Origin: Bacteroidaceae bacterium
GTDB lineage: Bacteria; Bacteroidota; Bacteroidia; Bacteroidales; Bacteroidaceae
Reading direction: 5' to 3'
Assembly (NCBI GenBank): GCA_017556045.1
Contig: JAFZFF010000104.1
Span: forward strand, 1-61,104
DNA length: 61,104 bases
The position numbers and the translations under genes were made by a program. Below are positions 1-61,104 of this stretch, piece by piece; position 1 is the first letter of the stretch; the number at the start of each line of letters is the position of its first letter. The notes beneath the pieces are model-generated. The model was given only the letters and a program-made list of their open reading frames with translations. It was not told the DNA's origin and made no database searches.

Positions 1-115
1 CAGAGAAGAGTGCAACAGCATTCATTGCCATGTGAAATGTCAAGAAAAGGATGAGGGCCAAACCTGAAACGCTCATCACCAACTTTCTTCCGATGGATGA
101 ATCAATTAACCACAT
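1..115 (-). CDS. sdhC: Succinate dehydrogenase/fumarate reductase cytochrome b subunit (N-terminal part)
   Basis: Only the first 38 codons are in the window. They start with ATG at 115 and run off the left edge. The peptide begins MWLIDSSIGRKLVMSVSG and continues into a hydrophobic segment with FLTFHM. This is the typical start of the Bacteroidetes cytochrome b subunit that anchors the succinate:quinone oxidoreductase (fumarate reductase) complex in the inner membrane and binds haem. The flavoprotein and iron-sulfur subunit genes would be expected further left, outside the window. The call rests on a short stretch, but the motif is characteristic. Confidence 0.8.
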   Translation of the reverse strand, partial: MWLIDSSIGRKLVMSVSGLALILFLTFHMAMNAVALFS

Positions 116-343
116 AAATGTTTAGTTTTTAATGAATTAAATTATTAATAAATGTTTATAGTTATCGATTGTTGGCAAATTTAGTTAAAAACACGCAATA
201 AACAAACCTAAATGCCAAGTTTTTTGATTCGTGGATTTAAAAAAATAAAGGTAGGACGTGCTTCGCAGCACATCCTACCTGAGATATGACTCCAGCCCTA
301 TAAAGGGGAAAGGGCTGAAATCGGGAGGGGAAATCTTTCCTTA
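116..343. other. AT-rich intergenic region between sdhC and the large secreted protein
   Basis: This stretch carries the upstream region of sdhC and, at 239-280, the terminator of the gene on its right. No further gene is visible. Confidence 0.6.
239..280 (-). terminator. Intrinsic terminator of the large secreted protein gene
   Basis: On the minus strand a stem GGTAGGA, one mismatch, GTGC closes over a 6-nt loop and is followed by a run of T with one A. It lies about 65 nt past the stop codon at 344. Confidence 0.8.
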
Positions 344-3300
344 TTACTTAACGTAAACCTTTTTACCGTTTACGATGTAGATACCTCTTTCGAGTGACTT
401 CAAGCTACCCTGAACTGACTTACCAGTGATAGTGTAGATCACTGCGTTCTCTTCAGCCTCGATAGTCTCGATACCCTCAGCGTATACTACAGTAACAACG
501 CATGTAGCGCTTACACCATTTGCAGCAGTAGCTGTGATAGTAGCGGTACCAGGAGCAACAGCTGTCACTACACCGTTAGCGTCTACAGTAGCTACAGCCT
601 CATCAGAAGAGGTCCATGTGATAGTCATATCGTCAGCATCGTAAGGAGCTACAGTAGCAACGAGCTGTACTGACTGGAAGTCCTCACCAGCAATCTCGAG
701 AGTAGCCTCAGTCTGGCTGAGAGTTACGGTAGCAACCTCTACAGCAGGCTTCGGAGCGATGAATGCCAACTCAATGTTTGTGATACCTACCCAGTTAGCG
801 TTCTCTACGTTCAAACCGAACTCGAGCTTACCGTTGTAAACGTATACGCTGTCGAGGATGGGCTGAACGTACATGTCTGAAGTCACAGCAGCAGACTTGT
901 CATTAGCGTAGAATGCTGTAGCACCATTAGCGAATGTGTAAGCAGAGATCTTATAGTAACCGTTGGGGACATTAGCTGTGTAGCTGATAGTACCGTTGTA
1001 AGCGTTGGGGTTCCAAGCCTCGATGAAGCCAGTCTTCTGCAACTCAGCAGTGTTCTTCTCAGCAGAGTGCTTGTATACGAAGTTACCTACGAAGCCTTCG
1101 ATATTCTTCACCCAACCGTCGATAGAGTTACCAACACCCTCGATGAGGAATGTGTAGTCGAATGTGTAACCCTCGTTAGGTACAGCGTTCAATACATACT
1201 CATTGCGACCTGCGATCAAAGTAGCAGTGAGAGCCTTGAGGTCAGCCAATGTAGCGATGTTTGCAGTGTTGAATGTAAGAGCAACAACCTCCTCGAATGC
1301 AGCGATTACCTCTGCAGCGGTGTTGTCACCAGAGTTATCCTGGATGTCATAGCAACCGTACTTGATATCCTGGAACTCAGCGAAGTACTCGCTGATCTCG
1401 TCGAACTCAACCATCATGTCAGCCATCTCCTTGATGAGTTTCTCAACCTTAGCGTCGAGCATCTTCTCACCATTGCTAATAGCGCTATAAACATCCCATA
1501 CAGTAGCAGTCTTAGCTTCCCAACGAGCCATTACACCCTGCAATGAGTACATAGCCATGTTGCCGTAGCTGCAGAATGCCATAGCCTGCTCCTCGAACTG
1601 AGCCTTAAGAGCACCGGGAACGTCAGTAGCGCTTTCGAGCTTCACATCACCTACGATGAACCATGAACGCATCTCCTCGTGTGTGCACTCGAAGCCGAGG
1701 TTCAATGTGGTCTCCTCAGCGAGAGAGAACTCGAGTACGTTGGTGTAGAGATCCTTCTCATAGAATGCAGCAGAAGCCTCATCGATGCTGTTAGCATAAG
1801 CATCCAAACCAGCTACGCTACCCAAGGTCTTAACAGCAACCTTATTGTCACCAGCTACCAAGTAACCGAGAGACTTAGCTGCGTTAGTATTGAATGCCTC
1901 ACCGAAACGGTAGAATGCCTTAGCTGTCAAACGATAGTTACCTGCGGGGAGAGTAACCTCCTGGAGCAAGCTACCAGCAGTGTTATCCAATGCACCCCAA
2001 CCTGCGTAGAACTCAGCTACACGCTTGCCAGCGTTGTGAGCATAACCACCACCGTTAGCTACCCAGTTGTCAGTAGCAGCGAGGTCAGCGTTCTTAACAA
2101 CGTCAGCTGTTACGTCTGCCCATGCAAAAGCAGAGAGGTCATAGAGGTCATAGGTAGTACCTACGTATGTGAATACCCATGCTGAAGCAGATGTAGCTGC
2201 ATTAGTATTCCAAGTGATGATAGCGTTGTCAGACTGTCTTGCGTGTACGGGATAGTCCTGATGATCTACGTGGAAGCAGAAGATGCCGTCTTCAGCGTTA
2301 GCCTCAGCAGTCTCAACGATCTTGAGAGAAGCAGAGTTCCAGAAGAGGTTACCAGTAGCGAGGTTACGTACTACAACAGACTCTGTAACGCCTACTGCAG
2401 TGGTATCCATATCGAATGCCCACAACATAGTCTCATCAGCGAGGTCCTTGTTCTTATTGAAGTACAATGTACCGCTGTTATTGTCGTAGATATACTTGTT
2501 GTCTACATAGCTGAATACACCGTTGATAGTGAATACAGGCATGTTCTTAGCCATATAGAAAGCCTTGGTAGCAGCCTTCAATGCATCGATGCTCTCCTGA
2601 GTAGCTGTCTCAGCCTTAGCCTCAGCGATAGCAGCCTCAAATGCGTTGTAAGCAACTACAGAGTACTGACCGATAGCAGGAGCAGCAGCTGTATCTGCAG
2701 CAGCGAAAGCAGCCTCAGCCTCTTCCAAAGCAACAGTCAAAGCATTGTCAAGTTTCTCCTGAGCGATCTGAGCTACAACAGCCTCGAATGCCTCCTTTGC
2801 AGCAGCGATATCTTCGCCAGCAGCAAATACATCGTTGAGAGCATTGAATGCAGCCAAGAGAGCATCATAGTAAGCGCTCTCCTCATCAGCAGCAAGCACA
2901 TAGTTTGCAACATCCATCATCTCCAAAGCGTTCAACACTGCAGTAGAAGCAGGGAGCATATAGAACTCAGAGAATGTGAAGAAAGCATAGCCATTGTTCA
3001 AACCATTGTTGTTGGTTGTGTTGATTACGAAACGGAAGTGCTTGTAAGCCTCAGAAGCAGTAACAACGTCAGACATGTAATCGATAACAGCCTCAGTTGT
3101 GGGGAAGCCGCTATTGATGTTAGCTACCTCAGTGAAGGTCTCGCCATCAGTGCTACCGAGGATAGTCAAGTCTGTAGGACGGTTGTTATTGTTGTTGTGA
3201 CGCTTCTTGAAGTAGAAGATGAAGCTCTCAACGGGCTCGCTTACCTCAGCCTGGAGGTAGTGCTTCTCGTTTACAGCCTGGCTCCATGATGAGTGGAAGA

Positions 3301-3991
3301 ATGTGCTGTAGTTGTTGTCGAGCAAGTTTGCCAAAGCACCTTCCTTAGGCTCAACAGCGTTACTTGAGAACTTAGAAGCCTCTGTCACCAAACCGTAAGC
3401 TTTCTGCAAAGCGTATACGTCGAGCAACTTAGCAGCCTTACCGAGAGTAGCAGCATTCTTGTTAACAGGCTCGAAGTACATAGCTGAACCACCATCACCA
3501 GCAGGACCATTAGTCCAGAAGCCCATCTTGTAAGCAGCACCACCATAGTTACTCAACCAGATAGAACCGTTAGATGTCTTCAAACCATAAGGAGCCTTAC
3601 CACCATTGTTGTCGAAGATCCAACGGCAGTCATAACCCTCTGTACCAGGAGTTACAGACCACACCTTTGCTGCACCAGCGCTGGTATCCTTATAACCCAT
3701 AGCCTTACCCTCACCGAGAGCGGGGTAGAGCTGCAAGTATGTTGCCTCACCTTCGGTAACTTCCATGAAGTACCAGTACTGCGAATCATCGTATGCATAC
3801 GCAGACAAGAAAATCAAGCTATCAGTGGGGTTATATGTCCACCAATAAGCATCTCCACGACCGCTCTTAATAGCATAGAGCTCGGGATTTTCTGCATCAG
3901 TAGTAACCTTGAAGGGATACTCAGCAGCAACAGCGTTCATTGCTCCGAAGAGAAGGAACAAAGAGAAAAGAGATGTAAAAATCTTTTTCAT
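344..3991 (-). CDS. Large secreted multidomain surface protein with discoidin-like and Big_2 Ig-like domains
   Basis: A 1215-residue protein. It opens with a clear signal peptide (residues 1-23, ending NAVAA). Residues about 205-345 look like a F5/8-type C (discoidin) carbohydrate-binding fold. Residues about 350-480 are Ala/Glu-rich helical repeats of the FIVAR kind. The middle contains two further beta-rich regions without a family I recognise. Residues about 1088-1168 are a bacterial Ig-like Big_2 domain (TWTSSDEAVATVDANG, GTATITATA). The last 43 residues (ITGKSVQ, RGIYIVNGKKVYVK) resemble the C-terminal tail often found on Bacteroidetes secreted proteins and related to T9SS-type sorting domains. 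It is likely a cell-surface or secreted glycan-binding protein. No catalytic domain was recognised. It is a single transcription unit with its own promoter and terminator. Confidence 0.75.
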   Translation of the reverse strand: MKKIFTSLFSLFLLFGAMNAVAAEYPFKVTTDAENPELYAIKSGRGDAYWWTYNPTDSLIFLSAYAYDDSQYWYFMEVTEGEATYLQLYPALGEGKAMGYKDTSAGAAKVWSVTPGTEGYDCRWIFDNNGGKAPYGLKTSNGSIWLSNYGGAAYKMGFWTNGPAGDGGSAMYFEPVNKNAATLGKAAKLLDVYALQKAYGLVTEASKFSSNAVEPKEGALANLLDNNYSTFFHSSWSQAVNEKHYLQAEVSEPVESFIFYFKKRHNNNNNRPTDLTILGSTDGETFTEVANINSGFPTTEAVIDYMSDVVTASEAYKHFRFVINTTNNNGLNNGYAFFTFSEFYMLPASTAVLNALEMMDVANYVLAADEESAYYDALLAAFNALNDVFAAGEDIAAAKEAFEAVVAQIAQEKLDNALTVALEEAEAAFAAADTAAAPAIGQYSVVAYNAFEAAIAEAKAETATQESIDALKAATKAFYMAKNMPVFTINGVFSYVDNKYIYDNNSGTLYFNKNKDLADETMLWAFDMDTTAVGVTESVVVRNLATGNLFWNSASLKIVETAEANAEDGIFCFHVDHQDYPVHARQSDNAIITWNTNAATSASAWVFTYVGTTYDLYDLSAFAWADVTADVVKNADLAATDNWVANGGGYAHNAGKRVAEFYAGWGALDNTAGSLLQEVTLPAGNYRLTAKAFYRFGEAFNTNAAKSLGYLVAGDNKVAVKTLGSVAGLDAYANSIDEASAAFYEKDLYTNVLEFSLAEETTLNLGFECTHEEMRSWFIVGDVKLESATDVPGALKAQFEEQAMAFCSYGNMAMYSLQGVMARWEAKTATVWDVYSAISNGEKMLDAKVEKLIKEMADMMVEFDEISEYFAEFQDIKYGCYDIQDNSGDNTAAEVIAAFEEVVALTFNTANIATLADLKALTATLIAGRNEYVLNAVPNEGYTFDYTFLIEGVGNSIDGWVKNIEGFVGNFVYKHSAEKNTAELQKTGFIEAWNPNAYNGTISYTANVPNGYYKISAYTFANGATAFYANDKSAAVTSDMYVQPILDSVYVYNGKLEFGLNVENANWVGITNIELAFIAPKPAVEVATVTLSQTEATLEIAGEDFQSVQLVATVAPYDADDMTITWTSSDEAVATVDANGVVTAVAPGTATITATAANGVSATCVVTVVYAEGIETIEAEENAVIYTITGKSVQGSLKSLERGIYIVNGKKVYVK

Positions 3992-4040
3992 AAACTGAAT
4001 GTTTTAGTTAATAATATAGTTTTAAAATTGTTTTAATGGG

Positions 4041-4072
4041 CAAATGTAGCTATTCCATTTATCTTTAACAAC
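4041..4072 (-). promoter_or_regulatory. Bacteroidetes-type promoter of the large secreted protein gene
   Basis: On the minus strand -7 TACATTTG (4041-4048) is preceded by TTG about 20 nt upstream (4069-4071). This matches the Bacteroidetes housekeeping sigma consensus. The start codon is about 50 nt downstream. Confidence 0.65.
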
Positions 4073-4157
4073 TTTTGGACGCTATTTTTTCGGCTCTACG
4101 ACCCTAAAAGTGTTGATAAGTAGACTTTACAATCGGGACACCCTCAATTTTGACTTT

Positions 4158-4958
4158 TTATCGGGCTCTCAGCTCCCAAAAAGCGACGGCTGCCGCAGCA
4201 GCTACATTGAGCGAGTCCACCCCATGAGCCATAGGGATACGCACCACGTAGTCGGCCGCACTGATGACCTCATGAGAGAGTCCATCGCCCTCGGTACCCA
4301 TCACGATGGCCATCTTCTCCACCTCCTTGAGCGGAGCGTGGTCGATAGACACAGAGTTATCTGTCAGAGCCATTGCTGCGGTGACGAAACCCTGAGCATG
4401 CATCTCTGCCTGCACATCATCAATCCAGGTCCAAGGCACGAGAAATACCGAGCCCATCGACACGCGTACGGCACGGCGATTGAGCGGGTCACACGAGGTG
4501 CGCGTGAGTAGTACGGCATCGATGCCGAGCGCTGCTGCCGAGCGGAATATGGCGCCGATGTTGGTGGTGTCCACTACCCCATCGATGACCACTACGCGCC
4601 TTGCGTCACACACCACATCAGCCACGCTGGGCATCATGGGACGGCGCATGGCACACAGCACCCCTCGCGTCAAGGTGTATCCGGTGAGAGCAGCCAGCAA
4701 GTCGCGACTACCCGTATACACGGGTATGTCGGGATAGCGAGCAATGATGTCGGCCGCATCGCCCGTGATATGTCGCTCCTCGCAGAGCAGGGCCAGGGGT
4801 TCGTGACCAGCATCCAGGGCTACGCGTATCACCTTGGGGCTCTCTGCGATGAAGATGCCCTTGTCGGGCTCTATGTCACGACGCAGCTGCGCCTCTGTGA
4901 GTGTACTGAAGACCTCTACTCCAGGATGTGTGAGCGAGGTGATATGAATGATAGGCAT
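4158..4958 (-). CDS. TrmH/SpoU family RNA 2'-O-methyltransferase
   Basis: 266 residues from the ATG at 4958 (MPIIHITSL). The frame stays open further upstream to 5048, but that extension is not family-like. The N-terminal part resembles the substrate-binding domain of SpoU enzymes. The C-terminal half carries the knotted methyltransferase motifs: GVVDTTNIGAIFRSAAALG (motif 1), IVMGTEGDGLS (motif 2) and RIPMAHGVDSLNVAAAAAV (motif 3, with SLN contacting SAM). It would 2'-O-methylate a ribose in tRNA or rRNA using S-adenosylmethionine. Target specificity cannot be told from the sequence. It sits downstream of metK, the SAM producer, but a hairpin separates the two. Confidence 0.85.
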   Translation of the reverse strand: MPIIHITSLTHPGVEVFSTLTEAQLRRDIEPDKGIFIAESPKVIRVALDAGHEPLALLCEERHITGDAADIIARYPDIPVYTGSRDLLAALTGYTLTRGVLCAMRRPMMPSVADVVCDARRVVVIDGVVDTTNIGAIFRSAAALGIDAVLLTRTSCDPLNRRAVRVSMGSVFLVPWTWIDDVQAEMHAQGFVTAAMALTDNSVSIDHAPLKEVEKMAIVMGTEGDGLSHEVISAADYVVRIPMAHGVDSLNVAAAAAVAFWELRAR

Positions 4959-5124
4959 ATGTGTACGGGTATTACGTTTCAGGGATTCAGGAGTTAAAGG
5001 GAGATATCGCTTCGCTCTTTGGGGAGTTAAATGCCGATAGTTTAGCACATCGCGTACAAATCATTTGGCCTTTATCTCCATTTATCTCCATTGACTCCAT
5101 TTATCTACCTACTTAGTTAAACAT

Positions 5125-5159
5125 AGAGAGCGACTAAAATTGCCATTTAGCCGCTCTCT
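5125..5159 (-). terminator. Hairpin downstream of metK, possible bidirectional terminator
   Basis: A 14-bp stem (AGAGAGCGGCTAAA with one G-U pair) lies just past the metK stop codon. The T-run is on the plus-strand side (TTTTATTTTC). The minus side is less T-rich, so termination of metK by this hairpin is likely but not certain. Confidence 0.5.
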
Positions 5160-5175
5160 TTTATTTTCAGATTTA

Positions 5176-6468
5176 TTACAGACCGAATGCCTCTTTTACC
5201 TTATCCACATAGTCGAGTTTCTCCCATGTGAAGAGTTCTACAGTGACATCCTTGTCGCCCTCGTAGCGTGAGCGGAAGCTCTTGGTTACGATCTCGGGCT
5301 TGCGGCCCATGTGGCCATAAGCTGCAGTCTCGGTATAGATGGGGTTGCGCAGCTTGAGGCGCTCCTCGATAGCTTTGGGGCGGAGGTCAAAGAGTTCGTC
5401 AATCTTCTTGGCAATCTCGCCATCGGTCATGTTCACGCGGCTGCGGCCATAGGTATCTACATAGATATTGATGGGCTTAGCCACACCGATAGCGTATGAT
5501 ACCTGCACGAGCATCTCATCAGCTACACCTGCAGCTACGAGGTTCTTGGCGATGTGACGTGCAGCGTATGCAGCACTGCGGTCTACCTTACTGGGGTCCT
5601 TACCACTGAAGGCACCACCACCGTGAGCACCCTTACCACCGTAGGTATCTACGATGATCTTGCGGCCTGTGAGACCAGTGTCACCGTGAGGACCACCGAT
5701 CACAAACTTACCTGTGGGGTTCACATGATAGGTGATGTGGTCATTGAAGAGTGCCAACACATCTTCGTTGGTGATGCCAGCGATGACGCGGGGCATGAGG
5801 ATCTCGATGACGTCCTGACGAATCTTTGCCAACATCTCCTCATCGGCCTTGAGCTGAGCCTCCTTGCTGCTGTCGGCAGGAGCTACGAACTCATCGTGCT
5901 GGGTAGACACTACGATAGTGTCGATGCGGATGGGCTTGCCATTGTCATCATATTCGATAGTCACCTGGCTCTTGGCATCGGGGCGGAGGTAGGTCATCAC
6001 CTCACCCTCGCGACGGATGTCAGCAAGCACCTGGAGGATGTTATGTGCGAGGTCGAGCGAGAGAGGCATATAGTTCTCAGTCTCGTTGGTAGCGTAGCCA
6101 AACATCATACCCTGGTCACCAGCACCCTGGTTCATGGGGTCTTCGCGCTCTACGCCACGATTGATGTCGGCGCTCTGCTCATGGATGGCAGAGAATACGC
6201 CACATGAGTTGCCCTCAAACATATACTCGCTCTTGGTGTAACCAATCTTGTTGATCACCTCACGTGCGATGAGCTGCAGGTCAACGTATGCACTTGTTTT
6301 CACTTCACCGGCGATAACGACCTGTCCGGTGGTTACCAATGTTTCGCAAGCTACCTTCGAGTTGGGGTCATAAGCCAACAACTTGTCCAGTACAGCGTCC
6401 GATATTTGATCGGCCACTTTGTCGGGGTGTCCCTCAGACACCGATTCGGATGTAAACAGATATCCCAT
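5176..6468 (-). CDS. metK: S-adenosylmethionine synthase
   Basis: 430 residues; the family is usually 380-430. It makes SAM from methionine and ATP in the cytoplasm. Visible signatures are [16 protein letters not shown] near residue 14, the family motif [15 protein letters not shown] near residue 115, and the glycine-rich [19 protein letters not shown] near residue 270. The gene is monocistronic. Its leader of about 130 nt carries a SAM-II-like riboswitch (6540-6593) preceded by a strong promoter (6608-6639), which suggests feedback control by its own product. Confidence 0.97.
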
Positions 6469-6539
6469 TAGTACAAATATTAAAAATGTAAAACAATCAA
6501 AACCAATGGGGATAGTCGAGAGAATGCATACAGCGAACG

Positions 6540-6593
6540 CCGTGTAATTTTAGCATTTTTTACTGTGGTTGCAAGCTGCTCAAATCTATCCAC
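6540..6593 (-). ncRNA. SAM-II-like riboswitch in the metK leader
   Basis: Reading the minus strand, GTGG pairs with CCAC around a loop containing GATTT and GCTTGCAA. This is followed by an A-rich linker and GCTAAAA. These conserved blocks and their order match the SAM-II (SAM_alpha, metA-type) aptamer, an H-type pseudoknot. Part of the loop (AGCA) can pair with the downstream TGCT. The element begins about 8 nt from the predicted transcription start and ends 72 nt before the metK ATG. SAM-II was described mainly from Alphaproteobacteria; my recollection is that Bacteroidetes members exist. No obvious terminator lies between aptamer and gene, so control may be translational. Confidence 0.7.
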
Positions 6594-6607
6594 TTCATTT
6601 TCGGGTA

Positions 6608-6639
6608 CAAAATTAGTGCAAGGCGAGCGAAAAAGCAAA
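6608..6639 (-). promoter_or_regulatory. metK promoter
   Basis: TTTG (6636-6639), exactly 20 nt, then TAATTTTG (6608-6615) on the minus strand. This is a full match to the Bacteroidetes -33/-7 consensus. It places the transcript start around 6601, just before the riboswitch. Confidence 0.8.
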
Positions 6640-6778
6640 TTTCAACGGGTGAATGTAGAGAAATGCTTGAATTTTCTTCGCTTAGGCTCAGCATGACATG
6701 AGACATTGAGTCGGTCCACACCCACAAAAAAAAGCCGACGCTTAGCATCGGCTCCCTATATCATGCACAGAGGGTTTC
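6640..6778. other. Intergenic region between metK promoter and sdaA
   Basis: It contains, at 6673-6700, a half copy (CTTCGC, GCTCAGCATGACA) of the dispersed palindrome seen in full at 9865 and 43850. Nothing gene-like was found. Confidence 0.5.
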
Positions 6779-8011
6779 CTACAAGAACATCGAAGACTCT
6801 TCGTTGCCCCACATCTGCTTGTAGTTGTGTGCCAAGCCACCCTCTGAGGTCTCCTTATAGAGTGAGGGCAGGTCGTGACCTGTCTTCTTCATCACCTCTA
6901 CCACCTTGTCAAACGACACGCGGTGTACGCCATCGGTAAACATAGCGTATGAGTTGGCATCCATGGCGCGAGCCGCAGCATAGGCATTACGCTCGATACA
7001 AGGTATCTGCACCAGCCCGCACACGGGGTCACAGGTGAGTCCCAAGTGATGCTCCAGTCCCATCTCGGCAGCATACTCAATCTGCGAGGGCATACCTCCG
7101 AAGAGCTGTGCCGCCGCAGCAGCAGCCATAGCACACGCTACGCCCACCTCGCCCTGACAGCCCACCTCGGCACCCGAGATAGAGGCATTGGTCTTGACGA
7201 TATTACCAAAGAGACCCGCAGTAGCCAAGGCACGTATGATGCGCTGCTCCGAGAAGTTGCGCGACTTATAGAGGTGATACAACACGGCAGGCAACACTCC
7301 GCACGAGCCACATGTGGGCGCCGTCACGATCTTTCCACCAGCAGCATTCTCCTCGCTCACCGCCAAGGCATAGGCAAAGAGCAGTCCGCGGGTACGCATC
7401 GACTGCTGATAACCCTCGGCACGCACATAGTAGAGCGCAGCCTTACGGCGCAGACAGAGCGGACCGGGCAACACGCCCTCCTGCTCGAGACCACGCTGCA
7501 CAGCCTCCTTCATCGTGTGCCACACCTCGGTCAGGTACTCCCATATCTCGGGACCTTCACACTCCTCTACATACTCCCAGTAGCTCTTACCCGTAGAGAT
7601 ACACCACGAGAGTATCTCCGTCGCCGTGCTCATCTCATACACCTGCTTATGCTCGATAGGCTTCTGACCCTCCTCGGCCAATGCACCGCCTCCGACGCTA
7701 TATACGGTCCACTCATCTACACGCTGACCTCCGCTACCCAGCGCACGGAACTTCATGCCATTGGGGTGGAAGGGGAGAAATACCTTGGGCTCCCATACGA
7801 TGGTGGTACGCTCCTCGCCCAGCACCTCCAAGATAGCCTGGTCCGTCATGTGTCCCTTGCCCGTAGCGGCGAGACTGCCATAGAGAGTTACTTCGAAGCC
7901 TGTAGCCTCGGCATTACGTGCCAAAAACTTGGTAGCGGCATTGCGCGGACCCATCGTATGACTGCTCGAAGGGCCGTGACCTATGCGGTAGAGTTCTTTC
8001 AGTGAGTACAT
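6779..8011 (-). CDS. sdaA: L-serine ammonia-lyase (L-serine dehydratase)
   Basis: 410 residues from the ATG at 8011 (MYSLKELYRIGHGPSSSHTMG). The longer upstream frame runs through the promoter. It is a single-chain [4Fe-4S] enzyme with the beta-type domain first (SSSHTMGPRNAA near residue 15) and the alpha-type domain after it (TAPTCGSCGVLPAVLYH, SISGAEVGCQGEVGVACAMAA, GLTCDPVCGLVQIPCIERNA). The conserved cysteines that hold the cluster are present. It converts L-serine to pyruvate and ammonia. The gene is transcribed alone and shares a divergent promoter region with the PAP2 gene. Confidence 0.93.
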   Translation of the reverse strand: MYSLKELYRIGHGPSSSHTMGPRNAATKFLARNAEATGFEVTLYGSLAATGKGHMTDQAILEVLGEERTTIVWEPKVFLPFHPNGMKFRALGSGGQRVDEWTVYSVGGGALAEEGQKPIEHKQVYEMSTATEILSWCISTGKSYWEYVEECEGPEIWEYLTEVWHTMKEAVQRGLEQEGVLPGPLCLRRKAALYYVRAEGYQQSMRTRGLLFAYALAVSEENAAGGKIVTAPTCGSCGVLPAVLYHLYKSRNFSEQRIIRALATAGLFGNIVKTNASISGAEVGCQGEVGVACAMAAAAAAQLFGGMPSQIEYAAEMGLEHHLGLTCDPVCGLVQIPCIERNAYAAARAMDANSYAMFTDGVHRVSFDKVVEVMKKTGHDLPSLYKETSEGGLAHNYKQMWGNEESSMFL

Positions 8012-8038
8012 AAAGATGTTAAAATATAATACCTCGTG

Positions 8039-8066
8039 CAAAGGTAATAGATTTTTTGTATCTTTG
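8039..8066. promoter_or_regulatory. Divergent -7 boxes for sdaA and the PAP2 gene
   Basis: TACCTTTG on the minus strand (8039-8046) faces sdaA. TATCTTTG on the plus strand (8059-8066) faces the phosphatase gene. The -33 partners are weak in both directions. Confidence 0.5.
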
Positions 8067-8115
8067 CGTTCAAAAAGCAGATTAAGAGAAATTTTTATCA
8101 AAAAAAACACCGATT

Positions 8116-8853
8116 ATGCACCGATTGTTCACCCTCGTCCTGGCCATCCTCCTCACCCTACCCACTATGGGTAGCGAGGCTCGCGACAGCATTGCCGCCG
8201 AGTCACACTTCAAGGCAGGAGAGGTAGTGATGCCCCTTACGCTCATCGGTGCCGGCACATTGGGCTTCGTACAGCCCCTCAAGGACGCACGCTACCAAGT
8301 GCGCGACTTTCTCGAAGAGTGGCGTGGCGACCACCGCACAGCTATCGATGACCACCTGCAATATGTACCCCTGGGCGCCGTATACGGCCTCAGCCTCTTG
8401 GGCGCCGACGCCAAGCATAGCTACGTAGACCGCACCCTTGAGCTGGCCACCGCCTACATCGCGCTGGGTGGCATCGTCAACGCCATCAAGTACACCGTGC
8501 GTGAGCCTCGTCCCGATGGCTCGGCCCACAACTCCTTCCCCTCGGGCCACACCGCCACCACCTTCATGGGTGCCGAGCTGGTGCGCATCGAGTATGGCGA
8601 CGCCTCGCCCTGGTACTCCGTGGGCGCCTACACCGCCGCCATCACCGTAGGTGTGCTGCGCGTCTACAACAATAAGCACTGGTTTACCGACGTGTTTGCA
8701 GGTGCTGGCGTAGGCATCCTCAGTGCCCGCATCGGCTACTGGCTGCTACCCTACACCCGCAAGTTTATGCACAACCTCACCGGCTGCGATGCCTTCGTAT
8801 ACCCTGCCGTGAACGACAGGAGTGCCGCAGTAGGTGTATCGCTACGGTTCTGA
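8116..8853 (+). CDS. PAP2-superfamily phosphatase, exported
   Basis: 245 residues with a signal peptide or first membrane segment (residues 1-22). All three acid-phosphatase motifs are intact: KYTVREPRP (125-133), PSGH (142-145) and R-x5-H-x3-D (182-192, ending in HWFTD). Hydrophobic segments flank these motifs. It probably dephosphorylates a lipid phosphate (undecaprenyl diphosphate, phosphatidylglycerophosphate or lipid A) on the periplasmic side. The substrate cannot be assigned from sequence alone. The C-terminus ends in an aromatic residue (SLRF), which is unusual for inner-membrane PAP2 enzymes. Confidence 0.85.
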   Translation: MHRLFTLVLAILLTLPTMGSEARDSIAAESHFKAGEVVMPLTLIGAGTLGFVQPLKDARYQVRDFLEEWRGDHRTAIDDHLQYVPLGAVYGLSLLGADAKHSYVDRTLELATAYIALGGIVNAIKYTVREPRPDGSAHNSFPSGHTATTFMGAELVRIEYGDASPWYSVGAYTAAITVGVLRVYNNKHWFTDVFAGAGVGILSARIGYWLLPYTRKFMHNLTGCDAFVYPAVNDRSAAVGVSLRF

Positions 8854-8902
8854 GCCGACCCGCCCTATCCCACGCAGTTCACTATATCTAAAGATTCCTT
8901 AC

Positions 8903-9277
8903 TTACATCGCATCCAACATACTCTTCAGCTCACGCTCGTAGTATTCGTCGAGGATGTCGCGGCTCTGGGTCACGATGAGCACGATGGCCCCGATGCAGA
9001 GCGCTACTATGCCCAAGGTCTCCACTGAGGGCAGCTGATGGTCGAGCAGGGCACTTGTGGTGGTGAGTAGCGTATCGGCAATGATACGCCAATATTTGAC
9101 GAACAGCGCTATGCTGCCACCCCATAGGATGGCAAAGAGGATGACTACGTAGCCTCGGCGCAATCCGCGCGAGGGCAGTCGGTGCATGATGCGGTGGTGT
9201 AAGTTGCCTTCGTGCTCGTGGGTCGTGGTGTCTACCTTGAGCAACAGTTCTCTTATCTTACGGTCTTCGCTGTTCAT
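8903..9277 (-). CDS. Small two-helix membrane protein, likely partner of the ECF sigma factor
   Basis: 124 residues. A polar N-terminus (about 40 residues) is followed by hydrophobic segments near residues 43-63 and 86-105 and a charged C-terminus (YYERELKSMLDAM). Its start overlaps the stop codon of the ECF sigma gene by 4 nt, so the two are translationally coupled. It has no FecR or zinc anti-sigma motif that I can see. The position suggests an anti-sigma-like or signalling role. That is inference from context only. Confidence 0.6.
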   Translation of the reverse strand: MNSEDRKIRELLLKVDTTTHEHEGNLHHRIMHRLPSRGLRRGYVVILFAILWGGSIALFVKYWRIIADTLLTTTSALLDHQLPSVETLGIVALCIGAIVLIVTQSRDILDEYYERELKSMLDAM

Positions 9278-9822
9278 ATCGTTTGGGTTAAAAGGGTTCG
9301 TAAACGTTCGCGTCCGCGGCTCAGTGCCGACTTCACAGTGCCAGCCGCCATCTCCGTCACGGCCATTATCTCCTTGATGCTCATCTCCTCCAGGTAGAAG
9401 AGTGTGATGCAGGTCTTCTCGCTCTCGTTCAGTCTGCCTATGGCGCGATGCAGAGCTGCCACCTCTTCGGAGTCGATGCTTGTGGGCTCATCGGCCAAGG
9501 CCTGCAGCGTGGGGCGTATCTTTTCATCATCGATGCTTACGTAGAGCTTTTCGGCCGCGATGTGATTTTGCAATGTCGTGAATGCTATGCGGTATACCCA
9601 TGTGCCGAATGAGGCCAATCGCTTGTACGAGTCCAATCCGCGCCACACACGTATGAAGGTCTCTTGCGTGAGGTCATCGCTCACCGCCTCATTGCCACTT
9701 GTCTGCACGAGGAAGTAGCGGCGCACAGGGCGCAGATACTTCTTCATTAGTCGGGCAAATGCACGCTCATCGTTCGCAAGCAGCACGCGAGAGATCAACA
9801 CTATTTCTTCGGGAGAGGACAC
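9274..9822 (-). CDS. ECF-subfamily RNA polymerase sigma factor
   Basis: 182 residues. Region 2 is seen around residues 20-90 (DLTQETFIRVWRGLDSYK, FGTWVYRIAF). Region 4 is at about 125-178 (LNESEKTCITLFYLEE, EIMAVTEMAAGTVKSALSR), a helix-turn-helix. It directs RNA polymerase to a special promoter set. The 4-nt overlap with the downstream membrane-protein gene suggests a sigma/regulator pair. No clear promoter was seen before the start codon. A candidate target promoter precedes the neighbouring gene at 9958-10632. Confidence 0.92.
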   Translation of the reverse strand: MSSPEEIVLISRVLLANDERAFARLMKKYLRPVRRYFLVQTSGNEAVSDDLTQETFIRVWRGLDSYKRLASFGTWVYRIAFTTLQNHIAAEKLYVSIDDEKIRPTLQALADEPTSIDSEEVAALHRAIGRLNESEKTCITLFYLEEMSIKEIMAVTEMAAGTVKSALSRGRERLRTLLTQTI

Positions 9823-9864
9823 GATTTGAATTGAAAATTAAAAATTAAAAGTACAACATTCGGT

Positions 9865-9935
9865 TTTGTCATCTTGAGCGCAGCGAAGAATCTCTCAAAG
9901 TCTCAAAAAAAGAGATTCTTCGCCTTGCTCAGATT
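9865..9935. repeat. Dispersed imperfect palindrome, copy 1
   Basis: GTCATCTTGAGCG and GAAGAATCTCT are mirrored by AGAGATTCTTCG and a degraded CTTGCTCAGATT. A related full palindrome lies at 43850-43931 and a half copy at 6673-6700. This copy sits between convergent-free genes and could end transcription from the gene on its right. Confidence 0.6.
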
Positions 9936-9957
9936 AACAATATTAACAATATGATTT

Positions 9958-10632
9958 TTACTTCTCTTCTACAATTTCAGCCTCTACTACCTTCGGTTCT
10001 TCTGTCATTTTATTCTTAGCATTCTTGCGCTCAATGATAGTAGTTATAGTACGGATGATGAGGCGGAGCAGACCTAAGCCAGCAAGGGTCATTCCTACAA
10101 AAATCAATAAATCTTCCGCATCACCATGTAGCGATGTAGCTCCAAAAAGTAATCCTAGGCCAAGCCCCAGCAATGTGGCATCGGTAATAAATCGCTCCTT
10201 CTCGCTCTTCTTAGAATTCGGATTCATCAGTGCCTCGATGGTCTCTTTGCTAATCGTCTCAGTAGAATTCAGAAGATTGTTGTCAATGAGTTTGTTGATA
10301 AGTTCCTTCTGGTCTTCAGCTTTTTTGCGTGAGTGACGGAGACACAATACAACTATACCGATTATACAACCAAAAAATGCTGTAGGAATCCATATTTGCT
10401 GATTCATAAAGGTTGATAACATAAGATGTCGAGAATCATTTCTCATACTTGCCAACGTTAATTCTTGCCTATACTCTGCATCTTGCTGAGCAGCCTTCAC
10501 CGAGTCTGCATATTGTTGCGAGCGCATCTGTTGTTCCCAAGCATAGTCGCGTTCACTATTGTCTTGCGCCATTCCCATCACTGGCATCAATGCCACTGCT
10601 GCAAGTAGCAGCATTCTGAAAAACTTTTTCAT
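9958..10632 (-). CDS. Membrane protein of unknown function (DUF6249-like)
   Basis: 224 residues from the ATG at 10632, which opens a good signal peptide (MKKFFRMLLLAAVALMPVMG, cleaved near AQ). After a Glu/Arg/Gln-rich stretch come a membrane helix (about 90-112), a charged region rich in Lys/Glu, two more helices (about 145-195) and a charged tail. The arrangement resembles Bacteroidetes DUF6249 proteins, which have no known function. Both a housekeeping -7 box (10724-10731) and an ECF-type promoter (10693-10722) precede it. The adjacent ECF sigma factor may therefore control it. Confidence 0.6.
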   Translation of the reverse strand: MKKFFRMLLLAAVALMPVMGMAQDNSERDYAWEQQMRSQQYADSVKAAQQDAEYRQELTLASMRNDSRHLMLSTFMNQQIWIPTAFFGCIIGIVVLCLRHSRKKAEDQKELINKLIDNNLLNSTETISKETIEALMNPNSKKSEKERFITDATLLGLGLGLLFGATSLHGDAEDLLIFVGMTLAGLGLLRLIIRTITTIIERKNAKNKMTEEPKVVEAEIVEEK

Positions 10633-10692
10633 ATCGTTCGTTGTTTTAATTTGTTTGTCTGTTTTGTGCGTTTTCTTTGGTGTCACCGTCAA

Positions 10693-10731
10693 TTAGACAA
10701 GACAACTCGCCAAAAGGTTGCAACAAAGGTA
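10693..10731 (-). promoter_or_regulatory. ECF-type promoter plus overlapping housekeeping -7 box
   Basis: On the minus strand TTGCAACC (-35) is followed after 17 nt by GTCTAA (-10). This is the general shape of Bacteroidetes ECF promoters, and the same pair occurs at 48735-48765. TACCTTTG (10724-10731), a housekeeping -7 box without a clear -33, overlaps its upstream edge. Confidence 0.55.
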
Positions 10732-10860
10732 AACTTTTTTCTATATTTCTTATTAAGTCCGTTACAAACATTTTTAATTATGAAAATTTGTTGCTTGGGT
10801 TTTAGTGAAATCCGATGGAATCGGTATTTTGGGACGAATGACCAATACGAAATAACCATT

Positions 10861-10947
10861 TTTCAGGTGATAAAAGTTTATTTTCGGGGTGGCATGGCAG
10901 AGCGAGCGGAGCTCGCTAATGGACAATTGATAATGGATAATTGATAA
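10861..10947 (+). repeat. 87-bp inverted repeat, left arm
   Basis: It begins TTTCAGGTGATAAAAG, contains a palindrome AGCGAGC-GGA-GCTCGCT, and ends in ATTGATAATGGATAATTGATAA. It matches the reverse complement of 11461-11547 with about 4 mismatches over 87 positions. Confidence 0.85.
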
Positions 10948-11248
10948 TGGATAATTGATAATTGGCCTCCGGACTTTTTATTTAGGCAATAATATAGATG
11001 TAGTATTTAACGTGCGTAAAAAACATATTGCATGTGCATAATAATTTTATTGCATGTGTAGAAATTTCTTACTCGATGTATGCACCTGACAAATTGGACA
11101 GCTGCAATTTTTGCAACGGAGGTCTGTGATTTTTCTCGAGGACAGCTCTGATAATTTTACCAAACAGCTTTGATTTTCATGACTGAGATTAGGCTAGAAA
11201 AAGGGAGGTTCGATTGCAAGAAAAGGCCTTTGTGTTTTCTAAAAATCT

Positions 11249-11314
11249 AACAGCCCTTTTCTAAAAAACGAACAGGCCTTTTCTAAAAAACGAACAGGCC
11301 TTTTCCCAAAAACG
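11249..11314 (+). repeat. 22-nt tandem repeat, three copies plus a degenerate one
   Basis: The unit AACAGGCCTTTTCTAAAAAA plus CG starts at 11249, 11271 and 11293. A degraded copy precedes it from 11221. Confidence 0.85.
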
Positions 11315-11344
11315 AGCCTATGATTTTTCAGTGTAAAGCAAAAT

Positions 11345-11400
11345 ATAGTACTAAGTAAAAAATATTTTTTGCTTAGTGCGAGCAAAAAAGTACTTTGTGA
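11345..11400 (+). repeat. 21-nt repeats of the AGTACTAAG family
   Basis: CTAAG at 11351, CTTAG at 11372 and CTTTG at 11393 are spaced exactly 21 nt, with GTGCGAGCAAAAAAGTAC between. Closely similar repeats lie at 39826-39890. Confidence 0.65.
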
Positions 11401-11460
11401 AAGAGCAATGGGTTGTGAGCTATGAGAGATGAGCTATGAGCTAATCATCTGGAGAGCTAA

Positions 11461-11547
11461 TTATCAATTATCCATTATCAATTGTCCATTAACGAGCTCT
11501 GCTCGCTCTGCCATGCCACCCCAAAAATAAACTTTTGTCACCTGAAA
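11461..11547 (-). repeat. 87-bp inverted repeat, right arm
   Basis: Reverse-complement partner of 10861-10947. The two arms enclose 513 bp without a gene, giving a 687-bp element that ends about 50 nt before murI's stop codon. Confidence 0.85.
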
Positions 11548-11599
11548 TGGGGCATTTTGGGGTGAAAATGAAAATGAGAAGTGGGTATTCTATTCAAGC

Positions 11600-12424
11600 T
11601 TACTTCAGCGCTATGCTCTGCACCTCGATGGAGCTGTCGAAGAAGATGGAGGCGTAGCTGCGGAAGATGTCGACAGACTCGGTGGTGAGGAAGCGGCAGG
11701 TGCCCTGCTTGGTGCAGAGGGCGTCCATCTCGGGATGGCGCTGCATGTAGTGGACGAGACTGCGACCTACGTACTCGCCCTGGGTGATAACCTTGATATG
11801 CGATGGGGTATACTGGCGAATCTTGTCGTAGAGAATAGGATAGTGGGTGCAGCCGAGGATGATGGTGTCGATCTCCTCGTCCTTGGCCAGAAGGTTGTCG
11901 ATATGACGGCGCACGAAGTAGTCGGTGCCTTCGCTCTGAGCCTCGCCACTCTCGACGAGGGGTACCCAGATGGGACATGCCTCACCGCTGACGGTGATGT
12001 CGGGGAAGAGTTTCTTGATCTCCAGGGGATAGGACTGTGACTTGATGGTGCCCGAGGTGGCAAGGATGCCTACGTGGCGGCTCTGGGTAATGTCGCCCAG
12101 GTACTCGACGGTGGGGCGTATGATGCCGAGAACTCGCTTGCGGGGGTCGATCTTGGGGAGGTCGATCTGCTGGATGGTGCGCAGGGCCTTAGCCGAGGCG
12201 GTATTGCAGGCGAGGATGACGAGCGAGCAGCCCATGTCGAAGAGGGCCTTGACGGCCTGTGAGGTAAACTCGTAGACGACCTCGAAGGAGCGTGTGCCAT
12301 AGGGCGTGCGGGCATTGTCGCCGAGATAGAGGAAGTCGTACTCGGGCATCTGCTCACGTATCTGTGAGAGGATGGTGAGGCCTCCGTAGCCTGAGTCGAA
12401 GATACCTATGGGACCGGGTTGCAT
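11600..12424 (-). CDS. murI: Glutamate racemase
   Basis: 274 residues. It converts L- to D-glutamate for peptidoglycan. It shows the N-terminal GIFDSGYGGLT with Asp10 and Ser11, the first catalytic cysteine in ACNTAS (Cys73) and the second in GCTHYP (Cys192). It is the last gene of the minus-strand envelope cluster, 73 nt after the third ompH gene. An inverted repeat (GCTACGG, CCGTAGC) lies between them at 12449-12486. Placement after bamA and ompH fits a cell-envelope role. Confidence 0.96.
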   Translation of the reverse strand: MQPGPIGIFDSGYGGLTILSQIREQMPEYDFLYLGDNARTPYGTRSFEVVYEFTSQAVKALFDMGCSLVILACNTASAKALRTIQQIDLPKIDPRKRVLGIIRPTVEYLGDITQSRHVGILATSGTIKSQSYPLEIKKLFPDITVSGEACPIWVPLVESGEAQSEGTDYFVRRHIDNLLAKDEEIDTIILGCTHYPILYDKIRQYTPSHIKVITQGEYVGRSLVHYMQRHPEMDALCTKQGTCRFLTTESVDIFRSYASIFFDSSIEVQSIALK

Positions 12425-12497
12425 AGCTGTCTGAGGGGATTTAATAAGCTACGGCCTGCAGGCGCTGATGGCCTACAAACCGTAGCGTGTGGATGTA

Positions 12498-13004
12498 TTA
12501 GTCTTCGATGTTAAGAGCGCGCTTGAGCTTCTCGGTGACATCCTTACCGTGCTTAGGGTTGATAGCAACGTAGGCGCGGTCATCGATGTCGAGGATATAG
12601 TCGTAGCCACCCTCTACACACAGGGTCTGGAGTGCGGCATCGATCTTGTCGCGAAGGGGCTTGAGCATCTCGCGGCGTGCCTCGCGCATAGCGCCATTGA
12701 TCTCGTCCTTGAAGGCCATAGATCGCTCCATGAGCTCCATGAGCTCCTTGTGACGCTTGACACGGATGTTGTCGGGAAACTTGCTCTGCTCTTCGATGAA
12801 TTCGGCATATTTGATATTGAACTCACGATCCGAACGGGTGATCTCAGCATCATACTTGGCTTGCAGCTCGTCGAGCTGAGTGCTCACGATGCTATACTCG
12901 GGGAGCGCCTTGAGGATGCTGTTGTAGCTAACGTAGCCAAACTTTGACTGAGCAGCAACAGTCATCGATATCAAGGCAAGGGATATGAGAATATACCTTT
13001 TCAT
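12498..13004 (-). CDS. OmpH/Skp-family periplasmic chaperone (third copy)
   Basis: 168 residues with a signal peptide (residues 1-18, MKRYILISLALISMTVAAQ). A long charged helical region follows (about 45-125), expected to form the tentacle coiled coils of Skp. Skp-type chaperones hold unfolded outer-membrane proteins in the periplasm before BamA inserts them. It shares GYVSYNSILKALPEY near its start with the tandem paralogue upstream (GHLNSAEIIQAMPEY). It ends 73 nt before murI. Confidence 0.88.
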   Translation of the reverse strand: MKRYILISLALISMTVAAQSKFGYVSYNSILKALPEYSIVSTQLDELQAKYDAEITRSDREFNIKYAEFIEEQSKFPDNIRVKRHKELMELMERSMAFKDEINGAMREARREMLKPLRDKIDAALQTLCVEGGYDYILDIDDRAYVAINPKHGKDVTEKLKRALNIED

Positions 13005-13025
13005 AATAGTAGGGGTTTTACGGGA

Positions 13026-13526
13026 TTACTTGATGCCTAACTTGCTCTTTACAGCAGCGGTAACGTCGGTGCTGAGAGTCTCGCTGATGTAGGGGATACC
13101 GCTGGCGAGGTCAAAGATGTATACGTAGCCACCTGCTACACCTACCTCCTTGATAGCCTTGGTGATCTTCTCGGTGAGGGCTGCCATCTTCTCCTGTGAT
13201 GCCTGCTGCAGGTCTTGCTGTGACTGCTGGTAGTACTGCTGCATGCGACCATAGAGTTCCTGAAGCTCGGTCTCACGACGCTGCTGGATGTTAGCGGGGA
13301 GGGTAGCCTTCTCCTTCTCGTATGCCTCGCTCTTCTTAGCGAGCTCCTGCTCCATCATCTGAAGCTCATTGGTGCATTGCTTCTCGAGCTCCTGAAGCTC
13401 GGTCTGTGCCTTTGTATACTCGGGCATAGCCTGGATGATTTCAGCTGAGTTCAAGTGGCCGAATTTCTGTGCAAAGATTGCAAGGGGAGCCATCAAAAAG
13501 AGGATGGCGATAAGTTTCTTGTTCAT
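13026..13526 (-). CDS. OmpH/Skp-family periplasmic chaperone (second copy)
   Basis: 166 residues: signal peptide (1-19), a conserved FGHLNSAEIIQAMPEY segment, then a Glu/Gln/Lys-rich coiled-coil span (about 40-125) and a C-terminal GYVYIFDLA block. It lies 21 nt upstream of the third copy and about 80 nt downstream of the first. A -7-like TAATTTTG (13593-13600) at the end of the first copy could give an internal promoter. Confidence 0.88.
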   Translation of the reverse strand: MNKKLIAILFLMAPLAIFAQKFGHLNSAEIIQAMPEYTKAQTELQELEKQCTNELQMMEQELAKKSEAYEKEKATLPANIQQRRETELQELYGRMQQYYQQSQQDLQQASQEKMAALTEKITKAIKEVGVAGGYVYIFDLASGIPYISETLSTDVTAAVKSKLGIK

Positions 13527-13606
13527 AATGGTTATGTGTTAAATTGTTAATAAATATCTATACCAAGTGAATAGGTGTAGGCTATTCGCGGGCAAAATTA
13601 CAAATT

Positions 13607-14122
13607 TTAATTTGCATATCCTAACTTCACCAAGACTTCGTTGCTGATGTCTATCTTGGGCGAGGCGTAGATGATGCTGGCTGCCGAGGCGCGGTCAATC
13701 ACTACGGTGTAGCCCTTGGCGTCGGAGATCTCCTTGACGGCGGTGTATATCTCGTCTTGTATGGGGGCCATGAGGCTCTCGCGCTTCTTATACAGCTCGC
13801 CCTCGGGACCGAAGTACTTGCGCTTGAGCTCCTGCGCCTCCTTCTCCTTGGCTACGATCTCCTCTTCCTTCTTGACCTTCTGCTCCTCAGAGAGGAAGAT
13901 GGCCTCGCTCTGGTAGTTCTTGTAGAGGGTCTGCGCCTCGAGAGCTACGGCCTCGACCTCGCCCTGCCACTTCTTTGAGATCTGATTGAGTTGCTCATTG
14001 GCACGCTCGTAGGCGGGGATATTTTTCAAGATATACTCCATATCGATCAGGGCAAACTTCTGCGCGTTGGCTGCAAGGCAAACGATGCAGAGAAGGGCTG
14101 TCATCAATAGATTCTTTTTCAT
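13607..14122 (-). CDS. OmpH/Skp-family periplasmic chaperone (first copy, next to bamA)
   Basis: 171 residues from the ATG at 14122 (MKKNLLMTALLCIVCLAANAQ, a signal peptide). The frame upstream of this start is not signal-like. It has the family's FALIDMEYILKNIPAY opening and long Lys/Glu coiled coil with EEEIVAKEKEAQELKRKYFG. It is 32 nt downstream of bamA, the usual bamA-skp order of many Gram-negatives. It probably escorts outer-membrane proteins to the Bam complex. Confidence 0.9.
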   Translation of the reverse strand: MKKNLLMTALLCIVCLAANAQKFALIDMEYILKNIPAYERANEQLNQISKKWQGEVEAVALEAQTLYKNYQSEAIFLSEEQKVKKEEEIVAKEKEAQELKRKYFGPEGELYKKRESLMAPIQDEIYTAVKEISDAKGYTVVIDRASAASIIYASPKIDISNEVLVKLGYAN

Positions 14123-14154
14123 AACTTTTCGTTTAATTGTCAATTATCAATTCA

Positions 14155-16794
14155 TCAGAACTCTTGTCCGAGGATGAAGTGGAACTGGCTACCACTGGAG
14201 GCAGTAGAGCCGTTGACCTTGTCAAAGCCGTATGCCCAGTCGATACCCATGAGACCTACCATCGGGAGGAAGATGCGTACACCCACACCGGCAGAACGCT
14301 TCATATCGAAGGGGTTGAACTTGCGCACGTCGGTCCATGCATTACCTCCCTCGAGGAAGGTGAGGGCATAGATCTGCGTAGAGTTCTCGAGCATGAGCGG
14401 ATAGCGCAGCTCCATGGCAAAGCGTGAGTAGGCATAGCCCTCGCCACCACCGTAGGGGGTGAGCGAACCATTGTCGTAACCACGCAGGGCCACCATATCG
14501 GTGTAGTAGTTGTATGAGTAGCCGCTCATACCGTCACCACCCACGTAGAAGGTCTCGAAGGGCGACTTCTTATACTTGTTGTAGTGGCCGAGCAGACCGA
14601 AGTCGGCACGAGTCATCAGCACCAAGCACTTCTGACCGCCTGTGAGCGCGGTGTAGAACTTGCTCTTGAACTTCCACTTGTGGTACTCGATCCAGTTGTA
14701 ACGCTGCTGCAAGCTCTTGCGGTAACCAGCATCGGTAGACTTCACCTCGCTGAGCGCCTTGTAGTCGATGCCATCAAAGAGCGAGTAGGGAGGTGTGATA
14801 GCCACGTTGAAGCTGATCTCTGAACCTTGGCGCGGGAAGATGGGGTTGTCGATAGAGTTGCGGCCGAGGTTGAGCGAGAGGTTGATATTGTTGCTACTAC
14901 CATTAGAGATGATGAAGTACTCCCAGTTGTTGAGGTCGTAGCGTGTGTAGGCGAGCTCACCATAGAGGGTAAAGTAGTCGTCGGGCCAGTGCAGACGCTT
15001 ACCCCAACCTACTGACAGACCATACATGCGGAGGTACTTGTCAGGGTCGTAGTATGACTCGTAGTTGTTGTAGTAGTTGTTGTAGTTACCATAGCCATAC
15101 ATGTAGTTGTAGTAGTTGTTGTAGTATGCCTGGTTGTAGTAGTTGTTGTTCACACCCGTTGACAAGGCATAGTAGGCGTTCACCGAGAAGGAGTTGGGGC
15201 GCTTGCCACCAAACCAGGGGTCGAGGAACGATACGTTGTATGACTGGTAGTAGCTACCATTGGTCTGACCACTGATGGTGAAGGTCTGTCCATCACCCTG
15301 GGGGATGAAGGCGCGGTAGTTGTCAGACTTGTGGAAGAGGTTGTACATAGAGAAGTTGGTGAACTTCAAGGCTATCTTACCTATCACACCTGTCTGTCCG
15401 TATCCAAGAGAGAATTCCACCTGGTCATTGTTCTTAGACTCGAGCATCCAGTTGATGTCTACCGTACCATTGGCAAGGTCGGGCTGCACGTCGGGCTGAA
15501 TAGCCTCGGGGTTGAAGTGACCCATCTGCTGCAGCTCACGAGCCGAACGCATGAGGGCATCCTTGCTGAAGAGGTCGCCCGGCTTGGTCATCAGCTCACG
15601 ACGCACGACATTCTCATAGAGGCGGTCGTTACCAGCGATGCGCACATGATTGATCGTAGCCTGAGGACCCTCGAGCACGCGCATCTCCAGGTCTACCGAG
15701 TCGGTGGTGACGTTCACCTCTACGGGCTCGATGCGTGAGAATACGTATCCATTATTATAATAGAGGTTGCTGATGGCGTCATCGTCAAACTGCAGGCGCT
15801 CCTCGAGCTTCTTCTGATTATATACGTCGCCCGGCTCCATACGCAACACCTCGGCCAAGCTCTTTGACTCATATACCGTGTTGCCCACCCACGTGATGTT
15901 GCGGATGTGGTACTGATCACCCTCATCGACCTGGATGTATACGTCTACGGTCTTGTCATCATAGGGCACTACAGAGTCTACTACGATGTGGGCATCGCGG
16001 TATCCATGCTCGTTGTACTTGGCGATGAGGAGCTGCTTGTCCTCGTCGTAGAGGTTGCCGATAAACTTCTTCGGACGGAAGAAGTGGCGCCAGTTGCCCT
16101 TCTCATTGGTCTTTTTCATCGCCCACTTGAGCTGCTTCTCATCGAGGGCGCTATTGCCAGTGATATGGATCTTGTTGACCTTGATCTTCTCCTTCTTGTC
16201 GATGGTGATGTCGATGATGAGTTTGTTCTCCTCAGCCACATCATCGCGCTGCACGATGCTGATGTCGGCATTCTTGAAGCCCTTGTCATCGAAGTAGCGC
16301 TGCATGACTATCTTGGCGCGGTCTATCATGTTGGGCGTGATCTGATTGCCCTCGCGGAAGTTGAGCTTAGCCTCGAGGTCCTCCTGCTCAGACTTCTTGA
16401 CTCCGTAGAAATTGAGCTTCGACAAGCGGGGACGCTGCGTGAGCGCAATGTTCAGGTAAGCCTTGTCATCTACGATCTTCTCCACCGTGATGCTCACGTT
16501 AGAGAACAGTCCGTGTTTCCAGTAGCGCTTCACAGCGGCAGTGATTTCTTCGCCAGGGATAGAGACTACCTGTCCGACCGACAAGCCCGAGAGGCCTATC
16601 AGCACGTAATCCTCATAGTTGTCGATACCGCTCACCGTGATGCCCCCTATCTCGTACTTCATAGGTGCCGAGTAGAGTACCGACGGCTTGCTTATCGTAT
16701 CTGTCTCGACAGTCTGAGCCACCGCCCCGCCAAAAGGCCAGGCGAGCAGTCCTATCAAGGCTATACATTTGAAAACACTTAACTTCTTTTTCAT
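14155..16794 (-). CDS. bamA: Outer-membrane protein assembly factor BamA
   Basis: 879 residues from the ATG at 16794 (MKKKLSVFKCIALIGLLAWP), 4 nt after the uppS stop codon. The open frame continues back inside uppS but is not coding there. After a signal peptide the N-terminal half carries POTRA domains (repeats around residues 45-420, for example VNKIHITGNSALDEKQ and IRNITWVGNTVYESKS). The C-terminal half is a 16-strand barrel ending in an aromatic residue (FHFILGQEF). A Tyr/Asn-rich insertion occurs in the barrel around residues 545-580, probably a surface loop. BamA folds outer-membrane barrel proteins and is essential. Confidence 0.95.
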   Translation of the reverse strand: MKKKLSVFKCIALIGLLAWPFGGAVAQTVETDTISKPSVLYSAPMKYEIGGITVSGIDNYEDYVLIGLSGLSVGQVVSIPGEEITAAVKRYWKHGLFSNVSITVEKIVDDKAYLNIALTQRPRLSKLNFYGVKKSEQEDLEAKLNFREGNQITPNMIDRAKIVMQRYFDDKGFKNADISIVQRDDVAEENKLIIDITIDKKEKIKVNKIHITGNSALDEKQLKWAMKKTNEKGNWRHFFRPKKFIGNLYDEDKQLLIAKYNEHGYRDAHIVVDSVVPYDDKTVDVYIQVDEGDQYHIRNITWVGNTVYESKSLAEVLRMEPGDVYNQKKLEERLQFDDDAISNLYYNNGYVFSRIEPVEVNVTTDSVDLEMRVLEGPQATINHVRIAGNDRLYENVVRRELMTKPGDLFSKDALMRSARELQQMGHFNPEAIQPDVQPDLANGTVDINWMLESKNNDQVEFSLGYGQTGVIGKIALKFTNFSMYNLFHKSDNYRAFIPQGDGQTFTISGQTNGSYYQSYNVSFLDPWFGGKRPNSFSVNAYYALSTGVNNNYYNQAYYNNYYNYMYGYGNYNNYYNNYESYYDPDKYLRMYGLSVGWGKRLHWPDDYFTLYGELAYTRYDLNNWEYFIISNGSSNNINLSLNLGRNSIDNPIFPRQGSEISFNVAITPPYSLFDGIDYKALSEVKSTDAGYRKSLQQRYNWIEYHKWKFKSKFYTALTGGQKCLVLMTRADFGLLGHYNKYKKSPFETFYVGGDGMSGYSYNYYTDMVALRGYDNGSLTPYGGGEGYAYSRFAMELRYPLMLENSTQIYALTFLEGGNAWTDVRKFNPFDMKRSAGVGVRIFLPMVGLMGIDWAYGFDKVNGSTASSGSQFHFILGQEF

Positions 16795-16798
16795 TCCT

Positions 16799-17563
16799 TT
16801 ATTTATTATCATTCTCCTCCGCGATTTGTTCACTTGTCTTGCCGAATCTTCTCTCTCTCTGCTGGTAGGTGAAGATTGCTTGGCACAGTGCTTCTTCGTC
16901 AAAATCAGGCCAATAGGTATCGCAGAAGTATAGTTCGGTATATGCACACTGCCACAGCAGATAGTTGCTGAGGCGCTTCTCGCCACCAGTGCGAATCAGC
17001 AGGTCGGGGTCGGGCATGAATGAGGTACATACGGTCTCATCGATGGTCTTGTCTGTGATCTCATCGATAGTCATCTTGCCCTCTTGCACCATCGCAGCGA
17101 TGCGCTTTGCCGACTGGGTGAGCTCCCACTTCGAAGAGTAACTGAGCGCCACGGTCAGGGTGCCACGCTTGTTGTTTGCCGACTTGGCAATGCAGTAGTT
17201 CATGCGCTCGCGCACTCTCTCAGGCAGACGGTCGGTGTCACCGATAACGCAGAATCTGATGTCGTTGTCCATGAAGATGTCCAAGTCTAACTTTTCGAAC
17301 AAAAGAGCCATCAGACCATTCACCTCCTCATCGGGGCGTGTCCAGTTCTCGGTAGAGAATGCATATACAGTGACATATTTCACACCCAGCTTAGAGGCAT
17401 GCATCATTGTATTGTGCAAGGCAGTAGCGCCGACGATGTGACCTTCACCGCGTTTCTTACCCTTCTCTTTTGCCCAACGGCCATTGCCGTCCATAATAAT
17501 CGCAATGTGCTGAGGTATGCGATCCATGTCAAGTTGCTCTTTGTAAGTCATATTCTTGTACAT
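16799..17563 (-). CDS. uppS: Isoprenyl transferase (undecaprenyl diphosphate synthase)
   Basis: 254 residues from the ATG at 17563, chosen because it follows the preceding stop codon by 4 nt. The catalytic signature IAIIMDGNGRWA places the metal-binding Asp at residue 25. Further family blocks are GHIVGA, YAFSTENW and DLLIRTGGEKRLSNYLLWQ near the end. It condenses isopentenyl diphosphate units into the C55 carrier lipid for peptidoglycan and surface polysaccharide. It is followed 4 nt later by bamA, so the two are co-transcribed. Confidence 0.96.
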   Translation of the reverse strand: MYKNMTYKEQLDMDRIPQHIAIIMDGNGRWAKEKGKKRGEGHIVGATALHNTMMHASKLGVKYVTVYAFSTENWTRPDEEVNGLMALLFEKLDLDIFMDNDIRFCVIGDTDRLPERVRERMNYCIAKSANNKRGTLTVALSYSSKWELTQSAKRIAAMVQEGKMTIDEITDKTIDETVCTSFMPDPDLLIRTGGEKRLSNYLLWQCAYTELYFCDTYWPDFDEEALCQAIFTYQQRERRFGKTSEQIAEENDNK

Positions 17564-17567
17564 TGTG

Positions 17568-18278
17568 TTAGTTGTTACATTTTCTATATTTGGGGAACAG
17601 GTCGTAGCTGATGTATGCAATGAGCAGTGAGTAGCTATCCTTGTTCTTCATCCCCTTACTTGCTATCTGGTAGGGATCGTCCAGTATTGTTCCCTCAAGG
17701 CTTGACACATCGAGTCTGTCCGAGGTGGTGAAGCGCATGGCCCACTCTGCACCTACGTTCACTCGGTCTGCCAGCTTATACTTCACACCCATACCCAAGG
17801 GTATGTTGAGCGCAAAGACGTGCTCCGCAGGCTTCGGCGCATAGGTGATACCTGCACCAGCCAGTACATAAGGTGTCAGTCTGCGGCTGTCCTTGTATCC
17901 TGCTCCTGAGCCATAGGCAAAGAAGTTGTACTCAAACTGACCGCCAAGCTCCATCACCGTACGGCTGAATGTAGCCTCTCCATTGGGAAACTTATTATCG
18001 CTACCCAGAGTGCTACCCTGTAGCTTACCTACTGCAAAGTCACCCTTCACCACCATACGCGGATTGAGGTTGTATCGAGCCAGTATGCCTCCTGTCATAG
18101 CGGCATCCTTCAGAGGTGCCGAGAAGTTGGCATCACCCATATAGAAGCAGCCTCCTGCTATGGCACCCAGCTCCATCTTATACTCCAGTTCCTGAGCTGA
18201 AATCACACACGGCATCACCAGCAGCAATATTGCCGCTGCCACCTTAGCGATGATATGTTGTCGTGTCTGATACATCAT
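17568..18278 (-). CDS. Outer-membrane beta-barrel protein (DUF6089-like)
   Basis: 236 residues from the ATG at 18278. A signal peptide ends near ISAQ. The mature part alternates hydrophobic and polar residues with barrel-like strands and the Bacteroidetes pattern LEYKMELGAIAGGCFYMGD, VLAGAGITYAP and NVGAEWAMRFTTSD. Genes of this kind typically precede uppS-bamA in Bacteroidetes. It is probably an envelope protein of about eight strands without known function. It ends 4 nt before uppS and begins 15 nt after the preceding gene. Confidence 0.75.
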   Translation of the reverse strand: MMYQTRQHIIAKVAAAILLLVMPCVISAQELEYKMELGAIAGGCFYMGDANFSAPLKDAAMTGGILARYNLNPRMVVKGDFAVGKLQGSTLGSDNKFPNGEATFSRTVMELGGQFEYNFFAYGSGAGYKDSRRLTPYVLAGAGITYAPKPAEHVFALNIPLGMGVKYKLADRVNVGAEWAMRFTTSDRLDVSSLEGTILDDPYQIASKGMKNKDSYSLLIAYISYDLFPKYRKCNN

Positions 18279-18293
18279 GTCTCTACTTGTCAA

Positions 18294-19664
18294 TTACCAA
18301 ATGTCTATTCCGCTCCAAGTACCGCGCCATACCTCACCCGAAGTGCCCCAAAGCATCCATACGCGATTGTGAGCATCTACTACTGTGGTGAAGTTGCTGT
18401 CGCGACCCTCAAAGGCCTTTGCCAAACTGAATGCATAGTCGCGCACTCTCCATGTCACGCCATTGTCGCGAGACTCATAGCACGCATCGAAGGCTTCGGT
18501 AGGTACCAAGCGGTTGCCAAGGCTCTTGCCACCGAAGGCATACATCTTGCCATGGTAGCTGATGACAGCCAGGTTCTCCAAGTTGGGACATCCGTAGCGG
18601 TTTGTACCCATGGGAACCACCTCTGCCCACTCTTGCTCGGTCGAGATCTTGCTCCATACCTGAACACATGTGTCGGCCAACTGCTTGGCAGAGCCGATGA
18701 CGATAGTGCGGTGTATATTGGGGTTGGTACGCAGAGCTTCGCTGAAGTAAGCAATGCGCTTGTCGATGCCATTTCCTGCGTTTTGATCGTAGTTATTCCA
18801 CTCCAGCATATCTGCAGAGTATGCAAAGGTGTTATCCTTGATACCCCACACGGTAGAAGTCGCCTCTGATGTTACAGCCAGCAAGCATGTGAGGCCGCTG
18901 GTCGCTGTAGCCTCCCACTGCATACCATTCTCAGAGCGATACAAGGTACCCTCAGCAAGCACGTAGAACGCATCCTCAAAGAGCGTTACCGAAGAGGCAT
19001 CAGCTACGCCCTCTACTCCACTCCACTCCACGGGAGACTGCCACTGTGCGCCATCCTCCACAGAGGTAGAGGTGGTGTAATACTTACCCTCAGCATCCTG
19101 TCCGAAGAGATATACCTGCTCGTCCTTGATGAGAGCCTTCAGATTGGTTGAGAGTTCTGCAGGGAGAGCTGCACCCTCAATCTGCTCCCAATGTGTAGCG
19201 TAGGGATCAGTCTTGTATACGTTGAGTGTGATGAGGTAGTCGCGCGAAAATTTCTCATCATTAGACACGACAGTAAACTTCACCGGCTCGGTGAAATCGA
19301 TAGAATCTGCAGCACTATAGCCTGTCTTCTCCCCATCCTTGTAGTAGAACACATAGCCATCAGCCTCCAGCTTAGTCACCACATGGGTCACATCAGTGCC
19401 ATACGAGATGGGGCTTGCGTTGTACACCTGTCCGTTGATATGGTCAATGGTGAAGGGTATGCTGCTCGCATCCATGATGGTGGTATAGGTAGAGTCCTTA
19501 CCGCTCTCCAATGTGATGGTGTGGCGTGTCTTCAGGTCATTGATGCTGAATGAGATGAGCGCCACGGTAGAGGTCAGCTCAGTCTCTTCGGCCTCGGGCA
19601 GACATGAGGTGAAACACAATCCGATGATTATCGGGCAGATAAGGCTGATTACAGTTCTTTTCAT
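18294..19664 (-). CDS. Lipoprotein, DUF6242-like
   Basis: 456 residues from the ATG at 19664. The signal peptide ends in a lipobox (IGLCFTSC), so it is likely lipidated. The N-terminal 160 residues include two Ig-like strands (ISFSINDLKTRHTITL, FSRDYLITLNVYKTD). The rest contains repeated Kelch-like or propeller blades (VYLFGQDAEGKYY, FYVLAEGTLYRSENGMQWEA, MYAFGGKSLGN, CYESRDNGVTWRV). It heads the minus-strand envelope cluster and is followed by the DUF6089-like gene. Its function is unknown. Confidence 0.65.
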   Translation of the reverse strand: MKRTVISLICPIIIGLCFTSCLPEAEETELTSTVALISFSINDLKTRHTITLESGKDSTYTTIMDASSIPFTIDHINGQVYNASPISYGTDVTHVVTKLEADGYVFYYKDGEKTGYSAADSIDFTEPVKFTVVSNDEKFSRDYLITLNVYKTDPYATHWEQIEGAALPAELSTNLKALIKDEQVYLFGQDAEGKYYTTSTSVEDGAQWQSPVEWSGVEGVADASSVTLFEDAFYVLAEGTLYRSENGMQWEATATSGLTCLLAVTSEATSTVWGIKDNTFAYSADMLEWNNYDQNAGNGIDKRIAYFSEALRTNPNIHRTIVIGSAKQLADTCVQVWSKISTEQEWAEVVPMGTNRYGCPNLENLAVISYHGKMYAFGGKSLGNRLVPTEAFDACYESRDNGVTWRVRDYAFSLAKAFEGRDSNFTTVVDAHNRVWMLWGTSGEVWRGTWSGIDIW

Positions 19665-19695
19665 TGTATTTGGGGTATATAATACATTCAAACTG

Positions 19696-19703
19696 CAAAA
19701 TTA
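19696..19703 (-). promoter_or_regulatory. -7 box of the envelope cluster
   Basis: TAATTTTG on the minus strand, about 32 nt before the first start codon of the cluster (19664). No good -33 is seen at the expected spacing. Confidence 0.4.
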
Positions 19704-19773
19704 ACAACAATTTTCGGCTTCTCCTCTACAAAAAATGTTGTTTTATATTAAAAGATGAGTAAAAATGCGATTT

Positions 19774-20823
19774 TTATGCTAAAAAGTGCTCAATCTGATG
19801 CCCAAAGCTCTCGAGAGTTTCCTTTTTTTGCCAATTCGTGATTTCGGGAGCTTTTACTCCATCTCCCAACATTATCGGTGCCCACTCTATGTAGGCCTCA
19901 TCCCATAATCCAGCGTCGATGAAGCGCTGCAAAGTCTGCGACCCACCCTCTACAAGCAGTCGCTGCACCTTATTCTTGTAGAGATATTCGGCAATCTGCG
20001 CCAAGACGTCACCCTCAAAGTCTACCACCACCTGTTCTACCTTATCGAGACCCTCAAAATCTCTCAAAACTTCGGTGAAAACGGTGGTTTTTGACGTATT
20101 ATCAAATAATCTGAGCCCCTTATCCAGCATTCCTTTACGGTCTATAACCAGGCGCAAAGGACTCTTCCCTGGCCATAGTCGAGTAGTAAGTGAAGGATTA
20201 TCGAGCACTGCTGTTCGGCGTCCTACAAGGATGGCATCACTCAGCGCTCTCAGGCGATGCACACGCAATGCCGACTCCTCGGTCGAGAACTTCACGGGCT
20301 CATGCGCCTCGCCCTCCTCGCGCAGAGCATCAATGTAGCCATCAGTCGACTGTGCCCACTTGAGCGTGATGTAAGGACGCTGCTTGCTGTGATAGGTAAA
20401 GAAGGCGCGGTTCAACTCCCGACACTCCTGCTCCAGTACACCGATAGTCACCTCTATGCCAGCCGCACGGAGTTTCTGTATGCCCTTGCCATCGACCTCT
20501 GCATAGCTATCGCGACATCCTATGACCACATGCGGAATACCCTTACTTACAATAAGATCGGCACACGGGGGTGTCTTACCATAGTGTGCACATGGTTCCA
20601 GGCTTACGTACATGGTAGACTCGCGCAGTAGGCGCTCATCCTCTACGGCAGCAATGGCATTCACCTCTGCATGCGGCCCACCACATTGACGATGATAGCC
20701 CTCACCGATGATAGTACCATTATGCACGATGACCGCTCCTACCATCGGGTTAGGAGCTGCTCCTGCTCGTCCACATGCTGCCAGCTGTAGGCAGCGTGCC
20801 ATGTAGCGTTCGTCTATAGTCAT
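19774..20823 (-). CDS. ribD: Bifunctional riboflavin biosynthesis deaminase/reductase
   Basis: 349 residues from the ATG at 20823 (MTIDERYMARCLQLA). The frame further upstream runs through the neighbour's terminator. The N-terminal deaminase has the zinc ligands His51 (HAEVNA) and Cys78/Cys87 (EPCAHYGKTPPCAD). The C-terminal reductase begins near residue 145 (YITLKWAQSTDGYID) and includes VEGGSQTLQRFID. It catalyses two steps of riboflavin synthesis. No FMN riboswitch is visible in the short upstream gap. Confidence 0.94.
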   Translation of the reverse strand: MTIDERYMARCLQLAACGRAGAAPNPMVGAVIVHNGTIIGEGYHRQCGGPHAEVNAIAAVEDERLLRESTMYVSLEPCAHYGKTPPCADLIVSKGIPHVVIGCRDSYAEVDGKGIQKLRAAGIEVTIGVLEQECRELNRAFFTYHSKQRPYITLKWAQSTDGYIDALREEGEAHEPVKFSTEESALRVHRLRALSDAILVGRRTAVLDNPSLTTRLWPGKSPLRLVIDRKGMLDKGLRLFDNTSKTTVFTEVLRDFEGLDKVEQVVVDFEGDVLAQIAEYLYKNKVQRLLVEGGSQTLQRFIDAGLWDEAYIEWAPIMLGDGVKAPEITNWQKKETLESFGHQIEHFLA

Positions 20824-20843
20824 AGCGATTGTCTCTTTTACAA

Positions 20844-20879
20844 ATAAGCCCACCAACACATTCATGCTGGTGGGCTTAT
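20844..20879 (-). terminator. Terminator of the GH97 gene
   Basis: Perfect 12-bp stem (ATAAGCCCACCA with TGGTGGGCTTAT) around a 12-nt loop. It sits 15 nt past the GH97 stop codon and just before the ribD start codon. Confidence 0.8.
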
Positions 20880-20893
20880 CTTTTATTGCTTAA

Positions 20894-22840
20894 TTACTGA
20901 TTGATCACTGCTGCAAATCCACCGTTGCGAGCCATCTTGATCATGAGCTTATCGCCCTTCTTCACTGTGGTCTTCTCAACGCGGTAGTCCATAGCCATGC
21001 GATTAGCGTTCACACCATCCACGAATGAGGTCATCTTCAACTCCTTACCCTCGGGAAGAATGTCGAGAGACACCTCGATCTCGCGCTTGTTGTCATTGGT
21101 GATACCACCGATAAACCACTGGTCACCCTTACGCTTAGCCATTACGATATATTGTCCAGCCTCAGCAGCCAATACGCGAGTCTCATCCCAGTTCACAGGA
21201 ACGCTGGTGATGTAGTCGCGGCAGTCAGGCCACTCGTCATAACGGCAGGGATTATCCATCAACATCTGTATGTGGCTCTCGAAGAGAACGAAAGCAGCCA
21301 AGTTATAAGCCTTGGTACCTACACCAGAGCAGAAGGGACGGTTACCATGATGATACTCGGGCTGGTAGCAGATCATAGGACCAGGAGTGTAGTCCATAGG
21401 ACCTACAGCTGCACGGATGAAGGGAATCCAGATACTATTGCTGGGACGGCAAGCACCGTTGAACTCCATACCACGTACACCCTCATAGGTCAACACGTTG
21501 GGGTAGCGATACTCCAAGCCACTGGGGTGGAATGCTCCGTGGAAGTCGATCATGATATGATGCTCAGCAGCCTCCTTAGCCACACGGTCATAGTAGTCTA
21601 CCATCCACTGGTCCTGACGGTCCATGAAGTCAATCTTGGTACCTACGATGCCCCACTCCTCGAATGTCTTGAAGAGATCCATGTTGTGCTCTACAGTGAG
21701 CCAAGGCAACCATACCCAGATACCTACGTTCTTAGACTTAGCGTAACGGATGAGTTCAGGAAGGTTCACCTTGGGGTTTGTGCGGTAGGGGTCGCGGGTG
21801 TCGAGTGCCCAACCCTCGTCCATGATAAGATAGGGGATTCCGTTGCGTGAAGCGAAGTCTACGAAGTACTTGTAGGTCTCAAGGTTGATGCCACCTTCGA
21901 AGGTCACGTCAGGACCATAGGGGATACCATTGAGCCAGTCCCAACAGGTCTGACCAGGCTTAATCCATGAGGTATCATCAATCTGGCACTTCTGAGCCAA
22001 ACGTACGGGCATAGTGTTCTCAGCCAAACGACCATCCTCCTGAGTGATAAGCATATAACGCCAGGGGAAGGTACGTGTACCGTTTGTCTTAGCGATATAG
22101 TCTGCCTCCTTCAAGATGCGGTGGCTGCGGTCGCCATGATCCTCATATTCAATAGGAGTCTTGGGTTGGATAGCTGAGAGAGAGTTGTCTGCGTTACCCT
22201 TAAGGAAGAGACCTGGGTAGCTCACGAGGTCAAACTCGCTCAACAAGATCTTCTGGTTTTTACCCATGATGAGCACGGGGAGCTCGGTCATGCGATCCTC
22301 TTTCTTCCACTGACTACTCTTCACTACTGAATAATTTTCCTCACAGCCAGTTTTGAAGCCACCGGGCTGCTGTAATACGAGGTCACACTCCTCAGCCAAC
22401 TGGATGATAGTATTCTCCTCCATCACCTCGATTTCGCCAGGGAGTGAAGTCTTCATGCGGAAAGCCACACCATCATCGTAGAGGCGGAACTCTACAGCAT
22501 AGCCACCCTTCATATCTAAAGTCAGCAAAGTATAATTGTTTTCTACTTGACTATACTTCAAGGGGAACAGGGGAGTGATTGTCTCCTTCACGGTACGAAC
22601 ACTCTTCTTCTTCAATACAGGATTTGCACCCAATGTCTTGTCGCTCAACTGCATACCGATAACACTCTGCTTCAGCAGTGTTTCACCATGACTTACTACG
22701 TCGTAGTAGATGCGGTCTGAGAGCGTCACACTCACACTTGTCTGTCCATCAGGACTCTGAGCCTTTACCACCTTCTGAGCATAGCTAGAAAGACAAGCTA
22801 CGGTCATCAGCATGAAGGCAAAAAATCTTGTTGTTTTCAT
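20894..22840 (-). CDS. Glycoside hydrolase family 97 (alpha-glycosidase)
   Basis: 648 residues with a signal peptide (1-21, ending YAQ). An N-terminal beta-sandwich (about 25-280) precedes a (beta/alpha)8 barrel (about 285-560) and a C-terminal beta domain. Family blocks include TCWDWLNGIPYGPDV, YLIMDEGWALDTRDP, TKIDFMDRQDQ, MIDFHGAFHPSGLEYRYPN and TYEGVRGMEFN. The Asp in KIDFMD suggests the retaining subgroup of GH97, as opposed to SusB-like inverting enzymes. That reading is tentative. It probably acts in the periplasm on alpha-linked oligosaccharides. No susC/susD genes adjoin it, so it is a stand-alone gene. Confidence 0.92.
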   Translation of the reverse strand: MKTTRFFAFMLMTVACLSSYAQKVVKAQSPDGQTSVSVTLSDRIYYDVVSHGETLLKQSVIGMQLSDKTLGANPVLKKKSVRTVKETITPLFPLKYSQVENNYTLLTLDMKGGYAVEFRLYDDGVAFRMKTSLPGEIEVMEENTIIQLAEECDLVLQQPGGFKTGCEENYSVVKSSQWKKEDRMTELPVLIMGKNQKILLSEFDLVSYPGLFLKGNADNSLSAIQPKTPIEYEDHGDRSHRILKEADYIAKTNGTRTFPWRYMLITQEDGRLAENTMPVRLAQKCQIDDTSWIKPGQTCWDWLNGIPYGPDVTFEGGINLETYKYFVDFASRNGIPYLIMDEGWALDTRDPYRTNPKVNLPELIRYAKSKNVGIWVWLPWLTVEHNMDLFKTFEEWGIVGTKIDFMDRQDQWMVDYYDRVAKEAAEHHIMIDFHGAFHPSGLEYRYPNVLTYEGVRGMEFNGACRPSNSIWIPFIRAAVGPMDYTPGPMICYQPEYHHGNRPFCSGVGTKAYNLAAFVLFESHIQMLMDNPCRYDEWPDCRDYITSVPVNWDETRVLAAEAGQYIVMAKRKGDQWFIGGITNDNKREIEVSLDILPEGKELKMTSFVDGVNANRMAMDYRVEKTTVKKGDKLMIKMARNGGFAAVINQ

Positions 22841-22895
22841 TGTAGATAATTTGTTGTGTTATAAAAATATGTTTGTTCCAAGGGCATTATAGACG

Positions 22896-22926
22896 CAAAA
22901 GTACTATTTATTTTCGTCAACCACAA
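22896..22926 (-). promoter_or_regulatory. GH97 gene promoter
   Basis: TTG (22924-22926), 20 nt, TACTTTTG (22896-22903) on the minus strand, about 55 nt before the start codon. Confidence 0.65.
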
Positions 22927-23001
22927 CCTTTCCTCCAAGAAATTCCGTTAACAATGTTAAAATCCCCTAAACGATGTACACCTAATACAGCATATTATTC
23001 C

Positions 23002-23067
23002 TACCAGATGATACCAGTTTCATTCCAGATGATACCAGTTTCCTACCAGATGATACCAGTTTCATTC
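23002..23067 (+). repeat. 21-nt tandem repeat, three copies
   Basis: CCAGATGATACCAGTTTC starts at 23004, 23025 and 23046, exactly 21 nt apart. The separators alternate between ATT and CTA. It lies between the GH97 promoter and the next gene's terminator. Confidence 0.85.
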
Positions 23068-23088
23068 GGAATGGTGTTTGGCAAAACA

Positions 23089-23120
23089 AAAAAGGATAGC
23101 GCTGGCTATCCTTTTTGTCT
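23089..23120 (-). terminator. Terminator of the DUF2795 gene
   Basis: Perfect 12-bp stem AAAAAGGATAGC/GCTATCCTTTTT with a 4-nt loop. It has T-runs on both strands and lies about 25 nt past the stop codon at 23143. Confidence 0.85.
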
Positions 23121-23142
23121 TATTCGTTAAGTTGTAATCGGC

Positions 23143-23364
23143 TTAGTACTCCTCTTCATCAAAGAAAAAGTCTTCCTTGCTGGGATAGTCGGGCCAAATA
23201 TCTTCGATACTCTCGTAGATCTCGCCTTCGTCCTCAATCTCCTGAAGGTTCTCAATAACCTCGAGCGGAGCTCCTGAACGAATAGCATAGTCAATCAACT
23301 CTTCTTTGGTTGCGGGCCAAGGTGCATCTTCAAGCTTTGATGCCAATTCAAGTGTCCAATACAT
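23143..23364 (-). CDS. DUF2795-type small acidic protein
   Basis: 73 residues. It begins MYWTLELASKLEDAPWPAT and ends in a very acidic tail (DFFFDEEEY). The block KEELIDYAIRSGAPLEVIEN matches a family conserved across Bacteroidetes and annotated DUF2795. Its function is unknown. The high conservation of this short sequence and its own terminator argue that it is expressed as a single gene. The compact, very acidic composition would fit a protein- or nucleic-acid-interacting factor, but nothing in the sequence shows that. Confidence 0.85.
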   Translation of the reverse strand: MYWTLELASKLEDAPWPATKEELIDYAIRSGAPLEVIENLQEIEDEGEIYESIEDIWPDYPSKEDFFFDEEEY

Positions 23365-23427
23365 ATTATGTTCCTCCTTATTTTTACCTGTTTTTTATAA
23401 TGAGGTGCAAAAGTATAACTTTTTTCT

Positions 23428-23988
23428 TCAAGTACAACTTTTCTGCCAAGAAATTTCAGTGATTCCGCTCTTTTTGTTGATGAGGAGAGCCAACACAAAG
23501 AAGAAATCGGAGAGTCTGTTTACAAATGCCAGCACCGCGGGACTAAGGGGTGACTCATCGGAAAGTGCTGTTATATAGCGTTCTGCACGGCGACAGACGG
23601 TGCGACATACATGACACTGGGCTGCGGCCATGGTACCTCCGGGAAGAATGAATGAACGCAGCGGTTCGAGTTGATGGTCGAGAGCGTCGATGAGTTGCTC
23701 AAGTTGCTCGACACAAGCCTCAGAGATAGTGTAGGGAGCAGGAGCATCGTCCTCGCAGGGCATAGCGAGATGAGTGCCTATCTCAAACAAACACGACTGG
23801 AGAAACTGAGTAGGAAACTCCACATCGATACCCTCGAGCATGGCTGCTAAGAGCCCCACATGAGAGTTGAGCTCATCGATGGTACCATAACTCTCGAGGC
23901 GCAGACAACACTTCTTGACACGCTGTCCTCCAATGAGTGAGGTGGTGCCGGTATCACCACCGCGGGTGTATATCTTGCTTTTTTTCAT
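23428..23988 (-). CDS. Cob(I)yrinic acid a,c-diamide adenosyltransferase (PduO type)
   Basis: 186 residues from the ATG at 23988 (MKKSKIYTRGGDTGTTSL). The ATP-binding loop TRGGDTGTTSLIGG, the segment GTIDELNSHVG, and FILPGGTMAAAQCHVCRTVCRRAER with the key arginines are present. It transfers the adenosyl group of ATP to cob(I)alamin to make coenzyme B12. Its start codon overlaps the stop codon of the methyltransferase gene by 4 nt (ATGA). No cobalamin riboswitch is visible upstream of the pair. Confidence 0.93.
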   Translation of the reverse strand: MKKSKIYTRGGDTGTTSLIGGQRVKKCCLRLESYGTIDELNSHVGLLAAMLEGIDVEFPTQFLQSCLFEIGTHLAMPCEDDAPAPYTISEACVEQLEQLIDALDHQLEPLRSFILPGGTMAAAQCHVCRTVCRRAERYITALSDESPLSPAVLAFVNRLSDFFFVLALLINKKSGITEISWQKSCT

Positions 23989-24668
23989 AGTCTGCGTAAG
24001 AATCGTCTCTTTTTGATATTTATCCAATAAGTATCTTTGTATCTCGACTTGTCGAAGAAGATTAGTCCTATAGTGCCTAAATCGTAGCAGACGCCCGTAA
24101 GAGGACTCTCCTTCAGGTTGCGCCACCAGGTACGCTTAGCAGCATTATCGCGAATGCCATCGATGATGAAGAGGCTCTTGTCGCATACATGAGACAGCGC
24201 AATCTCCACTACTTCGCGATAGTGAGGAGTGTGGGCCACATGTAGACACTCGATGGAGCCAATACGCTGTAGCTCTTCGCTAAAAAGCGCCATTTCATCG
24301 CCTTTTCGTAGGGTGAGGTGCGAAGGGATAGGGAGTACACTCATGCTCTCCGCGCCGATAGCCACACAATGTCCCATAGGGCGAGCCAGCGCCATGGAGC
24401 AGGCAGCAAGACCTGTACGTGTACCAACCTCGACAATCACCTCGGGATGTACATAGTCGGTCACCCTAAATAGCAGGCGATATACCTCCTCACCATAAAG
24501 CGAGATATCGGGGCATGAGGCCTTGGCAGCTTGGTAGAGCTGATGTAACTCGGCATAGGCATAGTAGGGTGATTGTCCGCGCAGCACATGCCGCACGAAG
24601 AAGAAGTCATTGGGGCTCTGCACCCCATATCCGTGTGAATTGCGCTTTCGGCGAATCCATCTATTCAT
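23985..24668 (-). CDS. Class I SAM-dependent methyltransferase-like protein
   Basis: 227 residues from the ATG at 24668 (MNRWIRRKRNSHGYGVQSP). A glycine-rich motif VIVEVGTRTGLAACSMALA (near residue 83) and a following beta-strand fit the SAM-binding Rossmann fold. LFIIDGIRDNAAKRTWW near the end resembles the acidic region of O-methyltransferases. The opening HGYGVQSPNDFFFVRHVL is common in Bacteroidetes members of this group. The substrate is unknown. It is translationally coupled to the adenosyltransferase downstream. Confidence 0.7.
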   Translation of the reverse strand: MNRWIRRKRNSHGYGVQSPNDFFFVRHVLRGQSPYYAYAELHQLYQAAKASCPDISLYGEEVYRLLFRVTDYVHPEVIVEVGTRTGLAACSMALARPMGHCVAIGAESMSVLPIPSHLTLRKGDEMALFSEELQRIGSIECLHVAHTPHYREVVEIALSHVCDKSLFIIDGIRDNAAKRTWWRNLKESPLTGVCYDLGTIGLIFFDKSRYKDTYWINIKKRRFLRRL

Positions 24669-24693
24669 TGCTCTATACCCTTTTTCTTGTCGA

Positions 24694-24751
24694 CAAAAGT
24701 AACAAAAAAGGGCGAATATACCCACATGATGGAAAAAAAGATGTACTTTTG
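24694..24751. promoter_or_regulatory. Divergent -7 boxes for the methyltransferase and TPR operons
   Basis: TACTTTTG on the minus strand (24694-24701) and TACTTTTG on the plus strand (24744-24751), each 25-35 nt before a start codon. The -33 elements are weak. Confidence 0.5.
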
Positions 24752-24784
24752 TAGTCATATTTATAAACAAACAATCAATTAGTA

Positions 24785-27700
24785 GTGAAAAAGTACGTTA
24801 TATTATCACTGATGTGCGCCGTGCTATCTGTGCAGGCACAGAACATGGGCGCAGCGAGCGATCATGCCAACCTTGACATACAGGAGCAACAATTGCGAAA
24901 GGCGCAGCTGCTATACAATGAGCAGAGCTATAGCATAGCCAAGGAGTTGCTAGAGGATATCACTAAAGGACAATGCACTGATATACAGCGTCGCGAGGCT
25001 GCAGCACTACTCGCAGTCATCGCCTATAAGCAAGATGCTGCCAAGGCCGAGGAGACTATTGCTGAGTATCTGCGCGTGTACCCCGATGCTCCAGATCTGA
25101 ACCGCATGAAAGCATTGATGCTGCTGAGCAGTTATGCTCAGCAAGACTATGCTGCTGTGATGGAGGGCATGAGCGAGGTAGACCCCGACCAACTCAACGC
25201 TGAGGAGCGCGATGCGCTGATATTGGCTTATGCACTGTCGCTCATGGAAGAGGAGCGCTATGAGGATGCAGCCGCACAGCTTTGTATACTGGGACTGATA
25301 AGCGATAAGTACAATGATGAGGTGACCTTCTACACCGCATATACTCACTACATCGCCAAGCGATATGATGAAGCTGAGGCAGGCTTCGAGAAGAGCAGTA
25401 AGGTGGCAGAGTTTCATCAACAGGCACGCTACTATCTCGCTGAGATAGCTTTAGCAACGAAGGAGTATGCCGAGGCTGAAGCACTTGCAGTAGCCTATCT
25501 CGATGAGTTCGCTCAGGACGAGCGATTGTCCATTGAGATGAAGCGTATACAGGGTGAGGCACTTTATGCTCAGCAGCGCCATCTGCAGGCTGCTATCGTA
25601 TTGGAGGAGTATCTGGCAGCTGCCGATGCACCCAAGCGCGAAGCTCTGTATCAGCTGGGTATGGCACACTTCAACTCTGGTGAATACCTACGTGCACCAG
25701 AGGTGCTCGGTATGGTGTGTGATGGCGACGATATGATGACACAGAATGCTCAGCTACACTCGGGTCTCTCGTACCTCAAGTTGGGCGACAAGAACAAGGC
25801 TCGCCTCTGTTTCCAGCAGGCAGCAGCGATGACTGCCGACGCAAAAGCACGTGAGAATGCCATGTATAACTACACAGTATGTGTACACGAGACCTCATAC
25901 ACAGGCTTTGGCGAGTCGGTAAATGTATTGGAGCGTTTCCTCAATGAGTTTCCCTCATCGGCATATGCCGACCAGGTCAATAGCCACCTCGTGGAGACCT
26001 ATATGAACACAAAGAACTACGATGCAGCGCTGCTCTCTATCGCTAAGATAAAGCATCCCAGCAACATCATCTTGGAGGCTAAGCAGAAACTGCTCTACAA
26101 GGCAGGCTCTGAGGCTTTTGCCAATGGTAATACGAGCAAAGCTATCGCAAAGTTCAACGAGTCACTTAGTGTAGGCGACTACGACCGTCAGACATGTGCC
26201 GACGCCCTCTTCTGGCGCGGAGAGGCATACTATCGCCAAGGCGATTATCGCCAGGCAAGCAAGGACTACGCGCAATACCTAAGCCTCACCACAGACCGCA
26301 AGGGACTCACCTATGCGCTGGCACTCTACGGATTGGGCTATGCGCAGTTTGTGCAGACCAACTATCAGGAAGCATTCCGCAGATTCACACAAATGCAGCA
26401 GGCTAATGCCGCCACATCGGGTGTGGTGGACAAAACCACCCTTGCCGACGCGCAGATGCGTATCGGTGACTGCTACTTCCAGGCACGCCAGTACACCGCT
26501 GCCGAGAATGCGTATGACAAGTCGGTGAGCATCGACCCCGCGATAGCAGACTATGCCATCTACCAAAAGGGGTTCGCACAGGGCCTCTCAGGACGCTACA
26601 CCGACAAGATAGGTACGCTCACCTACCTCGTAGAGAGCTACCCCACCTCAGACTATCTCGACGACGCACTCTATGAGAAGGGCCGCGCCTACGTGCAGCT
26701 CGACAAAGGTAACCAGGCCGTACAGGTGTTTGAGCAGTTGGTCAACAGATTCCCCCAGAGCCAGTATGCCCCAAAGGCAGGTAATGAGATAGCGCTCATC
26801 TACTATCAGAACAATGAGATACGAGCTGCCATCAATGCCTATAAGAAGGTAATCACAGATTACCCCGGCAGCGAGCAAGCCAACGTGGCAATGCGCGATC
26901 TCAAGAACCTCTATGTAGAGGAGAATATGGTGGACAGCTACGTAGAGTTTGCCTCTAAGGCTGGTGGCTTGGTGACTATCGACGTCAGCGAACACGACTC
27001 GCTCACCTATCAGGCAGCTAAGCTGGCCTACGCGAGAGGCGATGAAAAGGTAGCTGCCGATGGCTTCAATAAGTATCTGGAGCAGTTTGCCAAGGGTGCG
27101 TATGTCATCGATGCACGTTACTATCTGGGCTGCATCTACTACAAGCGCAACGACTATAACCAAGCACGTGGTCATCTGCAATATGTAGCTGGTCACCGCA
27201 GCAGCAAGTATTGTGAGGAGGCTACACGCATGGCGGCAGACATGGCATACAATCATCGCGATTATGCCTCGGCACTCAACTCATACGGCGACCTCATAGG
27301 ACTTACTAATAACCCCTCGACAAAGCTGCACGCACAGACACATCGTCTGCGCGCAGCACAGGCATTGGGCAAGCTCGACATCATCACCACAGAGACGGCT
27401 GCAGTATTGACCAACAGTAAGTTGGCTCCCGAGACTGCCAACGAGCTTCGCTACTATCGCGCTAAGGCCTACTTGACGCAGAAGAAGAACGAGGCTGCCA
27501 TCGATGACTTAAAAAAACTCGCCAACGACACTCGTAACGTGTATGGTGCTGAGGGCAAGTACCTGCTCGGACAGCTCTACTACGACACACGCCAGTATGA
27601 CAAGGCAGAGCAAGAAGTACTCGACTATATCAGCGTCAGCACACCCCATAGCTACTGGTTAGCACGCAGTTTCATCCTCCTCTCAGATGTATATATGAAG

Positions 27701-27829
27701 AAGGAGAAGTACATCGAGGCTAAGCAATACCTCCTCTCGCTCAAACAAAGCTACCAGGGCTCTGACGATATCGCTGCGATGATATCGACTCGCCTAAAGA
27801 CTTTGGAGCAAGCAACTACACAACAATAA
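24785..27829 (+). CDS. Large tetratricopeptide-repeat protein, periplasmic
   Basis: 1014 residues starting at a GTG codon (KKYVILSLMCAVLSVQAQ is a signal peptide, so this start is favoured). Almost the whole chain is TPR or Sel1-like helical repeats, for example YLEQFAKGAYVIDARYYLG, AFRRFTQMQQANAATSG and DKAEQEVLDYISVSTPHSYW. It resembles YbgF-like or BamD-like scaffold proteins that organise envelope complexes. It lies 15 nt upstream of an outer-membrane barrel gene and probably works with it. No enzymatic domain is visible. Confidence 0.85.
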   Translation: MKKYVILSLMCAVLSVQAQNMGAASDHANLDIQEQQLRKAQLLYNEQSYSIAKELLEDITKGQCTDIQRREAAALLAVIAYKQDAAKAEETIAEYLRVYPDAPDLNRMKALMLLSSYAQQDYAAVMEGMSEVDPDQLNAEERDALILAYALSLMEEERYEDAAAQLCILGLISDKYNDEVTFYTAYTHYIAKRYDEAEAGFEKSSKVAEFHQQARYYLAEIALATKEYAEAEALAVAYLDEFAQDERLSIEMKRIQGEALYAQQRHLQAAIVLEEYLAAADAPKREALYQLGMAHFNSGEYLRAPEVLGMVCDGDDMMTQNAQLHSGLSYLKLGDKNKARLCFQQAAAMTADAKARENAMYNYTVCVHETSYTGFGESVNVLERFLNEFPSSAYADQVNSHLVETYMNTKNYDAALLSIAKIKHPSNIILEAKQKLLYKAGSEAFANGNTSKAIAKFNESLSVGDYDRQTCADALFWRGEAYYRQGDYRQASKDYAQYLSLTTDRKGLTYALALYGLGYAQFVQTNYQEAFRRFTQMQQANAATSGVVDKTTLADAQMRIGDCYFQARQYTAAENAYDKSVSIDPAIADYAIYQKGFAQGLSGRYTDKIGTLTYLVESYPTSDYLDDALYEKGRAYVQLDKGNQAVQVFEQLVNRFPQSQYAPKAGNEIALIYYQNNEIRAAINAYKKVITDYPGSEQANVAMRDLKNLYVEENMVDSYVEFASKAGGLVTIDVSEHDSLTYQAAKLAYARGDEKVAADGFNKYLEQFAKGAYVIDARYYLGCIYYKRNDYNQARGHLQYVAGHRSSKYCEEATRMAADMAYNHRDYASALNSYGDLIGLTNNPSTKLHAQTHRLRAAQALGKLDIITTETAAVLTNSKLAPETANELRYYRAKAYLTQKKNEAAIDDLKKLANDTRNVYGAEGKYLLGQLYYDTRQYDKAEQEVLDYISVSTPHSYWLARSFILLSDVYMKKEKYIEAKQYLLSLKQSYQGSDDIAAMISTRLKTLEQATTQQ

Positions 27830-27844
27830 TCACCCGATACGACT

Positions 27845-29482
27845 ATGAAACGATATTTCAGCATACTATCAGTACTATTTGCAGCTACAGTAGCTGTAGC
27901 ACAGACCGTACCCGGCGACACCATCAACCGCACGGTACTCGTAGAAAGCACCTATAACCCCATCGTCACCAATGCCGTGAAGCGCAACTTCATCCCCGAG
28001 GAAGTGGTGCCCTCAATCAATAGAACAGCCATCGTATATGCCGACAAGGCCATGCCTCTCACCCGTCTGCAACACAAGGCACTGCCTACCGAAAAAGTAG
28101 CCATTGCGCAAGACAAAGGACTACCCGGATACCTGCATTTGGGCTATGGCAACTCACATAACCTCGATGGATTGGCCGCTTATCACTGGCTGATGAATGA
28201 GAAGCATTCGCTCTCGCTCAATGCAGACATCGATGGCATGAATGGCAACATCAAGACACAAGACAATGATTGGTGGTCTTCGCACCTCTATCGTGGCAAT
28301 GCTGACGTCCGCTATCGCTTCACCTACAATCAGGGTGAGCTGGGAGCAGGCTTCACCACAGGATTCGCTGCATTCAACTACCTCACAACAGAGGGTTTCA
28401 ACCCCGACTTGGACATCACAGATCTCCAGTACTCAAGCCGCTTGGGTGGCAATGTATACGCCAAGGTACTCATCGCAGAGCGCTACCGTTACGACGTAAG
28501 CACCGCCTACACCCACTCAAGACAGCAAGCCTACCTCGGCATAGCTGACCCTCACAGTGAAGGTCATTTTCATACAGAGGCTACCATGAGCACCTCATTC
28601 GACAAGTATGGCACAGCCTCTGTGAACATCTCTGACGACTTCTTAGTATACTCTCCCGAGAGCGTATTCGAGGCCATGCATTACTTTACCTTCACTCCAC
28701 AGTGGAGCATCGACTACAAGCGTTACCACTTTGTAGCAGGTGTCAACCTTGACCTCTCAAGCAGCTCATATGCCCGCATCAAGGCATCGCCCGCATGCAG
28801 CATCAGCTACACCTCGGAGAAGAACTTCAATGCTAATCTCTTGCTCGACGGAGGTCACCGCTTGCCCACATACACCTATCTCGAGTCACTATCTCCCTAT
28901 TGGATGCGCACCCCTGAGCTGCAGAGCAGCTACACCTACCTCAATGCCCTGCTCACAGGAAATATGCGCCTTGCCGAAGGATTGCACCTCACCGTCAATG
29001 GAGGTTACCGCGTGATAGGGTCAGCCATCTTTGAAACCATTGCCGATGAGGCACACATGCGATACACCGGATTCGAGAATCGCGATGCACAGCTGCTCCA
29101 CGCTACCACCAAGATTGCCTACGACTACAAGCAGCAGCTCTCATGCTTTGCTCAGGCTACATATAATCATTGGATGGTCGGGGGAGACCGCGCAATACTC
29201 GCCCGTGCTCCCCAACTCGATGCACAGGCAGGCTTCCGCATGACCCTCTTCGGAGCATTGTCAGCACACACAGACCTCCGCTATGTACTCTTCACAGCGG
29301 CGGCTCCTCAGGAACGTGAGAGTTCCATCATCGACTGGGGCCTTGGCTTCCGCTATGCTCTCAACAACAGATGGGCTTTCTTCCTCGATGGTCACAACCT
29401 CCTCAACCATCGTCATCAACTCTACACCGGATACCCCTCACAAGGCATCCACGCTCTTGCCGGAGCTGCATTTAAGTTCTAA
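27845..29482 (+). CDS. Outer-membrane beta-barrel protein (TonB-receptor-like barrel)
   Basis: 545 residues with a signal peptide (1-20, ending VAQ). The mature start has a short conserved VLVESTYNPIVTNAVKRNFIP segment. Barrel strands follow through to a terminal phenylalanine (AGAAFKF), the usual C-terminal signature for BamA-inserted proteins. A plug domain is not recognisable, so this may be a receptor-like barrel without a plug. It is the second gene of the TPR-barrel-DUF4294 operon. Confidence 0.75.
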   Translation: MKRYFSILSVLFAATVAVAQTVPGDTINRTVLVESTYNPIVTNAVKRNFIPEEVVPSINRTAIVYADKAMPLTRLQHKALPTEKVAIAQDKGLPGYLHLGYGNSHNLDGLAAYHWLMNEKHSLSLNADIDGMNGNIKTQDNDWWSSHLYRGNADVRYRFTYNQGELGAGFTTGFAAFNYLTTEGFNPDLDITDLQYSSRLGGNVYAKVLIAERYRYDVSTAYTHSRQQAYLGIADPHSEGHFHTEATMSTSFDKYGTASVNISDDFLVYSPESVFEAMHYFTFTPQWSIDYKRYHFVAGVNLDLSSSSYARIKASPACSISYTSEKNFNANLLLDGGHRLPTYTYLESLSPYWMRTPELQSSYTYLNALLTGNMRLAEGLHLTVNGGYRVIGSAIFETIADEAHMRYTGFENRDAQLLHATTKIAYDYKQQLSCFAQATYNHWMVGGDRAILARAPQLDAQAGFRMTLFGALSAHTDLRYVLFTAAAPQERESSIIDWGLGFRYALNNRWAFFLDGHNLLNHRHQLYTGYPSQGIHALAGAAFKF

Positions 29483-29511
29483 CCCAAGAGATCATCAGTA
29501 CTTTTGTCTCC

Positions 29512-30111
29512 GTGAATAGGGTAATAGGCATAACATTAGGGCTGCTCATGGCATTAGCGATGAGCAGTGAGGCGGCGGCACAAAGCTATATGCAGGGCCG
29601 CGCGGTGTTGCCTATTGAAGTATATGAAGGCGATACGCTGCCCGTGGTGCATCTCAAGGATGTATACATCTATCAGCGCCCAAACTTCCGCAATCGCAGG
29701 CATGAACGCTACTATTGGCGTACAGTGCGCGATGTAAAGAAGACGCTCCCCATAGCACGCGAGATACGCGGGATTATCATTGAGACCTACGAATATCTGC
29801 TCACGATACCCGATGCGAAGAAGCGCGAGGCTCATCTGACTGCCGTAGAGAAGAGCCTGCTCGAACAGTACACACCACGCATGAAGCAGCTCACCTTCAG
29901 CCAAGGCAAGATGCTCATCAAGCTCGTCGACCGCGAGTGTGACCAAACAGGCTACGAGCTCATACGCGTATTTATGGGCGACTTCAAGGCACGATTCTAC
30001 CAGACCTTTGCTGCGCTCTTCGGAGCGAGCCTCAAGCGGGAATATGACCCCGAGCTGGAAGATGCAGAGATCGAGGAAATCATCTATTGGGTAGAGATGG
30101 GCGTACTATGA
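29512..30111 (+). CDS. DUF4294 family protein
   Basis: 199 residues from a GTG start that gives a good signal peptide (NRVIGITLGLLMALAMSSEA, then AAQ). The mature part has the family pattern AVLPIEVYEGDTLPVVHLKD, YYWRTVRDVKKTLPIAREI and KLVDRECDQTGYELIRVFMG. Its function is unknown. It is periplasmic by its leader and sits 29 nt after the barrel gene. A -7-like TACTTTTG ends 5 nt before the GTG. If used, it would make a leaderless transcript. Confidence 0.85.
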   Translation: MNRVIGITLGLLMALAMSSEAAAQSYMQGRAVLPIEVYEGDTLPVVHLKDVYIYQRPNFRNRRHERYYWRTVRDVKKTLPIAREIRGIIIETYEYLLTIPDAKKREAHLTAVEKSLLEQYTPRMKQLTFSQGKMLIKLVDRECDQTGYELIRVFMGDFKARFYQTFAALFGASLKREYDPELEDAEIEEIIYWVEMGVL

Positions 30112-30158
30112 TAGATATGAACACATAAATTGATCACATAATAAACTCAAAATCTCAG

Positions 30159-31394
30159 ATGAAACACCTCTCACTCCTCTCTCTCCTACTCCTCATAACA
30201 GCTTGCGAACATACAAAAAGTACCGATTTCATCGTCACCGTGAGCAATGACCAGTCTTTTGACCGTACAGAGGAGCTGGTGGAAGTCCCCATCGCAGACG
30301 TTGCCGCGAAGGTGGTGCCTATCGACAATGAGCAATACATCATCCTCGATGCTGTGGGCAATCAGATACCCTATCAGATAAGCTTCGACGACAAACTCCT
30401 TTTCCCCGCCACCGTAGAGGCCAAGGGCAAGGCTACATATACCATCGCCGTGGGTGAAGCCATCGAGGTGGAGCCACTCGTATATGGAAGCCACTACCCC
30501 GAACGACTTGACGATATCGCCTGGGAGAATGACCGTATAGCCTACCGCGCCTATGGCCCCGCACTGCAGGCACGAGGCGAGCGTGCCTATGGCTACGACG
30601 TATGGGTAAAGCGCGTGCCCGGACTTGTGGTAGAGCAGCGCTATGCCAATGAACTCAACGCCGACACACAGGCCGAGATAACCCGTCTGCGCAAGGAGCG
30701 CAAGCATGACGAGGCAAACGAGCTCTATCACGCCATATCATATCATGTAGATCACGGCAACGGCCTCGACTGCTATAAGGTAGGCCCCACACTTGGCTGT
30801 GGCACCACTGCTCTGATGGATGGAAATAACATCGTATACCCCTATTGTTGGGATGAGTACGAAATCATTGAGAACGGTCCTCTGCGCTTTACTGTAAAGC
30901 TCACCTACAAGCCCATTGTCATAGGTAAGGACAGCGTGATAGAGACCCGTATCATCTCTTTAGAGCAAGGATCTCAGCTCAACAAGACCACTATCACCTA
31001 CGAGGGTCTAAAACTCGCTACGCCCGTCGCAACAGGCCTTGTCATTCATTCTGAGAATCCCAAAGCATACGCCACAGAGCGCGACAAGGGATACATCGCC
31101 TATGCCGACCTCACCGACAACATCTACAATGACAACGGCATCATCTACGTCGGAGCAGTGATACCCGAACAAGTCAAGGAAACCAAAGCTGCCCTATTCA
31201 CTGAAAAGGAGGCCAAAGAGCGCGGCGCCACAGGCCACGTACTGGCTATTAGCACCTACAAACCCGATAGCCAATATACCTACTATTGGGGTTCGGGTTG
31301 GAGCAAATACGGATTCGACTCCATGGAGTCATGGACCGAATACCTCGACCACTACGCACAACGCGTACGCAATCCCCTGAAGGTGGAGTATTAA
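30159..31394 (+). CDS. DUF4861 family lipoprotein
   Basis: 411 residues. The leader ends in a lipobox (LLLITAC, Cys16). The mature protein is beta-rich with WENDRIAYRAYGPALQARGERAYGYDVWVKR and a long middle region typical of DUF4861, a family often found near pectin or rhamnogalacturonan degradation genes. No such genes are adjacent here. It is 48 nt behind the DUF4294 gene and followed by a terminator, so it is probably the last gene of the operon. Confidence 0.82.
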   Translation: MKHLSLLSLLLLITACEHTKSTDFIVTVSNDQSFDRTEELVEVPIADVAAKVVPIDNEQYIILDAVGNQIPYQISFDDKLLFPATVEAKGKATYTIAVGEAIEVEPLVYGSHYPERLDDIAWENDRIAYRAYGPALQARGERAYGYDVWVKRVPGLVVEQRYANELNADTQAEITRLRKERKHDEANELYHAISYHVDHGNGLDCYKVGPTLGCGTTALMDGNNIVYPYCWDEYEIIENGPLRFTVKLTYKPIVIGKDSVIETRIISLEQGSQLNKTTITYEGLKLATPVATGLVIHSENPKAYATERDKGYIAYADLTDNIYNDNGIIYVGAVIPEQVKETKAALFTEKEAKERGATGHVLAISTYKPDSQYTYYWGSGWSKYGFDSMESWTEYLDHYAQRVRNPLKVEY

Positions 31395-31415
31395 GCTTGG
31401 TACAAAAGCAAAGTT

Positions 31416-31446
31416 AGAGGGTATGTCGTAAGGCATACCCTCTTTC
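31416..31446 (+). terminator. Terminator of the TPR-barrel-DUF4294-DUF4861 operon
   Basis: 10-bp stem AGAGGGTATG/CATACCCTCT with an 8-nt loop followed by TTTC, 22 nt past the stop codon. Confidence 0.75.
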
Positions 31447-31654
31447 ATTATGGGGAGGGAAGAGCACATATTAATTGAAACGAAACATGAGACGTAGCAG
31501 GTGTATTAAATTGCTCACAGTCCTCTCTCGCGCCGCCGCCACATATTAGATAAATTCACCTCACTCGTGTACCGCACAAAACTTTTTATTCATTACAATA
31601 CACAACACCCCATTTTGTCAAAAATATAAGTGACGGTAAAGGGATGAACAAGAC
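31447..31654. other. Intergenic region between two convergent terminators
   Basis: No gene, repeat or RNA was recognised in this stretch between the plus-strand operon and secDF. Confidence 0.5.
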
Positions 31655-31694
31655 AGAAAAGAGAAGCGGGAGATGCCTTGCGACACCTCCCGCT
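31655..31694 (-). terminator. Terminator of secDF
   Basis: 11-bp stem with one mismatch (AGCGGGAGGTG with CATCTCCCGCT) on the minus strand, followed by TCTCTTTTCT. It lies about 45 nt past the secDF stop codon. Confidence 0.75.
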
Positions 31695-31737
31695 CTGCGG
31701 TGAGAACTGATTATTTACGAATCAAGTCCTGTGGGGA

Positions 31738-34707
31738 TTACTTGTTAGCCTTCTTGTTCTTCTTGTTCATCACGAGGTATGCCATAGGAGCGGCAAGGAA
31801 GAGTGATGAGCAAGTACCGTATACAACACCGAGAATCATTGCAAATGAGAAGCTACGGATGCTCTCACCACCGAGGAAGAAGATGAAGAGCAATACGAGC
31901 AATGTGGTCAATGAGGTATTGATAGTACGTGCCAAAGTGGTGTTGAGTGAGTTATTGAAGAGCTCCTTCTTGTCATGCTTGGGATAGAGACCAAAGAACT
32001 CACGGATACGGTCGAAGATTACCACCTTATCGTTGATAGAGTAACCGATAGCGGTGAGGATAGCACCGATGAAGGTCTGGTCAACGTCCATAGAGAAGGG
32101 AAGTACGCCGTGGAGGAGTGAGTAGGTACCCATGATGAGCACTACGTCGATGATGAGGGCGATTACTGAACCTACACTATATGCTACGTTGCGGAAACGG
32201 ATAAGGATGTATACGAAGATTGCAGCGAACGCGAGGATAACTGACCAGATAGCACCACGGAGGATGTCTGAAGCCATGCTAGGACCTACCTTCTGTGAAG
32301 AGATGATAGAGCCACCAGTGTGGTTGTCGCGATCGATGAATACATCGTAGGTGAGGTCGCTGCTGAGGAGCTTAGCGCCCATGAATGCATCGTAGAGGAA
32401 CTGCTCGATTTCAGCATCGATATCCTGTGCATCGTCTTCGATACGGTAGTTGGTGCTGATACGTACAGTCTGACCATCGTTACCGAGAGCGATAACTGAT
32501 ACTGAAGCGTCTTCGCCGATCTTCTCAGCAAGTACTGCCTCAACGGTCTCAGGTACTACAGTCTGCTCAAACTTAACAGTAAAGTTGCGACCACCAGTGA
32601 AATCGATACTCTGGCTCAAGCCACGTACACCGAAAGAAGCGAGGCTAATGAGTACAGCAGCACCGAATACGATGAATGAGGTCTTGTAAGCGCCCATGAA
32701 GTTGAACTTCGGAGTGCGCATCCACTTAGCAGAGAGGTTAGTAACAAAGGTGAGGTTTGTCCACTTCTCCTTGTTCAAACGCCACTCGTATACGAGACGT
32801 GTCAAGAATACTGCAGTGAAGAATGAGCATACGATACCGATAATCAATGTGGTAGCAAAACCACGGATAGGACCTGTACCGAAGTTGAAGAGGATAATAC
32901 CTGTGATGATAGAGGTGATGTTAGAGTCGAAGATCGCAGAGAATGCGTTCTTGTAACCATCAGTGAGAGCCTGCTTCACGGTCTTACCAGCGCGGAGCTC
33001 CTCCTTGGTACGCTCGTAGATAAGCACGTTAGCATCCACAGCCATACCGAGAGTCAATACCATACCAGCGATACCTGACATTGTCAAAGCGGCCTGGAAT
33101 GATGCCAAGATACCGAGTGTGAAGAAGAAGTTGAGGATCAGAGCACCGTTAGCCACCATACCAGGGATGAGGCCGTATACTGCGCACATGTAGATCATCA
33201 AAGCGATGAACGCAAGAACGAATGAGGTGATACCCTGCTGGATAGACTTCTGACCGAGTGAGGGACCTACGATGTCTTCCTGTACGATCTTAGCGGGAGC
33301 GGGCATCTTACCTGACTTTAATACGTTAGCCAAGTCCTTGGTATCCTCCTGTGAGAACTGACCTGTGATCTGTGACTGACCGCCAGTAATCTCGTTCTGT
33401 ACGTTAGGAGCGCTATAGATGTAACCGTCAAGAGCAATTGCGATGGGCTTACCTACGTTCTGCTTGGTAAGCTGAGCCCAACGACGCGCACCTTCGGTGT
33501 TCATTGTCATTGATACGCTGGGACGGCCGTTTACGTCGTAATCGTCATTAGCTGAAACGATAACGTCACCCTCGAGAGGAGCACGACCATTGCGCTGTGT
33601 AGCCTTGATAGCGTAGAGCTCGAAGATCTTACCATCCTCGTCGATAGCCTTAACGCCCCACATGAGCTTAAGGTCGCGGGGGAGAAGAGCCTTCACCTCC
33701 TCACGAGCGAGATACTCATTGATCTGCTTGAGGTCACGGCTGTGAGCGTAACCTACTACGCAACCCTGGTTCTGTACTACCTGGAGCACTGAGAGCAAGG
33801 GGTTCTCCTTCTTAGCCTTAGCGATAGCTGCAGCATCAGCAGCGCCAGCAGCGTTGTCGCCAGTAAGACCAGAGAGGTCTACAGACTCCTCTGCAGCAGT
33901 CTCAGCAGCGGGTGCCTCAGTAGCCTCAGCAGCCTCGGGGTTCTCAACAGCCACGATATCACGGAGTTTGCTATCAGCAGCAGCGAGGAAAGGAGCAACT
34001 TCAGCAGAAGAGTAGGTCTCCCAGAACTCGAGGTTTGCAGAACCCTGGAGGAGTTTTCTCACACGCTCGGGCTCCTTTACACCAGGAAGCTCTACCATGA
34101 TACGACCCATGCTACCCTCGAGCTCCTGGATGTTGGGCTGAGCCACACCGAAGCGGTCGATACGTGTACGGAGCACGTTGAATGAGTTATCAATAGCAGC
34201 CTCTACCTCAGCACGAACTACAGCCTCTACCTCAGCATCGGTGCTCTTGGTATTAACCTTGTCCTTGAGCTGCTGTGTAGCGAAGAGCTCAGCGAGTGTG
34301 CCATCGGGCTTCTGGTTCTTATACTCCTTAATAAATAAGGTGATGAAGTCACTGTTGCTGCTTGCAGCCTGCTTGTTAGCAATGTTTACAGCGTTTACGA
34401 AAGCCTCGTCAGTCTTGTGGTCAGCCAATGCCTTGATTACGTCGGGTACTGAAACCTCGAGGATAACGTTCATACCGCCCTTGAGGTCGAGGCCGAGGCC
34501 GATACCCATCTCGCGCACTTGCTTGAAGGTGTAGATACCTGCATAGACTTTCTTGTTCATAATAGAATCGATATACACCGATTCGCCTCCAGCGTACTGA
34601 GCAGCCTTTTTCTCATGATGGTTGGCTACAAACGTGAAGGAAAGGTAAAATGCGCACACTACTGTGAGCAATACCGCAATTGTTTTTACAAATCCTTTGT
34701 TTTGCAT
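31738..34707 (-). CDS. secDF: Fused protein translocase subunit SecD/SecF
   Basis: 989 residues. The SecD half has a first membrane helix (7-27), GLDLKGGMNVILEV, a periplasmic P1 domain with an Ala/Glu-rich insertion (about 258-300), and the membrane segment GMAVDANVLIYERTKEELR. The SecF half begins near residue 665 (FVFGAAVLISLASFGVRG), has DFTGGRNF, and ends with SINDKVVIFDRIRE and TTLARTINTSLTTLLV. It uses the proton gradient to help pull secreted proteins out of SecYEG. The single-chain fusion is normal for Bacteroidetes. Confidence 0.96.
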   Translation of the reverse strand: MQNKGFVKTIAVLLTVVCAFYLSFTFVANHHEKKAAQYAGGESVYIDSIMNKKVYAGIYTFKQVREMGIGLGLDLKGGMNVILEVSVPDVIKALADHKTDEAFVNAVNIANKQAASSNSDFITLFIKEYKNQKPDGTLAELFATQQLKDKVNTKSTDAEVEAVVRAEVEAAIDNSFNVLRTRIDRFGVAQPNIQELEGSMGRIMVELPGVKEPERVRKLLQGSANLEFWETYSSAEVAPFLAAADSKLRDIVAVENPEAAEATEAPAAETAAEESVDLSGLTGDNAAGAADAAAIAKAKKENPLLSVLQVVQNQGCVVGYAHSRDLKQINEYLAREEVKALLPRDLKLMWGVKAIDEDGKIFELYAIKATQRNGRAPLEGDVIVSANDDYDVNGRPSVSMTMNTEGARRWAQLTKQNVGKPIAIALDGYIYSAPNVQNEITGGQSQITGQFSQEDTKDLANVLKSGKMPAPAKIVQEDIVGPSLGQKSIQQGITSFVLAFIALMIYMCAVYGLIPGMVANGALILNFFFTLGILASFQAALTMSGIAGMVLTLGMAVDANVLIYERTKEELRAGKTVKQALTDGYKNAFSAIFDSNITSIITGIILFNFGTGPIRGFATTLIIGIVCSFFTAVFLTRLVYEWRLNKEKWTNLTFVTNLSAKWMRTPKFNFMGAYKTSFIVFGAAVLISLASFGVRGLSQSIDFTGGRNFTVKFEQTVVPETVEAVLAEKIGEDASVSVIALGNDGQTVRISTNYRIEDDAQDIDAEIEQFLYDAFMGAKLLSSDLTYDVFIDRDNHTGGSIISSQKVGPSMASDILRGAIWSVILAFAAIFVYILIRFRNVAYSVGSVIALIIDVVLIMGTYSLLHGVLPFSMDVDQTFIGAILTAIGYSINDKVVIFDRIREFFGLYPKHDKKELFNNSLNTTLARTINTSLTTLLVLLFIFFLGGESIRSFSFAMILGVVYGTCSSLFLAAPMAYLVMNKKNKKANK

Positions 34708-34753
34708 TTTGTTAATTATTTTATTTTGTTATTTGTTTTTACAACGGCGTCAA

Positions 34754-34809
34754 AGACTGTAAAATCATGGCAATTAAATGATACAGTCTCGAACAAGGGT
34801 GCAAATATA
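34754..34809 (-). promoter_or_regulatory. secDF leader: -7 box and long inverted repeat
   Basis: TATATTTG on the minus strand (34802-34809) is a -7 box about 95 nt before secDF. Inside the leader AGACTGT and ATCAT are mirrored by ATGAT and ACAGTCT (34754-34789), a hairpin near the transcript start. No -33 was recognised. Confidence 0.45.
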
Positions 34810-34909
34810 GGACTTTTTTTCTCAACAGACGATTTATTAGGCAATTATTTGCAATTTTAGCCCCATTTTAAGGGTTATGCAAGCCTTTCGCAACGCTTTT
34901 GCTGGCTAT

Positions 34910-35437
34910 TTATGCCAAAATCTCTGCTTTGAAGCGACTTACCGACTCAATGACCTGACGTACGTCTTCGAGCTGGTCGGCACAGAAGGTATATGTGGCC
35001 TGACTATAGTAGGGCAGGCGCTTTTGTAGGGTAGAGGCGATGTAGCTGCGCAGTTCATCGTCGCTCTTACCTGCAACCAAGGGGCGCTGCACGCGAGCTA
35101 TGGTGAGGCGGGTAAAGATGACATCGACAGAGGCCTCGAGGAAGACGGTGACACCCTGTGCCTTCATGTAGTCCATGTTGTCAAAGAAGCAGGGAGTGCC
35201 GCCACCTGTAGCGATGATGACATCTTCAAACTCGGCCACCTCGTGGAGCATCTTACGCTCGATCTCTCGGAAGGCCTCTTCGCCACGCTCAGCAAAAAGT
35301 TGCGACACAGAGCAGCAGTATCGGCTCTCGATATAGTGATCGAGGTCGACAAACTGCAGGTTGAGATCGCGAGCAAGAGCCTTGCCCAGCGTGGTCTTAC
35401 CTGCTGCCATGAATCCGACAAGCAGGATACGGGTCAT
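34910..35437 (-). CDS. aroK: Shikimate kinase
   Basis: 175 residues from the ATG at 35437, which overlaps the topA stop codon by 4 nt (ATGA). The ATP-binding loop is GFMAAGKTT (residues 8-16). DLDHYIE binds shikimate, ATGGGTPCF is present, and the lid arginine lies in ARVQRPLVAGK. It phosphorylates shikimate in aromatic amino-acid synthesis. It is co-transcribed with topA. Confidence 0.95.
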   Translation of the reverse strand: MTRILLVGFMAAGKTTLGKALARDLNLQFVDLDHYIESRYCCSVSQLFAERGEEAFREIERKMLHEVAEFEDVIIATGGGTPCFFDNMDYMKAQGVTVFLEASVDVIFTRLTIARVQRPLVAGKSDDELRSYIASTLQKRLPYYSQATYTFCADQLEDVRQVIESVSRFKAEILA

Positions 35438-37770
35438 TTCTTTGTAGTTTTGCGGCGTCGAGGAGCTGCGGGCTTCTCTGCAGCCTTCTGGATAATCTCC
35501 ATACAAGCCTCGAGGTCGAGCGAAGCGGGGTCTACGCCTGTGGGTATCTTATAGTTCTTGCCACCCATAGCGATGTAGGGGCCATAGCGACCATTGAGGA
35601 TCTCCAAGTCGGGGTTTTCCTCGAAGGTCTTGATCTGGCGTTGCTGCTCATACTGGCGCTTCTTCTGGATAAGCTCTACAGCCTCTTCGAAGGTAATCTG
35701 CAAGGGATCAACGCCTGCGGGAAGGCTCACAAACTCCTTACCTACTTGCACATAGGGACCGAAGCGACCTACGTTAGCCACTACGTCAGTGCCTTCAAAC
35801 TCGCCGAGAGTGCGAGGCAAATCAAAGAGAGAGAGCACCTCTTCGAGTGTGATAGAGTCGATAGACTGACCCTTCTGAAGCTGCGCAAAGCGAGGCTTGT
35901 CACCATCGGTAGCCACGCCAATCTGTGCCACAGGGCCGAAGCGGCCAATCTTCACTGACACCTGGCGACCGCTCTTGGGGTCGGTACCGAGCACACGCTC
36001 ACCCACCTTATGCTCTTGCTTCTCCTTCAAGGTCTGCTCCACGAGGGGGGCAAAATCGCTATAGAAGGCGGCAATCACGCCATCCCAAGGCTTCTGACCC
36101 TCAGCAACCTCGTCAAACTCCTTCTCGATATTTGCCGTGAAGTTGTAGTCGAGTACTTGGGGGAAGTAGTCTATCAGATAGTCATTTACCACCACACCCA
36201 CGTCGGTAGGCTTGAGGCTTGACTTCTCACTGCCATAGCTCTCGCTCACCATCTTGTCGGTAAGCTTTCCCTTGGCCAGCTTGATAATATTGATGGTACG
36301 CTCCTGGCTCGGAGTGTCTTCCTTTATCACATAGTCACGATTTTGTATGGTGCTGATAGTGGGCGCATAGGTAGAGGGGCGGCCAATGCCCAGCTCCTCG
36401 AGCTTGCGCACCAAGCTGTCTTCCTTATAGCGTACGGGCTGCTGGGTGTAGCGCTCGGCTGCCTGTATCTCACTGTATTGCAACTGTTGTCCGCGCTGCA
36501 TGGGAGGGAGCAATCCCTTTTGTCCCTCATTCTGAGCCTCCTCATCGACACTTGCACGGTATACTCGCAAGAAACCGTCAAACACAAGCACCTCGCCTGT
36601 AGCTGTAAAGGTATAGGGCGAACCGCTCATGCTGATCTGTGCGGTAGTCTTCTCAAACTGCGCATCGGACATCTGCGAAGCGATGGTGCGTTTCCAGATG
36701 AGTTCGTAGAGACGACGCTCCGCCGAGGGTCCCTCGATAGTCTGACGATCCATATAGGTGGGGCGGATGGCCTCGTGAGCCTCCTGCGCGCCTTTCACTT
36801 TAGTCTTGAAGTTACGCATCGTGTGGTACTGCTCGCCCATGGTATCGAGAATCACCTTCTTGCTGGCGCCAAGGCAGAGTCCCGAGAGGTTGGTAGAGTC
36901 TGTACGCATGTATGTGATTTGTCCCGATTCGTAGAGGCGCTGAGCGATAGTCATCGTCTGCGACACTGAGAAACCGAGCTTGCGTGCAGCCTCCTGTTGC
37001 AAAGTTGATGTAGTGAAGGGCACTGCGGGTGACTTCTTGAGCGGCTTGGTCTGCACATCTTCTATCGTGAAGGTGGCCTCCTTGCACTGCTGCAAAAATG
37101 CTTCGGCCTCAGCCTTATCCTTGAAGCGTGTGCCCAGCTCAGCCTTCATCTCAGCAATGTTACCATTGGCATCAGGTACCAGGAATGTTGCCACTACGCG
37201 GTACGAAGCCTCGCTCTGAAATGCCTGAATCTCGCGCTCACGCTCTACAATGAGTCTCACCGCTACCGACTGCACGCGGCCTGCCGAGAGCGAGGGCTTG
37301 ATTTTCTTCCAAAGGATGGGTGAGAGCTTGAAACCTACGATGCGGTCGAGCACACGACGTGCCTGCTGAGCATTGACAAGGTTGATATCGATGTCGCGCG
37401 GAGTCTGTATAGCGGTAGTGATAGCATCTTTCGTGATCTCATGAAACACGATACGTCTGGTATTCTCGGCCTTGAGCCCGAGCACCTCGAACAGGTGCCA
37501 GCTGATAGCCTCTCCCTCGCGGTCTTCATCGGATGCGAGCCACACCATTTCGGCCTGTGACGCAGCTTTGCGAAGATCCTCTACTACCTTTTTCTTATCT
37601 GCAGGTATCTCGTAGGTAGGGATGAACGTATCTGTATCGATGCTGAAATCCTTCTTCTTCAGGTCACGTATATGGCCAAAGCTCGACATCACTTTATAGT
37701 CTTTGCCCAGGAATTTCTCAATTGTCTTTGCCTTGGCGGGAGACTCTACTATCACTAAATTCTTTTGCAT
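35434..37770 (-). CDS. topA: DNA topoisomerase I
   Basis: 778 residues. The Toprim domain (1-115) has DEDREGEA (81-88). The active-site tyrosine is in ITYMRTDSTNLS (Tyr287). The C-terminus carries three topoisomerase repeat motifs (IGRFGPVAQIG, VGRFGPYVQVG, GRYGPYIAMG) and a Lys/Arg-rich tail, but no Cys4 zinc fingers such as those of E. coli TopA. It relaxes negative supercoils. aroK overlaps its 3' end. Confidence 0.97.
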   Translation of the reverse strand: MQKNLVIVESPAKAKTIEKFLGKDYKVMSSFGHIRDLKKKDFSIDTDTFIPTYEIPADKKKVVEDLRKAASQAEMVWLASDEDREGEAISWHLFEVLGLKAENTRRIVFHEITKDAITTAIQTPRDIDINLVNAQQARRVLDRIVGFKLSPILWKKIKPSLSAGRVQSVAVRLIVEREREIQAFQSEASYRVVATFLVPDANGNIAEMKAELGTRFKDKAEAEAFLQQCKEATFTIEDVQTKPLKKSPAVPFTTSTLQQEAARKLGFSVSQTMTIAQRLYESGQITYMRTDSTNLSGLCLGASKKVILDTMGEQYHTMRNFKTKVKGAQEAHEAIRPTYMDRQTIEGPSAERRLYELIWKRTIASQMSDAQFEKTTAQISMSGSPYTFTATGEVLVFDGFLRVYRASVDEEAQNEGQKGLLPPMQRGQQLQYSEIQAAERYTQQPVRYKEDSLVRKLEELGIGRPSTYAPTISTIQNRDYVIKEDTPSQERTINIIKLAKGKLTDKMVSESYGSEKSSLKPTDVGVVVNDYLIDYFPQVLDYNFTANIEKEFDEVAEGQKPWDGVIAAFYSDFAPLVEQTLKEKQEHKVGERVLGTDPKSGRQVSVKIGRFGPVAQIGVATDGDKPRFAQLQKGQSIDSITLEEVLSLFDLPRTLGEFEGTDVVANVGRFGPYVQVGKEFVSLPAGVDPLQITFEEAVELIQKKRQYEQQRQIKTFEENPDLEILNGRYGPYIAMGGKNYKIPTGVDPASLDLEACMEIIQKAAEKPAAPRRRKTTKK

Positions 37771-37799
37771 AATTCAAAGCGCGTTCTCGATTTTGGGCG

Positions 37800-37868
37800 C
37801 AAAAGTAGGTAAAATTTTCCAATCGCATTCAGATTCTGTTTTAAATTTATCCTTTTTTAGTATTTTTG
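37800..37868. promoter_or_regulatory. Divergent -7 boxes for topA and dtd
   Basis: TACTTTTG on the minus strand (37800-37807) for topA and TATTTTTG on the plus strand (37861-37868) for dtd. The -33 matches are partial. Confidence 0.5.
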
Positions 37869-37908
37869 CAAGATAAATGAATTGTAGAAGACAAAAACAA
37901 GACACACT

Positions 37909-38361
37909 ATGAGAATCATTATACAGCGTGTGCGCAATGCCTCTGTCACGATTGAGGGCACACAACATTCTGCCATCGGAAAAGGCATGATGATATTGGT
38001 GGGCATCGAGGAGGCTGACGGCGATGAAGACATCGCGTTCCTCGTCAAAAAGGTGACCAACATGCGCATCTTCGACGATGCCGATGGGGTGATGAACCTC
38101 TCTGTGATGGACATCGGAGGCGAGGTATTAGTGGTAAGCCAATTCACGCTACATGCCTCTACGAAGAAGGGCAATCGCCCCTCATACATCAAGGCAGCCA
38201 AGCCCGACATCTCAGTGCCCCTCTACGAGAAGTTTTGTGCCGAGCTCTCTGCCGCGCTGGGCAAACCTGTGCAGACAGGCGTATTCGGTGCCGACATGCA
38301 GTGCGCCCTCATCAATGATGGTCCCGTCACCATCTTCATGGATAGCAAAAACAAGGAGTAA
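37909..38361 (+). CDS. dtd: D-aminoacyl-tRNA deacylase
   Basis: 150 residues, the usual family length. It starts MRIIIQRVRNASVTIEG and has VVSQFTLHA and NDGPVTIFMDS, the two conserved cross-subunit motifs (SQF and GPVT). It removes D-amino acids wrongly attached to tRNA. The next gene, mazG-like, has its own promoter. Confidence 0.95.
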   Translation: MRIIIQRVRNASVTIEGTQHSAIGKGMMILVGIEEADGDEDIAFLVKKVTNMRIFDDADGVMNLSVMDIGGEVLVVSQFTLHASTKKGNRPSYIKAAKPDISVPLYEKFCAELSAALGKPVQTGVFGADMQCALINDGPVTIFMDSKNKE

Positions 38362-38423
38362 CACTCCCCCACCCTATACATATATATATAGGAGCCGTCC
38401 CCGCAAGATTTGTCGCCACTATC

Positions 38424-38454
38424 TTGGTAGCCCCAAACAAATGAAGTAAATTTG
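38424..38454 (+). promoter_or_regulatory. Promoter of the mazG-like/deoC pair
   Basis: TTG (38424-38426), 20 nt, TAAATTTG (38447-38454), 33 nt before the ATG at 38488. A TTG inside this -7 box could be mistaken for a start codon. Confidence 0.75.
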
Positions 38455-38487
38455 CGCCCCGAATATAAACCCACATTACCCTCGCCT

Positions 38488-38826
38488 ATGGAGAATAATG
38501 GCATCACCCTACGCCAAGCGCAGCAGCAAGCCGATGAATGGATACGTACCTATGGCGTGCGCTACTTTAATGAACTTACCAACATGGCCATCCTCACCGA
38601 AGAGGTGGGCGAGCTGGCTCGTGTGATGGCACGCACCTATGGCGAGCAATCCTTCAAAGAGGGTGAGACACCCAACCTTGCCGAAGAGATGGCCGACGTC
38701 TTATGGGTGCTCATATGTATGGCCAACCAGACAGGAGTAGACCTCACCGAAGCGTGGGAACGCACCATAGAGAAGAAGACCAAGCGTGACAATACACGCC
38801 ACCTCAATAATGAAAAACTAAAATAA
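38488..38826 (+). CDS. MazG-like nucleotide pyrophosphohydrolase
   Basis: 112 residues from the ATG at 38488 (MENNGITLRQAQQQADEWI). The helical core has ILTEEVGELARVMAR and LAEEMADVLWVLICMANQ. These provide the EExxE and ExxD metal ligands of the all-alpha NTP-PPase fold. It would hydrolyse a nucleotide triphosphate to the monophosphate, possibly house-cleaning. It is 11 nt upstream of deoC. Confidence 0.88.
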   Translation: MENNGITLRQAQQQADEWIRTYGVRYFNELTNMAILTEEVGELARVMARTYGEQSFKEGETPNLAEEMADVLWVLICMANQTGVDLTEAWERTIEKKTKRDNTRHLNNEKLK

Positions 38827-38837
38827 ATTATAACAAT

Positions 38838-39746
38838 ATGGAACACTACCACGAGACCGAAGAGACCAATAAGTACAACGACGCATTGGCACTCTACAAC
38901 ACCGCCCTCTCTGACGACGAAGTGAAGGCAAAAACCGCCCTACTCATCGAGAAATATTCAGCAGAGAACAACACCGAGAAGGTAAAGAAATTCCTCTTCA
39001 ACTGCATTGACCTCACCACCCTCAAGACCGAAGATAGTGAGGAGAGCGTACTGAAGTTTACCGAGCGTGTCAACGACTTCGACACACAGTACCCCGACCT
39101 CAAGAATGTGGCAGCCATCTGCGTATACCCCTGCTTTGCCAAGATCGTGAGCCAGTCACTCGAGGTAGAGGACGTCAACGTCGCTTGCGTAGCAGGAGGC
39201 TTCCCCTCATCGCAGACCTTCACCGAGGTCAAGGTTGCTGAGACAGCCCTCGCCCTGGCCGATGGTGCTACAGAGATCGATATCGTCATCCCCGTAGGCA
39301 AGTTCCTCAGTGGCGACTACGAAGGCATGTGTGACGAGATCGAAGAGCTCAAATCTATCTGTGGCGAGCGCCACCTCAAGGTAATCCTCGAGACCGGAGC
39401 ACTCAAGTCTGCAGAGAATATCATGAAGGCCTCTATCCTCGCCATGTATAGCGGTGCCGACTTCATCAAGACCTCTACGGGCAAGCAAGAGCCTGCCGCT
39501 ACCCCAGAGGCTGCTTACGTGATGTGTAAGGCCATCAAGGCATACTACGAGAAGACAGGCCGCAAGGTAGGCTTCAAGCCTGCCGGAGGCATCAACACCG
39601 TGAGCGACGCCCTCACCTACTACACCATCGTCAAGGAGGTGCTCGGCGAAGAATGGCTCGACAATAAGTTCTTCCGCATCGGCACAAGCCGCCTTGCCAA
39701 CTTGCTCTTGAGCGAGATCGTGGGCGAAGAGGTGAAGTTCTTCTAA
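38838..39746 (+). CDS. deoC: Deoxyribose-phosphate aldolase
   Basis: 302 residues, longer than the short E. coli-type enzyme because of an N-terminal helical extension. The Schiff-base lysine is in ADFIKTSTGK (Lys211), and the second catalytic lysine is in VGFKPAGGI (Lys247). It cleaves 2-deoxyribose 5-phosphate to acetaldehyde and glyceraldehyde 3-phosphate in nucleoside salvage. It follows the mazG-like gene by 11 nt and is followed by a terminator. Confidence 0.95.
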   Translation: MEHYHETEETNKYNDALALYNTALSDDEVKAKTALLIEKYSAENNTEKVKKFLFNCIDLTTLKTEDSEESVLKFTERVNDFDTQYPDLKNVAAICVYPCFAKIVSQSLEVEDVNVACVAGGFPSSQTFTEVKVAETALALADGATEIDIVIPVGKFLSGDYEGMCDEIEELKSICGERHLKVILETGALKSAENIMKASILAMYSGADFIKTSTGKQEPAATPEAAYVMCKAIKAYYEKTGRKVGFKPAGGINTVSDALTYYTIVKEVLGEEWLDNKFFRIGTSRLANLLLSEIVGEEVKFF

Positions 39747-39766
39747 AGACCCACAAATCATAAAAT

Positions 39767-39812
39767 ATCACGCCTGCGAAAATTATTTATCGTAGGCGTG
39801 ATTTCTATTTAT
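39767..39812 (+). terminator. Terminator of the mazG-like/deoC pair
   Basis: 13-bp stem ATCACGCCTGCGA with TCGTAGGCGTGAT (one mismatch), then TTCTATTTATT, just past deoC. Confidence 0.75.
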
Positions 39813-39825
39813 TACACTTGTAAAA

Positions 39826-39890
39826 AAGTACTAAGCGCGAGTAAAATGGCGCTTAGTACAAAATATATTTCACTTAGTACGAGCAAAACT
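39826..39890 (+). repeat. AGTACTAAG-type repeats, second locus
   Basis: GTACTAAGCGC (39828-39838) is mirrored exactly by GCGCTTAGTAC (39849-39859). A further CTTAGTACGAGC follows 21 nt later. It resembles 11345-11400. Confidence 0.65.
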
Positions 39891-40479
39891 ACTCCTTCTC
39901 GCCTGTCAGCTCCTCTATTTGTTCGATGACTTCGTTAATAGCTTTTCGGCCTTTACGATAGATATTCCAGCCAATGACTCCGCCAATAGTGCCACCAATG
40001 AGACCCCAAATGAATAAAAATCTACCCTGTTCTGCGTGTACAGTATAAGACTCGTACAAGTACCAACAGAACCATATACATACAATGGGTATGCTGAACC
40101 AATACCATTGACGAGCCAGTTTCTTATAGTGATTCAGTTTGCGGGCTTCCTCTACCAGATTGCCCTCAATGTAGTTTTGCGCAGATAACATGCGATTGGA
40201 ATACACTTCATAGGCCACGGCAAAGAATAAAAAGAAGGCAGTAAAGTCTATAAATAATGGATTAAAGTCTGAAGATATTCCGAATTTCCATAGCACTGCA
40301 GCTGCGATTCCTACAACACATTCTATATACGACCTGCGTTTTAAGGCTTTCAGTTTATCCTGCATACTTGCACGGATAAGTTTTTCGTTGACGATGGTCT
40401 CCTTCTCCAGCTTGCGGCGTAGGAGCGATATCTGTTGCTTCATCTCATTCAGTTCGATGGTATTGAGGTTTTCTTCCAT
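39889..40479 (-). CDS. Multi-helix membrane protein paired with the ECF sigma factor
   Basis: 196 residues. The N-terminal 45 residues form a charged helix (LNEMKQQISLLRRKLEKE). Four membrane segments follow (about 53-68, 75-90, 127-145, 153-170) and the Glu/Lys tail ends EQIEELTGEKE. It lies 12 nt downstream of the ECF sigma gene. No anti-sigma domain that I know is visible. The context suggests it controls or serves the sigma factor. Confidence 0.6.
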   Translation of the reverse strand: MEENLNTIELNEMKQQISLLRRKLEKETIVNEKLIRASMQDKLKALKRRSYIECVVGIAAAVLWKFGISSDFNPLFIDFTAFFLFFAVAYEVYSNRMLSAQNYIEGNLVEEARKLNHYKKLARQWYWFSIPIVCIWFCWYLYESYTVHAEQGRFLFIWGLIGGTIGGVIGWNIYRKGRKAINEVIEQIEELTGEKE

Positions 40480-40491
40480 AAGGCTTGATGT

Positions 40492-40971
40492 TTATTGGTT
40501 CGACATTTGTTTGAGTTGCTCTTTTATTCGGTAGAGGCGCACCGATACGTTCTTCACCGTGATGCCCACGATGGCGGCAATCTCTTCGTAGCTCATGTTT
40601 TCGAGCCAAAGCAATACGATGGCGCGGTCGAAGGGCTTGAGCTGATGGATGCGTTTGTAGAGCATCTGGATTTGGTGCGTGTCCTCGTCCTTGTCCTCAA
40701 AGAGGTTGATGTCCATGGTTAGTGGCACCGTAGCTTGCTGCTTCTTCTTGCGGTCCGAGGAGATGCAAGTGTTCAGGCTCACGCGGTAGACCCACGTATC
40801 CATCTTGCTCTCTCCGCGGAACTGACCCAGTCCGCTCCATAGATTAATGAGCACCTCTTGGAAGAGGTCGTTCACCTCGTCGGCATCTTTGGCAAACATG
40901 TAGCACACGGTATAGATCGTCTCCTTGTGTGCCCGCACCATTTGCGCAAATTCGATTTCTTCTTGTTTCAT
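40492..40971 (-). CDS. ECF-subfamily RNA polymerase sigma factor
   Basis: 159 residues from the ATG at 40971. The earlier in-frame start codon overlaps the -7 box and is rejected. Region 2: DEVNDLFQEVLINLWSGL and MDTWVYRVSLNTCIS. Region 4: LKPFDRAIVLLWLENMS, then YEEIAAIVGITVKNVSVRL. It is probably controlled with or by the membrane protein 12 nt downstream. It is clearly a different sequence from the sigma factor at 9274. Confidence 0.92.
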   Translation of the reverse strand: MKQEEIEFAQMVRAHKETIYTVCYMFAKDADEVNDLFQEVLINLWSGLGQFRGESKMDTWVYRVSLNTCISSDRKKKQQATVPLTMDINLFEDKDEDTHQIQMLYKRIHQLKPFDRAIVLLWLENMSYEEIAAIVGITVKNVSVRLYRIKEQLKQMSNQ

Positions 40972-41000
40972 TTCTTCTCGTTTAACATCGTTTTTGCCTA

Positions 41001-41015
41001 TTAGACGCAAAAGTA
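41001..41015 (-). promoter_or_regulatory. Promoter elements of the second ECF sigma gene
   Basis: TACTTTTG on the minus strand (41008-41015) overlaps CGTCTAAT (41001-41008), which looks like an ECF -10. It lies 30 nt before the start codon. A matching ECF -35 is not clear. Confidence 0.45.
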
Positions 41016-41135
41016 AGCGAAAAACTACAGAAAAGAGGGGAAAAACTTCATTTTTAGTAAACTTTTCACGAGAAGGAGAAAAATCTCGACAAAGAAATTA
41101 GGGGTTAAATAAGTGTTTATGAGCGGATTAAGCGA

Positions 41136-41210
41136 AAAATAAGCCTCTGAGAATCGCTTCTTTTCGCTCGCCCGACCCGTTGGCCGGAAAAATCGCAAGG
41201 ATTTGGCGGT
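41136..41210 (+). repeat. 75-bp inverted repeat, left copy (upstream of mnmG)
   Basis: It runs from AAAATAAGCCTCTGAGAATC to AAGGATTTGGCGGT. It is the reverse complement of 44553-44627 with one mismatch. Weaker similarity extends outward to about 41070. Confidence 0.9.
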
Positions 41211-41260
41211 AAAATTTGAAATTTTTGAGAGATTACAAATAGATATTGTTGTTAATTCCG

Positions 41261-41268
41261 TAACTTTG
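41261..41268 (+). promoter_or_regulatory. mnmG -7 box
   Basis: TAACTTTG 26 nt before the mnmG start codon. The -33 element is not convincing. Confidence 0.5.
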
Positions 41269-41294
41269 CAGATTGGATATAAATAATAGGTACA

Positions 41295-43166
41295 ATGGAA
41301 TTTTTCTACGACGTCATTGTGATAGGAGCTGGCCACGCAGGATGCGAGGCGGCGGCAGCAGCAGCCAATATGGGCTCGAAGACTTGCCTCATCACGATGG
41401 ACATGAACAAGATTGGGCAGATGAGTTGCAACCCCGCCATCGGTGGTATTGCAAAGGGACAGATAGTGCGCGAGATCGATGCACTCGGTGGATTCACGGG
41501 AATCGTCACCGACCGCACCGCCATACAGTTCCGTATGCTCAACCGCTCTAAGGGTCCCGCCATGTGGAGCCCACGTGCACAGTGTGACCGCGAGAAGTTT
41601 ATCTGGGCTTGGCGCGAGGTGCTTGACAACACGCCCAACCTTCGCATCTGGCAAGACACCGTGAGCGAACTCCTCGTAGAAAATGGCGAAGTCACCGGAG
41701 TACGCACCGTATGGGGAGTAACCTTCCACGCCAAATGTGTCGTAGTCACCGCAGGCACCTTCCTCAATGGCCTGCTCCACGTAGGTCGCGTACAACTTCC
41801 CGGAGGACGTATGGCAGAGCCCGCATCGTACGGACTCACCGAATCCATCGCACGCCACGGCATCACCGTAGGACGTATGAAGACGGGTACTCCCGTGCGC
41901 ATCGACAAGCGTAGCGTACACATCGATGAGATGGAGATCCAGGAGGGTGAGAGCGACTTCCATAGTTTCTCATATATGAGCGAGCCACGCAAGCTGAAAC
42001 AGCTCTGCTGCTGGACCTGCTACACCAACCCCGAAGTGCACCGCATCTTGCGCGATGGATTGGCCGAATCTCCCCTTTATAACGGACAAATCCAGAGTAT
42101 CGGCCCGCGCTACTGCCCCAGCATAGAGACCAAGATTGTCACCTTCCCCGACAAAGAGCAACACCAGCTCTTCCTCGAGCCTGAGGGTGAAACTACCAAC
42201 GAACTTTACCTTAATGGCTTCTCTTCATCACTCCCGATGGAGATACAGATCGAGGCATTGCGCCGCGTACCTGCCTTCCGTGATATCGAGGTTTATCGCC
42301 CCGGATATGCTATCGAGTACGACTACTTCGACCCCACCCAACTCCGCCATACGCTCGAGTCAAAGGTACTGAAGGGACTCTTCCTCGCTGGACAAGTCAA
42401 CGGCACTACGGGCTACGAAGAGGCCGCAGGACAAGGACTCATCGCGGGTATCAATGCACACATCGCTTGCCATGGTGGCGAGCCCTTCACCTTGGGTCGC
42501 GACGAAGCCTATATCGGCGTACTCATCGATGACCTCGTGACAAAGGGTGTAGACGAGCCCTACCGCATGTTTACCTCGCGCGCCGAATACCGCATCCTTT
42601 TGCGCCAAGACGATGCCGACATGCGTCTCACTGAGCGCTCTTATAACCTCGGCCTTGCCTCACGCGAGCGCTACGAACGCCTGCGCCGCAAGCGTGAGAA
42701 GATTGACGAAATCATCGGCTTTGCCAAAGGATTCTCTATAAAGCCTGCTCTTATCAATGGCACGTTGGAAAGCCTCGGCACTACCCCACTCGCTCATGGC
42801 TGTAAACTCATCGATCTCATCGGTCGCCCACAGATCACCATCGATAATATGAGCGAAGCTATCCGTCCATTCGGCGCATTGATCAGCGAGGTCACTGAGC
42901 GCAAAGAAGAGATTATCGAAGCAGCCGAAATCAAGATAAAGTACCAGGGCTACATCGAGCGTGAGCGCATGATTGCGAACAAGATGCAGCGCCTCGAGAG
43001 TATCAAGATCCGCGGTCGATTTGACTATAACTCTCTGCAATCACTCTCTACAGAAGCACGCCAAAAGCTTACTAAAATAGACCCTGAGACCCTCGCACAA
43101 GCAAGCCGCATTCCCGGTATTTCACCCAGCGACATCAACGTACTTTTGGTTCTTTTAGGCCGATAA
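41295..43166 (+). CDS. mnmG: tRNA uridine 5-carboxymethylaminomethyl modification enzyme
   Basis: 623 residues. FAD-binding motif VIGAGHAGCEAAAAAA (residues 8-23), CNPAIGGIAKGQIVREIDALGG, TAIQFRMLNRSKGPAMWSPRAQ and GQVNGTTGYEEAAGQG, with a C-terminal helical domain that ends PSDINVLLVLLGR. With MnmE it modifies the wobble uridine of several tRNAs. It often lies near oriC in bacteria. A parS-like palindrome starts one base after its stop codon. Confidence 0.97.
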   Translation: MEFFYDVIVIGAGHAGCEAAAAAANMGSKTCLITMDMNKIGQMSCNPAIGGIAKGQIVREIDALGGFTGIVTDRTAIQFRMLNRSKGPAMWSPRAQCDREKFIWAWREVLDNTPNLRIWQDTVSELLVENGEVTGVRTVWGVTFHAKCVVVTAGTFLNGLLHVGRVQLPGGRMAEPASYGLTESIARHGITVGRMKTGTPVRIDKRSVHIDEMEIQEGESDFHSFSYMSEPRKLKQLCCWTCYTNPEVHRILRDGLAESPLYNGQIQSIGPRYCPSIETKIVTFPDKEQHQLFLEPEGETTNELYLNGFSSSLPMEIQIEALRRVPAFRDIEVYRPGYAIEYDYFDPTQLRHTLESKVLKGLFLAGQVNGTTGYEEAAGQGLIAGINAHIACHGGEPFTLGRDEAYIGVLIDDLVTKGVDEPYRMFTSRAEYRILLRQDDADMRLTERSYNLGLASRERYERLRRKREKIDEIIGFAKGFSIKPALINGTLESLGTTPLAHGCKLIDLIGRPQITIDNMSEAIRPFGALISEVTERKEEIIEAAEIKIKYQGYIERERMIANKMQRLESIKIRGRFDYNSLQSLSTEARQKLTKIDPETLAQASRIPGISPSDINVLLVLLGR

Positions 43167-43182
43167 TGTTTCACGTGGAACG
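43167..43182. other. parS-like palindrome
   Basis: TGTTTCACGTGGAACG directly after the mnmG stop codon. It matches the conserved ParB-binding parS consensus (TGTTTCACGTGAAACA) at 14 of 16 positions, with a perfect CACGTG core flanked by GTTT and GAAC. parS sites are commonly near gidA/mnmG and oriC. Confidence 0.65.
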
Positions 43183-43222
43183 AAACGAATTGAAAATTGA
43201 GAATTGAAACAATATCATCCTG

Positions 43223-43258
43223 ACAAACTCCCCCTCTGTTCATAGAGGGAGAGTTTGT
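43223..43258 (+). promoter_or_regulatory. Strong hairpin in the mnmG-apt gap
   Basis: ACAAACTC and CCCCTCT are mirrored by AGAGGGAGAGTTTGT (15 bp, one mismatch, 6-nt loop), 43 nt before apt. No T-run follows, so it is a leader structure or a dispersed repeat. It does not look like a terminator. Confidence 0.5.
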
Positions 43259-43300
43259 GGAATGTAAACACTATAGACTATAATTAATAAATATAAAAAT

Positions 43301-43834
43301 ATGAATAAAGAACTACTATTAGCTAATCTGCGCAGTATTCCGGATTTCCCCATTCCTGGTATACTTTTTCGTGATGTCACTACCCTATTCAAGAGTCATG
43401 AATGCTTGAAGGAGTTGGAGGACACCCTCTATGAGATGTACAAGGATAAGGGCATCACCAAGGTCGTAGGCATCGAATCTCGCGGTTTCATCATGGGTGC
43501 AAGTTTGGCAATCCGCTTGGGTGCTGGCTTCGTGTTGGCGCGCAAACCTGGAAAACTTCCTGCCGAAACAATCCAAGAAAGTTACCAAAAAGAGTACGGC
43601 GTTGACACCATCGAGATACACAAAGATTCCATTTCTTCGGACGATGTAGTGCTCCTCCACGATGATCTCTTGGCTACTGGAGGCACCATGCTTGCCGCCT
43701 ACAACTTGGTACAGAAGTTTGCGCCGAAGGCCACCTATATAAACTTTATCATCGAACTCATCGACCTCAAGGGACGCGCCATCTTCCCCGAAGGCGTAGA
43801 GGTGTCTTCACTGCTCTGCCTTGATGGAGAGTAA
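43301..43834 (+). CDS. apt: Adenine phosphoribosyltransferase
   Basis: 177 residues. FPIPGILFRDVTTL at the start, GIESRGFIMGASLA, and the PRPP loop VVLLHDDLLATGGTMLAA near residue 115. It salvages adenine to AMP. It stands between mnmG and an acetyltransferase, inside the 75-bp inverted repeats. Confidence 0.96.
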   Translation: MNKELLLANLRSIPDFPIPGILFRDVTTLFKSHECLKELEDTLYEMYKDKGITKVVGIESRGFIMGASLAIRLGAGFVLARKPGKLPAETIQESYQKEYGVDTIEIHKDSISSDDVVLLHDDLLATGGTMLAAYNLVQKFAPKATYINFIIELIDLKGRAIFPEGVEVSSLLCLDGE

Positions 43835-43849
43835 TCATAAATAATAATC

Positions 43850-43931
43850 TTCTTGTCATCAAGAACGCAGTGAAGGATCTCGAGCATGCAAGATACATTT
43901 GCAAAATCTTTCGCTACACTCAAGATGACAA
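43850..43931. repeat. Dispersed imperfect palindrome, copy 2
   Basis: TTGTCATCAAGAACGCAG at the left is mirrored by CACTCAAGATGACAA at the right. It is the same family as 9865-9935. Confidence 0.65.
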
Positions 43932-43985
43932 ACTAAGTTTAGGACAACTACTATAATATCTCCTTTTTAACAATACATAGTTGAT

Positions 43986-44525
43986 ATGAATCCCATTGAG
44001 ACACCCCGACTACGGTTTCGCCCTTGGGTGGATTCTGATGCAGAAGTGCTCTTCAAACATGCATCTGATCCTAATGTAGGACCTCGAGCAGGCTGGCCAC
44101 CACACCAGTCTGTCGAGGAGAGCCTTGAAGTCATTCGAGACATCTTTTCTAACGACCACACTTGGGCCATAGAATTGAAGGAAAATAAAGAAGTCATCGG
44201 ATGCATCGGGTATTACACACATGAGGAAAGTAATATCGGCATAAGTGAGATGGATGCAGAGTTAGGCTACTGGATTGCCAAGCCTTATTGGAACCAGGGG
44301 TTATGCACCGAAGCGCTACGAGCAATGATTGACTATTGTTTCAACACAAAAGGATTCTTTACTCTTTGGAGTGACTTCTTTGTTGACAACCCTGCCTCTG
44401 GCCGAGTGATGGAGAAATGCGGATTTCGTGACACGGGAGAGTTCAACTGGCTAAGCCATCTATATCGTGGTGACGAGAGACCGGTAAAGATAATGCGATT
44501 GGATTATGCTTTAGAAGCGATTTGA
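43986..44525 (+). CDS. GNAT-family N-acetyltransferase (RimJ/RimL type)
   Basis: 179 residues: ETPRLRFRPWVDSDAEVLFKH at the start, then the acetyl-CoA-binding region around LGYWIAKPYWNQGLCTEALRAMIDY and NPASGRVMEKCGFRDTGEF. It transfers an acetyl group to a protein N-terminus or a small molecule. The substrate is unknown. It is about 150 nt after apt and ends just before the right copy of the inverted repeat. Confidence 0.88.
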   Translation: MNPIETPRLRFRPWVDSDAEVLFKHASDPNVGPRAGWPPHQSVEESLEVIRDIFSNDHTWAIELKENKEVIGCIGYYTHEESNIGISEMDAELGYWIAKPYWNQGLCTEALRAMIDYCFNTKGFFTLWSDFFVDNPASGRVMEKCGFRDTGEFNWLSHLYRGDERPVKIMRLDYALEAI

Positions 44526-44552
44526 TCCGTTCCACTAAAAAAGTCTAAATAA

Positions 44553-44627
44553 ACCGCCAAATCCTTGCGATTTTTCCGGCCAACGGGTCAGGCGAGCGAA
44601 AAGAAGCGATTCTCAGAGGCTTATTTT
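44553..44627 (-). repeat. 75-bp inverted repeat, right copy
   Basis: It starts ACCGCCAAATCCTTGCGATT and ends GAGGCTTATTTT, the partner of 41136-41210. Weaker matching (ACACTTAT, TTTCTTTGTCG, GATTTTTCT) continues to about 44690. Confidence 0.9.
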
Positions 44628-44756
44628 GAGTCTAGTTTATTGATACACTTATATTTAACATGCTTTTTCTTTGTCGTGATTTTTCTTCATCTCAGAATTG
44701 AACAGGTTTGATTTGGGAAAATCGGACAAAATTCTCCTCCGTTGTTATTTTTTGCT

Positions 44757-44764
44757 TACTTTTG
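44757..44764 (+). promoter_or_regulatory. -7 box of the YgbA-like gene
   Basis: TACTTTTG 39 nt before the start codon at 44804. A weak -33 only. Confidence 0.5.
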
Positions 44765-44803
44765 CATCGAAATGAAGAGACTTAATATAAACAAAGGAAT
44801 AAG

Positions 44804-45100
44804 ATGACACGAATTGAACAAGAGAAACGTACAGTAGAAGCGATGGTTAAGATTTATTGTAGGCATCATGAGGGTAACAACATATTGTGTGAAAAGTGTC
44901 AGAAACTACTCGAGTATGCTCATCAAAGACTCGATCGTTGCAAGTTTGGCAATGACAAGTCCTCGTGTCGTCAATGCACCGTGCACTGCTATCGCCCCGA
45001 CATGCGTGAACACATGCGCGCTGTGATGCGCTATGCTGGTCCGCGCATGATGCTCTATCATCCTATCATGGCCATCCGCCACCTATGGAGTGAGCGATAA
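44804..45100 (+). CDS. Nitrous oxide-stimulated promoter family protein (YgbA-like)
   Basis: 98 residues: TRIEQEKRTVEAMVKIYCRHHEG, CEKCQKLLEYAHQRLDRC and SSCRQCTVHCYRPDMREHMR. Seven cysteines in CxxC-like spacing suggest a metal or iron-sulfur site. Relatives are induced by nitric oxide in other bacteria. Its role here is not shown by the sequence. Confidence 0.88.
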   Translation: MTRIEQEKRTVEAMVKIYCRHHEGNNILCEKCQKLLEYAHQRLDRCKFGNDKSSCRQCTVHCYRPDMREHMRAVMRYAGPRMMLYHPIMAIRHLWSER

Positions 45101-45178
45101 GCTAATCATACTCGCCAAAAATGAGCATATACTTTACTAACTAAACCTACCTTCTATTAAAAGCAAAACACCTATCCC

Positions 45179-45931
45179 CTACCCTACGATCTCTACAAGC
45201 AATTGAGCCACTCGGTCGGGGTGATCTATGACAAGCTGACCATGCTGCATGTGAGCGAAGCGAGTGATGTGGCAATGAGGAGCGAGCGACTCGAGGTGAC
45301 GGAACATGTACTTGGCGACGAAGGCTTCATGCTGGCCGTACCAGTAGTGCACATCGTAGCAGTTGACACGCTCCAGACGCGAGGTGTAGATAGACTTGTA
45401 GGCATCGCGCACGGCACGTCCGTAGCCTGAGGGGTAGACCTTAATGAGTTCGTCGAGCAGGGTGTCGAAATAGTGTGAGTGGAAGAGCCATTTGAAGAAG
45501 CCGCTCATGTGGTAACAGCACCATACATTGAAGCTCTGGTAGTAGCGCAGGGGGTCGATGCTCCAGCGAGGCAGTGGCGATAAGGGAGCTCCATCGAGGA
45601 TGACATGGTCGATGGTGATGTCGGCACGCTCCTGCAATTTAGCTACGATGCACCCACCCATCGAGAGTCCGTAGGCTGCATCTAAATGTCCATCGTATGC
45701 AGTTTGGATATACTCTACGAGTTGTTCCACCTGGTCATCGATGCTCGTAAAAACGGATGATATGGGTTTGTTTTTATCATCAAGAAGGAATCCGTCTACC
45801 TGCACTGCGATAATGCGGTAGCGGGCCTGTAAACGCTCGATAAGAGGAGCAAAGACTTGGTATGATACGCCGAGTCCGTGGACGAGCATCAGCGTCTTTT
45901 GCGTAGGGTTGCCGAAGGTGTTGAATAGCAT
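45179..45931 (-). CDS. Alpha/beta-fold hydrolase
   Basis: 250 residues. TLMLVHGLGVSYQVFAPLIE gives the oxyanion-hole HG. YGLSMGGCIVA holds the nucleophile serine (GLSMG), and the catalytic histidine is probably in FAHMQHGQLVIDHPDRVA. The substrate is unknown. It is followed in opposite orientation by the YgbA-like gene and preceded by the YjbR gene on the same strand (30 nt gap). Confidence 0.85.
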   Translation of the reverse strand: MLFNTFGNPTQKTLMLVHGLGVSYQVFAPLIERLQARYRIIAVQVDGFLLDDKNKPISSVFTSIDDQVEQLVEYIQTAYDGHLDAAYGLSMGGCIVAKLQERADITIDHVILDGAPLSPLPRWSIDPLRYYQSFNVWCCYHMSGFFKWLFHSHYFDTLLDELIKVYPSGYGRAVRDAYKSIYTSRLERVNCYDVHYWYGQHEAFVAKYMFRHLESLAPHCHITRFAHMQHGQLVIDHPDRVAQLLVEIVG

Positions 45932-45961
45932 GGCGTAGTGCGTATAGTTAGGATTTGTTCG

Positions 45962-46312
45962 TCACGACTCATACTCCGCCTTTACCTTGCGCGGAATCTT
46001 CTTGTATACCTGCTCGTAGGAGTGGTCTATAAGCTCATAAATGAGCGTGTCGGGCACATCGCGGTCGAAATAGATTTGGTTCCAATGCCGCTTATTCCAG
46101 TGCCAAGCCCCCTCGATGCCGCGATACTTGTCGCGCAGCTCGAGCGCATAGTCGGGCTCACACTTCAGCACTACGAGGTTGGGGCGCTCCAGGTCTACAC
46201 AAGCAAATATCTTGCCCATGAGGCGGAACACCAGTGTGGTCTCGTCAAAGGGGAATGCTTCGTCGGTATAGGCCTTCTGCAGGCAATATTCTCGGATGTC
46301 TTCGATATTCAT
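45962..46312 (-). CDS. MmcQ/YjbR family protein
   Basis: 116 residues: MNIEDIREYCLQKAYTDEAF, VFRLMGKIFACVDLERP, and NKRHWNQIYFD with the conserved HW. Members are small cyclic-fold proteins sometimes called DNA-binding. Function is uncertain. It lies 30 nt upstream of the hydrolase. Confidence 0.85.
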   Translation of the reverse strand: MNIEDIREYCLQKAYTDEAFPFDETTLVFRLMGKIFACVDLERPNLVVLKCEPDYALELRDKYRGIEGAWHWNKRHWNQIYFDRDVPDTLIYELIDHSYEQVYKKIPRKVKAEYES

Positions 46313-46383
46313 GACTCAAATGTTTCTCCAAAAGTACACGAAAAAGCTTCAGCATCCAAAATATTGCCCACAATTTTACGCTA

Positions 46384-48699
46384 TCACATACGACTCTTGG
46401 CGCTCTCTCCGGCTCCTGTTCCCTTGTACTTATTGTTTGCCGAGTTGAACTTATAGCGCAACGTGAGCACCACCTCGCGAGTGTCATATCTATTGTACTG
46501 CATAATGCTATAGTCGCCCGAGCGAAGCATCGCATTGTCGTAGCGCGAATTGAACAAGTCAGTACCCTCAAGTTCTACGGTGAGCGCATCTTTCATGAAT
46601 GACTTCTGTACCGAGAGGTCTAAGAAATATATATGGGAGAGCATTTCGTATACCAACGATTGTCCTTTACTCTGGTAGTAAAAGCTCGCGTTTATCATAT
46701 ATTGACGAGGGAGCTGTATGATGTTGGTAAAATTGACCACGCAGATGGGCTTGTTCAATGATATCACCTCGCCACGGTACTCCATATCGAGCCATTGCTT
46801 TACGGCTGCTACGGTAAGGCTCGGCATCCAGCACCCAACCTTGGGAGAGGCTGAGACGAATGCGGTCAATTCGGGAATAGACTTACCATAGTTATAGGTC
46901 GTAAGCATCATTGCATCGGGATTGTCGGGCTGTGCCTCGCCCCACTGCACGAAGGCTCCTTTCTTTACTTTATATGCGGTAGAGAGGGTGAGGAACTTCC
47001 ATACACCTGTCAATGAGAGGTCATGTGTGGTTTGAGGTTGCAGAGTAGGATTTCCTCTATCCAAAGAATAGCGGTCGATGTAGGTCACTGAGTTGCGTAG
47101 CTGATGATACGACGGGCGCTGAGTCTTCACCGCATAGGAGAGCTGCGTATGCACAGAGCCGAACAGCGCAGTAAGAGAAGCGTTGGGGAAGAAATTATCA
47201 TACACGCGACTTTGGTCGGTTTGTAATCGATTGTCTACGAAATATTTAAATGCTATATGCTCGTAGCGCACGCCTGCATTAATCGCACCAAAGGGCAACG
47301 CATGGCTATACTCGGCAAAGCCCGTGGCATTCTGCTCGCGGATGATGCTATTGGCCGAAGAGAGGTAATTCTCTGGGTTCCAATAGATATCCTTACGATA
47401 GGTATAGGTATATTCGCTACCCGCGGAGAGGCTTCCACCCCATACGGGATAGGTAAACACGAGCTTGCCTGCCCCCATACGATTATTCACCTTGTTATAG
47501 GAGTTTACAATGCGGTTTTCATTCGTCGTGCTCACCTCATTGTAAGTGTCGTGCCCATCCTCATCTTGCATCAGCAGATCGGCATTAAAATCGACATTCA
47601 GTTTGCCTATAGTACCGTTATAATATGCGTTGAGCTGATGATTGTCGAAGTCATCGTAGAGCATGGTTGATTGGGTACGCAAGTCATTATCCAACACACC
47701 ATCGTAGGTGGCTATGCTATGCGTATTGCCCTCATCGCAATACTTTATCGGTTTCGTACTTACATATCGCATACCTATCGAATGATTCTCATTGAACTGA
47801 TAGTTTGCACCCAATGTGGGTTTCAACAACTGCTTATGTGAGGTGTTATCAAGCGTATTATTTAGCTCGAGCAGACGAACCGATTGCAAAGATTGGGTGA
47901 TTTCGCTAATTTGTATTGAGTTGGTATTATTATAATTGAACTTGGCAAATATATCCAAATTGCCATGACGATAGTTCATATTCAGCTGATCCATCAAGTC
48001 GGTATTATATGCGCTCTGAAAGGTCGATGAACGCACATTGAAGCTAAATCCGTCGCCCTGCTTGCGTATGGTCTGTATGCGTATCACGGCACTCACCGTA
48101 GCGTCGTAGCGTGCGCCAGGGTTGGTGATGACCTCTACGTGCTTTATCTCGTCAGAGTTGAGTTGCTCCAGTTCGGTGTTGTCGCGCACCAGTCGGCCAT
48201 TGATATACACTACGGGACTACCCTTGCCCAACACCTCTATGCCGCCATTATTGTTGACCACGCCAGGTATCTTGCCCAGCACATCGTTGGCCGAGCCCAG
48301 TGTGGCGAGCACGCTATTCTCTACGCTTGTCACCATAGCATCGCCCTTTATCTGCGTCTTGGGCAGGGTGCTCCTGACTACCACCTCGCCCAACATCTGG
48401 GTGTCGGGTTGCAATTGTATATTGCCCATAGCACCCGTGGAGAGCGCTTGCCACACGGGTTTGTAGCCGATATACGAGATGTGGAGTAGCGCTCCCCTAC
48501 CCTTCTCGGCTATGGCAAAGGCACCCGTATCATCGGTTACCGTGCCGGCCACATAGGCCGTGTCTGCCGTATGCAATACTACATTGGCATAGGCCACCGG
48601 CTGGCCTTCGTGATCTACTACCTTACCTTTAATCTCTTGCGCCTGTGCGCCACCTGCTATACATAGCATCAGTGCGACTATCGTCTTCAGTCTTCTCAT
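46384..48699 (-). CDS. TonB-type outer-membrane receptor with CarboxypepD-regulatory-like N-terminus
   Basis: 771 residues. Signal peptide 1-20 (ending GGAQAQ), a carboxypeptidase-regulatory-like beta domain (about 22-105, EIKGKVVDHEGQPVAYANVV), a plug domain (about 110-215, VLGKIPGVVNNNGGIEVLGK, VVYINGRLV), and a large barrel of the OMP_b-brl_3 kind ending EVVLTLRYKFNSANNKYKGT plus a basic tail. It probably imports a nutrient or senses one across the outer membrane. Its promoter resembles an ECF-sigma promoter. Confidence 0.88.
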   Translation of the reverse strand: MRRLKTIVALMLCIAGGAQAQEIKGKVVDHEGQPVAYANVVLHTADTAYVAGTVTDDTGAFAIAEKGRGALLHISYIGYKPVWQALSTGAMGNIQLQPDTQMLGEVVVRSTLPKTQIKGDAMVTSVENSVLATLGSANDVLGKIPGVVNNNGGIEVLGKGSPVVYINGRLVRDNTELEQLNSDEIKHVEVITNPGARYDATVSAVIRIQTIRKQGDGFSFNVRSSTFQSAYNTDLMDQLNMNYRHGNLDIFAKFNYNNTNSIQISEITQSLQSVRLLELNNTLDNTSHKQLLKPTLGANYQFNENHSIGMRYVSTKPIKYCDEGNTHSIATYDGVLDNDLRTQSTMLYDDFDNHQLNAYYNGTIGKLNVDFNADLLMQDEDGHDTYNEVSTTNENRIVNSYNKVNNRMGAGKLVFTYPVWGGSLSAGSEYTYTYRKDIYWNPENYLSSANSIIREQNATGFAEYSHALPFGAINAGVRYEHIAFKYFVDNRLQTDQSRVYDNFFPNASLTALFGSVHTQLSYAVKTQRPSYHQLRNSVTYIDRYSLDRGNPTLQPQTTHDLSLTGVWKFLTLSTAYKVKKGAFVQWGEAQPDNPDAMMLTTYNYGKSIPELTAFVSASPKVGCWMPSLTVAAVKQWLDMEYRGEVISLNKPICVVNFTNIIQLPRQYMINASFYYQSKGQSLVYEMLSHIYFLDLSVQKSFMKDALTVELEGTDLFNSRYDNAMLRSGDYSIMQYNRYDTREVVLTLRYKFNSANNKYKGTGAGESAKSRM

Positions 48700-48734
48700 C
48701 TCGTGTGTCGTGTTATATATTCGTCTTTTTTCTA

Positions 48735-48765
48735 TTAGACGTGACTAACCCCCGATAAGGTTGCA
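48735..48765 (-). promoter_or_regulatory. ECF-type promoter of the TonB-type receptor
   Basis: On the minus strand TTGCAACC, 18 nt, GTCTAAT. It shares both boxes and most of the spacing with 10693-10722. It is 36 nt before the start codon. No housekeeping -7 box is present. Confidence 0.6.
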
Positions 48766-48788
48766 AGGGAACGCATTTTTTTCGCTTT

Positions 48789-49394
48789 TTAGTGCGCAAA
48801 GATGCAGCCAAAGTATACGCGAGGACCCATGGGCTGGTTCAGCCCATCGCTGTTGATGGCCAGCATCCAGTCCGTTTTGACCATCAATCGCAAGGCCTTA
48901 CCCACGACATACTCCACACCCACATAGGGGTCGATGGCAAAGAAGGGCTGCTTGTGGAGCACGGCATACGGCTCGGGCTTCCAGTCGTGTTTGTTGCCGT
49001 CAAACATAAAGAACGAAGTCTCCATGCCTCCACCCAGCGTAGTGCCTATGTATGGGATGAGCTTGCCATGCTGCCAGAAGAGGTCGGCCAACACGCCCGT
49101 CCAGAAGAGCTTATTGTGGCTGCCGCTCTCGGCTCCCTGCCTGATAGGTGCGGTAGAGAAGTAGCCCTCGAAGCCTGTGCGGAAGTGATCAGAGAGGTGC
49201 AGCTTGGCGCATCCACCGATGCCGAACGTAGGACTGCTGATCTCAAGTCCGAAGGGATTGTCACAACCATACTGGTAACCACTATGTACCATCATACCGC
49301 CCGAGAATCCCTTGATAAACTTGCCATCTTGAGCAAAAGCCCCCACTCCACCGACAAAGAAAAGAATACTGATAATTAGTGTGCGAATCTTCAT
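48789..49394 (-). CDS. Outer-membrane beta-barrel protein, unknown function
   Basis: 201 residues with a signal peptide (1-21, ending GAFAQ). Barrel-like strands (GIGGCAKLHLSDHFRTGFEGYF, IPYIGTTLGGGMETSF, FAIDPYVGVEYVV) run to the end with no known domain. It has its own promoter and probably an eight-strand barrel fold. Confidence 0.65.
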   Translation of the reverse strand: MKIRTLIISILFFVGGVGAFAQDGKFIKGFSGGMMVHSGYQYGCDNPFGLEISSPTFGIGGCAKLHLSDHFRTGFEGYFSTAPIRQGAESGSHNKLFWTGVLADLFWQHGKLIPYIGTTLGGGMETSFFMFDGNKHDWKPEPYAVLHKQPFFAIDPYVGVEYVVGKALRLMVKTDWMLAINSDGLNQPMGPRVYFGCIFAH

Positions 49395-49423
49395 ATTTCG
49401 TTAAGGTTCTACAAATTTGTTTG

Positions 49424-49455
49424 CAAAGGTACACAATCTCTGCCCATTTACACAA
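49424..49455 (-). promoter_or_regulatory. Promoter of the small barrel gene
   Basis: TTG (49453-49455), 21 nt, TACCTTTG (49424-49431) on the minus strand, 30 nt before the start codon. Confidence 0.6.
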
Positions 49456-49503
49456 TAACGCAGGCCTAAAAGCAAGCGAAAAGGTGTTATTATAGTGCAA
49501 ATA

Positions 49504-49531
49504 CAAAGAAAGGCAGGTCGTGTGGCCTGCC
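49504..49531 (-). terminator. Terminator of the split HipB-S-T module
   Basis: GGCAGG/CCTGCC around a loop TCGTGTGG with a T-rich run on the minus strand, right after the hipT-like stop codon. The same 20 nt occurs at 51346-51365. Confidence 0.75.
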
Positions 49532-49532
49532 G

Positions 49533-50483
49533 TTATGTAAGGATATTCAGCAAACTCAATTTACCCTCAATAATATTCTTATATTCCTCTTTCATATCAT
49601 CGGGCACGAAAGATATATCTATAAACTCAAGCCACTTATCCCTGGCACGCAGGTATTTATTGAAGATATTCTCGATCACCTTGTACTCCAATCCTGATGC
49701 TTGCATAGCAGTTACGAAATCGGCTTTCTTTAGTTTCCGTTTCTTCCCGTTAAGTGTCAGAGCCAGTTCTTCTGTATCCTCGGGCATCACCAATGTCGTA
49801 GACAGCATATCATAGGCCGGTGTCAGCATGTAAATCCCCTGCTCCTTACTATATAGCGAGAAGTTCTTTAGGTGCATATCGGCATTGCCCGTAATCCACG
49901 AGAACACTACTTGCTCCCAATAGTTGACCATATCCAATTTGGGAACGGATGAGAATCGCTGTATAGCCTTGGCTATCTGCTCGTATGAACCTTTATACTT
50001 ATGCTCGGTCAGTCGTTCGGTCAGTTGGCACATATCCTCCATAGCCAACTTCTCTCCCTTTGCCGTACGGTCGATGCGACGGGTGATATAGCACAATTCA
50101 CCATCGGCAAAGCGCACAAGGCTATGAGGTACCACCTTTATTTTTGCCAATTCAGCAAGATGCATGGTCAGATCCTCCACTTCGGGCATATTGGCAAACC
50201 GGTCCGTCTGTGGCTTCAATATATAACGTCCCCACAGACCTACGATGGTGAAGCGTCCTGCCCCACCTTCCGTACTCTTGCTTATATCCAATGAGAGTTT
50301 GGCCTGTACGCCTGTGAGCGTCGTCTGACTACGTATTACCTGCTTGGCAAGGTCAGCCAAGTCCTCCCGCGTATAGGGCAATTCGGGCACCCCTTGCGTA
50401 CCGAACATCTTCTTTGAGCACGATTTGTGAAAATCCTTTTCACCCTCACCCAATTCCTTGTAACAATATAGACATCTTGCCAT
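49533..50483 (-). CDS. HipA-C-type kinase of a split module (HipT-like)
   Basis: 316 residues. It begins with a zinc-like C-x2-C-x11-H-x2-C patch (Cys4, Cys7, His19, Cys22). The kinase core has a glycine-rich loop TLTGVQAKLSL (55-65), the catalytic GNADMHLKN (199-207) and the metal-binding PAYD (222-225). HipA-family kinases phosphorylate aminoacyl-tRNA synthetases and cause growth arrest. The HipA N-terminal subdomain is missing from this chain and encoded by the gene just upstream. This matches the HipBST type, in which the small subunit and the HTH protein act with the kinase. The stop of the HipS-like gene is 4 nt upstream. Confidence 0.85.
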   Translation of the reverse strand: MARCLYCYKELGEGEKDFHKSCSKKMFGTQGVPELPYTREDLADLAKQVIRSQTTLTGVQAKLSLDISKSTEGGAGRFTIVGLWGRYILKPQTDRFANMPEVEDLTMHLAELAKIKVVPHSLVRFADGELCYITRRIDRTAKGEKLAMEDMCQLTERLTEHKYKGSYEQIAKAIQRFSSVPKLDMVNYWEQVVFSWITGNADMHLKNFSLYSKEQGIYMLTPAYDMLSTTLVMPEDTEELALTLNGKKRKLKKADFVTAMQASGLEYKVIENIFNKYLRARDKWLEFIDISFVPDDMKEEYKNIIEGKLSLLNILT

Positions 50484-50487
50484 AACC

Positions 50488-50820
50488 TTACTCCTCCTCT
50501 ACCATTATGGGTTCCACTCCCACCGCACCTATACAGTCCTTGCAGCAGGCAAGCAGTAGCGACATGCGGTCGCGAGTGTCAATCTTCCAGTTCTTCTCGG
50601 CTATGTCGAGGAGCCAACCTTCGGGTATCAGTCCATCAAAGAAGGGGAACAATACCTTGTCGCGGTAAGGTTCCTCCCTCAATGGCAAGGTCAGACTCAC
50701 CGCCTCCGCATTGGGCGAAGCCAAGTAGTCTACACCATACACAAAGGTGTATCCGCTCTCATCTTCCGTCAATATGCCAGCCTTTAAGCCTCGGCACCAT
50801 ACCATAGCCTGCTTCATCAT
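50488..50820 (-). CDS. HipA N-terminal-domain protein (HipS-like)
   Basis: 110 residues: AGILTEDESGYTFVYGVDYL, AVSLTLPLREEPYRDKVLFPFFDGLIPEG, then RMSLLLACCKDCIGAV. This is the first subdomain of HipA made as a separate protein. In the well-studied HipBST module the small protein neutralises the kinase. Its start overlaps the hipB-like stop by 4 nt (ATGA). Confidence 0.85.
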   Translation of the reverse strand: MMKQAMVWCRGLKAGILTEDESGYTFVYGVDYLASPNAEAVSLTLPLREEPYRDKVLFPFFDGLIPEGWLLDIAEKNWKIDTRDRMSLLLACCKDCIGAVGVEPIMVEEE

Positions 50821-51032
50821 TCATCCTCTTTAGTCATGGGCACTGCACCTACCTCGGCTCCGAAGAGGTTGAGTATCTGATTCACCTTATCAAGCCGTAG
50901 CGTCTGCTTACCTTGTTCCAGTTCACGCACAAAGCGCAAGCCCACACCCGACTTTTCGGACAGGTCCATCTGCGTCAAGTTATATTGCTTGCGCATCATC
51001 TTTACATATCTTGACAATGTTGTCTGTTCCAT
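50817..51032 (-). CDS. HipB-type HTH antitoxin/repressor
   Basis: 71 residues with a helix-turn-helix of the Cro/C1 type (LTQMDLSEKSGVGLRFVRELEQG, residues 19-41). It probably binds the three palindromes upstream and represses the three-gene operon. It is the first gene, followed by overlapping hipS-like and hipT-like genes. Confidence 0.87.
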   Translation of the reverse strand: MEQTTLSRYVKMMRKQYNLTQMDLSEKSGVGLRFVRELEQGKQTLRLDKVNQILNLFGAEVGAVPMTKEDE

Positions 51033-51042
51033 ATTACTGTGG

Positions 51043-51145
51043 TATTATACCCTTTCGGGGGCAAAGATAATGATTTATTTCTATTTTACACCTCTTCGGG
51101 TATAAAATAACACTTTAAAAGCCTCATACTCCCTTTCGGGTATAA
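51043..51145 (-). promoter_or_regulatory. Promoter and three phased operators of the split Hip module
   Basis: A -7 box TATCTTTG on the minus strand (51062-51069). Three imperfect palindromes of the form TTATACCC-N4-GGGTATAA lie at 51043-51061, 51087-51105 and 51126-51145. Their TTCGGG cores are 40-41 nt apart, about four helical turns. The first covers the predicted transcript start. Confidence 0.65.
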
Positions 51146-51343
51146 GAATAACGAAAATACATCGATACTTTTGAGTTTAGGGGATTTTAGCTGTAGGTGT
51201 CGGTAGCTGCTTGTAACGCGCTGTAACTTTGAAGAATAACGACCGACACCCCCGTGTGGTAGGTGTCGGTCGTGAAAGATGATTGCCCGCAAAGTACGCC
51301 TACGTCTATTCTTTGCTGACCTTATAGATTTTTATATAAAGAA
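51146..51343. other. Intergenic region with hairpin repeats
   Basis: It contains ACGACCGACACC/GGTGTCGGTCGT (51239-51273, 12-bp stem, loop including CGTGTGG) and a further lone GGTGTCGGT at 51196-51204. No gene was recognised. Confidence 0.5.
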
Positions 51344-51367
51344 ACGGCAGGTCGTGTGGCCTGCCGT
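51344..51367 (-). terminator. Terminator of the DUF975 gene
   Basis: ACGGCAGG/CCTGCCGT with loop TCGTGTGG, followed on the minus strand by TTTCTTTATAT. It shares 20 nt with the terminator at 49512. Confidence 0.8.
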
Positions 51368-51399
51368 AACTGATTATATACCTAACTTTTCTTACTCTT

Positions 51400-51999
51400 T
51401 TAAGCCGCAATGCGACGCTCGTAGTCCTCCTTCACATATTCGTAGAAGTGTGCCATCGCAGTTGTCATATAGGGATATACCCACAATAGACCGATACCGA
51501 GAGTAAGGATACTCAGCAGTATCCAACCGATGAATGAGAGCGTCAGGCAGAAGTACTCCATCTTGTGCCCCTCCATCATAGCCATACTGCGCTCGATAGC
51601 AGCATTGTATTTCAGTTCGGGATTATCTTTCAGCACAAAGAAGGTCTGACTATATGAGATGCTCTTGATGATACCAGGCACGATGAGCAGCAACGTCCAC
51701 AACACGATATAGATATCCTGCAAAAGAGTAGTCAAGAACACGCGTTTGTAGTCCTTGAATCCGTCAAAGAGACTCTTTATCTTCACTTCCTCACCCGTAC
51801 GCTTGAAACCCAAGAAAGCCACATTGTATCCATATGTCAATGGTGAGATGATGAAGATTGACAGGAAGCTCAAAGCTTTCGCTCCTTCCATTGCACCAAT
51901 GATAAGGAGATATACCAAAGAGATTAACACCGCAGGCTTCCAATTGCCCGTAAGTTGAGTCCATGCAGACTCTCTAAAAAATGTTGCGTTCTTTTCCAT
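51400..51999 (-). CDS. DUF975 family membrane protein
   Basis: 199 residues with several hydrophobic segments (about 24-48, 92-112, 150-180) and the family blocks FRESAWTQLTGNWKPAVLI, ISPLTYGYNVAFLGF, LLLIVPGIIKSISYSQTFFV and KYNAAIERSMAMMEGHKMEYF. It is an integral membrane protein of unknown function. Confidence 0.85.
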   Translation of the reverse strand: MEKNATFFRESAWTQLTGNWKPAVLISLVYLLIIGAMEGAKALSFLSIFIISPLTYGYNVAFLGFKRTGEEVKIKSLFDGFKDYKRVFLTTLLQDIYIVLWTLLLIVPGIIKSISYSQTFFVLKDNPELKYNAAIERSMAMMEGHKMEYFCLTLSFIGWILLSILTLGIGLLWVYPYMTTAMAHFYEYVKEDYERRIAA

Positions 52000-52092
52000 A
52001 ATAACTTTTCTTTATTTATAAATTATTTCAAATACAATAACAACTTAATCACCTAACAACATAGGCATGTATATCGTTTGCCAAATATTATG

Positions 52093-52668
52093 TTAGAATC
52101 CTAAACCAAGGTGGACACCCATGCAATGTGATGAGAATGTGGGGCCAAGGAATAGATGTAGATTCTTATAGAAACGCACTCTCATGCCAGGTTGCCAAGA
52201 GAGATAAAATTGTACGTCTCCTCTCTCGACATCAATATCATCCATCTTTGTCGTTCCATCTATAGGGTCAACCCAATACGCTCCCTCCATGCCGGTGACA
52301 ACGGCTGCACCTAATGCTAAGTCGCTATAGAAAGAGAATATCTTGCGTTCGCCCAAGTGAAAGTATCTGCGACCATACAGAGCTGCACTGAAGCTATTGA
52401 TATCTGCATAGCCATGCATAACTGTGTAAACATTTACATTCTTTCCTACCATCAGGCCTAAAGTACGCTTCTCATCGATGCGCACACCACCTGTCACAGC
52501 AAATCCACCGGCATAGATGCCAAGATTACCACGCACTGTAACTTCAGGCTTCCAGTTCTCTCTGCCCTCTACCGAGAAACTCTCCTTGATACTTTGGGCT
52601 TGCGCAGAGATTAATGGTAAAAGCATAAAGACTACACAAGCAATGGATTTCAATACAATCCTTTTCAT
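52093..52668 (-). CDS. Outer-membrane beta-barrel protein, unknown function
   Basis: 191 residues with a signal peptide (ending SAQAQ near residue 25). Barrel-like strands include WKPEVTVRGNLGIYAGGFAV, GYADINSFSAALYGRRYFHL and VQFYLSWQPGMRVRFYKNLHLF, ending in a terminal aromatic (GLGF). It lies 18 nt after the lipoprotein gene, so the two are probably one operon. Confidence 0.65.
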   Translation of the reverse strand: MKRIVLKSIACVVFMLLPLISAQAQSIKESFSVEGRENWKPEVTVRGNLGIYAGGFAVTGGVRIDEKRTLGLMVGKNVNVYTVMHGYADINSFSAALYGRRYFHLGERKIFSFYSDLALGAAVVTGMEGAYWVDPIDGTTKMDDIDVERGDVQFYLSWQPGMRVRFYKNLHLFLGPTFSSHCMGVHLGLGF

Positions 52669-52686
52669 GCTGTTCTGTTTTTGTGA

Positions 52687-53139
52687 TTATTTCTCCTGTA
52701 GTCCTCTCCATACAGTCTGCCACTCTTCCCAATTGTCCTCTGACGAATCGGCTTTGTCGTGCATGTCCATTGAGAGGTGAAACTCTTTTGCTTTTGATAT
52801 TTCAAGCGTCACATTGCGCTCTATACCGCTCTCGTTGGACGGGACCTCGAAAGTGATTGAAAAGTCCCGACCGTGTTCGCTTTGGCCAATGTTATCTCCC
52901 ACATTTAGGCGATAGCGATAGCACTTGTATGCCTCTCCGGGATGAATCACCCTCGTTGTACCTACACACTCGACTTCAAATGCCGCAAAACCATATATTC
53001 CTCCCTCTCTCGGTATCTGCACTATTTCATCTTCTGGGGTTACCTCCCAATCAAAGAGATACGAATGGCACGATGCTAATAATATGGTTGCAAAAGCCAT
53101 TGTCACAAGTTTCTTAAAGCATTTCATAGACATATTCAT
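52687..53139 (-). CDS. Small lipoprotein
   Basis: 150 residues. The leader ends in a lipobox (ATILLASC). The mature part is beta-rich with EIVQIPREGGIYGFAAFEVEC and ends in an acidic and Trp-rich tail (DNWEEWQTVWRGLQEK). It could be a BACON- or Ig-like fold, not assignable with confidence. Two start codons are possible (53139 or 53127). A -7-like TACTTTTG lies at 53179-53186. Confidence 0.6.
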   Translation of the reverse strand: MNMSMKCFKKLVTMAFATILLASCHSYLFDWEVTPEDEIVQIPREGGIYGFAAFEVECVGTTRVIHPGEAYKCYRYRLNVGDNIGQSEHGRDFSITFEVPSNESGIERNVTLEISKAKEFHLSMDMHDKADSSEDNWEEWQTVWRGLQEK

Positions 53140-53277
53140 CTTGATAAATGTCTTGACAAGCCTTTCGACTCATCGGCACAAAAGTAGTAAAAGTTTTCAA
53201 TACTCCGCACACTATCACCAAATTATTTGCTTTTCGGAAAGGGAATATCAATGAAAATGCAAAAAGATTATAGATGC

Positions 53278-53309
53278 TTTGTATGGAGAGCATAAATCGC
53301 TTATATTTG
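53278..53309 (+). promoter_or_regulatory. Promoter of the ORF6N gene
   Basis: TTTG (53278-53281), exactly 20 nt, TATATTTG (53302-53309), 24 nt before the ATG at 53333. The TTG in the -33 box opens an in-frame extension that should be ignored. Confidence 0.85.
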
Positions 53310-53332
53310 CACTACACAAACAGGTCTTTCAA

Positions 53333-53905
53333 ATGGAACAGCTACAAGTTATCCAAAACAAGATATACGAGATACGTGGCCAGCGTGTGATGCTCGACCG
53401 CGACTTGGCAGAAATGTATGGAGTGCCTACCAAGGCGCTTAATCAAGCAGTCAAACGCAACATAGAACGATTCCCCGAGGATTTTATGTTTCAGTTAACC
53501 ACGGAGGAGACGCAAATTTGGAAGTCACAAATTGTGACCTCCAATTCCATAAAGATGGGTCTTAGACGAAACCCATACGCATTTACGGAATTAGGAGTAG
53601 CTATGTTAAGTAGTGTACTCAACTCCAAAACAGCCGTTCAAATAAATATGGGCATCATGCGGGCCTTTGTTGCAGTACGTCAAATGGTAAGCCTCCCACA
53701 AAATGACACATTAGCCGAGTTGCAACTTGAGGTGAAGGAATTGAAAGCTTATGTTGAAGAGGTTTTTGCCGATTATAACGACATCAATGAAGATACTCGC
53801 GTACAACTTGAATTGATAAATCAAACGCTTGCAGAACTACAATCGCAAAAACAAACTCCCACCAATCGTCGCCCGATAGGATTTGCAGAGTACGATAAGG
53901 AATAA
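53333..53905 (+). CDS. ORF6N-domain DNA-binding protein
   Basis: 190 residues from the ATG at 53333. The N-terminal ORF6N/KilA-like domain shows [44 protein letters not shown] and [22 protein letters not shown] coiled-coil tail follows (about 130-175). Such proteins are common in phage and mobile elements of Bacteroidetes and may be transcriptional regulators or anti-repressors. It is 5 nt upstream of the DUF6078 gene. Confidence 0.88.
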
Positions 53906-53910
53906 CATAT

Positions 53911-54354
53911 ATGGCAAAACAGAAAACACCCCAAACAAGTGTAGAAGTCCCTACAAGCTATACCCTCTGCATCAAGGGCGACTGCCCCAAGGCAGAGACA
54001 TGCCTACACCACGTAGCTACTCAGATGATGCCTGGAGAGGTACAGAAATGGAGCATCCTCAGCCCTGCGTACTTGGCGCAGATAGAGAACGAGTGCCCAC
54101 ACTACCGCTCGGCAGAGAAGGTGCAGTATGCGCGGGGCTTCGTGCGGATGATGTCGGCACTCACCGTGAATCAGGCTCATGTGGTGAAGGATAGCATTGT
54201 CGCTACGTTCGGCATGAATATGTATTACCGTATGCGCAGAGGCGATCGACTCATCACGCCCACCGAACAGGAGGCGATATATCAGATACTGGAGCAGCAA
54301 GGTGTAACCGCTCGTCCCGATTTTGATGCCTATGTAGAGGATTATTTGTGGTAA
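53911..54354 (+). CDS. DUF6078-like protein with conserved cysteines
   Basis: 147 residues: SYTLCIKGDCPKAETCLHHV and LAQIENECPHYRSAEKVQYARGF. The repeated Cys spacing could bind metal. It matches the pattern of DUF6078, a Bacteroidetes family of unknown function. It begins 5 nt after the ORF6N stop and is probably co-transcribed. Confidence 0.75.
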   Translation: MAKQKTPQTSVEVPTSYTLCIKGDCPKAETCLHHVATQMMPGEVQKWSILSPAYLAQIENECPHYRSAEKVQYARGFVRMMSALTVNQAHVVKDSIVATFGMNMYYRMRRGDRLITPTEQEAIYQILEQQGVTARPDFDAYVEDYLW

Positions 54355-54761
54355 ACATACCCCCTCCGTTCCGCTACGTATCTACTCCGCCACACTCGCC
54401 CCCCTAATTTAGAGGGACAATTCTCCTTGATTAGTATTGCTATTCTATCAAATAGACGATTTTGTCAAGGATTTTTTAGCCCTTGACAAAAAATTGTCAA
54501 CGGTGTGATAAACTTTTGTCAACAAAGCGATAATTTTTTATCAAGCCTGTGATAAAAAATTGTCATAGGCGTGATAAAGCAGAAAGAGAGGCTGCGCTGT
54601 TAATATTCGTAGGCTTCAGCTCAGTGGATCTCCTTTATAAGCCGAGAAAATGGAGAGAAAGAGGAAGAAAAATTAGGCTGTATGGAAACTTTTTTGTACC
54701 TTCGCAACAGATACAATAGTATTCACTAACCAATAAAAAGCCACTTATCAGATGCAATAGT
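54355..54761. other. Intergenic region with tandem repeats before hipBA
   Basis: It holds a short palindrome TTGTCAAGG/CCTTGACAA (54462-54488) and four 22-nt repeats (54494-54581). The rest shows nothing gene-like. Confidence 0.6.
54494..54581 (+). repeat. 22-nt tandem repeat, four copies
   Basis: Units start at 54494, 54516, 54538 and 54560, exactly 22 nt apart. The consensus is TTGTCAAN4GTGATAAANNTT with some divergence. Confidence 0.85.
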
Positions 54762-55076
54762 ATGTCTTATCTCTACGACTTTAACATTGATACAGCGGAG
54801 GAACTGACCGCAACATTGGCTCGCAACATTCAGCAACGCCGACTGGAGAAGGGGCTCTCGCGTGAGGCACTGAGCACGATGAGCGGAGTGCCTGCATCGA
54901 CGATAGCCAAGTTTGAGCAGAAGCACACCATTGCGCTCACCTCCTACGTGGCGCTGGCCAAGGCACTGGGCTACTCGGGAGACATCAAGCATTTGCTCGC
55001 AGAGCCGCAATATAGCACCATGGAGGAGCTGGAGACCATCAACCGCAATAAGAATCGTAAACGTGGACGACAATGA
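54762..55076 (+). CDS. hipB: HipB-type HTH antitoxin/repressor (second module)
   Basis: 104 residues with a helix-turn-helix (LEKGLSREALSTMSGVPASTIAKFEQ, residues 27-52) and a helical C-terminus. It heads a two-gene unit with hipA. The stop overlaps the hipA start by 4 nt. No clear operators were found in its upstream region, unlike the first module. Confidence 0.86.
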   Translation: MSYLYDFNIDTAEELTATLARNIQQRRLEKGLSREALSTMSGVPASTIAKFEQKHTIALTSYVALAKALGYSGDIKHLLAEPQYSTMEELETINRNKNRKRGRQ

Positions 55077-56188
55077 AACGCACCGAACGACTCACCGTCA
55101 CCTATCACAATCGCACGGTAGGAACGCTCACGATGACCCCTGACCGCACACGCTGCGCCTTTGCTTACGACAAGGAGTGGCTAAGCACGGGATTCAGCAT
55201 CGCCCCACTGGAGCTGCCATTGAAGAGCGATCTTTTCATCGCCAAGGCTGAGCCCTTCGGAGGCAACTTTGGCATCTTCGAGGACAGCCTGCCCGACGGC
55301 TACGGCACCTACCTGCTCGACCGTATGCTGCGACGCAAGGGGATAGACATCGCCACGCTGACACCCGTAGAGCGACTCAGCATCGTGGGTTCATCGGGGA
55401 TGGGAGCACTGTGCTATGTGCCCGAGACAAAGGTGGGCGAGAGCAGCGAAGGATATACGCTCGATGCCCTGCAGCAGATGGCACTCGATGTGCTCTCTGA
55501 GAAGGATGATGAAGACCCCTCGGTGCTTTACTTTAATAGTGGAAACTCGGGCGGCTGTCGACCTAAATGCCTGGTCACCGACGATGAGGGGCACTGGCTT
55601 GTCAAGTTTCGCCACACCTATGACCCCAAAGATATGGGCATCGAGGAGCTGCGCTACAATGAGTGTGCACGCCGTGCAGGTATCACCGTGCCGGACTATA
55701 AGTTGATGGAGGGCAAATACTTTGCCACACGCCGCTTTGACCTCCGCGAGGGACAACGCCTCCACACGGCCACCGCCGCTGCGCTGCTTGGTGTAGACAT
55801 CCGCACGCCCAATGTAGACTATAAGACGCTGCTCCACCTCACGGGATTTATCACACAAGACCCAGCTCAAGTGGACGAGATGTATCGCCGCATGGCATTC
55901 AACATACTGACCGACAATAAGGACGACCACGCCAAGAACTTTGCCTTCCTCTACGACCATGGACGCTGGAGCCTTGCCCCTGCCTACGACCTCACACGCT
56001 GCACAGCAGGCTACAATGGTGAGCATGCCACTACAGTCAATGGCCATGGCCGCCCCACACTGGAGGATATGATCACCGTGGGTGAGACGATACGCATCCC
56101 CCGCAAGCGTGGCTTGGAAATCATACGCTCAGTAGCCGAGGCCTGCACCGAGATATTGGCGGAGGAGTGGAAGGGAGCGAAACTGTAA
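55073..56188 (+). CDS. hipA: HipA-family serine/threonine kinase toxin (full length)
   Basis: 371 residues. It has the N-terminal HipA domain (about 1-110, AEPFGGNFGIFEDSLPDGYG) and the HipA-C kinase: NSGGCRPKCLV for the ATP loop, NILTDNKDDHAKNFAFL with the catalytic DDHAKN, and LAPAYDLTRC. It is the normal one-chain version of the toxin that the split module at 49533-51032 encodes in two pieces. Growth arrest through tRNA-synthetase phosphorylation is the known family role. The target here is not shown. Confidence 0.9.
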   Translation: MKRTERLTVTYHNRTVGTLTMTPDRTRCAFAYDKEWLSTGFSIAPLELPLKSDLFIAKAEPFGGNFGIFEDSLPDGYGTYLLDRMLRRKGIDIATLTPVERLSIVGSSGMGALCYVPETKVGESSEGYTLDALQQMALDVLSEKDDEDPSVLYFNSGNSGGCRPKCLVTDDEGHWLVKFRHTYDPKDMGIEELRYNECARRAGITVPDYKLMEGKYFATRRFDLREGQRLHTATAAALLGVDIRTPNVDYKTLLHLTGFITQDPAQVDEMYRRMAFNILTDNKDDHAKNFAFLYDHGRWSLAPAYDLTRCTAGYNGEHATTVNGHGRPTLEDMITVGETIRIPRKRGLEIIRSVAEACTEILAEEWKGAKL

Positions 56189-56216
56189 GATCATAACAAA
56201 CATAGGAGAACAGAAT

Positions 56217-56780
56217 ATGGAAAAGGAAGTTGTTAAATGGAAGGTCATAGATAGAGAGTATATCATCAAAAGACCATGGCTTACGGCACGACGCGATAAG
56301 GTGGAATTGCCCGATGGCCGTATCATAGAGGAGTATTATGTCCTCGAATATCCCGATTGGGTGAATGTCATAGCCATCACCAAGGACGGACAGTTTGTAA
56401 TGGAGAAGCAGTATCGCCACGGCTTAGGCATCTATAGTACCGAATTGCCTTGCGGAGTGATGGAGAAGGGCGAGCAGCCCCTTGAAGCGGCTAAGCGCGA
56501 ACTGCTTGAAGAAACGGGCTACGGCAATGGTGAATGGAGTAAACTGATGACTATTGCCCCCAACCCAGGTTCGATGAGTAACCTCACACATTGCTATCTT
56601 GCAGTAGGTGTAGAGAAGATATCAGGCCAGTCGCTGGACGAAACAGAGGAATTGACAGTACACCTGATGAGCGAAGCAGAAGTCAAATCCTTGCTGGGAA
56701 ACGATCAAATCTATCAATCATTGATGGTCGCTCCTCTTTACAAGTATTTCAGTTTGAAAAATAATTCTTTTAATTCATAA
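56217..56780 (+). CDS. NUDIX hydrolase
   Basis: 187 residues. The NUDIX box is complete: G-x5-E-x7-REL-x2-E-x-G in GVMEKGEQPLEAAKRELLEE plus TGYG. The N-terminal part resembles ADP-ribose pyrophosphatases (WLTARRDKVELPDGR, EYPDWVNVIAITKDGQFVM). It probably cleaves ADP-ribose or a related nucleoside diphosphate. It follows hipA by 28 nt and may share its transcript. Confidence 0.9.
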   Translation: MEKEVVKWKVIDREYIIKRPWLTARRDKVELPDGRIIEEYYVLEYPDWVNVIAITKDGQFVMEKQYRHGLGIYSTELPCGVMEKGEQPLEAAKRELLEETGYGNGEWSKLMTIAPNPGSMSNLTHCYLAVGVEKISGQSLDETEELTVHLMSEAEVKSLLGNDQIYQSLMVAPLYKYFSLKNNSFNS

Positions 56781-56812
56781 TACAAAGGTTATCAATAATG
56801 TATATTGCATAA

Positions 56813-56956
56813 ACGAGGACTTCTAAATTCACTTTTGAGAATTATTCTTTGGAGTTTCGCGAACGTTTCAATCCACGTCATGCCATCATTATAGGATCAA
56901 GAAGTATTCCTGTAGAGGAATTCCTACAACTTGACTTGGAGCGGTTGTGGATGTAA
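56813..56956 (+). pseudogene. Remnant of an ATPase/DUF4143-like C-terminus
   Basis: An open stretch of 47 codons without a usable start encodes FRERFNPRHAIIIGSRSIPV followed by EEFLQLDLERLW and a stop. This resembles the end of Bacteroidetes ATP-binding proteins of the DUF4143 class. The body of the gene is absent, suggesting a deletion scar. The assignment is tentative. Confidence 0.4.
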
Positions 56957-57005
56957 GAGATGAGGGATCAAGTTTACACAGAGTGAAGATATAGAATAAG
57001 AAAAC

Positions 57006-57036
57006 TTGCATTTGTGCAAACATATTCCTACCTTTG
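57006..57036 (+). promoter_or_regulatory. Promoter of the small lipoprotein gene
   Basis: TTG (57006-57008), 20 nt, TACCTTTG (57029-57036), 26 nt before the ATG at 57062. Confidence 0.7.
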
Positions 57037-57061
57037 TACAAACTTTAATAAAACAATGATT

Positions 57062-57430
57062 ATGAAAAAGCTTTTGACCATCTGCGCTTTTGTAGCAGTA
57101 GCCCTCTCATTCACTGGCTGTGCTGGTGCAGCATCTACAATAGCAACCAATCACAATCTTACACAAACTCAAGTAGTGTTGTCGGATAACAATTTCAAGG
57201 TAATAGGCCAAGCCTATGGTGAAGCAACAGCAACCTATATCTGCGGTATAGGCGGATTGAGCAAGAAGGCACTTTACAACAATGCTGTCAATGAGATGGC
57301 AAAGAATGCCAATCTTAAAGGTTCTCAGACATTGACCAACACCACCGTACACTACTCGGTAAAGATGATCACTCCGTTTTATGTGAAGACCACATGCAGC
57401 GCTACTGCTAATATCATACAGTTTAAGTAA
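57062..57430 (+). CDS. Small lipoprotein (DUF6567-like)
   Basis: 122 residues from the ATG at 57062. The leader ends with a lipobox (ALSFTGC). The mature part includes YICGIGGLSKKALYNNAVNE and a Thr/Asn-rich stretch LKGSQTLTNTTVHY. It matches a Bacteroidetes lipoprotein family of unknown role. It is monocistronic and ends at a terminator shared with the gene on the other strand. Confidence 0.75.
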   Translation: MKKLLTICAFVAVALSFTGCAGAASTIATNHNLTQTQVVLSDNNFKVIGQAYGEATATYICGIGGLSKKALYNNAVNEMAKNANLKGSQTLTNTTVHYSVKMITPFYVKTTCSATANIIQFK

Positions 57431-57452
57431 GTAATATTGAACATCATGAATT

Positions 57453-57484
57453 AAGCGGCAGACTATGGTCTGTCGCTTTTATTT
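57453..57484. terminator. Bidirectional terminator
   Basis: AAGCGGCAGAC/GTCTGTCGCTT stem with a 4-nt loop and T-runs on both strands. It ends both the lipoprotein gene and ogt. Confidence 0.8.
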
Positions 57485-57947
57485 ATGCCAATAATATAGG
57501 CTTCTCCAACTCCAGCAACCATTGCTTGGCATCCGTGCCATAGGCAAAGCCGGTGAGCTTGCCATTAGCCCCGACTACGCGGTGGCAGGGGACGATGAGG
57601 AGTAGGGGATTCTTGTTGCACGCCATACCTACGGCGCGGCTTGCGCGGGGGTTGCCTATCGCGGTAGCTATCTCTCCATAGGTGCGGGTAGTGCCATAGG
57701 GAATCTGTTGCAACGCATGCCACACACGTTGCTGAAAGGGTGTGCCCATTATGCGAATGGGAAAGTCCAGCTGCTGGCGTTTCCCTTCGAGATAGGCCAT
57801 TATCTGCTGCTCAGCTTCGCGAAGCAAGTGAGTGGGCGTGGTGCTCACGTGAGCATCAGCCGTGTCGGTCAGCTCAATGCGTGCGATGGCTCCATCCTCT
57901 TCGGTGAGGCGCACTATCCCGATGGGGCTGCAGAAGGTGTGTGTCAT
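57483..57947 (-). CDS. ogt: Methylated-DNA-[protein]-cysteine S-methyltransferase
   Basis: 154 residues. The active-site IVPCHRVVGANGKLTGFAYG places the acceptor cysteine at 121. GTTRTYGEIATAIGNPRASRAVG is the DNA-binding region. It repairs O6-alkylguanine. A -7 box TACCTTTG lies at 57965-57972. Confidence 0.94.
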   Translation of the reverse strand: MTHTFCSPIGIVRLTEEDGAIARIELTDTADAHVSTTPTHLLREAEQQIMAYLEGKRQQLDFPIRIMGTPFQQRVWHALQQIPYGTTRTYGEIATAIGNPRASRAVGMACNKNPLLLIVPCHRVVGANGKLTGFAYGTDAKQWLLELEKPILLA

Positions 57948-57964
57948 AGGCGGCGCGTTTTGTA

Positions 57965-58035
57965 CAAAGGTAATAGAAACAATTCATCTAACGCTACGCC
58001 CCGCGGCGAAATCTGAATCTTTTTTATTACTTTTG
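57965..58035. promoter_or_regulatory. Divergent -7 boxes for ogt and the thioesterase gene
   Basis: TACCTTTG on the minus strand (57965-57972) and TACTTTTG on the plus strand (58028-58035). The -33 matches are weak. Confidence 0.5.
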
Positions 58036-58062
58036 CCACAGAAAATAAAACAATAGACGCCA

Positions 58063-58542
58063 ATGAAGAGAATTATCAATCCCTACTTGGGGATGAGCCG
58101 TGAGGAGGGATACCACTGCTTTGCTTGTGCCCCGAAGAATGAGCATGGCTTGCACATGGAGTTTTATGAGGATGAGGACGATGTGGTGTGCTTCTGGACT
58201 CCCAAGGAGCACTTTCAGGGATGGACAAACACATTGCACGGAGGCATACAGGCCACGCTCATCGATGAGACGGCTGGGTGGGTCATCGCACGCAAGCTGC
58301 AGACATCGGGCATGACTACCAATCTGAATATCAAGTATAAGCGCCCTATCCCGACCACTGAGGGTACGAAGATAGAGATACGCGCTCGCATACGTGAGAT
58401 GAAGCGCAACTTTGCACTCATGGAGGCCTCTATCCAGTGCAATGGTGAGCTATGCACTACGGCGGAGCTCACCTTCTACTGCTTCCCGCAAGAGAAGGCC
58501 AAAGAGGAGTTTCACTTCATGCCCTACGAGGTGGAGGAGTAA
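58063..58542 (+). CDS. PaaI-family thioesterase (hotdog fold)
   Basis: 159 residues: HCFACAPKNEHGLHMEFYEDED, then the hotdog signature TLHGGIQATLIDETAGWVIA and the strand LNIKYKRPIPTTEG. It probably hydrolyses an acyl-CoA. Substrate unknown. It lies 70 nt upstream of uvrC. Confidence 0.85.
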   Translation: MKRIINPYLGMSREEGYHCFACAPKNEHGLHMEFYEDEDDVVCFWTPKEHFQGWTNTLHGGIQATLIDETAGWVIARKLQTSGMTTNLNIKYKRPIPTTEGTKIEIRARIREMKRNFALMEASIQCNGELCTTAELTFYCFPQEKAKEEFHFMPYEVEE

Positions 58543-58612
58543 GGAAAAGGATGCGTTTGCTTGCACATCTTGTTTTTTATTGCGTAATTTGTCTGTATAA
58601 ACGCCTTGCACC

Positions 58613-60430
58613 ATGTTTGAAAGTCCGCTAAAGAAGAATCCCTATCTGCAATCCATCGTGGAGAACTTGCCCGACACGCCGGGATGCTATCAGTATCTCA
58701 ATAAGGAGGGCACGGTGATCTATGTGGGTAAGGCGAAGAATCTGAAGCGCCGTGTGAGCCAATATTTCCAGAAGGAGCACACGGGAAAGACGCGCGTGCT
58801 GGTGGCGCAAATCGCTGATATTCGCTACGTTGTGGTGAGTCGCGAGGAAGATGCGTTGCTGCTCGAGAACAACCTCATCAAGAAGTATAAGCCGCGCTAC
58901 AACGTATTGCTCAAGGACGACAAGACCTACCCCTCTATCTGCATCACGAGCGAATATTTCCCCAAGGTCTTCAAGACGCGCAAGCTCATCCGCAACGGTT
59001 CGCAATACTACGGCCCCTACAGTCACATGCCCACGCTCAACGAGATACTGAGCCTTATCAAGCAAGTGTATACGGTGCGCACCTGCAACCTTGCCCTCAC
59101 GCCCGAGAACATACGCAGTGGCAAGTTTAAGCCCTGCCTCGACTACCACATCAAGCGCTGCAAGGCCCCCTGTATAGCCCTTCAGAGCCGCGAGGAGTAC
59201 ATGGAGCAGATTAGCGAGATACGCCAAATCCTTCGTGGAAACACCAAGGAGCTGAGCCGCCAGTTGATGGAGCAGATGAAGCTGCTGAGCGAGGAGATGC
59301 GCTTCGAGGAGGCCATGGAGCTGAAGCGCAAGTATGATGCCTTGGAGCGCTTCCGCGAGAAGAGCGAGGTGGTGAGCCACATCATCGACAATATCGACGT
59401 ATTCTCTATCGAGGAGGAGGGTGAGAGTGCCTTTATCAACTATTTGCACATCACCAATGGCGCTATCAACCAAGCCTTTACCTTCGAGTATAAGAAGAAG
59501 ATGAACGAGACGCGCGAGGAGCTGCTCGCCCTGGGCATCGTAGAGATGCGAGAGCGCTACAAGAGCCGTTCGCCCGAGATCGTGGTGCCCTTCCCCATAG
59601 ACATGGAGCTCGATGGAGTGACCTTCACCGTGCCCCAGCGTAGCGACCGCAAGAAGCTGCTCGACCTCTCAGAACTCAATGTGAAGCAATACAAGCTGGA
59701 TAGGCTCAAGCAGTCAGACAAGTTGAACCCCGAGCAGAAGAACACGCGCCTGCTCAAGGAGATACAGGAGCACCTCAAGCTGGAGAAACTGCCCGCCCAC
59801 ATCGAGTGTTTCGACAACTCGAACATCTCGGGCACCGACGCCGTAGCTGCCTGCATCGTCTTCCGCATGGGCAAACCGAGCAAGCAGGAGTACCGCAAAT
59901 ATAATATCAAGACCGTCATTGGCCCCGACGACTACGCCTCAATGCGCGAGGTGGTGTATCGCCGCTACTCGCGTATGATCGCCGAGAACACTCCCCTACC
60001 CGACCTCATCATTGCCGATGGTGGCAAGGGTCAGATGGAGGTGATGCGCGAGGTCGTAGAGGACGAGCTGGGCCTGCAAATCCCCATTGCTGGCTTGGCC
60101 AAGAACGATCGTCACCGTACTGCCGAACTGCTCTTCGGGTTCCCCACGATGAGCATCGGACTGAAGCAGCAGAGCGCCCTCTTCCACCTCTTAGAGCGCA
60201 TACAAGACGAGGTACACCGCTTTGCCATCACCTTCCACCGCGACAAGCGTAGCAAGCGTCAGACGGCCTCGGCCCTCGACACCATCAAAGGCATTGGCCC
60301 CAAAACAAAAGATGCACTCCTCGCCCACTTCAAGAGCGTGAAGCGCATTAAAGCAGCCTCTCTCGAGGAATTGGAAGCCCTCATCGGCAATGCTAAGGCA
60401 AAGGCCGTAATGGAGGGGTTAAAGGATTAG
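58613..60430 (+). CDS. uvrC: Excinuclease ABC subunit C
   Basis: 605 residues. GIY-YIG nuclease domain (about 20-100, DTPGCYQYLNKEGTVIYVGK), UVR motif (about 205-240, LSEEMRFEEAMELKRKYDAL), RNase-H-like nuclease with CFDNSNISGTDAVAACIVF and a C-terminal helix-hairpin-helix (IKGIGPKTKDALLAHFKSVK). It makes the two incisions of nucleotide excision repair. Its stop codon overlaps the convergent acyltransferase stop by 4 nt. Confidence 0.97.
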   Translation: MFESPLKKNPYLQSIVENLPDTPGCYQYLNKEGTVIYVGKAKNLKRRVSQYFQKEHTGKTRVLVAQIADIRYVVVSREEDALLLENNLIKKYKPRYNVLLKDDKTYPSICITSEYFPKVFKTRKLIRNGSQYYGPYSHMPTLNEILSLIKQVYTVRTCNLALTPENIRSGKFKPCLDYHIKRCKAPCIALQSREEYMEQISEIRQILRGNTKELSRQLMEQMKLLSEEMRFEEAMELKRKYDALERFREKSEVVSHIIDNIDVFSIEEEGESAFINYLHITNGAINQAFTFEYKKKMNETREELLALGIVEMRERYKSRSPEIVVPFPIDMELDGVTFTVPQRSDRKKLLDLSELNVKQYKLDRLKQSDKLNPEQKNTRLLKEIQEHLKLEKLPAHIECFDNSNISGTDAVAACIVFRMGKPSKQEYRKYNIKTVIGPDDYASMREVVYRRYSRMIAENTPLPDLIIADGGKGQMEVMREVVEDELGLQIPIAGLAKNDRHRTAELLFGFPTMSIGLKQQSALFHLLERIQDEVHRFAITFHRDKRSKRQTASALDTIKGIGPKTKDALLAHFKSVKRIKAASLEELEALIGNAKAKAVMEGLKD

Positions 60431-61104
60431 CGTTTCGATAACCATCGACGTACTGGCTCATCATAGAGCTTCAAGCACAAGAATGCAAGGAGAATGCTTG
60501 CCAAGACAACCAGTAGTGCCACTCCGAGACAACCACCCAAGGTGTAAATCTGCTTATCGATAAGCCAAGCATAGAAGATGTACATGATGGGATAGTGTAC
60601 GATATATAACGGATAGGAGATATCGCCCAAGGTCTTACTCATCTTACCAGTAATACCCTTGCTATTGATACTTCCACAAGCTCCCAACCACACGATGAAT
60701 GGGAATATAAAGGCAATACAAACATACTCATATAGGCAGTTGAGGTTAATCTTTCCCTCAGAAGCAATATAAGGAACAGCAAAGAGTGCGATAAGTGCAA
60801 TACTACAAACCCCAAATGCCCCTTTCACCTTTTTGGGTTTGAAGGTGCGAGAAAGCCACATACCCAAGGTAAAGGGGAAGAGCATACGCACCAATCCGCC
60901 CCAGAAGTTCACCTCATCAATGGTCCACCCCACTCCAATCATGCCATATCCAGACACGTCAAACAGGAAGAACCATGCATGCACAAGACCTAACACCACC
61001 GTGAAGCCCGCAAGCAACTTGGTAGACAAACGACGAATAAAGAGCGCATACAGGATATTACCCACATACTCAAAGAAGAGCGACCATCCAGGACCATTGA
61101 GCGG
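60427..61104 (-). CDS. Acyltransferase family 3 membrane protein (C-terminal part)
   Basis: The frame is open to the right window edge, so only the last 225 codons are seen. It begins PLNGPGWSLFFEYVGNILYA, the usual motif in the middle of acyltransferase-3 proteins, and continues with several membrane helices, for example GDISYPLYIVHYPIMYIFYA. It would O-acylate a sugar or other surface molecule. The N-terminal part, with the conserved His, lies outside the window. Confidence 0.85.
   Translation of the reverse strand, partial: PLNGPGWSLFFEYVGNILYALFIRRLSTKLLAGFTVVLGLVHAWFFLFDVSGYGMIGVGWTIDEVNFWGGLVRMLFPFTLGMWLSRTFKPKKVKGAFGVCSIALIALFAVPYIASEGKINLNCLYEYVCIAFIFPFIVWLGACGSINSKGITGKMSKTLGDISYPLYIVHYPIMYIFYAWLIDKQIYTLGGCLGVALLVVLASILLAFLCLKLYDEPVRRWLSKR

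Follow-up and report, generated by a model that had tools for sequence, protein, structure and literature searches.

A SAM-II long-loop riboswitch candidate before metK in a Bacteroidaceae bacterium, with a possible competing fold and start-codon hairpin in its leader

The metK leader of this Bacteroidaceae bacterium carries a SAM-II long-loop riboswitch candidate (RF01726), and the comparison of related leaders suggests an alternative fold that competes with the aptamer and a hairpin that contains the metK start codon. As a riboswitch candidate the element is ordinary: the family is known, also from this phylum. What deserves further attention is the expression platform, not the aptamer. We tentatively read the leader as a SAM-sensing OFF switch (RF01726) that would act through start-codon occlusion. 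A more doubtful proposition is that the metK SAM-II elements of Bacteroidota share an undescribed platform, in which one strand would alternate between the aptamer 5' half and the metK start codon, the ligand closing the AUG. The control of SAM synthase by its own product is common and, to our knowledge, the mRNAs of the Bacteroidetes phylum lack the usual Shine-Dalgarno sequence. As far as the open-licence literature searched shows, riboswitch action in a phylum lacking this sequence has not been worked out, and among the matches listed we found no mechanism for SAM-II in Bacteroidetes. If true, the proposed mechanism would provide a concrete, testable output for most of the Bacteroidales sampled, and its design would possibly be common to other riboswitches of the phylum.

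The window, i.e., the whole stretch of 61,104 nucleotides that was analysed, contains a single match above any gathering score in cmscan, which covers positions 1-60 of the 60 in the RF01726 model (E 2.9e-7 for the whole window; Table 1). Together with the TIGR01034 assignment of metK, this match bears out the initial annotation, which had proposed a SAM-II-type riboswitch before metK. The motif order that it had described can also be read directly on the minus strand: GTGG-ATAG-ATTTG-AGCAG-CTTGC-AACCAC, an A-rich linker and GCTAAAA, with GATTTG at 6586-6581 and GCTTGCAA at 6576-6569. The core of RF01726, a P1 stem with GAUUUG, UUGCAACC and GCUAAA, is present in both sequence and alignment. 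Indeed, the element resembles the family of Weinberg 2010 in sequence, length, core and taxon, with no difference in the aptamer, although the 60-position model stops shortly past GCUAAA and does not include the downstream strands of the metK leader. The family named initially, RF00521 (SAM_alpha/SAM-II, the metA motif), proved to be the wrong one. It presents the same order of P1, GAUUUG, GCUUGCA, A-rich linker and GCUAAA, but the covariance search that had been proposed reached only 14.7 bits (cut-off 36, E 1.1) on the same element, so that this check would have failed where the sister family RF01726 passes. The window appears not to have the long P2a that follows GCUAAA immediately in RF00521; directly after GCUAAA, its loop CAG faces TTA with two of three pairs. 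Such a proximal partner is mainly found in the ATTGC loop class, and the proximal test over all loops gave z +1.7. SAM-V is absent from the six Rfam matches obtained up to E 10 in 6300-6900. In its own genome (78% complete), RF01726 has one match above cut-off, the other six listed being at 17 bits or less.

Table 1. Positions of the elements of the metK leader and of metK in the window, with the basis of each assignment.
Feature	Positions	Strand	Basis
Predicted promoter: TTTG 6639-6636, 20 nt spacer, -7 box TAATTTTG 6615-6608	6608-6639	-	sequence
SAM-II (long loop) aptamer, RF01726	6540-6599	-	52.7 bits, gathering 44
P1 5' strand GTGG, partner CCAC 6568-6565	6590-6593	-	sequence and cmscan alignment
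P1 3' strand CCAC	6565-6568	-	sequence and cmscan alignment
Conserved GCTAAAA; third pseudoknot strand in published SAM-II/SAM-V folds	6548-6554	-	sequence, alignment; role inferred from PMC6061858
Small hairpin ACGGC-GUUC-GCUGU, interval between aptamer and candidate anti-aptamer strand	6530-6543	-	fold; sequence varies among sister leaders
Candidate anti-aptamer strand GCATTCTCTCGACTATCCCC; its complement is aptamer segment 6593-6571	6508-6527	-	duplex -16.2 to -16.5 kcal/mol
Predicted start-codon hairpin, 5' arm TATCCCCATTGGT, overlapping the candidate anti-aptamer strand at 6514-6508	6502-6514	-	folds and duplex
Predicted start-codon hairpin, 3' arm ACTAATGGGATA, containing the metK ATG 6468-6466	6461-6472	-	folds and duplex
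metK, S-adenosylmethionine synthase, 430 aa, ATG at 6468	5176-6468	-	TIGR01034 503.9 bits, cut-off 309.4

The element is widespread among the relatives of this bacterium. When sought in sister genomes, RF01726 was found above cut-off, own genome included, in 17/19 genomes of the genus, 164/201 of the family, 263/393 sampled from the order and 41/296 of the phylum sample. In the order sample, three genomes (G002, G083 and G213) have two matches and the others with a match have one. A search of plasmids yielded no match. Within the genus of the window, G410 has no match and G398 has only one of 23.7 bits, cases in which loss and incomplete assembly are indistinguishable. The initial annotation noted SAM-II as described mainly from Alphaproteobacteria; that such an element is unexpected in Bacteroidales is not supported by the record: the table of Weinberg 2010 enters 'SAM-II long loops' (RF01726) for 'Bacteroidetes, marine' (PMC2864571), and B. 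thetaiotaomicron already appears in the SAM-II alignment legend of Corbino 2005 (PMC1273637).

The leader, on the minus strand and with a predicted length of about 130-140 nt, is flanked by metK and by a gene for L-serine ammonia-lyase (6779-8110, TIGR00720). The position initially given, between a metK promoter and metK, agrees with the TTTG and -7 box just upstream, which we take to be a Bacteroidetes-type promoter, and with metK downstream. The initial annotation also predicted a transcript start about 8 nt before the element. TAnnTTTG occurs in the 45 nt that precede P1 in 196 of the 223 parsed loci (3.3% in shuffled sequence), at a median of 16 nt upstream of the GG of P1, which is also the distance in the window. 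Therefore, a predicted leader that begins just upstream of the aptamer appears to be the rule. The metK AUG of the window is located 81 nt downstream of GCUAA. In L043, L046, L049, L051 and L053, all from the genus of the window, the leaders extend 139-151 nt past GCTAA and contain, after the C-rich arm and ahead of the ATG, TTGAGAATTGAAAA-type repeats, of which the window has none. A short upstream ORF at 6529-6497 was considered as a possible leader peptide and rejected: of the 15 sister leaders parsed, only L042 has its ATG in place, L047, L051 and L053 have GTG at this position, and it is absent from the others.

The comparisons are based on leaders parsed by a sequence pattern, which recovered 173 of the 178 loci of a first set, all with metK after the element, and 50 of the 108 loci of a second set; the misfits (5/178 and 58/108) were left out. 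Leaders shorter than 50-66 nt or longer than 160-200 nt and loops longer than 13 nt were excluded from the tests, hence the differing numbers of loci. In the own-vs-other test, the duplex energy of a segment from locus i with the leader of locus j was computed, row and column means were removed, and own pairs were compared with permuted pairs using one locus per distinct segment; energies were capped at 0 in the later tests.

The aptamer 5' half is complementary to its own leader with z -11.0 (204 loci, 90 distinct segments) and with -5.8 in 45 held-out loci, compared with -0.1 for upstream DNA and -1.4 for shuffled leaders. Using one locus per leader cluster at three thresholds, z was -3.3 (29 clusters), -6.2 (68) and -11.5 (115), with upstream controls at -0.4, 0.3 and 0.9; the single largest cluster holds 168, 119 or 52 loci. 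The complementary leader segment has a median position of -58 to -39 from the AUG, that is, about 40-60 nt upstream. A helix over the aptamer 5' half would disrupt both P1 and the ligand pocket, hence the name anti-aptamer. In the window, the candidate duplex includes CTATCC (6515-6510) facing GGATAG (6591-6586). An exact 5-nt complement of the own GGANN is present in 13 of the 16 parsed leaders of the window's genus, window included (TATCC 9/10, TCTCC 2/4, TTTCC 2/2). Tested in this genus alone, there was no covariation, neither for the 5' half (z +0.7, 6 distinct segments) nor for the loop (+1.6, 4). The P1 5' strand alone gave no signal against the leader in the first test and z -1.6 (9-mer), -2.8 (GGANNGA) and -2.6 in later ones.

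The loop alone was tested against its own leader without the first 7 nt after GCTAA. The initial 172 loci gave z -5.0, the 47 added later -3.3 and the combined 219 -5.5; as controls, DNA preceding the aptamer gave -1.6, the beginning of metK -0.7 and shuffled leaders -2.4. Examples of loops with their partners are GAGTAG/CTACTC, GACTG/CAGTC, GATTG/CAATC and GGTTGA/TCAACC, and exact Watson-Crick complements of the loop core are more frequent in own than in other leaders for GAGTAG (0.83/0.01), GATTG (0.84/0.16) and GACTG (0.40/0.08). Loop cores GGCTG (0.06 own vs 0.02 other) and GAGCAG (0 vs 0.02) present no such excess; for GAGCAG, the core of the window, none of its 10 loci has an exact Watson-Crick complement and 4/10 have one if G-U is allowed.

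This signal could also be explained without an anti-aptamer, if a long loop connected the distal strand to the SAM-bound pseudoknot as the 3' strand of a P2a helix. We consider this unlikely, but keep it because the own-locus signal is clearest for the loop core (GAxUG, GAGUAG), the site of P2a pairing in SAM-II, the pairing flanking a perfectly paired core is not clearly raised (0.54, 0.44 and 0.42 on the 5' side; 0.35, 0.35 and 0.31 on the 3' side), the complement of UUGC is no better in own than in other leaders in the 10-nt loop class, and the GG of P1 pairs highly in controls also. In addition, loops of the CTTGC class mostly do not have the short proximal partner. Against it, the entire aptamer 5' half is stronger than the loop, and the leader complement reaches the invariant UUGC, exceeding shuffled leaders at most positions. 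Furthermore, a downstream GCAAT complementary to the core is found in 14/28 second-set ATTGC loci, but in only 5/80 of the first set, and the class contrast is weak: GCAAT/GCAAG and CAATC/CAAGC relate to the A/C loop class with p about 0.04 over all loci.

Start-codon occlusion is also addressed by the other end of the leader. In the window, TATCCCCATTGGT is predicted to pair with ACTAATGGGATA by both fold and duplex calculations, and UAUCCCCAUUGGU with ACUAAUGGGAUA around the AUG; the fold of 6448-6547 as such is unremarkable compared with shuffles (z -1.29). Over 207 loci, the start region (-8..+9) is complementary to its own leader with z -7.3, compared with 0.0 for the upstream control and -1.2 for its own leader shuffled; with each cluster represented by one locus, z was -3.1, -3.9 and -4.7 at the three thresholds. 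The signal is maximal at leader positions -50..-34 (z -4.2). Leader positions -66..-16 gave z -6.2 against the start region in 195 loci, and values between -2.0 and -4.3 when five subsamples of 43 were drawn; no complementarity was found (z +0.7) in 43 comparison metK leaders without a pattern-found element, which were taken from the 58 second-set misfits and several of which visibly hold GCTAAA, i.e., elements missed by the pattern. On their own, the start codon with the next 6 nt (z -0.5) and the first 12 coding nucleotides (-1.4) are weak, so that much of the start signal appears to lie in -8..-1. The six bases that open the coding sequence have a predicted pairing of 0.761, vs 0.708 with shuffled leaders (160 loci). 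For Flavobacterium johnsoniae, PMC6847099 reports start regions that are little paired. TCCC accompanies AUGGG starts in 82/115 leaders vs 23/57 (Fisher p 1.2e-4, in clades that are not independent); leaders of ATGGGT starts have TCCC in 14/20 and ACCC in 6/20, and those of ATGGGA starts in 67/94 and 8/94, respectively.

An OFF switch could instead operate by transcription attenuation, the freed pyrimidine-rich strand loading Rho, or a hairpin terminating, before metK. This is also improbable in our estimation, although, in alpha- and beta-Proteobacteria, terminators are the most frequent association of SAM-II (PMC2258182, PMC6061858). TTCCC occurs in 65/172 leaders, with 16.4 expected from shuffles, and a strict scan found an intrinsic-terminator-like hairpin after the aptamer in 5/222 leaders (L070, L073, L146, L206 and L207) and in none of three shuffled sets; at least three further leaders (L166, L173 and L182), missed by the scan, appear terminator-like by eye. 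Therefore, some lineages may attenuate transcription. Nevertheless, from the aptamer to the ATG the scan detected no intrinsic terminator, defined by a G+C-rich hairpin with a U run, either in the window or in most leaders, and attenuation leaves the start-region complementarity unexplained.

That the aptamer alone is functional and the downstream complementarities stem from inherited chance or from composition is very improbable: the loci are related and shuffled leaders still reach z -2.4 in the loop test, but the controls from upstream DNA (-1.6 to 0.9) and from coding sequence show almost no signal, and the signal was repeated in held-out loci and kept at one locus per cluster. The aptamer-side and start-side locus-specific complementarities are both well supported. 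The coupling of the two folds is a hypothesis weakly supported by the models. The TATCC of the window faces both GGATAG in the aptamer and GGGATA in the start region, and the leader segments that pair with the aptamer and with the start region share positions in 67% of 204 loci, where random placement would give 55%. When the anti-aptamer strand was blocked in folding calculations over 195 loci, AUG pairing decreased from 0.726 to 0.609, compared with 0.653 when other segments were blocked (p 0.002); the pairing of -8..+9 did not change relative to other segments (0.521 vs 0.522). In the modelled states of the window, the AUG is paired in both (1.00 and 0.98) and the pairing of -8..+9 drops from 0.78 to 0.58.

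Under the start-codon occlusion that we tentatively prefer, the strand 6527-6508 would pair with the aptamer 5' half (6593-6571) at low SAM, undoing P1 and the ligand pocket. With SAM bound, the pseudoknot would retain the 5' half and free this strand, whose C-rich end and the following bases could then pair with the start region (6472-6461), making the AUG inaccessible to ribosomes. Closure of the start codon would thus substitute for the masking of a Shine-Dalgarno sequence, which is absent in the phylum. The initial idea that the output must operate without this sequence is supported; that it might be unusual had been a guess, which the comparative data now make more concrete by pointing to a possible combination of anti-aptamer strand and start-codon hairpin. 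Among known systems, SAM-V is described in PMC6061858 as a related pseudoknot and a translational OFF switch, like the reading proposed here, but it buries a Shine-Dalgarno sequence adjoining the aptamer, whereas the AUG of the window is distant from GCUAA and no such sequence is expected. The metA SAM-II of S. meliloti, as presented in PMC9373788, affects translation at a distance, as proposed for the window, but, unlike it, uses a Shine-Dalgarno sequence and has an intrinsic terminator downstream.

Outside the leader, a strong inverted repeat, GAGAGCGGCTAAA...TTTAGTCGCTCTC, was seen by eye directly after metK (5126-5159) and is likely the metK terminator. Short tandem arrays, including TTTATCTCCA and the 22-nt unit TTTTCTAAAAAACGAACAGGCC, are located at 5071-5106, 10917-10964 and 11235-11315 of the window.
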